From assembly GCA_018333515.1 (NCBI GenBank), contig JAGXSZ010000002.1:1-37673 (forward strand): a DNA stretch of 37,673 nucleotides. Reading direction: 5' to 3'. This DNA comes from Actinomycetota bacterium (lineage in GTDB: Bacteria; Actinomycetota; Aquicultoria; Aquicultorales; Aquicultoraceae). Each line of letters opens with the position of its first letter. The first letter of the stretch is position 1. The notes beneath the pieces are model-generated. The model was not told the DNA's origin, made no database searches, and worked only from the letters and a program-made list of their open reading frames with translations. Below are positions 1 to 37,673 of this stretch, piece by piece. Made by a program: the position numbers and the translations under genes.

Positions 1-18
1 GGGGGGGGGGGGGGGGGG
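1..18. other. poly-G run at contig edge (probable artefact)
   Basis: The window opens with 18 consecutive G bases. They sit at the very end of the sequence and would put a proline run into the open frame that crosses them. Homopolymer G at a contig tip is typical of two-colour sequencing dark cycles carried into an assembly, so I read it as an artefact rather than genomic sequence. Confidence 0.75.
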
Positions 19-319
19 TCGAAGCATCCTTCAGACCATCTGTAAGACCATCTGTAGTTTCGCGCAACGCTACGATTTTGTCGGAGAGTTTTTGAGCGGC
101 GGCGTCATCGCGAACTTTCAAGTAATTATGGAGCGCGCTGTTAAGGCTTTGGAACTCGACTCTTTGGTTTTGTACTGAGTCTACTCTGTCTACGGCGAAG
201 GCGAGTTCGCCGACTTTTTCATTGAATTTCTTGAGGTTGAGCAAGCCCATAACACCGATGACAGCCGCCAAAGCGGAGAGAATAAATATGGTTATGAAGA
301 GTTTTTTACCTACCGTCAT
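19..319 (-). CDS. N-terminal fragment of a membrane-anchored helical sensor (chemoreceptor-like)
   Basis: This is an open frame of about 100 codons read leftwards off the window edge. It starts at an ATG (319) preceded by AAGGA at good distance. The product has a short basic N-terminus (MTVGKKLF), one hydrophobic helix at about residues 7-27, then a charged, helical region rich in K, E, D and Q. That is the layout of the N-terminal signal anchor and four-helix-bundle sensor region of methyl-accepting chemotaxis proteins and some histidine kinases. The HAMP and output domains are off the edge, so the output is unknown. It is transcribed divergently from the secreted protein at 582. I am confident that it is a gene and only moderately confident of the chemoreceptor reading. 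Confidence 0.6.
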
Positions 320-502
320 ATGCAAGTCCTTCAAAATCCAATACCGACGTTATGTTTTGGCCGGCGACGCTCTGTTTCTGTATGTTTCTATCGGCAACTT
401 CGGTGATAGACCTAAAACACCTAAAAAAATTTTCGGCGACGCGCACACATGAGCAGCAGGCCCACGCCGACAAGTCGACCTCGGCATGAAATTCGCAACA
501 TC

Positions 503-545
503 CACACACCGTCTTCACACCGTCTTCACATCCGGGGGGTATATT
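503..545 (+). promoter_or_regulatory. 11-bp-spaced direct repeats over a candidate -10 (OmpR-family-type operator)
   Basis: TTCACA occurs at 514-519 and again at 525-530, exactly 11 bp apart, with a degenerate CACACA in the same register at 503-508. A -10-like TATATT lies at 540-545, about 10 bp after the last repeat, so the repeats cover the -35 position. Half-sites one helical turn apart overlapping -35 are the usual pattern for OmpR/PhoB-family activators. The likely target is the gene at 582. The binder is unproven; the OmpR-type regulator at 1377 and the PhoB at the right end are both candidates. Confidence 0.5.
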
Positions 546-581
546 TGGTGTCGCGAGGATTATCCGAGAGGAGGTGCTGAG

Positions 582-1121
582 ATGAGATTTTCAAGAAAGT
601 TTTTGGTCGGGTTGCTCGTGGTGTCGATATCACTTGTAACGGTCGCGGGTATATCCTTCGCCGCGGAGGATAGCGACACAGGGACTACCACATCGGCGAT
701 TGTAAATGGTTGCCGTGGTTTCTTTGGCGGCGCGGCGGATGAGTTGGCGAAACTTCTAGGGCTCAAGTCCGAGGAGATTGTCGAGAAGCGCAATGCGGGA
801 CAGAGCTTGGCGGATATCGCCAAGGCGCGGGGTGTGGAAAAGGACAAAGTAGTAGACGCAATCGTGGATTCGCGTGAGCGATTCCTCGATGAGAAAGTTG
901 AAGCAGGCTACTTAACTGAAGAGCAAAAGAACCAAATGTTGGAGAGAATGAAGTCAAGAGTGCGGGAACGCATAGAAGACCCCGCGGTCGGACCCGGAGG
1001 CGGTAGAGGCGGCGGCGGTTGCGGTATGGGTGGCCCCGGCGGCGGCCCGGGCATGAGGGGCGGCAGAGGCCCTGGTGCCGGATTTGGCGACGCTTCGGCG
1101 GTCACACCGACCAATCTCTAA
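582..1121 (+). CDS. secreted protein with LTEEQ-type helical domain and Gly/Met/Cys-rich tail
   Basis: The ATG at 582 follows a strong GAGAGGAGG ribosome-binding site. The 179-residue product has a Sec signal peptide (basic start, hydrophobic residues 8-22, likely cut after SFA at 26-28). A helical domain follows at about 50-133, with the pattern LG-L-S-EE, QSLADIAKARGV and a LDEKVEAGYLTEEQ segment, which I recall from small exported proteins of Actinobacteria and Chloroflexi. The tail (about 138-168) is almost entirely glycine with Met, Arg and Cys147; another Cys is at 43. It sits just upstream of a two-component system and may be an envelope or metal-stress accessory of it, by analogy with CpxP/Spy. 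That role is inference. An earlier in-frame start at 486 lacks a ribosome-binding site. Confidence 0.75.
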   Translation: MRFSRKFLVGLLVVSISLVTVAGISFAAEDSDTGTTTSAIVNGCRGFFGGAADELAKLLGLKSEEIVEKRNAGQSLADIAKARGVEKDKVVDAIVDSRERFLDEKVEAGYLTEEQKNQMLERMKSRVRERIEDPAVGPGGGRGGGGCGMGGPGGGPGMRGGRGPGAGFGDASAVTPTNL

Positions 1122-1135
1122 GTTGACAATAAATA

Positions 1136-1155
1136 TGCCGACCGAATGGTCGGCA
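1136..1155. other. stem-loop after the secreted-protein gene
   Basis: TGCCGACC and GGTCGGCA form a perfect 8-bp stem with a GAAT loop 14 bp after the stop codon. No T-run follows, so it may be a 3'-end stabiliser or weak terminator rather than a canonical intrinsic terminator. Confidence 0.5.
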
Positions 1156-1272
1156 AGCGGCGGCAACAATCGGCTTCACGGTGAGCGCTCCGAGGCGAGA
1201 TGCTCATAGTGATGCCGATTGTTATATTTTACCGTGTTCTTGCCGGCCGGCGCGGCGGTCGATATCAAGATG

Positions 1273-1301
1273 TTTCGGTAAGTTCCGAAATAGTATATAT
1301 T
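1273..1301 (+). promoter_or_regulatory. candidate promoter with overlapping dyad for the regulator-kinase operon
   Basis: TTTCGG (1273-1278) and CCGAAA (1285-1290) form a 6-6-6 dyad. A -10-like TATATT lies at 1296-1301. TTTCGG is 17 bp from the -10, so it also occupies the -35 position, where the match to TTGACA is poor. A repressor or activator site over a weak -35 would fit. Confidence 0.3.
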
Positions 1302-1376
1302 GGGGACGAACGGCACGGCACGAAATGGTCCGCCATGTTTTTAAACTAGGGACCGATGTAAGGTGTTGATTTATCG

Positions 1377-2072
1377 GTGGGCAAGAACACAATACTCGTC
1401 GTCGACGATGAAAAGGAGATAGTCGAGGTTTTAGCGGCCTATTTGGAGCGCGAAGACTACGAGGTCTTGAAGGCCTATGACGGCCGGGCGGCACTCGATA
1501 TTGCGCGACGAGACGAGCCCGACCTTATCTTGCTCGACTTGATGCTGCCGGAGGTAAACGGGTTTGAGGTCTGCAAGTTGTTGCGCGCGACCTCGTCGGT
1601 ACCGATAATCATGCTCACCGCGCGAGATGAAGAGACCGATAAGATTTTATGTTTAGAGGTAGGCGCGGACGACTATATCACGAAGCCTTTTAGTCCGCGC
1701 GAGGTGTTGGCAAGGGTGAGAGCGGTATTGCGGCGCGCGGTCGGCGAGGTCGCTAATACCGAGAAGTTACGGCTAGGCGAAATCGCCATGGACCTGGCCA
1801 AGCATGAGGTGACCAAAGCGGGTGAGGCTATCGCGCTTACTCCTACGGAATTTAAGTTGCTCGAAGCGATGGCGAGAAATCCCGGCAGGGTCTTTACCAG
1901 GCTTCAGCTGATCGATTACATACAAGGGTATTCTTTCGAAGGATACGAGCGGACAATCGACGCGCATGTTAAGAATCTTCGCCAGAAGATAGAGGCCAAC
2001 CCGAAGAGACCGCGGTATATCGTAACCGTCTTCGGTGTCGGCTATAGAATGGAGGAAAGCGACGATGAGTAG
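1377..2072 (+). CDS. OmpR/PhoB-family response regulator
   Basis: The 231-residue protein has an N-terminal receiver with acidic residues D10/D11, phospho-acceptor D54 (LLDLMLP), T81 and K103 (ITKPF). A winged-helix DNA-binding domain follows at about 130-228 (LTPTEFKLLEAM, RTIDAHVKNLRQKI, VFGVGYRME). It starts at GTG 1377; TAA at 1359 blocks any earlier in-frame start, and AAGGTG lies upstream. It overlaps the kinase gene by 8 nt, so the two are translationally coupled. The kinase at 2065 presumably phosphorylates D54. The TTCACA repeats before the 582 gene are a plausible target. Confidence 0.95.
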   Translation: MGKNTILVVDDEKEIVEVLAAYLEREDYEVLKAYDGRAALDIARRDEPDLILLDLMLPEVNGFEVCKLLRATSSVPIIMLTARDEETDKILCLEVGADDYITKPFSPREVLARVRAVLRRAVGEVANTEKLRLGEIAMDLAKHEVTKAGEAIALTPTEFKLLEAMARNPGRVFTRLQLIDYIQGYSFEGYERTIDAHVKNLRQKIEANPKRPRYIVTVFGVGYRMEESDDE

Positions 2073-3255
2073 TTTAGCCGCGAGGCTTACGATTACATTT
2101 ACGCTGATCGCGCTGGTTTCGATTACCGCGGTCTCGGCGATAATCAACCGGGTAATCGGTCTACAGTTCAATGACTATCTTATAAGCGGACCCTTTGCCG
2201 GGCAGGCGGGCGGGCATGGCGGTATGCGCGCGCGGATGTTGGCCAACCTTATCGGCCCGTTAGAGGAGGGTTTTCTGCAGTCGGTCAACGAATGGATTTG
2301 GATTACCGGCATCGTGACCGCGTTGGTCGCGGCGCTTTTCGGCGTTTTGTTCGCCAAGCGCTTAACGGCGCCGTTGCACGAGCTTGCGGCAGCCGCAAAA
2401 AAAATAGCCCAGGGTGACTTAACCCATCGCGTCGAGGTAAACACGAAAGACGAAATCGGGCAGTTGGCGACCTCTTTCAACAAGATGGCCGTGAGTCTCG
2501 AGAGGAATAACCAGCTTCGCCGGCGGCTGCTCGGAGATATCGTTCACGAGCTGAAGACACCGTTGACTGTGGTGCGCGGCAATATCGAGGCCATGCTCGA
2601 CGGGGTGATAGAGCCGAGCCAAAAGAAGCTGGCCGCTATCCACACGGAGACTTTGCTTTTGTCGAGGCTTCTAAATGACTTAAGAGACCTCGCGCTGGCC
2701 GAGGAGAAGCAACTCCGACTCGAAAAGGAGCGCGCCAATATCGGCTATATCATCCGGCAGGTCGTCGAGATGTTCAGGCCGAGGGCCGTCGAGGAGTCGA
2801 AGCGTCTCGAAGTGGAGATAGGTGAGGACTTGCCGCCTGTCAATGTCGATAGCGATAGGATTAGCCAGGTGCTCTATAATCTAATAGCCAACGCGTTTCA
2901 GTATACGGCGGGCGGGGATACGGTTAAAATCAGCGCTACGGTCGACTGCACGATAGGCGGAGGCGTCGATAACCCCGCGGTTTTGGTTTCGGTCGAGGAT
3001 TCGGGCGAAGGGATATCCAAGGAAGACCTTCCGTACGTATTCAATCATTTCTATAGGGTCGATGAGTCGCGGGCGCGTGTGTCGGGCGGCTCCGGCATCG
3101 GCCTGGCGATAGTCAAGCATCTGGTCGAGGCGCATGGTGGACGGGTCTGGGCGAAGAGCGAGTTGGAGGCAGGCAGCATTTTCTCGTTTACGCTACCCGC
3201 CATCCAAGCCGGTGAGCACAACGACGGCGTGATGGGAGAGCGGGCGGCTGTCTAG
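2065..3255 (+). CDS. sensor histidine kinase with Gly/His/Met-containing periplasmic loop
   Basis: The ATG at 2065 overlaps the regulator stop (ATGAGTAG) and has GGAGGA upstream. The 396-residue protein has TM1 at about 8-28, an extracytoplasmic loop at about 29-76 with a GQAGGHGGM cluster, TM2 at about 78-98, HAMP to about 150, HisKA with H161 (DIVHELKTPL), and a HATPase domain with an N-box (NLIANAFQY), a G1 box (DSGEG) and a G2 box (GIGLAIV). It is a complete, active-looking orthodox kinase. The short loop with Gly, His and Met echoes the Gly/Met-rich tail of the secreted protein at 582. A metal or envelope signal is possible but not shown. Confidence 0.95.
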   Translation: MSSLAARLTITFTLIALVSITAVSAIINRVIGLQFNDYLISGPFAGQAGGHGGMRARMLANLIGPLEEGFLQSVNEWIWITGIVTALVAALFGVLFAKRLTAPLHELAAAAKKIAQGDLTHRVEVNTKDEIGQLATSFNKMAVSLERNNQLRRRLLGDIVHELKTPLTVVRGNIEAMLDGVIEPSQKKLAAIHTETLLLSRLLNDLRDLALAEEKQLRLEKERANIGYIIRQVVEMFRPRAVEESKRLEVEIGEDLPPVNVDSDRISQVLYNLIANAFQYTAGGDTVKISATVDCTIGGGVDNPAVLVSVEDSGEGISKEDLPYVFNHFYRVDESRARVSGGSGIGLAIVKHLVEAHGGRVWAKSELEAGSIFSFTLPAIQAGEHNDGVMGERAAV

Positions 3256-3424
3256 CCGACAAGCGTTCTTATCAAGAGCGAAGCAGGCCTGCGTCTTATT
3301 GTTAGGCATAGGCTTGTTTTTAGCAGGCAGGTCGAGTATGTTTTTAACCAGAAAGAAAGTTCGCGATAGCGTCGATAACAGCCGATTGGATAAAGCATAA
3401 GTCGTAGCAACAGACGGTGAATTG

Positions 3425-3973
3425 ATGGGAAACCTCACGAAGAAAGTCAAAAAGAAAAAGAGCCGCAAGGCCAAGGCTAAGTTTACCTCACTGGTCGTAA
3501 TCGCCACAACGGTCGCTTTTCTTAACGCCGCTTCTTCCGTATACCTGCGCGAGATTTATAACATAAAGACCTTGCTTCCGTCATGGGGCCTGAACAAACA
3601 GGACATCGTTTTTAAATTCGGCGACTTGATGGTATTAAAGCAGGACCTCGCCCTCAAGATACTCGTAGACATGAACCTTCTGGCAACGGAGCAGATACGT
3701 CAAGTCGCCATGTTGGCGCTGGTAGGAGCCGCCGTATACATGATAGGGAAGAAATGGAGCGAACGCGTCTCCTTGATGTTTTTTGTCGTCGGATTGTGGG
3801 GCGTTCTTTACTATGCGTTTCTCTACGCTATTATTAAGTGGCCGACCTCTCTGCTCTCTAAAGACGTCATCGCGCTTGTGCCGATGCCGGTTATCGTCCC
3901 TGTGTATATGCCTCTAATGCTGAGCGCGCTCACCCTTATCGCGGGCCTCTTTCTTATCCTTAGAAGCAAATAG
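3425..3973 (+). CDS. conserved four-helix membrane protein of unknown function
   Basis: The 182-residue protein has a strongly basic N-terminus (KKVKKKKSRKAKAK) and about four hydrophobic segments, near residues 21-41, 92-108, 115-139 and 145-178. No enzymatic motif is visible and I do not recognise the family. Positive residues at the N-terminus predict that it faces the cytoplasm. The TTG three bases before the ATG is in frame; I chose ATG 3425, although the ribosome-binding site is weak. It stands alone between the two-component operon and the AcuC promoter. Confidence 0.7.
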   Translation: MGNLTKKVKKKKSRKAKAKFTSLVVIATTVAFLNAASSVYLREIYNIKTLLPSWGLNKQDIVFKFGDLMVLKQDLALKILVDMNLLATEQIRQVAMLALVGAAVYMIGKKWSERVSLMFFVVGLWGVLYYAFLYAIIKWPTSLLSKDVIALVPMPVIVPVYMPLMLSALTLIAGLFLILRSK

Positions 3974-4048
3974 TCTTCTGAAATCTTGCCGCTTGAGCGT
4001 AAAATGCGCCTTGTCTTCGAGAGACACCCAGCCGCGGGCACCTGCTTT

Positions 4049-4077
4049 TTGTCAAAAACTCAAGCCCTCTGTATAAT
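4049..4077 (+). promoter_or_regulatory. strong sigma-70-type promoter for acuC
   Basis: TTGTCA (4049-4054) and a perfect TATAAT (4072-4077) are separated by exactly 17 bp. The expected start near 4084 gives a leader of about 40 nt containing AAGGGTGGAGG before the ATG at 4124. It is the best promoter match in the window. Confidence 0.8.
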
Positions 4078-4123
4078 GTGGGATAGCTGTTTTGGGACTA
4101 CTTCGGGACAAAGGGTGGAGGCA

Positions 4124-5347
4124 ATGGATCAGAAGGGTTTATGTGCCGGCGGCGGCGAATCGGTTGCGTTTATCTATGGCGATGAATTCTTAGATTACAA
4201 TTTTTCACCTTCGCACCCACTTCAGCCTATTCGCTTGATGTTGACCTATGAGCTATTAAAGGCCTATGGCGTGTTTTACAAACCTCAGGTAAGGCTGTTG
4301 CCCGGTCGTATGGCGACCGATGAAGAGCTGCTGGGGGTACACACGGCCCGCTATATCGAGGCGGTAAAGAAAATAAGTGAGACCGGCGATGCGTTCGGGG
4401 ACCCGTCGATGTACGGCGCCGACGATTCGGTGTACGGGCCGAAGTTTGGCATAGGCGCCGGCGACAATCCGGCATTCAAAGGTATGCACGAGGCGGCGGG
4501 TCTTATTACCGGAAGCGCGATAGTCGCGACGGAAATGGTAATGAGCGGACAGACGGCTCACTCGGTCAGCATCTCGGGAGGGCTTCATCACGCTCTTGCC
4601 GACCGAGCCTCGGGTTTTTGCGTCTATAACGACCCCGCTTGCGCTATCGATTACGCCGTCAAACACTACGGCGCGCGCGTTCTATATATCGACATCGATG
4701 CCCACCACGGCGACGGTGTCCAATGGGCGTTCTATGATCGCTCCGACGTCCTGACCCTATCGCTTCACGAGAGCGGACGCTACCTTTTCCCTGGGACCGG
4801 CTTTATCGAAGAGATTGGAACGGGCGAGGGCGAGGGCTATTCGGTAAACGTCCCATTCGAGCCCGGGATTTATGACGAGCTATACCTGCGAGCTTTCGAC
4901 GAGGTGGTCCCGCCGGTTGTCCGGGCGTTCAAACCCGACCTGATTGTCTCGCAGAACGGTTGTGATTCCCATCATACCGACCCTCTGGCGAGCATGAGCC
5001 TGACTACCAACGCCTATGAGCATATGTACGCGAGAATCCATCAGCTGGCCCATGAGGTTTCGGGAGGCAAACTGGTCGCCCTCGGGGGTGGCGGGTATCG
5101 GATATATGAGGTCGTGCCGCGAGCATGGGCGCTCCTTACCGCCGAGGTCGCCTCGGTCGGTTTAGACGATGACCTTCCGGGGCCGTGGCGCGAAATGTGC
5201 GCGAGCCACGCCCGTTTTGAATGCCCGCGCAAGTTGCGCGATGAGCCGATTGCGGGGGCCGCGGCGGACCTTCAGGCAAAGACCGAGCGGACCATCGAGC
5301 AGGTAAAGCGACAGCTCTTCCCATATTTAGGACTGGGCACCGGCTAA
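4124..5347 (+). CDS. acuC: AcuC-like histone-deacetylase-fold amidohydrolase
   Basis: The 407-residue enzyme belongs to the arginase/deacetylase superfamily. Catalytic and zinc residues of class I deacetylases are in place: tandem histidines H155-H156 (GGLHH), D192 and H194 (DIDAHHGDGV), and D281 (NGCDSHHTDPL). GFCVYND at 164-170 is the usual active-site lining. In Bacillus, AcuC deacetylates and so reactivates acetyl-CoA synthetase; neither that enzyme nor the acetyltransferase is in the window, so the substrate here is open (acyl-lysine proteins or polyamines are both possible). I chose ATG 4124 because it has an excellent ribosome-binding site and lies downstream of a strong promoter; the frame continues upstream to 3986 without support. 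Confidence 0.9.
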   Translation: MDQKGLCAGGGESVAFIYGDEFLDYNFSPSHPLQPIRLMLTYELLKAYGVFYKPQVRLLPGRMATDEELLGVHTARYIEAVKKISETGDAFGDPSMYGADDSVYGPKFGIGAGDNPAFKGMHEAAGLITGSAIVATEMVMSGQTAHSVSISGGLHHALADRASGFCVYNDPACAIDYAVKHYGARVLYIDIDAHHGDGVQWAFYDRSDVLTLSLHESGRYLFPGTGFIEEIGTGEGEGYSVNVPFEPGIYDELYLRAFDEVVPPVVRAFKPDLIVSQNGCDSHHTDPLASMSLTTNAYEHMYARIHQLAHEVSGGKLVALGGGGYRIYEVVPRAWALLTAEVASVGLDDDLPGPWREMCASHARFECPRKLRDEPIAGAAADLQAKTERTIEQVKRQLFPYLGLGTG

Positions 5348-5435
5348 ACCGCAAGGGTTCGTTCGGAGACTCACCGTCTTAGCGCGACGCGACGCGATAT
5401 TGACAAAAGAGGCTAAGCGCAATACTCTTTTTACC

Positions 5436-5921
5436 ATGGGCAAATACTCGATACATGTCGAAAAAGATTATCTAAAATTCAGTTCCGCTCATTTCTTGAT
5501 ATTCGGCGAGAAGTGCGAGCGTCTGCATGGGCACAATTATGCGGTATCCGTCGATTTGGAGGGTGAACTCGACGATATCGGCTATATCTTCGACTTTACA
5601 GTTCTTAAGGAATTTGCGGAGAACCACTGCGACGAACTCGACCATAAGACGCTCATACCCTCCAAGAACGACCTGGTCGCCATAGCCGAATCGAACGGCG
5701 CCGTCGAGGTGGTATTCAGGGATAAGCGGTTCATATTTCCGGCATCGGATGTCTTGATTTTGCCGATAAAGAACTGCACAGCCGAATTGCTCGCGTTTTA
5801 TCTATCGGAGAAGATACGCGAGGACCTTCTCGATATGCGGGCGGACAATATAACCTCGATTACGATAGGCGTCGAGGAATCACCTGGTCAGACTGCGTAT
5901 TATAAACGGGATATGCTGTAA
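5436..5921 (+). CDS. queD: 6-carboxy-tetrahydropterin synthase (QueD-type), long form
   Basis: This is a PTPS-fold enzyme of the pre-queuosine/deazapurine pathway converting dihydroneopterin triphosphate to carboxy-tetrahydropterin. Zinc ligands H19, H31 and H33 are visible, and C27 sits in the C-x3-HGH spacing that marks QueD rather than PTPS-II or PTPS-III. A glutamate lies in VEESPG near the C-terminus. At 161 residues it is longer than the usual 120 or so because of an insertion around residues 85-110. I chose ATG 5436, which gives the normal family N-terminus. The frame opens at TTG 5400, where TTGACA could equally be a -35 element. No queC, queE or queF is nearby. Confidence 0.85.
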   Translation: MGKYSIHVEKDYLKFSSAHFLIFGEKCERLHGHNYAVSVDLEGELDDIGYIFDFTVLKEFAENHCDELDHKTLIPSKNDLVAIAESNGAVEVVFRDKRFIFPASDVLILPIKNCTAELLAFYLSEKIREDLLDMRADNITSITIGVEESPGQTAYYKRDML

Positions 5922-6061
5922 GGCCGGCTATCCCGCAGGGGCGGCGCGGCATCCGCGGCTACTCGACCGGCGTCGAACCCGGTTTGCCGTTTAATCTATC
6001 AGCAGCACAAATGCCATTGCGATTGGTCGCGCCATCGGATTGGTCGCACTATTGGAGAGCT

Positions 6062-7084
6062 ATGGACACAGCAAATGTCGCATTACTCGCGCTCGTCGTG
6101 GTACTGGTTGTCGCGGTAGTCTCTTTAGCCTTCAGAAAGGCCCCCTCGGATACCTCCGCGCTCCGCGATACCCTTGAGCGGCAAAATCTTCTAATCCAGG
6201 AGATGAAATCGAGCGTCGAGTTCGGCGATAGGTCGCAGAACTTTATTCGCGAAGAGATACTCAAAACCCAGCGCACCATAGAAAGCCTGAAAACCGATTA
6301 CGAGGCCCGCAAACATCTCGAAGAGGAGAGCCGCAACGTCGTAAAGCGCCTGGAAAGCGTAATAGTCGGGAGCTACTCCAAGGGACAGGCGGGCGAGAAT
6401 ATATTAAACGAGATATTTAAACTCTTTCCTCGCGAGATGATCGCGCACAACTTCAGCGTAAACGGAAAGGTCGTCGAGTTCGGTCTTATCCTGTCGGACC
6501 GGCGGGTGCTCCCGATTGATTCGAAGTGGCCGGCGAGCAATCTCTTGATAGCGCTCGAAGAGGAGAGAGACGAGCGTGTTCGCCTCGGCTTAATTGATCA
6601 GATAGAGCGTGAGGTGACCCGTCGCGTAAGAGAGGTCTGCCAGTATATCGACCCCGATGTCACGGCTCCGTGGGCGGTGGCGGCGGTACCCGATGCCGTC
6701 TTCACCGTCTGTAAACGCGCCTACCTCGAAGCATACAAGCGGCAGGTCATCTTAATGTCATATAGCATGACCATCCCGTATGTCTTGACCTTCTACAGCC
6801 TCCACCTGCAATATTCGCGCTCTATCGACATGGAGAACCTGCAGAGCCACCTGATAACGATAGGGCGCCAGCTCGACGAGATGGAGCAAGTCCTCGAGAA
6901 CAAAATCGCCCGGGGCGCGACGATGATAAACAACGCCTACGGCGAGTACAAGCAGATAATCTCGCGATTGCGAGCATCCGTGGTGTACCTGCAGACATCC
7001 GAGAGGGAGCACGCGATAGAAGAGCGCGTCGACCCCGAAGAACGCGACCCCTACGGGATAGCCGGCCACAACCGTGACGCGTAA
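6062..7084 (+). CDS. rmuC: RmuC-family DNA recombination protein
   Basis: The 340-residue protein has an N-terminal membrane anchor (about 6-24, LLALVVVLVVAVV), a helical, probably coiled-coil region at about 35-105, then the RmuC nuclease-like domain. The family pattern is clear: GQAGENIL near 113-120, a VEFGLIL strand, and PIDSKWP. RmuC proteins restrain inversions at short repeats and have a restriction-endonuclease-like core; their biochemistry is poorly defined. ATG 6062 has GGAGAG just upstream, whereas the open frame back to 5984 would bury the membrane anchor. It stands alone. Confidence 0.85.
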   Translation: MDTANVALLALVVVLVVAVVSLAFRKAPSDTSALRDTLERQNLLIQEMKSSVEFGDRSQNFIREEILKTQRTIESLKTDYEARKHLEEESRNVVKRLESVIVGSYSKGQAGENILNEIFKLFPREMIAHNFSVNGKVVEFGLILSDRRVLPIDSKWPASNLLIALEEERDERVRLGLIDQIEREVTRRVREVCQYIDPDVTAPWAVAAVPDAVFTVCKRAYLEAYKRQVILMSYSMTIPYVLTFYSLHLQYSRSIDMENLQSHLITIGRQLDEMEQVLENKIARGATMINNAYGEYKQIISRLRASVVYLQTSEREHAIEERVDPEERDPYGIAGHNRDA

Positions 7085-7418
7085 CCGACCCGCCCGACGA
7101 GTTCATCGATATTAGGCATCGCCGGAATTATTACCATGCGGTTGCTTATTTCATATTAAAAATGGGAACACACTTTGATAACAAGTAACAACTCAGCGTA
7201 GATAACAATACCTTAATAATCGCCGATTGTGTAAGCAACGGATATGCATGGGTTCAAACAATATTGCGTTTAGGGGTGAAGCTCGACTCGTATTTGCCGA
7301 ATCATAAATAAGAACACGGCTGTCCCGTGGGTCGCGAGCAGTGTTAAAACGGCAGGTATTATTGGGTAAGAAGGAATTGACATGGTATTAGGGGTTTTTA
7401 GCGCATAGGAGCGGGGAC
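7085..7418. other. AT-richer intergenic region before the rsbV-like gene
   Basis: I see no gene here. A TTGACA lies at 7377-7382 but no good -10 follows at the right distance. A GTTAAA followed by GGGTAA around 7342-7368 recalls a SigB-type promoter, but the spacing is one base too long for confidence. Confidence 0.3.
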
Positions 7419-7775
7419 TTGGATGTTCAAATAAAACTCGGCGATATTCCAATAATAGGTGTGAGTGGAGAGATAGACCACTTCGCCGTTCCCGAGCTTG
7501 AGCACAGGGTAATGGAGTTTATCGACACCGGCCATGCGTCGATTATCCTGGATTTCTCGGATGTAAGTTATATCGATAGCGCGGGCGTTGCCTTGATAAT
7601 CCTGAGCATTCAAAGAACGACGCCTCTTGGAGGCAAGGTCGGCCTCATCGTCATCGATAAGAATGTCTTGAAAATACTTGAAATCGTCGGAATAACAAAG
7701 CTCGTACAAGCCTTTGCGCTCTATTCATCACTCGATGAAGCCCTCGCGGATATGTCTGGAGACAAAAGTGGTTAA
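7419..7775 (+). CDS. STAS-domain anti-sigma-factor antagonist (RsbV/SpoIIAA-type)
   Basis: The 118-residue single-domain protein has the STAS fold pattern: VSGEID near 15-20, LDFSDVSYIDSAG at 44-56 with S54 as the phosphorylatable serine, and a C-terminal helix. Its unphosphorylated form would bind the kinase encoded next. It starts at TTG 7419 after AGGAGCGGGG; the nearby ATG is out of frame. It overlaps the kinase gene by 8 nt. No sigma factor or PP2C phosphatase lies beside it, so the partner sigma factor or output is elsewhere. Confidence 0.9.
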   Translation: MDVQIKLGDIPIIGVSGEIDHFAVPELEHRVMEFIDTGHASIILDFSDVSYIDSAGVALIILSIQRTTPLGGKVGLIVIDKNVLKILEIVGITKLVQAFALYSSLDEALADMSGDKSG

Positions 7776-8214
7776 GAAAGAGTCCGTTCTCGAAAAAGAA
7801 CTCAGGCTGGATAGCCACACCAAGAACCTCTCTTTAATAAGAGAAGAGGTGGAGGCGATGGCCGCTGCTTGCGGTTTCGATGAGAACGAGTTATATCAGC
7901 TGAAGGTGGCGGTGAGCGAGGCCGCGGCCAACGCTATAGAGCATGGTTCGCCGCAGGGCGAGCAGAGCCATATTAAGGTATCCATCACATGCGATTCCGA
8001 AAGAATATCGATAGAGGTCATCGATGAAGGCGTTTTCAAAGCCCGCTTGCCGGTGACGGACGGTAGGCCGAGCCATCGAGGCCGAGGTATTTTCTTGATG
8101 ACCGCACTAATGGATGAAGTAAACATCACCGAAGGCCTGACCGGCACCAAGGTTCGTTTGGTCAAGGTAAAAAACAAAGCCATGCTCGATGTGGCGGAGC
8201 CGAGCACCGCGTAA
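7768..8214 (+). CDS. RsbW/SpoIIAB-type anti-sigma serine kinase
   Basis: The 148-residue GHKL ATPase has an N-box (EAAANAIEHG, N55), an acidic DEG motif near 86-88 and a GRGIFL motif at 105-110. These enzymes bind a sigma factor or another partner and phosphorylate the STAS protein on its serine. GTG 7768 is preceded by GGAG seven bases upstream and overlaps the STAS gene end, which fits coupled translation and fixed stoichiometry. The frame opens further back at 7714 but has no ribosome-binding site there. It is an ordinary member except that no cognate sigma gene follows. Confidence 0.9.
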   Translation: MVKKESVLEKELRLDSHTKNLSLIREEVEAMAAACGFDENELYQLKVAVSEAAANAIEHGSPQGEQSHIKVSITCDSERISIEVIDEGVFKARLPVTDGRPSHRGRGIFLMTALMDEVNITEGLTGTKVRLVKVKNKAMLDVAEPSTA

Positions 8215-8364
8215 TATTTCCCAAACCTCCATTGCTACCGCCATTCCATGGCCTTCCCGGGCTTACTATTACGGGCGTCATTATAATCCGTTGCGCTTGT
8301 TGTTGAAAGGCACGATAAGATATTTACATTTATGGTTCCCATGTTATGGTATATGCGGTGATGT

Positions 8365-9312
8365 GTGGTGGTAGCCGGATATGTCGAACTCTATAAAAAG
8401 GGAATACTTGAGGCAAGGGCCGAGAAAGCGCTTGCGGCTCTTGAGGTTTGTGAGCTGTGTCCCTGGGCGTGCGGCGTCGACCGGACGGCGGGCGATAAAG
8501 GAGTCTGCTGTACTGGGCGGGATGCTATCGTAAGCAGCTTTGGGCCGCACTTTGGGGAGGAGCGCCCACTGGTCGGGCGGGGAGGCTCGGGCACTATCTT
8601 TTTTGCGTCATGCAACATGCGCTGCCTCTTTTGCCAGAACTACGATATCAGCCGGCTTCGCCATGGTCGCGCGGCGAGTGCGGACCAGCTTGCGAAGATG
8701 ATGCTCGATTTGCGGGATAGCGGCTGCCATAATATAAACTTTGTGACGCCAAGTCATGTAATTGCCCAGATACTCGAGGCGCTGGTAATCGCGGCTCGGC
8801 GGGGTTTAGGGGCGCCGCTCGTCTACAACACGGGCGGCTACGACAGCCTCGAGGCTTTGGCGTTGCTCGACGGCGTGGTCGACATATATATGCCGGACAT
8901 CAAGTATATGGACGCTGCTACCGCCAAGCGCTTGTCGGGCATCAAGGATTACCCGGGGGTCGTCAAAGCCGCCGTAAAGGAGATGCACCGCCAAGTCGGT
9001 GACCTTGTTGTCGATGAGCGAGGCATAGCGGTGCGCGGGCTTCTTGTACGCCACCTCGTGCTGCCGGAAGGGCTTGCGGGTTCGCCCGAGGCCATGAAGT
9101 TTCTTGCCGAAGAGGTGTCGAAAGACACCTACGTCAACGTGATGGACCAGTATTACCCGTGCTACAAGGCGCATGACAACCCGCCGCTCGACAGAAGGAT
9201 TACGAAGGAGGAGTTCACGGCGGCGGTCGACGCAGCGCTCGCGGCTGGTTTGACCAGGCTCGACCACCTCGAACCACGCGCCGGGCGATTCCGCGGCGAC
9301 GAGAATGATTGA
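8365..9312 (+). CDS. PflX-type radical SAM enzyme
   Basis: The 315-residue protein carries the radical SAM cluster motif C83-x3-C87-x2-C90 (CNMRCLFC) inside the PflX/AmmeMemoRadiSam-like context (GTIFF, QNYDIS). An N-terminal cysteine cluster, C29, C32, C36 and C48/C49, is typical of this group and may hold a second metal site. The family resembles pyruvate formate-lyase activating enzyme, but its substrate is generally unknown. No glycyl-radical enzyme gene is in the window. I chose GTG 8365, which starts the family's usual N-terminus (YVELYKKG); the ribosome-binding site is weak. A TTTACA/TATGGT pair at 8323-8350 may be its promoter. Confidence 0.85.
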   Translation: MVVAGYVELYKKGILEARAEKALAALEVCELCPWACGVDRTAGDKGVCCTGRDAIVSSFGPHFGEERPLVGRGGSGTIFFASCNMRCLFCQNYDISRLRHGRAASADQLAKMMLDLRDSGCHNINFVTPSHVIAQILEALVIAARRGLGAPLVYNTGGYDSLEALALLDGVVDIYMPDIKYMDAATAKRLSGIKDYPGVVKAAVKEMHRQVGDLVVDERGIAVRGLLVRHLVLPEGLAGSPEAMKFLAEEVSKDTYVNVMDQYYPCYKAHDNPPLDRRITKEEFTAAVDAALAAGLTRLDHLEPRAGRFRGDEND

Positions 9313-9332
9313 GACAGGCAGCCTAATCGCAC

Positions 9333-9361
9333 TTGATTTTCAACCTTGGTCTTGCTAAAGT
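9333..9361 (+). promoter_or_regulatory. candidate tRNA promoter
   Basis: TTGATT (9333-9338) and TAAAGT (9356-9361) are separated by 17 bp, about 80 bp before the tRNA. The match is moderate. Confidence 0.4.
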
Positions 9362-9442
9362 TTATATGCCGAATCCTGGCGTGGTTGCTTCTGCAAGTGA
9401 TGCGCGAGGATTTAAATTATTCAGACGCGACAATCGCATATC

Positions 9443-9516
9443 GGGCCCTTAGCTCAGCTGGTCAGAGCAGGGGACTCATAATCCCTTGGTCGTAGGTTCG
9501 AATCCTACAGGGCCCA
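9443..9516 (+). tRNA. tRNA with CAT anticodon, probably tRNA-Ile2 (lysidine-modified)
   Basis: A full cloverleaf is readable. The acceptor stem is GGGCCCT/AGGGCCC, the D-arm is AGCTCAG..AGAGC, and the anticodon arm GGGGA-CTCATAA-TCCCT has anticodon CAT. The T-arm is GTAGG-TTCGAAT-CCTAC and the discriminator is A. CCA is not encoded directly. CAT may be Met or Ile2. The body, with CTTGGTCGTAGG after the anticodon arm, resembles bacterial tRNA-Ile2 more than elongator tRNA-Met. The identity call is by recall and not by model score. Confidence 0.9.
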
Positions 9517-9525
9517 CACCACTTT

Positions 9526-9564
9526 GGCTTGTGAAAAATGCCTTTCACAAGCCATTTTCTTTTG
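9526..9564 (+). terminator. intrinsic terminator after the tRNA
   Basis: GGCTTGTGAAA (9526-9536) pairs perfectly with TTTCACAAGCC (9543-9553) over an AATGCC loop. ATTTTCTTTT follows. Confidence 0.85.
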
Positions 9565-9650
9565 CTGGAAGGATAGAGGGTTCATCGGACTCGAACTTTT
9601 TTGTTTTAAAAGTGTATTCAATGATTACGGTGAAGATGCAACTGTCGGAA

Positions 9651-9685
9651 TTTAACGATTGACGTTTAACGCGTCACGTTATAAC
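9651..9685 (+). promoter_or_regulatory. candidate higBA operator/promoter
   Basis: Two 14-nt imperfect tandem repeats beginning TTTAACG lie at 9651-9664 and 9665-9678. They contain the palindrome CGTTTAACG (9663-9671) and are followed by the palindrome GTTATAAC (9678-9685), ten bases before the toxin start. A TTGACG at 9659 pairs poorly with TATAAC at 9680 (15-bp spacer). HigA-family antitoxins usually bind palindromes in their own promoter, which is why I flag it. Confidence 0.4.
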
Positions 9686-9694
9686 ATTAGGCCG

Positions 9695-9976
9695 ATGATA
9701 AAATCATTCAAGGACAAAGAAACAGAAAAGGTCTATAGTCGCGAGGGCTCCAACAAGCTACCTCGAAATATTCAGCAGGTTGCTTTGCGAAAACTGCGGA
9801 TGATAAATAACGCCAAGAACCTTAATGATTTGCGAATCCCACCGGCCAACAGATTAGAGAGGCTTAAAGGAGGCCGCGAAGGACAGTTAAGCATTAGAAT
9901 CAACGATCAATGGCGTATCTGTTTTCGGTGGCGGGACGCAGATGCCTATGAAATCGAAATAACGGATTACCATTAA
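9695..9976 (+). CDS. higB: HigB-type mRNA interferase toxin
   Basis: The 93-residue RelE/HigB-fold protein has the very conserved family text: KLPRNIQQVALRKL, LNDLRIPPANRLE, then SIRINDQWRICFRW and a C-terminal EITDYH. HigB toxins cleave mRNA on the ribosome. The ATG at 9695 gives the standard family N-terminus (MIKSFKDKETEKV); the frame runs back to 9659 without support. The antitoxin follows 10 bp downstream, giving the toxin-first order typical of higBA. The pair sits directly after a tRNA terminator, a common place for acquired DNA. Confidence 0.93.
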   Translation: MIKSFKDKETEKVYSREGSNKLPRNIQQVALRKLRMINNAKNLNDLRIPPANRLERLKGGREGQLSIRINDQWRICFRWRDADAYEIEITDYH

Positions 9977-9986
9977 AAGGAGCACC

Positions 9987-10289
9987 ATGAAGAAAAAGCT
10001 ACATTCAGTACATCCCGGTGAGGTCCTCTTAGAAGAGTTTCTCAAGCCTATGGGTATGAGCCAGAATAGGCTTGCCATAAATATCGGGGTACCAGCGAGA
10101 AGGATAAATGAGATTGTCCTCGGCAAGCGAAGCATTACCGCAGACACAGCGCTGAGGCTTGCCAGGTTCTTTGGCACCTCTGCTGAGTTCTGGCTCGGCT
10201 TGCAAGCTCAGTACGATCTCGATGTTACTACAGAAGCACTGGGTGAGAGGCTAGAGCGGGAAGTAAAGAAACGTGCTGATGTTGGATAG
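9987..10289 (+). CDS. higA: HigA-type antitoxin, XRE-family DNA-binding protein
   Basis: The 100-residue protein has the HigA signature: HPGEVLLEEFLKPMGMSQNRL, a helix-turn-helix with GVPARRINEIVLGKRSI, then ADTALRLARFFGTSAEFWL. It would neutralise HigB and repress the operon through upstream palindromes. A strong AAAAGGAGCACC ribosome-binding site precedes ATG 9987. The helix-turn-helix looks intact, so the pair is probably functional. Confidence 0.95.
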   Translation: MKKKLHSVHPGEVLLEEFLKPMGMSQNRLAINIGVPARRINEIVLGKRSITADTALRLARFFGTSAEFWLGLQAQYDLDVTTEALGERLEREVKKRADVG

Positions 10290-10797
10290 AAGTGAACCAC
10301 TGGCAAGCAGCGGTAATTTGGTGGGTTTATTACGCGTTATAGATGACTACGGAAGAGAATTATGGTAAGAAGAAAGGTAACTATCCGTATGCCCAGCCGA
10401 GGCTGGGACGTTCAGCGGGAGACAGTGTTCGGAAGGGCTTTACTTCAGATCATAGCTCGACATCGTATGAGTTTTTAGCTGTCGACCATCCGCTAAGCCG
10501 GGGAGCGAGAAATAAGGTGGCCTCGTTGTCCAGTCGTGCGAATCCAACCCGCAGGTTATAAAGTATACTCCCATTGGGGACATTTATCGCAGAAAGAGCG
10601 GAGGAGCCGGACGAACCTATCGCCGAGCCGCCAAGATACCGCGATAAATGGCGGCGCAGGTGGTAAATGCGAGGATACCAAGTTCGTCCTATGGAAAAAT
10701 CAGCGATCCGCTTGCCCGTAACTGATGGGTAAAGCCGGAGTCCAAACAACAAGCAGCGATAAAGATAAAATAATCTCTTGATATAGAGGAGTTCTAA
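10290..10797. other. non-coding stretch with interleaved inverted repeats
   Basis: No convincing gene lies in these 508 bp. A 72-codon plus-strand frame at 10343 shows no recognisable protein and no good start. Structure is visible instead. CCCAGC..GCTGGG hairpins lie near 10391-10406. CATTTATCGC (10581-10590) pairs with GCGATAAATG (10641-10650). GGACGAAC (10609-10616) pairs with GTTCGTCC (10682-10689). GCCGCCA (10627-10633) pairs with TGGCGGC (10649-10655). The first two pairs interleave as in a pseudoknot. It could be a structured RNA, a remnant of a mobile element, or coincidence. Confidence 0.35.
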
Positions 10798-11217
10798 TTG
10801 GCAAAAATGTTGAAAGTCGATAATAATTTCACTCCATGCCCCGTTGATACCGGAGATGAGCTGTTTCCAAATGGTATTTTCGAGTTTAATATCACAAAAA
10901 TGCGCCAATATATTCAAAAACACCCCAACGACATAACTCTTGAAGAGTCAGCGGTAAGCGATTTCTTCGAAGGTTTTTCATCTATCAACGAGTCACATAT
11001 GGATTCCGTTGAGATTTCTCGGCCTGTAATAATGGCAGAAATTTCTCCAGGGCAATATAACTTGATTGATGGCAATCACAGAATGGAAAAAGCGCGTAGG
11101 ATGGGAATAAAAAGTATGCTAGCGTACAGACTCAATGTTGAGCAGCATATGAGATTCCTAACTTCCAAAAAGGCTTATACCACCTATATTGAATATTGGA
11201 ACAGCAAACTGAAATAA
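10798..11217 (+). CDS. small ParB/sulfiredoxin-fold domain protein
   Basis: The 139-residue protein carries a ParB N-terminal-like core: PVIMAEISPG, then LIDGNHRMEKARRMG with the DGNHR motif at 91-95, then an AYRLN strand. This motif forms the nucleotide-binding/phosphate loop in ParB and sulfiredoxin folds. There is no helix-turn-helix, so it is not a chromosome partition ParB. Stand-alone versions are found in mobile and accessory regions with unknown roles. TTG 10798 has GAGGAG seven bases upstream; ATG 10807 is the alternative. Base composition is clearly more AT-rich than flanking housekeeping genes, consistent with acquisition. Confidence 0.75.
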   Translation: MAKMLKVDNNFTPCPVDTGDELFPNGIFEFNITKMRQYIQKHPNDITLEESAVSDFFEGFSSINESHMDSVEISRPVIMAEISPGQYNLIDGNHRMEKARRMGIKSMLAYRLNVEQHMRFLTSKKAYTTYIEYWNSKLK

Positions 11218-11563
11218 CTCAAGCCGTTAAGGACAAGGGGCCATCTAATTGTCCCCGGCCACATTAATTGAGCAATAACCGTCCGATTCTGGGCAAATTA
11301 ATTGTTCCTCTAGTGGTAGTTACTACGCTAATAATACCCTGATTAATTTAAAATTATCGATCCTTGATCTAAGATAGAAAGAGAAGTTTGTCTAGAAAGG
11401 AGAAGCCCTCTTCCTCGTATCTTTTTCGCCGAAGGTCAAGGAAGGGAGCCCACCAAAGCTATCGTTATCATAACTCCCTGGACCGATCCTGTCGAGAGCG
11501 CCGGCAAAAATTAAGAAACTTGCAATATAGAAATACATATTGCAACTCACTTTACCGAAAGCT
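11218..11563. other. AT-rich debris between accessory genes
   Basis: There is no supported gene. Three TTAATT-containing motifs occur (near 11264, 11301 and 11342), two of them next to GTCCCC or GTTCC-like ends, reminiscent of REP-like ends of Y1-transposase elements. From about 11405 a short open frame ends in KAIVIITPWTDPVESAGKN before a stop; I do not recognise it. It reads as decayed mobile DNA. Confidence 0.3.
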
Positions 11564-11752
11564 ATGAAAAACATGCAAAAATCAAACAGTTTTATTGCTG
11601 GGAGTTATAAAAAACACTTCTGGAACAAAGAATATGAATACCAGAGCTTTTGGCCCACTCCAGTAAATAGGTCCTACGAATGGAAAGATAAAAGAATTTC
11701 TGTTTCCGGCTTACAAGAGTGTCGCGCCGCGCCGGGCATATATCCCGCTTAA
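11564..11752 (+). pseudogene. N-terminal stump of a Fic-family protein
   Basis: The frame encodes IAGSYKKHFWNKEYEYQSFW followed by PTPVNRSYEWKDKRISV. This matches the start of Fic proteins with a Fic_N domain, which open with a G-x-Y, an aromatic patch and P-x-P before the first helix. Homology stops after about 45 residues, the last 14 codons look unrelated, and no HPFxxGNG Fic motif follows in any nearby frame. It is therefore a truncated remnant, with the break near 11712. The family call is by recall from a short match. Confidence 0.5.
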
Positions 11753-11916
11753 TGACCGGTAGATAGCCATTCTACCATCCCACCATTTCTCATGATGTCG
11801 TTTTGGATTTATATCCGATGAGGTATATCCCTATTAAGCAATTCTATTGTCCGTGGTGGGTTACCGCTAAACCGGCCGTCCATTTCGGAAGAATTTCACG
11901 GGGAGGGTCATAGACC

Positions 11917-13065
11917 ATGGACTCACTTATTAGCGATTACTTATCAGGGTATTTTGAAACTCATGAGCCGCCATGCCTCTCACTCTACCAGCCGACTCAT
12001 CGGTATCAGCCGGAAAGCGGCCAGGACCTGATACGGTTTAGAAACCTCTTGAAGGTGATGGAGGAGTCGCTGCGACAGAAGTATCCGACGCGCGAAGTCC
12101 AACCGCTTCTGGAGCCGTTCCGGGCTTTGGCCGAAGATCACGACTTCTGGAGCCACACCCTTGACGGATTGGCCGCGCTGGGCGCGCCCGGAATGTTTCG
12201 AGCATACCGACTCCAGCGCCCGGTTGGTGAGTTGGTCGTCGTGGCCGACAGCTTTCACATCAAGCCCCTGATGCGCATCGTTCAGTCGGCCGACCGCTAC
12301 CAGGTCCTCGGTCTTGACCGGCACGAAATCAGGCTATTCGAGGGCAACCGCGACGCTTTAGACGAGGTCGAGCCGGCCCCAGGCGTCCCGCGAACTCTTA
12401 CTGAAGCGCTGGGCGAGGAATTGACCGAGCCGCAGCAAACCGTCGCCTCCTACGGTACGGGGGGCGCCGAGCCCGCGACGTACCACGGCCACAGCGCGAA
12501 GCAGGACGAGGTCGACATCGACGCGGAGCGATTCTTCCGCGCCGTCGACCGCGCCGTCTTGGAACATCACTCGCGACCATCGGGCCTGCCTTTATTGTTG
12601 GCGGCGCTGCCGGAGAGCGGCAGTCTTTTCCGCCGGGTCAGCCGCAACCCGCTTCTGTTGGCCGAGGGAATCGACATCCATACCGGCGCCCTGCCGATAG
12701 ATATACTCCGCGACCGCGCCTGGCGGGCTGTCGAGCCCCATTATCTCGCCCGGCTCGCCGCGCTGGTCGAGGCATTCGGGGCGGCGAGTTCCAAGGGGCT
12801 CGGCTCTGGTGACCTGGCCGCGGTAGGCGAAGCGGCTGTCGGCGGCAAGGTGGCGACACTTCTTATCGAGGCCGAACGCCGGATTCCCGGAAGGCTCGAC
12901 GCCGAGACCGGTCGGATTGACTTCGACGAATTGGTCGCCCCCGACGTCGACGACCTCCTCGACGACCTTGGGGAACGGGTTTTAAAGATGGGCGGCCAGG
13001 TTGTGGTCGTCCCCGCCGAGAAGATGCCGACGCGCACGGGCCTGGCTGCGATCTACCGGTTTTAA
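11917..13065 (+). CDS. bacterial archaeo-eukaryotic release-factor-like protein (baeRF family 3)
   Basis: The 382-residue protein opens with CLSLYQPTHR and a conserved IRFRNLLKVMEESL helix. Its middle section has FRAYRLQRPVGELVVVADSF and its C-terminus is VVVPAEKMPTRTGLAAIYRF, the eRF1 domain-3-like (L7Ae-type) end. This is the baeRF family 3 layout: eRF1-related domains without the NIKS stop-codon reader. These proteins are predicted to act on the ribosome, in rescue, hibernation or stress; no member is well characterised. A GGGGAGGG site precedes ATG 11917. It marks the return to GC-rich, host-like composition after the accessory segment. Confidence 0.8.
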   Translation: MDSLISDYLSGYFETHEPPCLSLYQPTHRYQPESGQDLIRFRNLLKVMEESLRQKYPTREVQPLLEPFRALAEDHDFWSHTLDGLAALGAPGMFRAYRLQRPVGELVVVADSFHIKPLMRIVQSADRYQVLGLDRHEIRLFEGNRDALDEVEPAPGVPRTLTEALGEELTEPQQTVASYGTGGAEPATYHGHSAKQDEVDIDAERFFRAVDRAVLEHHSRPSGLPLLLAALPESGSLFRRVSRNPLLLAEGIDIHTGALPIDILRDRAWRAVEPHYLARLAALVEAFGAASSKGLGSGDLAAVGEAAVGGKVATLLIEAERRIPGRLDAETGRIDFDELVAPDVDDLLDDLGERVLKMGGQVVVVPAEKMPTRTGLAAIYRF

Positions 13066-13109
13066 ACCGCAGCAACCCGCTTAAGCGATTATTATCATTG
13101 CCGCGGCGA

Positions 13110-13163
13110 CCGGCTATTCTTCCAGACGCGATGATGTCCCGGATTATATGGTAAAATAGCCGG
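13110..13163. other. inverted repeat in leader of the 13235 gene
   Basis: CCGGCTATT (13110-13118) and AATAGCCGG (13155-13163) form a 9-bp stem over 36 bases, about 70 bp before the next start codon. A TAAAAT lies on the right arm. It could be a terminator remnant for the baeRF gene or a regulatory structure. Confidence 0.35.
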
Positions 13164-13234
13164 CAGGTTCATAAAATGTAATGAGCCGAGGCCGACCCGG
13201 TGTTGGTGGGGCCGCTTAAAGGAAGGCGTTTTCT

Positions 13235-13582
13235 GTGCGGATAGAAGTCAGAATCATCACTCGCGATTATGAGTTGGGGCTTAGGCTCTTCGATACCCGC
13301 AGGTTTCCGAGCCGGTATCCGAAGGCCATACCAGGTGGCGCCGTTGTCGGCTCGCAAAGCCTGATAGAGAATGAGGATTCTACGGAGTGGACCGAGGTTA
13401 TCGACCTTGCCGTCGATTTCGATGAGAACTGTTCGGTCGAGATGTTTGCCAATTGGCTATACGGCAAACTTACAGCCAAACCGGACGATATATATTCATT
13501 GGCGATTGCCGGCAAGACCGTCGAGATCGATGAGGCGGAGATAGTGCGCGCCGTCGAAGCGGGGCTCAAAAGCTCAAATTAA
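13235..13582 (+). CDS. small protein of unknown function
   Basis: The 115-residue soluble protein starts at GTG 13235 after AAAGGAAGG. It has no signal peptide, cysteine pattern or catalytic motif that I recognise. It looks like an alpha/beta fold with an acidic C-terminal half (VEIDEAEIVRAVEAGLK). A strong hairpin begins immediately after the stop codon, so this is a transcription unit end. Codon use matches the surrounding genes. I give no function. Confidence 0.65.
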   Translation: MRIEVRIITRDYELGLRLFDTRRFPSRYPKAIPGGAVVGSQSLIENEDSTEWTEVIDLAVDFDENCSVEMFANWLYGKLTAKPDDIYSLAIAGKTVEIDEAEIVRAVEAGLKSSN

Positions 13583-13614
13583 AAAACCAAGCCGCGCTTT
13601 AGCGGCTTGGTTTT
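13583..13614 (+). terminator. intrinsic terminator
   Basis: AAAACCAAGCCGC (13583-13595) and GCGGCTTGGTTTT (13602-13614) form a 13-bp perfect stem over a GCTTTA loop. The T-run on one strand and A-run on the other make it usable in both directions. Confidence 0.85.
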
Positions 13615-13656
13615 GAATATCTACGTCTTCAGCGAAACCACGGATTTCATTGCGAG

Positions 13657-13674
13657 CGCCGGCCTGTGCCGGCG
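13657..13674. repeat. REP-like hairpin
   Basis: CGCCGGC-CTGT-GCCGGCG is a perfect 7-bp hairpin. It is flanked on the left by TTTCATTGCGAG and on the right by TCGGAATCCC, which recalls widespread dispersed repeats beginning CATTGCGAGCG. Only one copy is seen in this window. Confidence 0.4.
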
Positions 13675-13762
13675 TCGGAATCCCATCGACTTGTTTGAAA
13701 CCGTCCGACAAATTGCCGGCTGTCTTTGCCGTGCTACTAGAGAGAAGCTATATATAACCCGC

Positions 13763-13876
13763 CTATAAGACGCCTAAACGTTTTAACCTGAGCCAGCTCG
13801 AGACAATTGGCTGGTACCAGAAGACTAGAGCGCCCCCGATGGCTACCGCTACCAAGAAATACAGCATCTTTTTCAA
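13763..13876 (-). CDS. 37-residue single-pass membrane peptide
   Basis: This small gene on the minus strand has a near-perfect ribosome-binding site (AAAGGAGG, AGGAGG at 13885-13890) eight bases before a TTG start at 13876. The product is MKKMLYFLVAVAIGGALVFW, then a short amphipathic, basic tail ending in RLKRLGVL and a TAG stop. Residues 5-20 are one hydrophobic helix and the ends are basic. Small proteins of this kind often regulate membrane complexes, but nothing here shows the partner. It lies alone between the 13583 terminator and the MmpS-like gene. An ATG three codons in (13867) is an alternative start. Confidence 0.6.
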   Translation of the reverse strand: MKKMLYFLVAVAIGGALVFWYQPIVSSWLRLKRLGVL

Positions 13877-14162
13877 ATGTATCGCCTCCTTTACTTGATT
13901 TCTTGCCAAAAACGTCTATTTGCTAACGTAGTGCCCGCGTTTTAGCGGTATTTTATGATAGCCGCTATCGCGGACGGTCGTTGGTCTGGCTATTTCTGTT
14001 TCGACTATTGCTGTGATGCTGCCGGTTGGCATAGGGCTTAAGGGTTATTAAAGTTTCTAAGAATTACTCCAAGACATACTGGGCTGATAAGATACTATAC
14101 CATAGACCGACCGACAACGGCACCTATATTATACCCATAGCGGCACTATTTGCGGCACAGCG

Positions 14163-14585
14163 TTATTTGTCGCCGGCATAGCCCGAAGCGGTCGCCATAA
14201 CGAAGGGTCCGAAGTTTTCTTGCTCTTTCCAGACCTTGCCGTCGACGATTATCTCGACCTTTATTGAGCCGGAATCCCTAGCTTGCGCCGATACGTATAA
14301 AGAGGTGCCGGCCGGAGCGCCGGCAGGGGATTTCCATCGCCAGGGTACGGCTGTTTCTAGCTTATTGGTCCAGCCCTTTTCATTGGTGTAAGTGATTATC
14401 GCTCGTTTGGAGCTGCCGGTTACGCTGTACTCGACATCGTAGCCGGTATTTTGTTCCGAGCCGACGTCGGAGAGCGAAGACGCCCCAAACCATAAAACAC
14501 CCAGGATGATAATCGAGGCTGTCAAGATGAGCGGTATTTTCACGACCCACTTCGCGTTGCCGAACCAGTCTAAGAAATCTCTCAT
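14163..14585 (-). CDS. membrane-anchored MmpS-like protein
   Basis: The 140-residue protein has one transmembrane helix (about 14-34) and then an extracytoplasmic beta domain. That domain carries YSVTGSSKRAIITYTN, PW at about 81-82, and IIVDGKVWKEQ, the pattern of MmpS proteins of mycobacteria. MmpS proteins partner MmpL transporters, but no MmpL gene is in the window and many actinobacterial stand-alone versions exist. I chose ATG 14585 with GGGAG eight bases upstream; the frame extends to 14615 without a ribosome-binding site. The MmpS link is from recalled motifs and is moderately secure. Confidence 0.65.
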   Translation of the reverse strand: MRDFLDWFGNAKWVVKIPLILTASIIILGVLWFGASSLSDVGSEQNTGYDVEYSVTGSSKRAIITYTNEKGWTNKLETAVPWRWKSPAGAPAGTSLYVSAQARDSGSIKVEIIVDGKVWKEQENFGPFVMATASGYAGDK

Positions 14586-14903
14586 TGCTCTGCTCCCAAG
14601 GGCGTGCTTGTCCATATTGGCTGAGTTAATCGTACCATAGACACACCCTGAGAAGATATTTTTTTAGTGCGGCGTAGCACTTCGCGCAAGGGTGTTTGCC
14701 GCGCGTTATGCATAACAACTGTCGACTCTGGGGCGTGGTGACGTATGTGACTTTCGCCGGGTTCCGGGTATATACGGCTTCAACGCCGGTTCGCTTAAGA
14801 GGGATTCGAAACGTCCATGACGGTTATGGGTTGCCGGTTACTTAAGCACTTGGCGTTTAGAATTTTCAAGCGGTGGAATACACCATAAGAAGGAGATGAA
14901 TGC
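14586..14903. other. intergenic region between divergent genes
   Basis: No gene is seen. ACACCCT (about 14642) and AGGGTGT (about 14688) form a 7-bp stem over a loop containing a T-run. A TTGGCG near 14850 followed by TGGAAT at 18 bp is a weak candidate promoter for the flavin reductase. Confidence 0.3.
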
Positions 14904-15410
14904 GTGAACACTAAAGCGCTGCAAAAAATCAGTTACGGCATGTATGTCATAGGGTCGAAGAGCGGAGAGCGGCTCAACGGACAAATCGCAAACACCGTCA
15001 TACAGACGACGTCGGAGCCGCCTAACATTGCGATCTGCATAAACAAGCAGAACCTCACGCACGAATTTATCGAAGTTAGCGGCGTGTTTTCGGCATCGGT
15101 CCTCTCAGAAGAAACACCGATGCCGTTTATCGGCCATTTCGGATTTAAATCGGGAAGGGATCTGGACAAATTCGAAGGGGTGAACTACCGCGCGGGAGAG
15201 ACCGGCGTACCGATAGTTCTCGACAACGCCACAGCCTTTATCGAGGCGGAGGTTGTCGGCGCCATGGATGCCGTGAGCCACACGATGTTCCTCGGAAGAG
15301 TAATAGATTGCGATTTGCTTGCCGAAGGCAAGCCCATGACCTATGCTTTCTACCACGAAGTCAAACGCGGCAAGTCGCCCAAAGCCGCGCCGACCTATAT
15401 CAAGGAATAG
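14904..15410 (+). CDS. flavin reductase-domain flavoprotein
   Basis: The 168-residue protein has the FMN-binding split-barrel pattern of flavin reductases: GMYVIGS, NGQIANTVIQTTSEPPNIAI, then INKQNLTHEFI and FSASVLSEETP. GTG 14904 follows AAGGAG. A rubredoxin gene starts 41 bp downstream. The same two modules are fused in the high-molecular-weight rubredoxin of acetogens such as Moorella, which passes electrons from NADH to flavo-diiron proteins that reduce O2 or NO. Here they are separate genes, presumably one operon. No flavo-diiron protein gene is nearby. Confidence 0.88.
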   Translation: MNTKALQKISYGMYVIGSKSGERLNGQIANTVIQTTSEPPNIAICINKQNLTHEFIEVSGVFSASVLSEETPMPFIGHFGFKSGRDLDKFEGVNYRAGETGVPIVLDNATAFIEAEVVGAMDAVSHTMFLGRVIDCDLLAEGKPMTYAFYHEVKRGKSPKAAPTYIKE

Positions 15411-15451
15411 TTCTTTAAGATGGAAGAGCGATTGAAAGGAGTCGATTGAAA

Positions 15452-15610
15452 ATGGACAAGTACGAATGCCTGGTCTGCGGATACGTGTACAACCCGGAGG
15501 ACGGCGACCCCGATTCGGGAGTCGGCGCCGGTACCGCGTTCGAGGACCTGCCCGATGATTGGGTCTGTCCGGTGTGCGGCGCCGACAAAGATCAGTTTGA
15601 AAAAGTCTAA
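15452..15610 (+). CDS. rubredoxin
   Basis: The 52-residue protein is too short for most gene lists. Its four iron ligands are C6, C9, C39 and C42 in CLVCGYVY and [12 protein letters not shown], with the usual DDWVCP between them. It is a full-length rubredoxin, a small electron carrier typical of anaerobes. AAAGGAG precedes it; TTG 15446 in frame is an alternative start. Its stop overlaps by four bases the stop of the convergent HD nuclease. It is very probably co-transcribed with the flavin reductase and would be its electron acceptor. Confidence 0.95.
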
Positions 15611-16563
15611 GCCTCCTCGTCGATTTTTTTGAGGTATATGAAGCGTTCAAGGACTTTATTGTATGCGCTCCATTCCGCCCCGGCATCCGATTTCTCATCG
15701 ATTAGCAGGAACGCGTTGATTTTGGCATCCGCGTCGTCGCAGAGATGCAGAAGCAGGGCTTCGATGGTCTTTGGTTTGCGCGGCGATTGGTTTTCGTAAG
15801 AACCGTGGTGGCTCAGGATTAGATGTCCGAGCTGAAGAACGATTTCGGCATCGATGTCACCCAACTTGCCGGCCCGCTCGTTTATTATTTCGTAGCCGAG
15901 AACATGGTGGCCGATGAGTCTCCCGACGGTCGAGTAGTCTATCATCCGCGCATAAGAGAACTCGCGCAGTTTTCCTATATCGTGGACGAGGCCACCCGCC
16001 ACCAGCAGGTCCCGGTTGACTCTGCCTGGGTAGAGTTTGGCTATGTTGTCGCAAAGCCCGGCGACTCCGACCGAGTGCTCCAGCAAGCCTCCCAGATAGG
16101 CGTGGTGAAAACCTTTAGCGGCCGGTGCTTTGGCAAACTCCGCTAGCATGCGCTCGTCGAAGATTTCCCGGAGCAGTCTTTTGAGTTGAGGGTTTTTCAT
16201 GGAGCCGACGATTTCGAGTAACTCCGCTCGCAAGGCGTCGGTGTCGGCGCCGGTAGTCGGTATGAAATCCGAATAATCTGTCTCGCCGTCGACAACCGGC
16301 TCGAGGCTGCTGATTTTTAGTTGTGGTTTTTGCTGGTAAACTTCGACGACGCCGGCGACTTTGACGATCGACCCCACGTCGAAGCAGTCGTAAATCGTGT
16401 CGGTCACGCTCCATATCTTCGCGCCGATGGTCCCGGTTTTGTTTCCAAGGATAATGTCCGCGTATGCGCTGCCGGCCTTCGTCAGCTTCTTCTCTTTTCT
16501 ATGGACGACAAAACAAGCGTCGACGTGCTCACCGCCTGTAAGTGAGTTAAGGTCTTGTGTCAT
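15607..16563 (-). CDS. YhaM-like 3'-5' exoribonuclease (OB fold plus HD domain)
   Basis: The 318-residue protein has an N-terminal OB-fold nucleic-acid-binding region (about 12-90, with [14 protein letters not shown]) and a C-terminal HD metal-hydrolase domain. Visible metal residues are H163 (LLEHS) and H194-D195 (GLVHDIGKL), with further histidines near 224 and 246. This is the YhaM/CBF1 layout; YhaM degrades single-stranded RNA and DNA 3' to 5'. I chose ATG 16563, which has AAGGGG upstream; the frame runs to 16608 without support. It is convergent with and touching the rubredoxin gene. Confidence 0.88.
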
Positions 16564-16732
16564 GAAGCGCCCCTTGTCCTTATAAACCCTTCGAAATGCT
16601 CCACCCATTATATATTAAGCGGGCGCGCAAAAGATATTATTGGTATATTCTAGATATGGAAACGTTTTTAAATAGCCGAGGCTTCTCAAGCCGAACACGC
16701 GTCGGTGTTGCAGAATATGATATGGGGAGATT

Positions 16733-17386
16733 ATGAAGCTTACTCAGATTGTCGCCCGCGATATTCCGGACGCCTGGTTTCAGGCGATAAACGCCACAGT
16801 GGCGGACGGCTTTGACTATGTCATCGACCGCGGCAGCTACCGGGGCGCCAGGAGAAAAGAACTCGATTTCGTGACCATTCAAATAACCCATCCCGGCGTC
16901 AGGCCGCTCGTCCCCGATATTCCGCCGCAGCTCGGCCTTACGCCGCCGGCGTCCGAGGAGTATGTCCAAGATTACATGCGATATCTCATGACCTCGGAGA
17001 AGCAGGCGAACGAGCAGTACACTTACGGCGAGTATCTGGAGCCGCAGTTGTACGAGGTCATACGGATGTACAAAGAAGAAGGGCTCGGTACGAACCAGGC
17101 GTGCATGGCGGTCTGTGACCGGGAATCGATTCATCTCGAAGACCCGCCGTGTTTGCGTCAGGTCGACACGAGGGTGCGCTATGGTAAGCTCCACTTCTTC
17201 GTCTATTTTCGCTCATGGGACTTGTGGGGCGGGTTCCCCGCCAATCTCGCGGGTCTTCAGTTAATGAAGGAATTTATGGCGAGCGAGATCGGCGTCGATG
17301 ATGGTGAACTTATCGCCGTATCCAAAGGCCTCCACCTTTATGAGTATGCATGGCCGCTGGCGAATATGCGGTTGGGCAAGAAATAG
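16733..17386 (+). CDS. thymidylate synthase, archaeal/methanogen-type
   Basis: The 217-residue protein is shorter than the ThyA of most bacteria (about 264). It has the thymidylate synthase core: catalytic C140 in DPPCLRQVD, then FRSWDLWGGFPANLAGLQLM with the RS-x-D phosphate and nucleotide contacts near 160-163 and N171. The C-terminus is altered. The text matches the methanogen-type branch by recall. It would make dTMP from dUMP; dCMP hydroxymethylase activity is the alternative within the same fold. ATG 16733 has GGGGAGA very close upstream. No dihydrofolate reductase lies nearby. Confidence 0.82.
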   Translation: MKLTQIVARDIPDAWFQAINATVADGFDYVIDRGSYRGARRKELDFVTIQITHPGVRPLVPDIPPQLGLTPPASEEYVQDYMRYLMTSEKQANEQYTYGEYLEPQLYEVIRMYKEEGLGTNQACMAVCDRESIHLEDPPCLRQVDTRVRYGKLHFFVYFRSWDLWGGFPANLAGLQLMKEFMASEIGVDDGELIAVSKGLHLYEYAWPLANMRLGKK

Positions 17387-17429
17387 CCGGTAACTTAAGC
17401 GGGTTGATTTCCCGGCCGATAGGCTGACT

Positions 17430-18116
17430 ATGGGAAACATGTTGCCGCTTGAGATTGAAAAAATAGATTGGCCGGCTATCCGCTCGACACTGAAACCGGG
17501 CACGAAGATAGATGTCCAGTTTAACCAGTTCGATGCGCCGGTGGCGTATGTCATTGTCATGGCGCTGGACATCCCGGTATTTTTTTGCCGCCGCGTGGAG
17601 GCCGATGTCGCCCCGACCCTTGAACTGAGCGAAAACCCCATGGTTTACATACCGACCACGCGCGACCTTTGCTCACTCAGGGTTGTCGTCAAGGAATCCG
17701 TACTGGGGGCGGAATACCTGGCGCTCATGCCGGCGGAAAACGCTAAATTCTTGAGGCGGCGGCGGTCTATACGTATTCGCACCTGGGAGAATATTAGCTA
17801 CCGGGTTCAGTTTGATGGGAAGAGCAATATTTATAAGGGTGTCGCCGTCGAAGACCTCGGCAGGGGAGGCATCGGACTTCTCGTCTATGCCGCCGGTCCC
17901 GTCGAGCAAGGCGTGTCGGCGCAGATAAAGATAAACCTGCCGGGAGAGAGCGAGCAGTTAGCGGCTTCCGGTGAGGTGACGCACTGCATCGCTCAAGACA
18001 ACATGCCGCGCATGTATAGAGTCGGTATCAGGTTTGTCACGATAAGCCCCCGCAACCAGCAGACGATAGCGATGTATATGGAGCAGGCGCGTTTGAAGGA
18101 CAAGTCGAAGACCTGA
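17430..18116 (+). CDS. YcgR-type PilZ-domain protein, c-di-GMP effector
   Basis: The 228-residue protein has an N-terminal YcgR-like beta domain (about 15-100) and a C-terminal PilZ domain. The c-di-GMP motif RRRRSIR lies at 109-115. The second motif is DLGRGGIG at 142-149, with glycine where D-x-S-x-x-G has serine. PilZ proteins of this build control flagellar braking, exopolysaccharide or surface behaviour. The start at ATG 17430 is weakly supported. A second PilZ gene of the same architecture follows on the same strand. No cyclase or phosphodiesterase gene is in the window. Confidence 0.85.
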   Translation: MGNMLPLEIEKIDWPAIRSTLKPGTKIDVQFNQFDAPVAYVIVMALDIPVFFCRRVEADVAPTLELSENPMVYIPTTRDLCSLRVVVKESVLGAEYLALMPAENAKFLRRRRSIRIRTWENISYRVQFDGKSNIYKGVAVEDLGRGGIGLLVYAAGPVEQGVSAQIKINLPGESEQLAASGEVTHCIAQDNMPRMYRVGIRFVTISPRNQQTIAMYMEQARLKDKSKT

Positions 18117-18202
18117 GCCTTGCCCTCCGCGGGCACCCGGCGAGCAGTAATATCGCTATCGCAAGTAGCCCGATGGCAAGATAATAATTTGGAGCCCATC
18201 CA

Positions 18203-18231
18203 TTGAAGCGGAATCTAAATCACTATACAAT
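18203..18231 (+). promoter_or_regulatory. promoter giving a leaderless PilZ transcript
   Basis: TTGAAG (18203-18208) and TACAAT (18226-18231) are separated by 17 bp. The GTG start of the next gene begins seven bases after the -10, where transcription should start, and no ribosome-binding site exists. This predicts a leaderless mRNA, a common mode in Actinobacteria. Confidence 0.55.
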
Positions 18232-18237
18232 CGGCAT

Positions 18238-18864
18238 GTGACGACATTTAAAATTTTACCCAAGGCTGGACAAGTAATAAGGCTCTCGGATGACCTCGGA
18301 AATTCGTGGAGCTTTGGCATAAAGTATCTTCTCGCGGGAAACCGTGTATTGTGCGAGTGGCTCGGCATGGAGCCGGCTCCGCCGAACGCGTTCGCCAAAG
18401 ACCTGAAGTTTTCCATCCCCTACGAAAACGGGATAAATCTAGTGCCGACCGAGGTTGAAGAGGTATCCCGGGATAAGAAGGAATTCAAGTTTGCGCTGGA
18501 CACGCGGTACGAATTCGTGCAGCGGCGGGCCTATTACCGGCTCGCTAATCCGTTGATGTCGGTACAGTATAAGACAGGTGTCGGCACGTTCCAACCGGCT
18601 TTAGTGGAGGATATCGGGGGCGGCGGCATCGGTATTATCGTCGACCGGATCATCAAGAGAAGCACTACGGTAGACCTGGAGATGATTCTGCCGGGCGGCG
18701 GCGTAGTACACGCTATCGGCGAAGCCGTCCGGGTGTCGGCCGCACGAAAAGAGAAGGGGTATCTTATCGGCGTTAACTTCAGGCGCATCAGTGAGGTCAA
18801 TCGCGACAAGATAATAAAGTATGTCTTCGAAGAGCAGCTCTTAAAAGAGCGCTTGGGGGATTAG
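18238..18864 (+). CDS. second YcgR-type PilZ-domain protein
   Basis: The 208-residue protein repeats the layout of its neighbour at 17430: an N-terminal beta domain (about 5-85) and a PilZ domain with QRRAYYR at 95-101 and DIGGGGIG at 125-132. The usual serine of the second motif is again glycine. Overall identity to the neighbour is low, so the duplication is old. GTG 18238 is the likely start even though no ribosome-binding site is present, because a promoter sits exactly one transcription-start distance upstream. Confidence 0.85.
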   Translation: MTTFKILPKAGQVIRLSDDLGNSWSFGIKYLLAGNRVLCEWLGMEPAPPNAFAKDLKFSIPYENGINLVPTEVEEVSRDKKEFKFALDTRYEFVQRRAYYRLANPLMSVQYKTGVGTFQPALVEDIGGGGIGIIVDRIIKRSTTVDLEMILPGGGVVHAIGEAVRVSAARKEKGYLIGVNFRRISEVNRDKIIKYVFEEQLLKERLGD

Positions 18865-19008
18865 CGCCGTGAGCATATTCGAACGTTCCGTAGCGGAGAA
18901 GCGCTTCGCTATTGGCTTGCCGGCTTATTGGGTACAATTATCATAACATCGAGGCGGCGACCTAACGATCAGGGGTATTCGCTTTGCTGTTTTAGGTTCA
19001 CGGTGCAC

Positions 19009-19018
19009 ACGCATGCGT
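19009..19018. promoter_or_regulatory. perfect palindrome upstream of cbiM
   Basis: ACGCATGCGT is a perfect 10-bp palindrome, extended imperfectly by GC on both sides, 47 bp before the cbiM start. It could be an operator for a metal-responsive regulator. I see no cobalamin or NiCo riboswitch consensus in this leader. Confidence 0.35.
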
Positions 19019-19064
19019 GCAATTCGTGCAGAGTCTGTCAATTTCGGCCGTTGAAGGGGGAATT

Positions 19065-19772
19065 ATGTCACACATACACTTGCCGGACGGTGTTATCCCG
19101 GTGTTCTGGTGGATTGTCGGGTACGTGCTGACCGCCGCGATGCTGGGTTTGGCAATTTCGCGCACAAAATCGACCGAGGCGAGGCGCAAAGTGCCCCTGC
19201 TTGGAATAATAGCCGCCATCATGCTTATCGGACAGTCGATACCGCTCGGATTTATCCCGTTTCACTTAGGCCTTGCCGTTCTCGCGGGCATTGTCCTCGG
19301 CCCGTGGCTCGGTTTTATGGCGGCTTTTATCAGCAATATGTTTTTGGCGCTGATAGGGCACGGAGGCATTACGGTAGTAGGGCTTAATACCATGGTCGTG
19401 GGAAGCGAGGTCATTATCGGATACCTGCTCTACGGCATGGTTCGCCGGGCCATCGCCAGGCCCGTATTGCCGGTGGTTTTGGCAACGACGCTCACGCTTA
19501 TTATTACGATAACCTTTATGGTGGGAGTCGTGGCCATAGCCCAAGTAAATCCCGCGCTTATTCTGATGGGGGAAGAGGAGGGTGCTATCAGGGAGAGTGT
19601 CGTCGATTCGCCCGCCGCCATATCCCTGCGAAGGTTCATCACGCTTATTGTGCCGATAGCGGCTATCGGCATAGCTATCGAAGCGCTCGCCACCGGATTA
19701 ATCGTAAAGTTTATCATGGGGGTGCGCCCCGATATTGTCGGAGCACCGGCTAGAGAACGCGGGGGCCGATGA
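19065..19772 (+). CDS. cbiM: CbiM/NikM substrate-binding membrane subunit of an ECF cobalt/nickel transporter
   Basis: The 235-residue, multi-helix protein begins MSHIHLPDGV. The N-terminal His2 region (residues M1-S2-H3 plus H5) coordinates the metal in this family. Helices and the signature HLGLAVLAGIVLGPWLG fit CbiM. An extra segment at about 178-190 (GEEEGAIRESV) is exposed. ATG 19065 follows GAAGGGGG. It is the first gene of cbiM-cbiQ-cbiO. The small N subunit that normally accompanies CbiM is not encoded here; cobalt versus nickel cannot be decided from sequence. Confidence 0.93.
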   Translation: MSHIHLPDGVIPVFWWIVGYVLTAAMLGLAISRTKSTEARRKVPLLGIIAAIMLIGQSIPLGFIPFHLGLAVLAGIVLGPWLGFMAAFISNMFLALIGHGGITVVGLNTMVVGSEVIIGYLLYGMVRRAIARPVLPVVLATTLTLIITITFMVGVVAIAQVNPALILMGEEEGAIRESVVDSPAAISLRRFITLIVPIAAIGIAIEALATGLIVKFIMGVRPDIVGAPARERGGR

Positions 19773-19788
19773 CTTTGGGAGAGATCTT

Positions 19789-20490
19789 TTGGATATAGCG
19801 TTCATCGATAATCTCGCGTACAATCGCGACAGCGTTATGCACAAGGCGTCGGCCCTCTCGAAGGTCACAATGGTGGCGCTCGTTATTGCGGCTGTTGTCA
19901 TCAGCACCGAGGCTTTAGTCTTCGTTATCGCCCTGGCTATTTTGCTGACGACGTTCTCGATATCGAATCTCCCGGTGCTGCGGATTCTGCCGTTCGCGGG
20001 GTACGCGTTTATATTTAGTCTAATCTTCGCAGTCAGCAGCATCGGCGGCGGAATTACCCCCATCGTGGTCATCCTTAAAGCGGTGACAGCCGCGGTATCC
20101 ATGCTTTTGCTGATAACCACGACCCCATATCCCCAGATATTCGCTTTGGGCCGCAAGATTTTTCCGACCATCCTACTAGACGCGATGCTGGTGACATACC
20201 GCTCGTTTTTTATACTGATGGAGCAGGTGGAAAGGGTGATAATCGCGCTTCGCATGCGAGGCGGGTATTCGCCGCTGCGAGTCGTGGGGAACCTCGATAT
20301 CATGGGGAAAGTCGTCGGCCATGGTTTCATCCATGCGTGGGAGCTGAGCGAGAATATGCAGAACGCGATGCTCATCCGGGGCTACCGTGGCGGGATGCCG
20401 GTCAGCGCGGCTCGGAAACATTCTATAAAATACAGCCTGTTGCCGGTCTTATTGGGCGCTACCGTCCTTGCAACGGCGGTGTTTGCATGA
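19789..20490 (+). CDS. cbiQ: CbiQ/EcfT transmembrane coupling subunit
   Basis: The 233-residue protein has about five hydrophobic helices. Its two Arg-Gly coupling motifs, RMRGGYSPL near 158-166 and IRGYRGG near 200-206, contact the ATPase in ECF transporters. I chose TTG 19789, which has GGGAGAG at good distance; the frame opens at 19735 inside cbiM without a site. It follows cbiM by 16 bp and overlaps cbiO by 4 bases (ATGA). Confidence 0.92.
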   Translation: MDIAFIDNLAYNRDSVMHKASALSKVTMVALVIAAVVISTEALVFVIALAILLTTFSISNLPVLRILPFAGYAFIFSLIFAVSSIGGGITPIVVILKAVTAAVSMLLLITTTPYPQIFALGRKIFPTILLDAMLVTYRSFFILMEQVERVIIALRMRGGYSPLRVVGNLDIMGKVVGHGFIHAWELSENMQNAMLIRGYRGGMPVSAARKHSIKYSLLPVLLGATVLATAVFA

Positions 20491-21320
20491 GCGAGATAGC
20501 CAGAATAGGGTGTGTCAGCCACACCTACCCCGACCGGACGACCGTCAAGATATGCGGGCTTGAGTTTAGTGTCATGGAAGGGGAAAAAGTCGTAATACTC
20601 GGCCCCAACGGGTCGGGCAAGACGACGCTGCTCCAACATTTGATGGGGTTGCTCAAACCGGTCGAAGGAGAAGTCCGGGTCTTCGGTGTCGACCCCGGCA
20701 AGCATTTCAACGATATCATCGAGAATTACGGTGTCGTCTTCCAACACGTCGAAGACCAACTCGTCGCGCCGACTGTCTGGGATGACATCACCTTCGGCCC
20801 CCGAAATTTCGGCTATCCCGAAGATAAGTTAGAATCCCTGGCCAACGAGATAATCGAGCGGATTGGGATAGCGGACCTTAAAACAAAGATACCGCACTAT
20901 CTTAGCGGCGGCGAAAAGAAAAAGGTGGCGCTGGCCGGGGCGATGGTGGCCCACCCAAAATTGCTAATTCTCGATGAGCCGTTTGAGGGTCTCGACCCGA
21001 AATCGAAGCACGATATGCTCATGCTCTTGAACGAGTTCAATCGGATCTATGGGACGACGATTATCTTGACCACGCACGATATCAATATCGTCCCGGTCTT
21101 CGCCGACCGCGCATACGTCATGGTGCGAGGCAATATTATCTTAAGCGGCGCCCCGCAGGATGTCTTTACCGAGGCGGAACTATTGCGCTCGATAAATCTC
21201 GAGCCGCCGCTCCTTACGGTGCTCATCTCCGGGTTGCGCGACCGGGGTGTATCCATAGATTACACCAACGACCAAGAGAAGTTACTCGACGAAATAGTCG
21301 CGTTGACAAAAAAGCCTTAA
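20487..21320 (+). CDS. cbiO: CbiO ATPase of the ECF cobalt/nickel transporter
   Basis: The 277-residue ABC ATPase has a Walker A motif GPNGSGKT at 39-46, a Q-loop (Q86), the signature LSGGE at 139-143, Walker B LLILDE at 159-164 with the catalytic glutamate, and an H-loop (TTHD). It starts at ATG 20487 overlapping the cbiQ stop as ATGA, so translation is coupled. As in other group I ECF systems, a homodimer would power CbiM-CbiQ. Confidence 0.95.
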   Translation: MSEIARIGCVSHTYPDRTTVKICGLEFSVMEGEKVVILGPNGSGKTTLLQHLMGLLKPVEGEVRVFGVDPGKHFNDIIENYGVVFQHVEDQLVAPTVWDDITFGPRNFGYPEDKLESLANEIIERIGIADLKTKIPHYLSGGEKKKVALAGAMVAHPKLLILDEPFEGLDPKSKHDMLMLLNEFNRIYGTTIILTTHDINIVPVFADRAYVMVRGNIILSGAPQDVFTEAELLRSINLEPPLLTVLISGLRDRGVSIDYTNDQEKLLDEIVALTKKP

Positions 21321-21381
21321 ACGCGGGATTATTCGGCTTACCATAAGGCTTCTATCACCAAGGGGTACGAGAAATTGGAGC

Positions 21382-21452
21382 GTCGCGGCGCCGTTTTGAA
21401 AAGCGGCTGACGGCCCCGTTGTGAAAAGCATCCGATGGCACGGCGCCGCGAC
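21382..21452. repeat. 13-bp inverted repeat enclosing two 25-nt tandem repeats
   Basis: GTCGCGGCGCCGT (21382-21394) and ACGGCGCCGCGAC (21440-21452) are perfect complements. Between and partly within them lie two tandem 25-nt units, 21390-21414 and 21415-21439, identical at 19 of 25 positions and sharing a central TGAAAAGC. The element sits between convergent cbiO and the S-layer gene. It may act as a two-way terminator, but no T-run follows either arm. Confidence 0.6.
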
Positions 21453-21467
21453 ACTCGTATGGCCGGT

Positions 21468-22760
21468 CTAGTCCCGCATCATCTGGTAGAGCATTTTGCA
21501 GACCTCGGCTCTCGTCGCCGAAGTATTCGGCCTGAAAGTCCCGTCCTTATATCCCGAGATGATGACTTTTACTTTGGCGGTCACTATGTAGCGCAACGCC
21601 CAGTGCTCGCCGCAATCGCTGAAACCGCACGGTCCTTGCGAGAGGCTGTAGCTGTTAGCGAGGCATATTATCTTACTCAATTCCGCCCTGGTGATCTTCT
21701 TCTCCGACCCGAAACTCCCATCAGGATAACCCGATATGGCGCCACGCGCGCGCGCGGTCTCGATAAACCTGAAAGCCCAGTGGTCTTGCGCCACGTCGTT
21801 GAAGGAGGGCGGGGTGGAGGAGCTTTCGAGGTTCCAGCCTTTCGCCAGGCAGACCATTTTGGCGAACTCGGCGCGCGTTATCTCCCGGTTCGGCTTGAAT
21901 GTTCCGTCATCGTAGCCGCCGACGACATCGGTGTCGACCATCGCTCTTACATAACTGTAGAACCAGTCGTCTAACATCACATCACTGAAGCCCTTCTTCT
22001 GTGCTCCTTTCTCGGCGATTTCTTTGTCTTTGGGAGCTGCTTTAAGCAGGTCTGACAGCTGTGCGGCGGTGCCGCCACCGCCACCACCGCCACCGCCACT
22101 AGATGGATTTGTCGTCGATGGGGTTGTGCTACCGCCGCCAGGTGTGCTCGTGTCGGTGCTAGGCGGGCTAGCCGGCGGTTTGTACATCGAATAGGTGTGA
22201 TGGCCGTTGTCCGGAACCTTATCATATGATTTCGGTAGAGTCGTTTCCGATGCGGATGCCTCGAAGACCTCCATTTTCCAGTCGAACTTCTCTATGTTGC
22301 CGAACCAGCTTAGAGGGATGAAACCCTGCACAATATCGCCGCTCGCCAGTTGCGTCACGGCAGGGGAGATATGTTTAGCGAGTGTTCCGCTTTGTTTGTC
22401 ATGAACGAGCAAAAAAAGCGCCCCGTTAATTTCATCTAACTCGATTATGTAATCGAATCCGTCGGCGCCTTCAATGCCGGTCGACCGGTTTTGGTCGGTG
22501 TCGAGAAAGAAGCAGATGCGCTGGTTCGCGAGGTCTGTTTTAGCGAAGGGTCTATGCGTGCTGAATGCAAACAGCATCATATCCTGCCCGTTATCCGACA
22601 TCATGACCTCTTTGATATCTATCGGCTTATTCTCGTCGGGGTCAGACCACAGCATATGATAGTTATTGGGCGCTGTATAATCTTGCGCAAGCACCGGCAC
22701 CCCCGGCGCAAGCGTTACCACCATAGCCATTATCAACAAAACAACGGTGTATTTTTTCAA
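21468..22760 (-). CDS. S-layer-homology (SLH) domain exported protein
   Basis: The 430-residue protein has a signal peptide (cut near residue 25, VLA-QDY) and an N-terminal beta domain at about 28-195, resembling carbohydrate-binding or DOMON-like modules (FFLDTDQNRSTGIEGADGFD). A Ser/Thr/Pro/Gly linker follows at about 195-232 with a nine-glycine run. Three SLH repeats end the protein, each with a W or F core and a GYxDG-x-F signature followed by TRAE. SLH domains bind pyruvylated cell-wall polymer, so it is a surface protein. TTG 22760 has AAAGGAG eight bases upstream. It is convergent with cbiO. The ligand of the N-terminal domain is unknown. Confidence 0.9.
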   Translation of the reverse strand: MKKYTVVLLIMAMVVTLAPGVPVLAQDYTAPNNYHMLWSDPDENKPIDIKEVMMSDNGQDMMLFAFSTHRPFAKTDLANQRICFFLDTDQNRSTGIEGADGFDYIIELDEINGALFLLVHDKQSGTLAKHISPAVTQLASGDIVQGFIPLSWFGNIEKFDWKMEVFEASASETTLPKSYDKVPDNGHHTYSMYKPPASPPSTDTSTPGGGSTTPSTTNPSSGGGGGGGGGTAAQLSDLLKAAPKDKEIAEKGAQKKGFSDVMLDDWFYSYVRAMVDTDVVGGYDDGTFKPNREITRAEFAKMVCLAKGWNLESSSTPPSFNDVAQDHWAFRFIETARARGAISGYPDGSFGSEKKITRAELSKIICLANSYSLSQGPCGFSDCGEHWALRYIVTAKVKVIISGYKDGTFRPNTSATRAEVCKMLYQMMRD

Positions 22761-22782
22761 TTTTGACGCTCCTTTCAGTCCC

Positions 22783-22798
22783 GCCTGAACCTTCAGGC
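22783..22798 (-). other. hairpin in the SLH-protein leader
   Basis: GCCTGAA and TTCAGGC form a 7-bp near-perfect hairpin eight bases upstream of the ribosome-binding site on the minus strand. It could stabilise the mRNA 5' end of an abundant surface protein. Confidence 0.4.
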
Positions 22799-23092
22799 CT
22801 ATGTAAACCTATGCTTGGTTGTATATTAAGCCGATAGTCTATGCATACTGTTGCAACCCCTACCAGCAGTTATCAGCATACCGTTTGCTTATTAAGCCGG
22901 TATCAAGCTCCTGGAGCTACTAGCTTTTACCCCTGGTCGGGCTTTTTAAACAATGATTCCCGCAAGAGAATTCGATATTGTGACCAGTGCTTATGGCTAA
23001 AATTAGCGGAATTCCGGGGGCTAGGCGCGTCTTTGCGCTAGCAGAGAGTTTCTTCAAGCGGCAAATTACAAATAAAATAAGGCCTTATAATG

Positions 23093-23121
23093 TTGGATAA
23101 TGGTCGAATCTGCGCTATACT
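23093..23121 (+). promoter_or_regulatory. promoter for the TPR protein
   Basis: TTGGAT (23093-23098) and TATACT (23116-23121) are separated by exactly 17 bp. This gives a leader of about 150 nt before TTG 23276. I see no gene in the rest of the 22799-23275 interval. Confidence 0.55.
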
Positions 23122-23167
23122 AAAGGCTGGATAAAGCACTATAAGATGTACATGTCTCTATTTTTTT

Positions 23168-23208
23168 GTGCTATATTGAGAAAGTTTACACATATCGATT
23201 TATAGCAC
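23168..23208 (+). promoter_or_regulatory. 8-bp inverted repeat in the TPR leader
   Basis: GTGCTATA (23168-23175) and TATAGCAC (23201-23208) are perfect complements flanking a second possible promoter (TTGAGA..TTATAG). It may be an operator or an mRNA hairpin. Confidence 0.35.
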
Positions 23209-23275
23209 GGATAGCGCGAATCGGTTTGGAAATGGTAAGGACCATCGTGCGATGGATTAGAAGAGGTGAAGTTTT

Positions 23276-23818
23276 TTGAAGGGTAAAATCATAATTGCCT
23301 TGCTTATCGTAGCGGTAATCGTTGGCGCAGGATACGGCAGCTTTAGGGCCAAGAAGCAGTATGTCGAGCAGACGGCCATAGCTGAAAGCAAAGGGGATTT
23401 TGCGACCGCTATCAAGCACTTCAACAAAGTGGTACTGATCGAGCAGCTCAATCCGGTCAACATGGGAAAACCGACCGCGTCCGCGCATGTCTACAGGGCT
23501 CGGCTCTACTTCAACAACGGTGAGGTCAACAAAGCGCTGGAAGACCTAAATACAGCCGTAAAGATGGACAAGAAAAACCCTGAAGCACACTTCGGCATCG
23601 CGCTCATCAGGCTCCAAGAAGGCGACCTGAAGCAAGCAGAAAAAGCGCTGAGCATCGTTATTAAAGAGAGCCCGAAATGGGTAGAGCCGTATCTGAGCCG
23701 CTCGGTTGCGTACAGGAAGCTCGGTGAAAAAGATAAGGCCAAGGCCGACTTGGAGAAAGCCTTGAAGTTGGACCCGAAGAACGTGGCCGCTCAAACCGCG
23801 CTCGAGTTTCTTGAATAG
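23276..23818 (+). CDS. membrane-anchored TPR-repeat protein
   Basis: The 180-residue protein has an N-terminal helix (about 4-20) that anchors it or serves as an uncleaved signal. At least three tetratricopeptide repeats follow from about 35 to 178, with canonical small/aromatic positions (ALEDLNTAVKMDKKNPEAHF, then a final KAKADLEKALKLDPKN). TPRs are protein-binding scaffolds, and the client is unknown. TTG 23276 is preceded by AGAGGTGA. A strong terminator ends the unit, so the gene is monocistronic. Confidence 0.88.
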   Translation: MKGKIIIALLIVAVIVGAGYGSFRAKKQYVEQTAIAESKGDFATAIKHFNKVVLIEQLNPVNMGKPTASAHVYRARLYFNNGEVNKALEDLNTAVKMDKKNPEAHFGIALIRLQEGDLKQAEKALSIVIKESPKWVEPYLSRSVAYRKLGEKDKAKADLEKALKLDPKNVAAQTALEFLE

Positions 23819-23843
23819 AAAGTCTAGCGAATAGATAGTCCAT

Positions 23844-23872
23844 AAAAGCCCGCGCATGCGCGGGCTTTTTTT
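23844..23872 (+). terminator. intrinsic terminator after the TPR gene
   Basis: GCCCGCGCATGCGCGGGC (23848-23865) is fully self-complementary, is extended by AAAA and TTTT, and is followed by a T-run. Confidence 0.92.
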
Positions 23873-24111
23873 AATAGTAAAAGAACAAGAATCTCAATGG
23901 AACAGTTTCTGAAAGGGAAGATTCAGTCCTAGTTGAACGTCAATATCATAATTCGGGCGGCAAAAAACCGGATTTTGAGGCATAAGCGCCTTCTGGTAAA
24001 GTAGTTATGTTATGTTTAGCGGTAAATTTCCAGAATTATCCAAGGGAGGTATAAGCGATAGGCGAGAGACTAGACTTCGACAACTTAAGAGCATCGCTTG
24101 AACACCCGGTC

Positions 24112-25452
24112 GTGGGGGAGCTCAACCGGCTCTTTGAAGAGGCGGGGAAGGCGCTATATTTGGTAGGCGGGTCGGTTCGCGACGCGTTGCTCGGCCAAGT
24201 CCATGACGACCTCGATTTCGCCACCGACGCCCAGCCCGAGCAAATCATAAAAATCGTCAAGCCCTGGGCCGATAATCTGTGGCTCATCGGCATAAAATTC
24301 GGGACGGTCGCTCTCGGAAAAGGTCGATTGAAGATAGAGATTACCACACTCCGCAGCGAGCGCTATGAAGACGCAAGCCGGCATCCGGTTGTCGCGTTCG
24401 AGAGCGGGATAGAATTGGATTTGTCGCGCCGGGACTTCACCGTAAACGCGATGGCGCTGGACCGCGCCACAGGCGAGCTGATAGACCCTTTCCATGGCCA
24501 AGATGACCTGGTAAAACGGTTGTTACGCACCCCGCTCGGCCCCGAGCGGAGTTTCTTGGATGACCCGCTTCGCATGATGCGCGCCGTTCGCTTTGTCTCG
24601 ACGATGGGGATGGATTTGTCCGATGAGACCAGGGATGCGATAAGGCGATACAAGGGTGAGCTGGCGCGGGTGTCGAGCGAGCGCGTGCGCGATGAGTTCT
24701 CTAAGATTCTCACGGGCGGCGAGCCGTCAAAGGCATTGCGCCTGCTTATCGAGACCGGCCTGAGCGATGAGTTCGTCCCTGAGATATCGCGGCTGAAGGT
24801 CGCTCAAGACCCTGATTACCACCATAAAGATGTTCTGGAGCACACCTTGCTCGTAGTCGAACGCACCGAGCCTGAGCTGGCGCTTCGCTTGGCCGCGCTC
24901 TTTCATGATATCGGCAAGCCCGATACTAGGGAGATAATAGAGGGTAAAGTGACCTTCTACAACCACGACCACGTTAGCGCCTATGCGGCCAAGAAAAGGT
25001 TGCGCGCACTCAAATATCCGAAAGCGCTCATCGACGAGGTCTATGAGCTTATCTACCAGCACATGCGTGTCTACACTTATCGCATGGGCTGGACCGACAA
25101 AGCGGTTCGAAAGTATATTCGCGACGCCGGTAGTTTGCGCGAGAAGCTCAACGCGCTTATCCGAGCCGACTGTACGACTAAGAACCCGCGAAAGATGAAT
25201 CAGTCGCTTCGCGTCCTTGATGAGCTGGAAGAACGTATCGTCGAACTCGAGGCGGCAGAGGAGACGGCGAAGATACGCCCCCCCGTCGACGGCAACGAGG
25301 TTATGGAGTATTTGGGTATCGGCCCGGGCCCGCTGGTCGGCGAGATAATGCGCTTGCTGCTCGAAGCGCGGCTTGACGGCGAAATCAGCACTAAAGAGGA
25401 AGCGTTAGTGCTTGTCGACACGTGGGCAAGGGACAAGGGGCTCAAGGGATAA
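24112..25452 (+). CDS. cca: CCA-adding enzyme / poly(A) polymerase family tRNA nucleotidyltransferase with HD domain
   Basis: The 446-residue enzyme has the class II nucleotidyltransferase motif LVGGSVRDALLG at 17-28 and catalytic acids D33 and D35 (DDLDFAT). RRDFTVNAMA follows at 106-115, DPLRMMRAVRF at 151-161, and an HD domain with H265-D266 (FHDIGKPD). It adds or repairs the 3' CCA of tRNAs, which fits two local tRNA genes lacking a directly encoded CCA. The start is uncertain: GTG 24112 has no ribosome-binding site, while an excellent AAGGGAGG lies eight bases before an in-frame ATA at 24058, adding 18 plausible residues. I list the conventional start. Confidence 0.93.
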   Translation: MGELNRLFEEAGKALYLVGGSVRDALLGQVHDDLDFATDAQPEQIIKIVKPWADNLWLIGIKFGTVALGKGRLKIEITTLRSERYEDASRHPVVAFESGIELDLSRRDFTVNAMALDRATGELIDPFHGQDDLVKRLLRTPLGPERSFLDDPLRMMRAVRFVSTMGMDLSDETRDAIRRYKGELARVSSERVRDEFSKILTGGEPSKALRLLIETGLSDEFVPEISRLKVAQDPDYHHKDVLEHTLLVVERTEPELALRLAALFHDIGKPDTREIIEGKVTFYNHDHVSAYAAKKRLRALKYPKALIDEVYELIYQHMRVYTYRMGWTDKAVRKYIRDAGSLREKLNALIRADCTTKNPRKMNQSLRVLDELEERIVELEAAEETAKIRPPVDGNEVMEYLGIGPGPLVGEIMRLLLEARLDGEISTKEEALVLVDTWARDKGLKG

Positions 25453-25775
25453 GCGACCCACCCCTACTTCCCCAACCGCTTACCTGCGAAAAGAGGAGGA
25501 GGGAGGAGCCTCGCGGTTTGCTATAGAACAAGTGTTTGAGTTTCGCGGGAGCCGGCGCGTCTAGCCTTGGTTGTTTCGCGCCGACGCCGGATTGTCCTCG
25601 TGCGAGCCGGATATGCGCATAAGCCACTGAACCCAAGTCTTTCCAGTAAGAGCCTTCAACCGTCATAAATTGATACGAGGTCTCAGTCTCAATTGAGGGC
25701 AAAATCGGGGGAAAGAGGGAAGGGGGCGCACCCGCGTTTTAGTCGCGCGGGCAAGCTAAACTGCGCTATGATTGG
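25453..25775. other. intergenic region between convergent genes
   Basis: No gene is supported. CCCGCG..CGCGGG near 25732-25752 is a short hairpin that may end either neighbour, and CTCAATTGAG at 25688-25697 is a small palindrome. An 86-codon minus-strand frame shows no family features. Confidence 0.4.
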
Positions 25776-26960
25776 TCATAGGCCGAGGCGTGTTACATAG
25801 ATATCCCATACGCTTAGCGGCTCGGAGAGGACGGTTATCTCGCATGGCAGGTGTTTATTGAGGTACCCCTCGAGTTCCCGGCGGTCGAATTCGACAGCCG
25901 CACTCTTATACGGAAAGCGACTGTTGCCGGCTGTTAACCCAAGATAAACACGGTCGATTTCTTTATTGCTTCGACCGGCGAGTCGAATCTTCCCCTTTAA
26001 CTCATTGAGGATACGCGGCATTACCGTTTGTGTTCCCCTGTTTTCACAATCGATAGTAATCGACACGAAGCGCGAGTTTCTACCCGAACTACCGTCTTTA
26101 TGGCGCTTATTGCCGTGCTGTGTCGATATCGCGGATGTGCGACGCGCCCCGCCGGTGCTCCGCGCGACGGTTTTTTCCGCCGTTGCGGCGGCCCGTATCG
26201 CTTGCGCCGCCAGCCGGGCCATGCCGTTGCGGTTTTTAATCGGGATGCCGGCGCGCGGAAATCGCGCGATCGTGCTATCTATGTTGTTGTCTCGAAGCAC
26301 CTCTTCGAGCAGCTTGAGCGGCACGGCGTCTCGCGTAAACCAGTGCGCGGCGTAAGTCTCCCCCGCGTGATTCGTGACGGGGACAATCAAGATATCCGGC
26401 GCGAGCGCGAGAGACCCGACGTGATGGGCGCCGTCGAAAATAACGCAGCGTATTACGCCGGCCGCGCGAAGTCGCTTCACCGCGCGCTCTCCCCACTTGC
26501 CGCCGCGAAGAGTATCCGAGGCGGTCGCCTCGACAATCGCATCTACCTTTCCGGCCGCGGCGGCCGCGTCGATTGCTTCGATGAGTCTCCTCCGCGCCGC
26601 CCCGCTTTTGCCGACGAGGTCGAGCGGCTCGATGGTCGCGATTACGAAGCCGCCGGCTTTCCGCGGCCGTTCCAGGCTTGCGAGGTTCGAGGATGAGACG
26701 ACGGTTATGTCGTCGTTTATCAGGGCGGTGAGCTTTGCGGGGGAAAGCGAAGTCGGTCTCGGTAAGTCGTCGGCCTTGGAAACGGATACGAGGTCGATAC
26801 GTGAGAGAATCGCCCCCGCGATAAAGGATTGCCCGTTTTGGATGATGGGAGAGCGGGTCCACGGGCCGTTTTGCAGCGCGAGGATGCCGATGGCGGTGGG
26901 CGCGAGCACCACGATAAGGAGTGTCGCTAGTATGAGTCTTCGCTTCGCGCCGCCCCGCAT
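25776..26960 (-). CDS. membrane-anchored protein of unknown function
   Basis: The 394-residue protein has a short basic N-terminus, one hydrophobic helix at about 9-28, then a large extracytoplasmic region. The middle contains alternating hydrophobic strands (VDAIVEAT, RCVIFDGA, DILIVPVTN) that suggest an alpha/beta fold. A basic, low-complexity stretch at about 265-297 (ARRTSAISTQHGNKRHKDGS) separates it from a C-terminal alpha/beta domain. I do not recognise the family or any catalytic motif. ATG 26960 has AGAAGGGAAG upstream. It is oriented opposite to the CCA enzyme and the tRNA on either side. Confidence 0.7.
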   Translation of the reverse strand: MRGGAKRRLILATLLIVVLAPTAIGILALQNGPWTRSPIIQNGQSFIAGAILSRIDLVSVSKADDLPRPTSLSPAKLTALINDDITVVSSSNLASLERPRKAGGFVIATIEPLDLVGKSGAARRRLIEAIDAAAAAGKVDAIVEATASDTLRGGKWGERAVKRLRAAGVIRCVIFDGAHHVGSLALAPDILIVPVTNHAGETYAAHWFTRDAVPLKLLEEVLRDNNIDSTIARFPRAGIPIKNRNGMARLAAQAIRAAATAEKTVARSTGGARRTSAISTQHGNKRHKDGSSGRNSRFVSITIDCENRGTQTVMPRILNELKGKIRLAGRSNKEIDRVYLGLTAGNSRFPYKSAAVEFDRRELEGYLNKHLPCEITVLSEPLSVWDIYVTRLGL

Positions 26961-27003
26961 TGGACTTCCCTTCTAAAACGTTATAAGACAATCGTTCTTT
27001 TAT

Positions 27004-27031
27004 TTGAGTTTTCCCCAGAATTCGGGATAAT
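27004..27031 (+). promoter_or_regulatory. candidate tRNA-Val promoter
   Basis: TTGAGT (27004-27009) and GATAAT (27026-27031) are separated by 16 bp, 33 bp before the tRNA. Confidence 0.45.
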
Positions 27032-27064
27032 AACTATCAGGGCACTTATTGCCAAACATGATAC

Positions 27065-27136
27065 GGGCGTTTAGCTCAGCGGGAGAGCACTGCCTTCACA
27101 CGGCAGGGGTCACTGGTTCAATCCCAGTAACGCCCA
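27065..27136 (+). tRNA. tRNA-Val (anticodon CAC)
   Basis: The acceptor stem is GGGCGTT/AACGCCC, the D-arm is AGCTCAGCGGGAGAGC, and the anticodon arm CTGCC-TTCACAC-GGCAG places CAC at the anticodon. The T-arm is CTGG-TTCAATC-CCAG and the discriminator is A. A CCA end is not directly encoded. CAC reads GUG valine codons. Confidence 0.95.
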
Positions 27137-27321
27137 CAGGTCAGAGGCCTGGAATCGCCAAGATTGGGGTTCTAGGCTTTTATCGTAAGCATATCCCCAA
27201 TGTAAATCGTAGCAGGCAAGCCCGTCGTTATTAAAAAAAGCCCAAAACGGTTATCATCTAAAGTAGATGTTCCAGCGTATTACGGTGCCTTGTAGATTTT
27301 ATGCTAGCGATTGAGGTATTG

Positions 27322-28410
27322 ATGAACGGCGGAAAGCGGTTTTTGCACGCGGCTCTGCGCCTCATGGGCGCGATGATAAATTTTGTTGCCGTCTCCCTGC
27401 TGGTATTCTTTGTCACCCTCTACCTTACCGATTCATTCATGTTTACCGATATCTCGACCTCGTGCGTGACGTGTAAGAAGCCGGGCTTTGAGCTGGCGAG
27501 CCCCTTTCACGATGTCAACGGTGACGGAAAAATCACGGTCGATGAATGGCGGGTCGTTATCTCTCCGACTACGACCAATCCGAAGGTAGAGCCCGAACTC
27601 AACCCGACCGAGCAGCAGCGCGTCGCCCTCGAGCGTGTTAACTACTATCGCGACTTCGTCGGCCTCAAGGACGTCACGCTCAACGAGGCGATAAACAAGG
27701 CCGCGCAAGCCCATGCTAAATATAACGTCGCCCACACCCAGTCCGGGCACGACGAGTCGCCCGACAAAGAGGGATTCACCGGCATATGGCCGTGGGACCG
27801 GATAAAATTCTTTGGATATGATAATTTCACTTACGCTACCGAGGTGGCTAGCATGCGCTGGGCCTCACACGACTACTTGCTCCAAATCGACCCGAAGTGG
27901 GCGGTCGACGGTTGGGTCGACACCGTCTACCATCGCCTTCCGATAATAAGCCCGCGGGTCTTCGAGGCGGGTTTCGGCGCCGCCAAAGTCGAGAAGCGTC
28001 TCGCCTATGTGATGGACTTCGCCAACCCGGGTTTTTCCGAAGTAAAAAGGGTGGTACACTATCCGGTCGACCGGCAGAGCGACGTGCCTTTTGAGTTCAA
28101 AGGGGATGAGATTCCCGACCCGCTTCCGGGGAAGAAATACCCCGTCGGCTACCCCATAACCGTCACGTTTAACGGATACGGGAGTATAAAGATCATCGGT
28201 TACGAAGTGCGCGACTCCAACGGGGTTAGTATCCCGTGTTATCGGCTGTTGCCCTACTCCGACCGGTTTATCAGGGACTCGCTGGCGCTCATCCCGAAGG
28301 CGCCGCTTGAGCGCGGAACGGCATATGAGGTAAAGATAGAAGCGCTTGCCGACGATGACCCTATCCACCTGGATTGGTCGTTTACGACGAGCATCTCGGC
28401 GCGCGATTAG
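27322..28410 (+). CDS. membrane-anchored CAP/SCP-domain protein with EF-hand-like loop
   Basis: The 362-residue protein has an N-terminal anchor at about 20-37, then C48-x2-C51, then a DVNGDGKITVDEW calcium-loop motif at 64-76. A CAP (SCP/PR1) domain follows at about 97-240, with LERVNYYRDFVGL and AAQAHAKYNV at its start. A C-terminal beta domain covers about 265-355. CAP proteins are secreted proteins of varied and often unknown role. GAGG before ATG 27322 supports that start over 27301. The dockerin/EF-like loop beside a CAP domain is an uncommon combination. It lies directly after tRNA-Val and before the transketolase pair. Confidence 0.78.
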   Translation: MNGGKRFLHAALRLMGAMINFVAVSLLVFFVTLYLTDSFMFTDISTSCVTCKKPGFELASPFHDVNGDGKITVDEWRVVISPTTTNPKVEPELNPTEQQRVALERVNYYRDFVGLKDVTLNEAINKAAQAHAKYNVAHTQSGHDESPDKEGFTGIWPWDRIKFFGYDNFTYATEVASMRWASHDYLLQIDPKWAVDGWVDTVYHRLPIISPRVFEAGFGAAKVEKRLAYVMDFANPGFSEVKRVVHYPVDRQSDVPFEFKGDEIPDPLPGKKYPVGYPITVTFNGYGSIKIIGYEVRDSNGVSIPCYRLLPYSDRFIRDSLALIPKAPLERGTAYEVKIEALADDDPIHLDWSFTTSISARD

Positions 28411-28488
28411 TTTGAAGGGATTATTCTGAAACATCGGGGAGGTGGCGTACTGACAATATCCGACCTTGAAAGACTCGAGCTTGAGGCT

Positions 28489-29319
28489 ATGGCGAATACG
28501 ATTCGCCGGGATATCATCGGCATGCTGGTTTCCGCCGGAAGCGGGCATGCCGGCGGCCCGCTCGGGATGGCGGAGGTCTTTACCGCACTCTATTTTCACA
28601 TCATGAGACACGACCCCGTCAACCCCGACTGGGGGGAGCGCGACCGGCTCGTGCTCTCGAACGGGCACATCTGCGCGGTACGCTATGCGGCGATGGCGCG
28701 ATCGGGCTACTTCCCCATCGACGAGTTGCCGACCTATCGCAAAATCGATTCCCGATTACAGGGGCATCCCCATAACCTCTCCCTGCCCGGCCTGGAGAAT
28801 ACCGGCGGCCCCCTCGGGCAAGGGCTGTCACAGGCTATTGGGAGATGCCTGGCGGCGCGGATGGACGATAAGGATTACCGGGTTTATTGCGTGATGAGCG
28901 ATGGTGAGCACGACGAGGGGCAGACCTGGGAGGCGCTCATGTTCGCGGGCAACCATAGATTGCGTAACCTGACGACGCTATTAGACAGGAACAACATCCA
29001 AATCGACGGGCACACCGAAGACATCTTTCCTCTCGAGCCGCTACGGGCGAAATATGAGGCTGTCAATTGGCATGTGATAGAGATTGACGGGCACAATATT
29101 CGCCGGATAATCGAGGCGTGCGAGGAGGCCAAGGCGGTCTACGAGAAGCCGACGGTTATAATTTGCCACACGATTCCGGGCAAAGGGGTCGACTACATGG
29201 AAAACGAGTCTGAGTGGCACGGCAAAGCGCCCTCGGCCGAGATGGGTGAGCGCGCGATAGGGCAGCTGCGCGCCGAGGGCGCGCGGATACGGAATGAGAT
29301 AGAGAAGTTGAGGGGATAA
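28489..29319 (+). CDS. transketolase, N-terminal (TPP-binding) subunit
   Basis: The 276-residue subunit holds the thiamine-diphosphate half of transketolase: GSGHAGGPLG near 18-27, then VMSDGEHDEGQTWEA with NN further on (LDRNNIQIDG), which binds the metal-diphosphate. The bacterial GDG is SDG here. The second half is the next gene, 73 bp on. Split transketolases are usual in archaea and many anaerobes. An in-frame CTG at 28450 lies seven bases after GGGGAGG and would add 13 residues (TISDLERLELEA) that restore the family N-terminus, so the true start may be CTG; I list ATG. Confidence 0.92.
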   Translation: MANTIRRDIIGMLVSAGSGHAGGPLGMAEVFTALYFHIMRHDPVNPDWGERDRLVLSNGHICAVRYAAMARSGYFPIDELPTYRKIDSRLQGHPHNLSLPGLENTGGPLGQGLSQAIGRCLAARMDDKDYRVYCVMSDGEHDEGQTWEALMFAGNHRLRNLTTLLDRNNIQIDGHTEDIFPLEPLRAKYEAVNWHVIEIDGHNIRRIIEACEEAKAVYEKPTVIICHTIPGKGVDYMENESEWHGKAPSAEMGERAIGQLRAEGARIRNEIEKLRG

Positions 29320-29392
29320 GGGATTTAAGATTCGAGAAGTGTAATGCGGAATTGCGGTGCATGACTGCTAGATTATCACGCTTAAGGGGGTT

Positions 29393-30388
29393 ATGAAAAT
29401 CGTCAACCACGACGTCTGTCTGGTCGAGCCGTTATTCGGCGACGATATTGAGAAAGAGGCTACGCGCGACGGGTATGGCCGGGCGCTCCTGGAGCTTGGC
29501 GAAACCGACCCCGATGTAGTGGTGCTGAGCGGGGATTTGACCGAGTCGACCCGGACAATCGAATTCTCCAAGCGCTATCCCGAGCGCTTTATCGAAGCGG
29601 GTGTCGCCGAGCAGAACATGGCGGGTATGGCCGCGGGCCTCGCGTTTGAGGGGAAGATACCTTTTGTCAGTTCGTTCGCGGTCTTCTCGCCGGGCAGAAA
29701 CTGGGACCAGATACGGGTCGGCATCTGCTACAGCAAGGCGAACGTGAAAATCGCCGGCTCGCACACCGGCTTGACGACCGGCGGCGACGGCGCAACGCAC
29801 CAGGCCCTCGAAGATATCGCGATGATGCGCTGCCTACCTAATATGGTCGTCCTGGCCCCATGCGACGCGGTCGAGACGAGAAAGGCGACTCTCGCCGCCG
29901 CAAGGCATAATGGCCCGGTATACATCCGCTTCGCGCGAGAAAAAACGCCGGTCTTCACGACGGAGGAGACCCCGTTTGAAATCGGCAAAGCGGTTGTGCT
30001 TAGGGAAGGCTACGACGCCGCCATCGTCGCGTGCGGTACGATGGTCTACCTCGCCCTGCAGGCCTCCGAAGGGCTTGCGGCATGCGGATTATCCGTAAGG
30101 GTGGTGGATAGCCCATCTATAAAACCCATCGATATCGAGACGATAGTCGCCGCCGCGAAAGAGACGGGGGCCATTGTGACCTGCGAGGAGCACCAGATTT
30201 ACGGCGGTCTCGGCGGCGCGGTCGCGGAGGTGTCGGCAAAGCGTTTCCCGGTGCCGCAGGAGTTTGTCGGTGTCGATGATACCTTCGGCGAGTCCGGTGA
30301 GCCGCGCGAGCTGTGGGATAAATACGGTCTCACGGTCGAACATATCATGGAGGCCGTGACGCAGGCTGTCGCGCGTAAGGCTCGATGA
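29393..30388 (+). CDS. transketolase, C-terminal (pyrimidine-binding) subunit
   Basis: The 331-residue subunit has the PYR domain with the catalytic glutamate region FIEAGVAEQNMAGMAAGLA near 62-80, and FVSSFAVF. The C-terminal transketolase domain begins at about 195 (AIVACGTMV, then CEEHQIYGGLGGAVAE). The start at ATG 29393 follows AAGGGGG. It would assemble with the previous gene product into a full transketolase for the non-oxidative pentose phosphate route. A perfect palindromic terminator follows. The DXS family shares the fold, but the length and motifs fit split transketolase. Confidence 0.92.
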   Translation: MKIVNHDVCLVEPLFGDDIEKEATRDGYGRALLELGETDPDVVVLSGDLTESTRTIEFSKRYPERFIEAGVAEQNMAGMAAGLAFEGKIPFVSSFAVFSPGRNWDQIRVGICYSKANVKIAGSHTGLTTGGDGATHQALEDIAMMRCLPNMVVLAPCDAVETRKATLAAARHNGPVYIRFAREKTPVFTTEETPFEIGKAVVLREGYDAAIVACGTMVYLALQASEGLAACGLSVRVVDSPSIKPIDIETIVAAAKETGAIVTCEEHQIYGGLGGAVAEVSAKRFPVPQEFVGVDDTFGESGEPRELWDKYGLTVEHIMEAVTQAVARKAR

Positions 30389-30420
30389 AATAGCGGGTAT
30401 ATACAGCATGTACGGCGGAA

Positions 30421-30450
30421 CAAAAAGAGGGGAGCGCTCCCCTCTTTTTG
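30421..30450. terminator. bidirectional intrinsic terminator
   Basis: A 30-bp perfect palindrome has AAAAAGAGGGGAGC as its left core and ends in TTTTTG. It lies between convergent genes and ends both transcripts. Confidence 0.93.
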
Positions 30451-30498
30451 TGATTCCTGCGGCACATGTCTATGCGTGAGCCTTGCGCGTTTGGATGA

Positions 30499-31653
30499 TT
30501 AATCGCAACTGCGGTCGCGTTTGCGGTCGCGGACGATGTTGTGCGCCGCGTCACGGATCATGTCGCTGAGCTGTTGGTGTGCTTGCCGGCGCGAGCCGCT
30601 TGTGCTAGATTCGGTCGTTGCGTTCATCGCTTGGGTCGAGCCGGTGGTGCTCGATGATATTGTGCTCGATGAAGTCGTGTTCAGGGTCGTCGAACTAGCC
30701 GGACTCGTGCTCGAGGTGGTAGCGTGGGCTGGTCGAACGCTCTTGACACATATGGTGTCACAGCCCTTGAAGTGCTTACCGCCATCGGTCATACCGGTGA
30801 GACATAGGTTCTGCTCGCCTATTTCGAGGTCGAGGTCTTCTGCTTTGAATATCAGCATCATGTCCGGCTTGCCGTCGCCGTTTAGGTCTGCGCGGACCCT
30901 AGGGATCGACGTCGGTGATGCGCCATCGAGCCTGATGCTGCCTCTCTTGACCTTTGAGACATCGAGCGACGCGCTACCGTATAGGAATACTCTCACCGCC
31001 ATCGGCCGATCTTTGATGAGACAATCGGGCACAATGTCGATTCTAGCGGGTATGACGACCGTTGTTGTGGTTGTGGGTTGTGTGGTGGTCGTGGTCGGCG
31101 GCTGCGTTGTTGTTGTGGTCGGCGGCTGCGTTGTTGTTGTGGTTGTGGGTTGTGTGGTGGTTGTGGTCGGCGGCGCCGTGACGGTTATCGTCATCGAGGT
31201 CACTCCGAACGTATCGTCACCCGCGCTGCCGTCGTTGTCCGATGAGACGAACGCACCATTTAAGGCTATCGTTTGGGCTATCGCGGGCGCTGTGAGCGTG
31301 AAGCTAAAAGTTCGCGTGACCTTTGTCGAGTGGACGATTTCAGAGCCGGAGAGCATCGTGTTGGTGCCCGCGGTTAATGTTCCCGCCGTCACACCGAAAT
31401 CGATGCCCGCTCCCGTCGTGGACGAACCGCCAACGACCGTTACCGTGTACAGGGCGCTCTCTCCTGTAGTCAGGCTTGCCGGCCCGACAATAGTCGCGGT
31501 AGGCTTCGGCGTTCCCGTAGAGTGACAACCGCCATTGCCGCAACCAGTCGTCGTCCTGCCCGCAAAGCCTCCGGTTAGTGCTGAAACGGTAGCGTAACTC
31601 GCCAATACCATTATGAGCGCGCCGCCAAGAATGAACCAAATTCTTTTTCTCAT
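30499..31653 (-). CDS. secreted haem-motif protein (choice-of-anchor V/Reeler-like) with Thr-rich linkers
   Basis: The 384-residue protein has a signal peptide (about 1-25). A cysteine-histidine motif C38-x4-C43-H44 (CGNGGCH) is an unusual spacing for covalent c-type haem. A beta domain follows (TGESALYTVTV, then IDFGVTAGTL) that matches the choice-of-anchor V/Reeler group, where a C-x-x-CH motif normally sits at this place. A TTTTTQPP repeat linker at about 160-205 leads to a second domain with a DLNGDGKPDM calcium-like loop at about 259-268 and C-x4-C pairs, then a Ser/Thr tail. A perfect AAAGGAGG precedes ATG 31653. It may bind haem at the surface, but the ligand is unproven. Confidence 0.78.
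   Translation of the reverse strand: MRKRIWFILGGALIMVLASYATVSALTGGFAGRTTTGCGNGGCHSTGTPKPTATIVGPASLTTGESALYTVTVVGGSSTTGAGIDFGVTAGTLTAGTNTMLSGSEIVHSTKVTRTFSFTLTAPAIAQTIALNGAFVSSDNDGSAGDDTFGVTSMTITVTAPPTTTTTQPTTTTTTQPPTTTTTQPPTTTTTQPTTTTTVVIPARIDIVPDCLIKDRPMAVRVFLYGSASLDVSKVKRGSIRLDGASPTSIPRVRADLNGDGKPDMMLIFKAEDLDLEIGEQNLCLTGMTDGGKHFKGCDTICVKSVRPAHATTSSTSPASSTTLNTTSSSTISSSTTGSTQAMNATTESSTSGSRRQAHQQLSDMIRDAAHNIVRDRKRDRSCD
31060..31172. repeat. 24-nt in-frame tandem repeats coding the Thr-rich linker
   Basis: A 24-nt unit beginning CGGCGGCTGCGTTG repeats exactly twice, with degenerate flanking copies. On the minus strand it codes the eight-residue unit TTTTTQPP. Such repeats vary in number by slippage. 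Confidence 0.8.
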
Positions 31654-31690
31654 AAATTCACCTCCTTTGCCGAGACTATGCTTAGTAAAT

Positions 31691-31757
31691 GCCGTGAATC
31701 TAAACCGCCTCTTTCAAGCGTCACCCGTGAGATGGGGCGGCCCGTGGCGGTTACGGC
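31691..31757 (-). promoter_or_regulatory. foldable leader of the haem-motif gene
   Basis: On the minus strand GCCGTAACCGCC pairs with GGCGGTT and, after a seven-base bulge, ACGGC, making a 12-bp bulged stem. Inside, a second GGCGG-complementary segment (31736-31740) offers an alternative partner for the same strand, as in a two-state switch. The structure ends 23 bp before the ribosome-binding site. It does not match cobalamin, c-di-GMP-I, glycine, fluoride or ZTP consensus that I can recall. Confidence 0.45.
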
Positions 31758-32215
31758 TATGCAAATTTTTCCCGAAGCGGCATCGACTAAACTAATATTT
31801 TCCCTGCTCTATATGGCATAAAGTGGTTGTTTGGCACTGCTTGCGCTTGATGGAGAACCGCCGATTGCGTTTCCGCCGCCCCATGCTTCGAAGCCTAAAA
31901 GTTTAATAAAAGCGCGGGACAGCATAGCTTTTTTCGCAAGAAACACAGAAAACGGCGTCCGGTGACAGGAGAGCGCCGCCACAGTATTGAAATTCATATC
32001 CATATTAGGCGTGAGCTGTGTTGAAAACCAACGGAGTGAATTTTCTTGTCCGCAGCTTGACCTGCCGGAGCCTGCAAGGAGTACCGTCACTTTGTGGTAG
32101 CCATATCAAGCCTGAGGTCGCCCGAGAGCACAGCGCCAGCCGTATATTTGGAGCCGTAGCACCCACAATGGGTGCAAGCAACCTAATGTTCGATGGTTCG
32201 ATTTGGGGAGATATT
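31758..32215. other. intergenic region before the cyclase gene
   Basis: No gene is supported. The frame of the cyclase extends back to 32018 but has no ribosome-binding site there and the extra 66 residues look random. A CACCCACAATGGGTG hairpin lies near 32160-32174. Confidence 0.4.
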
Positions 32216-32860
32216 ATGGTTGAAAACCATGCATACGCGAGTATCTACGACATCTCCGTCGGCATCCATGAGTCGATGCCGACCTGGCCGGGCGACCCGG
32301 GCTTTGAGCGCGCGCCGGTCCATTCGATAAGCGAGGGGGCGTCCTCGGATGTCTCGGTCATTCGGATGGGCAGCCACACCGGCACGCACGTCGACGCGCC
32401 CGCCCATTTCTTACAGGGGGCGCCGACAGTCGAGCAGCTGCCGCTCGATGTGCTCGTCGGTGAGGCGGTGGTCATCGAGGTTAAATCGGAACAAAGCATC
32501 ACACCGCAAGAGCTGAAAGCCGCCGGGATTGTCGGGGAGACCCGGGTGCTTTGCAAGACTAGAAACTCGGCCCTTTGGGAGAGCCCCGAATTCACCGCCG
32601 ATTTCGTCTACTTCACACCGGAAGCGGCGGAGTACCTAGCCGAGTCGGGAGTGAGACTCGTCGGAATAGACTACCTCTCGGTCGGCGCGTATCATCAGGG
32701 AATCGGGGTTCATCGCGCGTTTCTTAAGAGCGGCATCGTCATAGTCGAGGGACTCGATCTATCAGGGGTCGAGGTTGGTCGCTACGAGATAATGTGCTTG
32801 CCGCTAAAGATCATAGGAGCCGATGGCGCGCCGGCGCGAGTGCTGCTCGGCCGGCGGTAA
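32216..32860 (+). CDS. kynurenine-formamidase-like cyclase
   Basis: The 214-residue protein belongs to the KynB/cyclase family of metal hydrolases. The motif H54-x-G-T-H58-x-D60-x-P-x-H64 (GSHTGTHVDAPAH) provides the metal ligands. The N-terminus YDISVGIHESMPTWPGDP is standard, and a later GIDYLSVG motif also fits. KynB hydrolyses N-formylkynurenine, but no kynurenine pathway genes are near and the family includes isatin hydrolases and unknown amidases. ATG 32216 follows GGGGAG. Its stop codon directly abuts the stop of the convergent pstA. Confidence 0.88.
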   Translation: MVENHAYASIYDISVGIHESMPTWPGDPGFERAPVHSISEGASSDVSVIRMGSHTGTHVDAPAHFLQGAPTVEQLPLDVLVGEAVVIEVKSEQSITPQELKAAGIVGETRVLCKTRNSALWESPEFTADFVYFTPEAAEYLAESGVRLVGIDYLSVGAYHQGIGVHRAFLKSGIVIVEGLDLSGVEVGRYEIMCLPLKIIGADGAPARVLLGRR

Positions 32861-33742
32861 TTATTTACCGTTTCGCTTCTCGTACCGGTGCCGGAGCCAT
32901 ACCGATACCGCGTTCATCGAGAGTAAGACGATGAGCAGGACAATGATCGCAGCGGCGGCCAGGTTGCTGAATTCGGCTTGCGGGCGTGAGACCCAACTGA
33001 AAATCTGAATCGGTAAAACCGTGAACCCGTCGAACGGGCTTCTCGGGGCGAACGCGACGAACGAAAGGGCACCGATGAGGATGAGCGGAGCGGTCTCCCC
33101 GATAGCGCGCGATACTGTAAGGATAGAGCCGGTGAAGATGCCGGAGAGCGCCGCGGGCACCACTATGTGGCGTATCGTCTGCCACTTTGTCGCGCCCATG
33201 GCCAGAAAGGCCAGGCGGAGCGAACTCGGCACACTTCGAAGCGCCTCGCGCGAAGTGATTATCATGATGGGGAGAACGAGCAGAGTCATTGTGAGCGCGC
33301 CCGCTAAGACGGTGCGACCGAGCATCATGCCGCGCACAAAAATGGCGAGCCCGAGGATACCATAGACAATGGACGGTACGCCGGCGAGGTTGGCGATATT
33401 GATATCTATGAAATTCATCAACCGGTTCTTAGGGGCATATTCCTCCAAGAAGATGGCGGTTGCGACGCCAATCGGAAATGTGAGGAGCGCCGTTATCGAG
33501 GTTACCCACAGGGTTCCCATCAATGATGAGTGGATACCCGCGCGCTCCGGTATGCGCGACGGGAAGCTAGACAGGAATTGGAAGTCGAGCCAGCCGAGGC
33601 CTTTGCGGAAAACGTCGAACAACAAAGCCGCCAGCACGATTAGCGCAAACGCCGTTGCCATGAGAACCAGGCCGTGGAAGGCCACATCGAGCCTAGCCCT
33701 TCGTTTCAGTCGTCTTTTGAACGCCAATGATTCCTCTTCCAC
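32861..33742 (-). CDS. pstA: phosphate ABC transporter permease PstA
   Basis: The 293-residue inner-membrane permease has about six helices. The PstA pattern includes GIHSSLMGTLWVT, then AIFLEEYAP, then LAGVPSIVYGILG, and the EAA loop that docks PstB (LAFLAMGATKWQTI). GTG 33742 shares one base with the pstC stop (TAGTG) and has GGGAGGTG upstream, so it is coupled. It is the last gene of the operon; the next base begins the stop codon of a convergent gene, so pstB and phoU do not follow. Confidence 0.95.
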   Translation of the reverse strand: MEEESLAFKRRLKRRARLDVAFHGLVLMATAFALIVLAALLFDVFRKGLGWLDFQFLSSFPSRIPERAGIHSSLMGTLWVTSITALLTFPIGVATAIFLEEYAPKNRLMNFIDINIANLAGVPSIVYGILGLAIFVRGMMLGRTVLAGALTMTLLVLPIMIITSREALRSVPSSLRLAFLAMGATKWQTIRHIVVPAALSGIFTGSILTVSRAIGETAPLILIGALSFVAFAPRSPFDGFTVLPIQIFSWVSRPQAEFSNLAAAAIIVLLIVLLSMNAVSVWLRHRYEKRNGK

Positions 33743-34680
33743 TACTCGTACACCTCCCGGTAGCGACGGGTCACCAGTTGCCCCAAGATGTTCATCGCAA
33801 ACGTTACAAGGAAAAGGAGCATGCCGACGGCGAAAATCGTCTTATATACTATTGTGCCGTGTGGCGTGTCGCCCATGCTCACTTGAACGATGTATGCCGT
33901 CATGGTCTGGATGCTTTCCAGGGGATTAAGGGTGAGTTTCGGCGTTGCGCCCGCAGCGAGGGCCACAATCATGGTTTCACCGATGGCACGGGATATCGCC
34001 AGGATGAACGAGGCCATGACGCCTGAGAGTCCGGCCGGCAGGACGATTTTTGTCGCCACCTCGAATCTGGTCGCCCCGAGCGCGAACCCCGCCTCGCGCA
34101 GCGAGCGCGGAACCGCGCCAAGAGCGTCTTCGCTGAGCGAGGAGACCATCGGGATTATCATGATGCCGACGACGATGCTCGCGCTGAGCGCGTTGAAGAT
34201 GCTCAAATCCGGGATGAACGCGCGAAGGAGCGGGGTGACAAACATAAGGGCGAAGTAGCCGTAGACGACGGTCGGGATTCCGGCAAGCACCTCCAGCAAT
34301 GGTTTGACCACCTTACGGACGCCCGGTTTTGCGTAGGTGCTAAGGTAGAGCGCGCTTGCCAGCCCGATAGGCAGCGCCACGAGGCTCGCCCCGACAAGGA
34401 TGATTAGCGTTCCCGCGACGAGCGGCATGATACCGAAGTGTTTGTCGGCGAAGAGCGGTGTCCAACGCGTGTCGGTTAAAAATGCGACGAGCGGCACTTC
34501 CTGGAAGAACGAATATGTCTCCGTTACGAGCGATAAGATTATCCCTACCGTGGTCAGCACCGACATCAGGACGCAGCCGAGCAGAGCCGAATAGATGAGG
34601 CGCTCCTTGATCTTTCGCATTCTGACTTTGGCGGGCGGCAATTCGAACATTGTGTTTTTGGCTTTTTGTTCAGCGTTCAA
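33742..34680 (-). CDS. pstC: phosphate ABC transporter permease PstC
   Basis: The 312-residue permease has a cytoplasmic N-terminus and about six helices, with [21 protein letters not shown] in the middle, then [17 protein letters not shown], and the EAA loop ([17 protein letters not shown]). I chose TTG 34680 because AAGGAG lies seven bases upstream; the GTG at 34689 would sit inside that site. It pairs with PstA to form the channel. It is separated from pstS by a 108-bp gap containing a strong hairpin. Confidence 0.95.
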
Positions 34681-34710
34681 AGACGTCACTCCTTGCGTTG
34701 AAAAGCTTTG

Positions 34711-34742
34711 GCATCACCGGCCGTATCGGTCGCCGGTGATGC
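34711..34742 (-). other. intercistronic hairpin between pstS and pstC
   Basis: GCATCACCGGC (34711-34721) and GCCGGTGATGC (34732-34742) form a perfect 11-bp stem over a 10-base loop. No T-run follows on the transcribed strand. Such hairpins after binding-protein genes protect the upstream message and dampen the permease genes, giving excess PstS over PstCA. Confidence 0.7.
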
Positions 34743-34788
34743 CCTTGCCTCATGATATTGTAACATACGTCGATAAGCGCCCGCAGGG

Positions 34789-35757
34789 TTATTCGAGCAG
34801 CTTTAGGTTTTCCTCATACTCCGCGTCGTTGAGCGGTACGTAACCGACTTCGGCGACGAGCGCCCTGCCTTCGGTGAAGTAGAACCTCAAGAATTCCTTG
34901 ACCTCCGGCCGCTCGATCGCCTTTTTGTTCACATAGATGAAGAGGGGTCGCGCGAATGGTTTATAGGTGCCGTCCATGATGGTGGTGTCGTTGGGCTTGA
35001 CCTCGCCGTCTCCGGCATCGATCGCGAGTGCTTTGAGCTTGCTCGCGTTCTCCGCGTAATACGCGTAACCGAAGTAGCCCAACGCGCCTTTGTCGCCGGC
35101 TACACCCTGTACGAGCACATTGTCATCCTCGCTTGCCGTATAGTCGGTGCGGCTCGCGCCGGACTCGCCGTTAACGGTCTCGGTAAAGTAGTCGAAGGTA
35201 CCCGAGTCGGTGCCCGGGCCGTAGAGCACGAGCTTTTCATCCGGCCAGCTGGAGCGAACCTCTTTCCAAGTCTTAATCGTGCTGTCCGGCGCCCATATCT
35301 TCTTGAGTTCGTCGACTGTTATGGATGTAGCCCAGTCATTGCCGTGGTTGACGGCGATCGAAATCCCGTCGTAGGCGATGGGTATCTCGACGTACTCGAT
35401 ACCGTTTTTCTCAGCCGCTTCCTTCTCCTCATCCTTTATGTGCCGGGACGCGTTATTGATGTCAATCTCGCCGGTGGTGAACTTCTTAAAACCGCCGCCC
35501 GTGCCCGACGTGCCGACCGTTACCTGAACGCCCGGGTTGGCAGCTATAAATTCTTCCGCCACCGCTTCGCTAATCGGGGCCACGGTACTTGAACCATCGA
35601 TTTTAGTGGTGCCTGAGATCTCCGACTCGCCGGTGGCGCCCCCGGTGTCTGTTTTGCCGCCCGAGTTGCAGCCGACGACGGCTAGGGCGAGAACGAGCAT
35701 TAGTGCGATAACGGCATAGAGTGAGTGCTTCTGTGATACGCGCGAAAATAGTCTCAT
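34789..35757 (-). CDS. pstS: phosphate-binding lipoprotein PstS
   Basis: The 322-residue protein has a lipoprotein signal peptide with lipobox ALAVVGC and acylated C30. Mature PstS motifs follow: GSSTVAPISEAVAEEF, then TSGTGGGFKKF, INNASRHIKDEE, then AYDGISIAVN, and PGTDSGTFDYF, which bind phosphate through Ser, Thr and backbone amides. AGGAGG precedes ATG 35757 by five bases. It is the first gene of pstS-pstC-pstA and lies downstream of a triple Pho-box repeat. It captures phosphate outside the membrane. Confidence 0.96.
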   Translation of the reverse strand: MRLFSRVSQKHSLYAVIALMLVLALAVVGCNSGGKTDTGGATGESEISGTTKIDGSSTVAPISEAVAEEFIAANPGVQVTVGTSGTGGGFKKFTTGEIDINNASRHIKDEEKEAAEKNGIEYVEIPIAYDGISIAVNHGNDWATSITVDELKKIWAPDSTIKTWKEVRSSWPDEKLVLYGPGTDSGTFDYFTETVNGESGASRTDYTASEDDNVLVQGVAGDKGALGYFGYAYYAENASKLKALAIDAGDGEVKPNDTTIMDGTYKPFARPLFIYVNKKAIERPEVKEFLRFYFTEGRALVAEVGYVPLNDAEYEENLKLLE

Positions 35758-35859
35758 GTAAACCTCCTACAAAATTTGTATGATGTGCGTTCTATGGGCC
35801 CTTCTTCGAACAGCACCTTGGTAAGCATAGCCGTGCTTCAACGGTATGTGGTGAAAAAG

Positions 35860-35888
35860 TTGTAACCATTTTGTTAAAAAAATGTTAA
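35860..35888 (-). promoter_or_regulatory. Pho box: three PhoB/PhoP-type direct repeats
   Basis: On the minus strand TTAACA (35888-35883), TTAACA (35877-35872) and TTACAA (35865-35860) are spaced 11 and 12 bp. This matches the TT(A/T)ACA direct-repeat Pho box of Gram-positive PhoP. It sits about 100 bp upstream of pstS and downstream of phoR, so phosphorylated PhoB is expected to activate pstS here. Confidence 0.8.
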
Positions 35889-35961
35889 CTGGCAATAAGC
35901 TTGGGGAGCGCCTAACGCGATGCCGGGACCGTCCGGCTTTCTAGTGCGCGAAAAGCCTGGT

Positions 35962-37344
35962 TCATCCGATATCCCGGGGCGTCTCGTTCGGGTTGGCGGG
36001 GAAGGTTACATAGAAGGTGCTGCCGATGCCAAGCGAGGTTTCAACGTCGATTATCGCGCCATGGTTTTCGGCGATGTGTTTGACGAGCGAGAGGCCGAGG
36101 CCAGTGCCGCCGGTCTCTCTGCTCCGGGCTTTGTCTACCCGGTAGAAACGCTCGAATATTCTCGGTATCTCGCGCTTGGCCAGTCCGATGCCGCTGTCGA
36201 TGACCGCGAGTCTCGCAAGCCCGGCTACGCTCTCGACACGCACATTGATTTTTCCGCCGGCGGGCGTGTATCGAATCGCGTTGTCGACAAGGTTTCTGAC
36301 CAAAGTAAAAATCTGCTCCCGGTCACCTGCGATACCGGGCACTTCGTTCGCGATATCCCAGTCAAGCTTAAGGTTGCTCGATGCCGCGAGTTGGGAGAAA
36401 CTCGCGCAGACCTCGACGACGACTTCCTCTAGGTCGACCGGGATTCTTTCCGCGGTCTCCTGCGGGTTCTCAAGCTTGGAGAGGTCGATGAGTTCGCGCA
36501 CTAAGCTGATGAGCGTGCTAAGCTCTTTGTCCAGGCGCATGATGAAGACCTTGCTCGAAGCGGGGTCCGTGTCGATGCTGCGCAGGAGATTATCGGACAA
36601 AAGCTTCAAACCGGTCAGCGGCGTCTTAAGCTCGTGCGATACGTTGGCTACGAAGTCTTTTCTTAATCGTTCGACCTGTTTCTGCTGGGTAATGTCGCGG
36701 ATGACCACGAGCGTCTGGTCTTCGCCCAAGCTGTTCGTAATGGGCATGACGCGTATTCTTAGCTGCTTAAAAGGTGACTGTAGCGCCAACTCGTCTATGA
36801 CCTCGCGCTTGTTCACCGCTGATTCTTGAATCGCATGGTCGAGGTCGTAGTTCTTGATGGAATGAACGACCTGATTGCCGATGACATCGGCGGTCGCCAC
36901 ACTAAATATGCCCTCGATGGAAGGGTTGGTCAGCACGACCTCGCCGTTCTGGTTTAATAGGAGGATGCCCTCGGCCATATTGTTGAAGATGAGGTCGGAC
37001 TTGGCCTTCTCGGTACTCAATTCGTCGATGCGCGCCTTTAGTTTTTCGGCCAATTCGTTCAACGATTTCGACAGCTCACCTATCTCGTCGCCTTCGCGAA
37101 CCGGCAATCTCTGCTCGAGGTCGTCGTTGGCCATCCGCTCGGCCATGACTATCATCCGCTTCAAAGGTGTCGTAAACGAGTTCGAAAGCATGTAGCTTGT
37201 TCCGATGACGAGCAGCGACGCGCCTATCGCGACGACGGCTATCAGATAATAGGCGAGGGACGAGCGGAGGACGATGCTGGTGACAGCAAAGGTCAAGACC
37301 GCCAGCAGTGTGTGGCTTACGACTAGTTTTCGCCCTATTCGCAT
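35962..37344 (-). CDS. phoR: PhoR-type sensor histidine kinase
   Basis: The 460-residue kinase has two transmembrane helices (about 8-26 and 31-51) with almost no periplasmic loop, a HAMP domain (about 52-105) and a PAS domain (about 115-225, NNMAEGILLLNQNGEVVLTN). HisKA carries H237 (FVANVSHELKTPLTGL), and the HATPase has NLVDNAIRYTP, DSGIGL and GTGLGLSLV motifs. Lack of a sensory loop is typical of PhoR, which senses phosphate through the Pst/PhoU complex. It overlaps the regulator gene by 10 bases and has GAGGAG before ATG 37344. PhoU is not in the window. Confidence 0.93.
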   Translation of the reverse strand: MRIGRKLVVSHTLLAVLTFAVTSIVLRSSLAYYLIAVVAIGASLLVIGTSYMLSNSFTTPLKRMIVMAERMANDDLEQRLPVREGDEIGELSKSLNELAEKLKARIDELSTEKAKSDLIFNNMAEGILLLNQNGEVVLTNPSIEGIFSVATADVIGNQVVHSIKNYDLDHAIQESAVNKREVIDELALQSPFKQLRIRVMPITNSLGEDQTLVVIRDITQQKQVERLRKDFVANVSHELKTPLTGLKLLSDNLLRSIDTDPASSKVFIMRLDKELSTLISLVRELIDLSKLENPQETAERIPVDLEEVVVEVCASFSQLAASSNLKLDWDIANEVPGIAGDREQIFTLVRNLVDNAIRYTPAGGKINVRVESVAGLARLAVIDSGIGLAKREIPRIFERFYRVDKARSRETGGTGLGLSLVKHIAENHGAIIDVETSLGIGSTFYVTFPANPNETPRDIG

Positions 37345-37673
37345 GGAATTTTCTCCTCGGCTTGGAACTTATAACCGAGGCCGTGTACGGTCTGTATAAA
37401 GGAAAAGCGCGAGTGCTCTTCGATTTTGTTGCGGATGCGCCTTATGTGCACGTCGATGGTGCGGCTCGACGAGTAAAACTCATGGCCCCACACGCGCGCC
37501 GCCAAATCGTGACGTGTGAACAGGACACCGGGCTTTGAGGCGAGCACGTGAAGTAGTTGGAACTCTTTAAGGCGAAGCGAGATCTCGTTGCCGTCGACGG
37601 CGACCGAGTGTTTGGCCGGGTCGATTTTGATGTCTCCCAGTTCGATTATGGTCGGCTGGTTATTGAGCTTATG
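37335..37673 (-). CDS. phoB: PhoB-type response regulator, C-terminal part
   Basis: The frame is open from the right edge for 112 codons to the stop. It encodes the winged-helix output domain: ISLRLKEFQLLHVLASKPG, then RHDLAARVWGHEF, the recognition-helix text RTIDVHIRRIRNKIEE, and VHGLGYKF. The receiver domain is off the edge. Pairing with PhoR and the Pho box before pstS identifies it as the phosphate regulator by context. Its stop overlaps the phoR start by 10 bases. Confidence 0.9.
   Translation of the reverse strand, partial: HKLNNQPTIIELGDIKIDPAKHSVAVDGNEISLRLKEFQLLHVLASKPGVLFTRHDLAARVWGHEFYSSSRTIDVHIRRIRNKIEEHSRFSFIQTVHGLGYKFQAEEKIPCE

Follow-up and report, generated by a model that had tools for sequence, protein, structure and literature searches.

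A probable tandem-box operator upstream of an exported protein gene and an OmpR-type two-component system in an Actinomycetota bacterium: a candidate envelope-stress circuit

The window analysed here is the whole 37,673-nucleotide stretch of contig 2 (positions 1-37673) of an Actinomycetota genome. It opens with a run of 18 G (1-18), probably an assembly or sequencing artefact, and with a gene encoding a chemoreceptor-like membrane anchor (assigned by eye; 2-334, minus strand) that is cut by the contig start. The locus under study has these parts:

492-535, plus strand: four tandem 11-bp boxes, the probable operator of the 1377 regulator (from sequence, conservation in nine genomes, lag-11 statistics and a model search)
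492-502, plus strand: box 1, TTCGCAACATC, with the hexamer TTCGCA
503-513, plus strand: box 2, CACACACCGTC, degenerate
514-524, plus strand: box 3, TTCACACCGTC, with the hexamer TTCACA
525-535, plus strand: box 4, TTCACATCCGG, with the hexamer TTCACA
540-545, plus strand: -10-like TATATT, 9 bp after the last TTCACA and four bases after box 4
582-1121, plus strand: gene for an exported 179-aa protein with a signal peptide (by eye), a helical SLADIA/LTEEQ core and a Gly/Cys-rich tail
1122-1376, plus strand: intergenic stretch with hairpins (minimum-energy folds, no shuffled control)
1377-2072, plus strand: OmpR/PhoB-type response regulator with receiver and Trans_reg_C domains, above the Pfam curated cut-offs
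2065-3255, plus strand: sensor histidine kinase with an outer loop of about 50 residues and HAMP, HisKA and HATPase domains, above the Pfam curated cut-offs

The initial annotation had placed an OmpR-type regulator and a kinase after the 582 gene, and both were recovered at 1377-2072 and 2065-3255 as adjacent genes with the Pfam domains of an OmpR/PhoB-type two-component system. The start of the kinase gene overlaps the stop of the regulator gene (2065 versus 2072), and the solved chains closest to the regulator by sequence are RegX3 and MtrA. Beyond the kinase, positions 3425-5921 hold genes for a small membrane protein, a histone-deacetylase-like (AcuC-type) protein and a 6-pyruvoyl-tetrahydropterin-synthase-like protein (the last two assigned by eye); the small membrane protein and AcuC-type genes lie behind the kinase in relatives too. 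In five relatives a gene for a 264-276-residue membrane protein (by eye) separates the kinase from the conserved gene that follows (L108, 3749-4579; L109, 711-1505; L110, 8219-9025; L111, 4411-5238; L113, 3284-4078); the window lacks it, the gap there being 166 bases. Hairpins 3′ of the exported gene were found in four of four genera examined, with sequences that differ between genera (no shuffled control), and the same gap in genus g5 holds a perfect long inverted repeat. An Rfam search of the whole window at the gathering threshold returned two tRNAs and no match within 1122-1376, and the hairpins of this stretch were set aside.

The boxes are direct repeats in an 11-bp register immediately upstream of the -10-like element, and no -35 consensus was seen by eye at the usual distance. 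Three half-sites in an 11-bp register had been described in the initial annotation; the repeats, their place and their register were borne out, while the number of boxes was revised to four. Four boxes that stop 9 bp short of a -10 element, in a promoter lacking a -35, make up the arrangement typical of activated promoters, as in PhoB-type activation. Alignment of nine orthologous promoters (genera g1, g4, g5 and g6) gave an ungapped 58-base block with 26 invariant columns. The pattern TTCACA-N5-TTCACA occurs three times in the 2.33-Mb, 40-contig genome, compared with zero for the pattern read backwards, and the two copies outside the window share one 7-kb contig (contig 4 of G000; L253, also L002 and L003). 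Contig 4 has a GC content of 0.57, versus 0.54 in the window, and carries its own two-component system, transporter genes that are MacAB-like by eye, and TTCACAGCAANTTCACAGG repeats, found both ahead of these transporter genes and close to the end of the contig; the contig may be of foreign origin.

The 582 gene is preceded by a GGAGG ribosome site, and its product has a signal peptide with predicted cleavage at ISFA-AED, as judged by eye. The protein sequence was compared with the claims made for it in the initial annotation: the two cysteines were confirmed, at positions 44 and 147 and nowhere else in the protein, whereas the tail, said to be Gly/Met-rich, is instead Gly/Cys-rich. The 44-residue C-terminal tail contains 21 Gly, 2 Met and 1 Cys, and across 12 aligned homologues the tails contain 10-26 Gly, 1-4 Cys and 0-2 Met, with Cys147 invariant in all 12. 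Three more distant homologues (L117, L118 and L120) have no tail cysteine, so the Gly/Cys tail is limited to the nearer homologues rather than being a feature of the whole protein family. DUF2680 (PF10925), the domain of YckD, matched residues 93-132 at E 0.0014 and 19.2 bits, below the cut-off of 25, and matched 8 of the 12 homologues at E≤0.01; this is a weak likeness, and the SLADIA half and the tail of the 582 protein lie outside the matched stretch. The Pfam domains of the CpxP/Spy/ZraP accessory family are LTXXQ and Metal_resist. Neither was among the matches of the 582 protein at E≤1 or of the 12 homologues at E≤0.01, and judged by Pfam the exported protein is not a member of the CpxP/Spy family. 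A sequence search of solved structures with the 582 protein gave a best E of 0.015, which was taken as coincidental. The single-sequence structure model had a mean pLDDT of 66.5; a fold search with this model returned no PDB match at E≤0.001, and in a VIA fold comparison with 298 chains the best Z was 4.2, among unrelated proteins, with Spy and CpxP absent from the matches listed; these results fit equally the presence or the absence of the intertwined helical fold of Spy. The viral contigs searched held no relative of the protein. Of the 396 genomes sampled across the phylum, at least 61 hold a homologue; eight candidates per genome were scored for most genomes, so that homologue counts are lower bounds.

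Within the bacterial family, the exported gene was found in 9 of 11 genomes (divided between two contigs in G002). The regulator adjoins it in all nine, and in eight the kinase is in the same stretch as well; the exception is G001, where the regulator is cut by the contig end and a different contig carries the kinase. Outside the family, a regulator and a kinase lie within 2.5 kb at 21 of 61 homologue loci, against an expectation of 1.19 regulators, calculated from the number of Trans_reg_C matches per genome. These 61 are all listed homologue loci outside the family less L123 and L124, which are weak and have no profile match. Linkage was seen in 10 of 26 families and in three gene orders (exported-regulator-kinase, regulator-kinase-exported and divergent), and 38 of the 61 loci have neither a regulator nor a kinase within 2.5 kb, some of them being cut by contig ends. 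The Poisson figure for the linkage, 2e-19, overstates the case because the loci lack independence (family f34 alone supplies 10 of the 21); ten families and three arrangements do not overstate it, and on this sequence evidence the linkage is not due to chance. The initial annotation would have been contradicted by homologues that are never linked to such kinases and lack the repeats; the neighbourhood check instead found linked loci, with repeats. Searching 80 listed loci of related regulators (40-59% identity) with the profile at E≤1 gave no homologue of the exported gene; these regulators are not orthologues, so this result shows only that this exported partner is absent beside most such regulators.

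The repeats upstream of the homologues were quantified by scoring repeated 7-base windows at lags of 8-25 in the 180 bp upstream of each homologue, with first-order Markov shuffles as the reference (excluded were L208, two paralogues from G008, L115 and L121, and L108, a contig fragment). The set of 22 kinase-linked loci outside the family takes in L161, which has a kinase only before the contig ends and is outside the linkage count of 21, and L182, which was counted as linked on a short regulator fragment. At lag 11, a match of at least 6/7 was found in 17 of the 22 loci (shuffles 4.5), several of them off-motif, and a 7/7 match in eight (shuffles 0.4). Lag 22 was next, with 13 loci (shuffles 3.9), and the remaining lags gave 1-8 loci (shuffles 3.9-4.9). 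Of 292 control genes lying in the same stretches, 17% reached at least 6/7 and 1.7% reached 7/7 at lag 11. The nine family loci all passed the lag-11 test (shuffles 1.6), and among homologues without a neighbouring kinase 18 of 38 passed at 6/7 or better (shuffles 7.6), many of them off-motif. TCA-type boxes in an 11- or 22-bp register are visible by eye in 15 of the 22 linked loci, and were not seen by eye in L122, L165 (10 bp), L169, L174, L182, L185 and L190. The wording of the boxes varies with lineage (TTCACA, TTCATA, TTGACA, CTCTCACC or TTCTCAC, by eye), and the boxes are kept even where the exported gene is third, behind the kinase (for example L120, L167, L180, L203 and L205). By these repeat patterns, the operator recurs in a looser form across the phylum.

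The nine family promoters of the exported gene served to build an operator model (R1), with which 14 genomes were searched, up to 150 candidates being scored in each (150 of 276 in the window genome). R1 matched at E≤1 in 13 of the 14 genomes. Nine of the matches are the promoters from which the model was built and are found by construction, which leaves G004, G005 and G011 as the informative genomes. G005 has no exported gene but has the regulator and the kinase, the latter 65% identical across the 212 residues used in the search. Ahead of its regulator stands a four-box operator that keeps the 9-bp gap, at a distance of 236 bp from the regulator start. G004 and G011 have neither the kinase nor the exported gene, and the R1 search gave no match below E 0.1 in either (best E 0.174 in G004, none in G011). 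In these few cases the operator appears to travel with the regulator rather than with the exported gene. Eight further matches with E <0.05 are all upstream of an ORF, among them L115; the gene in G009 runs off the contig, and the ORF on contig 14 of G005 begins at a distance of 205 bp and does not belong to the theme shared by the other targets. Of eight inspected matches with E >0.05, seven are inside ORFs and one is the promoter of an HtrA-type gene in G005. In the window genome the 582 promoter was the only match at E≤1 among the 150 of 276 candidates scored. L115, on contig 78 of G008, is an additional copy of the exported gene, not linked to the regulator and kinase, that keeps TTCACAACTTCTTCACA upstream (R1 E 1.9e-4) and has no TANNNT at +9; its sequence suggests that this promoter may be controlled in trans by the same regulator.

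TTCAYA-N5-TTCAYA occurs at 34 sites in the 11 family genomes, at least five of them inside ORFs; TANNNT is present at +9 in 14 and absent in 20, compared with 0-3 of the 34 sites at each of 20 other offsets (3 to 23). Of these 14, seven belong to promoters of the exported gene, and the remaining seven stand before genes for SHOCT-type small membrane proteins (G005, G006, G009 and G010), the regulator (G005), a MacB-type permease (G001) and an HtrA-type protease (G007); the G009 gene, which runs off its contig, was read as SHOCT-type from the resemblance of its start to that of the G010 gene. A second HtrA-type gene, in G005, is preceded by three boxes with CATAAT at this 9-bp spacing, and two further sites, without a -10, lie before an HlyD-type gene (G007) and a NapC/NirT-type cytochrome gene (G003). 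HtrA-type genes also lie within 4.1 kb of 7 of the 61 homologues outside the family, in four families (0.68 expected), and HlyD or MacB genes lie near three homologues (both near L119 and L186, HlyD alone near L197; no control). By eye, neither of the two HtrA-type genes in the window genome has such boxes within its 200 bp of upstream sequence.

Taken at the level of sequence, the repeats are probably the operator of the 1377 regulator, and a link between this promoter and this regulator is very likely. As the operator in relatives precedes regulator, HtrA, MacB and SHOCT genes, a theme of envelope or export stress is favoured with fair confidence; envelope stress had been raised in the initial annotation, and gains from these genes under the operator and from the HtrA genes near homologues. 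The best explanation, to which we give a probability of roughly 0.55, is an OmpR-type two-component system with an exported partner, acting through the tandem-box operator. Four tandem boxes in the place of a -35, a fixed geometry and conserved linkage are seen directly in the DNA. The two-component system would watch the cell envelope or protein export; the phosphorylated regulator would bind the boxes as two tandem dimers and bring RNA polymerase to the TATATT promoter, which would turn on production of the exported helical protein. PhoP of M. tuberculosis binds as a tandem dimer to TCACAGC direct repeats with a 4-bp spacer, an 11-bp register, and its cooperative binding reaches trimers and tetramers on proper repeats (PMC4832192). 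The exported protein, which is probably the controlled outer partner of the neighbouring sensor, might in turn bind the outer part of the kinase, or misfolded clients, and damp the kinase. This is the most speculative step, and feedback on the kinase, proposed by analogy with CpxP and CpxA, is rated at somewhat under even odds.

The exported protein may instead be a stress-response effector only (a chaperone, an adaptor for a protease or a wall protein) that leaves the kinase unaffected, which we consider doubtful but worth weight. The operator and linkage data also fit such an effector, and six homologues without a neighbouring kinase (L166, L183, L184, L191, L192 and L198) lie near an HtrA-type gene. 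The exported core is conserved while the kinase outer loops differ greatly, so a single conserved contact surface is not evident. Linkage to the regulator and kinase in three arrangements, with the exported gene having its own repeats when it is third, is however what would be expected of a dedicated partner.

Sensing of a metal (Cu, Ag or Zn), with the Cys/Gly tail and a Met/His-rich kinase loop binding the metal, is improbable. ZraP and CusS are the comparison systems for metal binding. The invariant Cys147 and the 1-4 cysteines of the aligned tails are consistent with this idea, as are the outer loops of seven family kinases (46-54 residues, versus 118-141 in 16 measured elsewhere), which contain 2-6 Met and 1-3 His per ~50 residues; among the 16 loops outside the family, those of L116 and L119, two kinases from the same class, contain 7 and 5 Met. 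However, the positions of the Met and His residues are not fixed, the other 14 loops hold 0-4 Met per 118-141 residues, L117, L118 and L120 lack the tail cysteine, and the targets in relatives (HtrA, MacB, SHOCT and the regulator) include no metal pump. The GQAGGHGGM cluster noted earlier in the kinase loop is present but confined to the genus; with neither this cluster nor the tail Met conserved, the metal hypothesis of the initial annotation is not favoured. Metal or redox sensing through the tail cysteines may still play a part.

Further OmpR-type regulators besides PhoP read TTCACA-like 11-bp repeats. That the boxes belong to another such regulator (for example a PhoP/RegX3-like one), the neighbourhood being only positional, would fit the reading of such repeats by PhoP (PMC4832192), the eight Trans_reg_C matches in the genome and RegX3 as the closest solved relative, but is very unlikely given that the operator stands before the regulator in G005, is absent along with the kinase in G004 and G011, and was matched once among the 150 candidates scored, out of 276, in the window genome, unlike a global regulon.

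The preferred reading, a two-component system with an exported partner under its tandem-box operator, resembles several known systems. In E. coli, CpxP is an inhibitor of CpxA that stress displaces, and it acts together with the DegP protease (PMC4160245). CpxP-CpxA-CpxR is alike in its exported helical accessory, cognate two-component system and envelope-stress role, whereas the 582 protein has no Spy/CpxP Pfam match, has a Gly/Cys tail and comes from a different phylum, and its feedback on a kinase is proposed by analogy. HbpS-SenS-SenR of Streptomyces likewise joins a secreted third component to a two-component system, within the Actinomycetota, but HbpS is octameric and haem- and iron-related, and no such domain was found in the 582 protein. 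CutRS/CssRS and MprAB, the secretion and envelope stress systems of Actinomycetota, are two-component systems with HtrA targets: CutR targets htrA3 and htrB, and C. glutamicum MprA targets htrA (PMC12802291, PMC12113857) and also binds upstream of cg0625, which encodes a secreted protein (PMC12113857). Their motifs (TAWATAAA for CutR, TKTTAAGAAM for C. glutamicum MprA) are unlike TTCACA, and the word "accessory" is absent from the CutRS paper (PMC12802291). M. tuberculosis PhoP is alike in its TCACA-containing direct repeats, 11-bp register and tandem dimer, and unlike in its regulon.

No report of an association between this exported protein and a two-component system was found in the open-licence literature, as judged by listings; the components are of known kinds, and it is their combination, an accessory-type partner of an OmpR-type system, for which no prior report was found. 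A tentative extension is that the SLADIA/LTEEQ proteins, unrelated to CpxP, could be its convergent counterpart, a phylum-wide third feedback component of OmpR-type envelope-stress systems, with each member under its own tandem-box operator. The uncharacterised exported family gains a concrete candidate role, as partner or output of the neighbouring kinase, and a searchable operator, the geometry of which (last box, 9 bp, TANNNT) provides a rule for finding members of the regulon in uncultured relatives. If the feedback is true, actinobacteria would own an independently evolved accessory that tunes the sensing of envelope stress.
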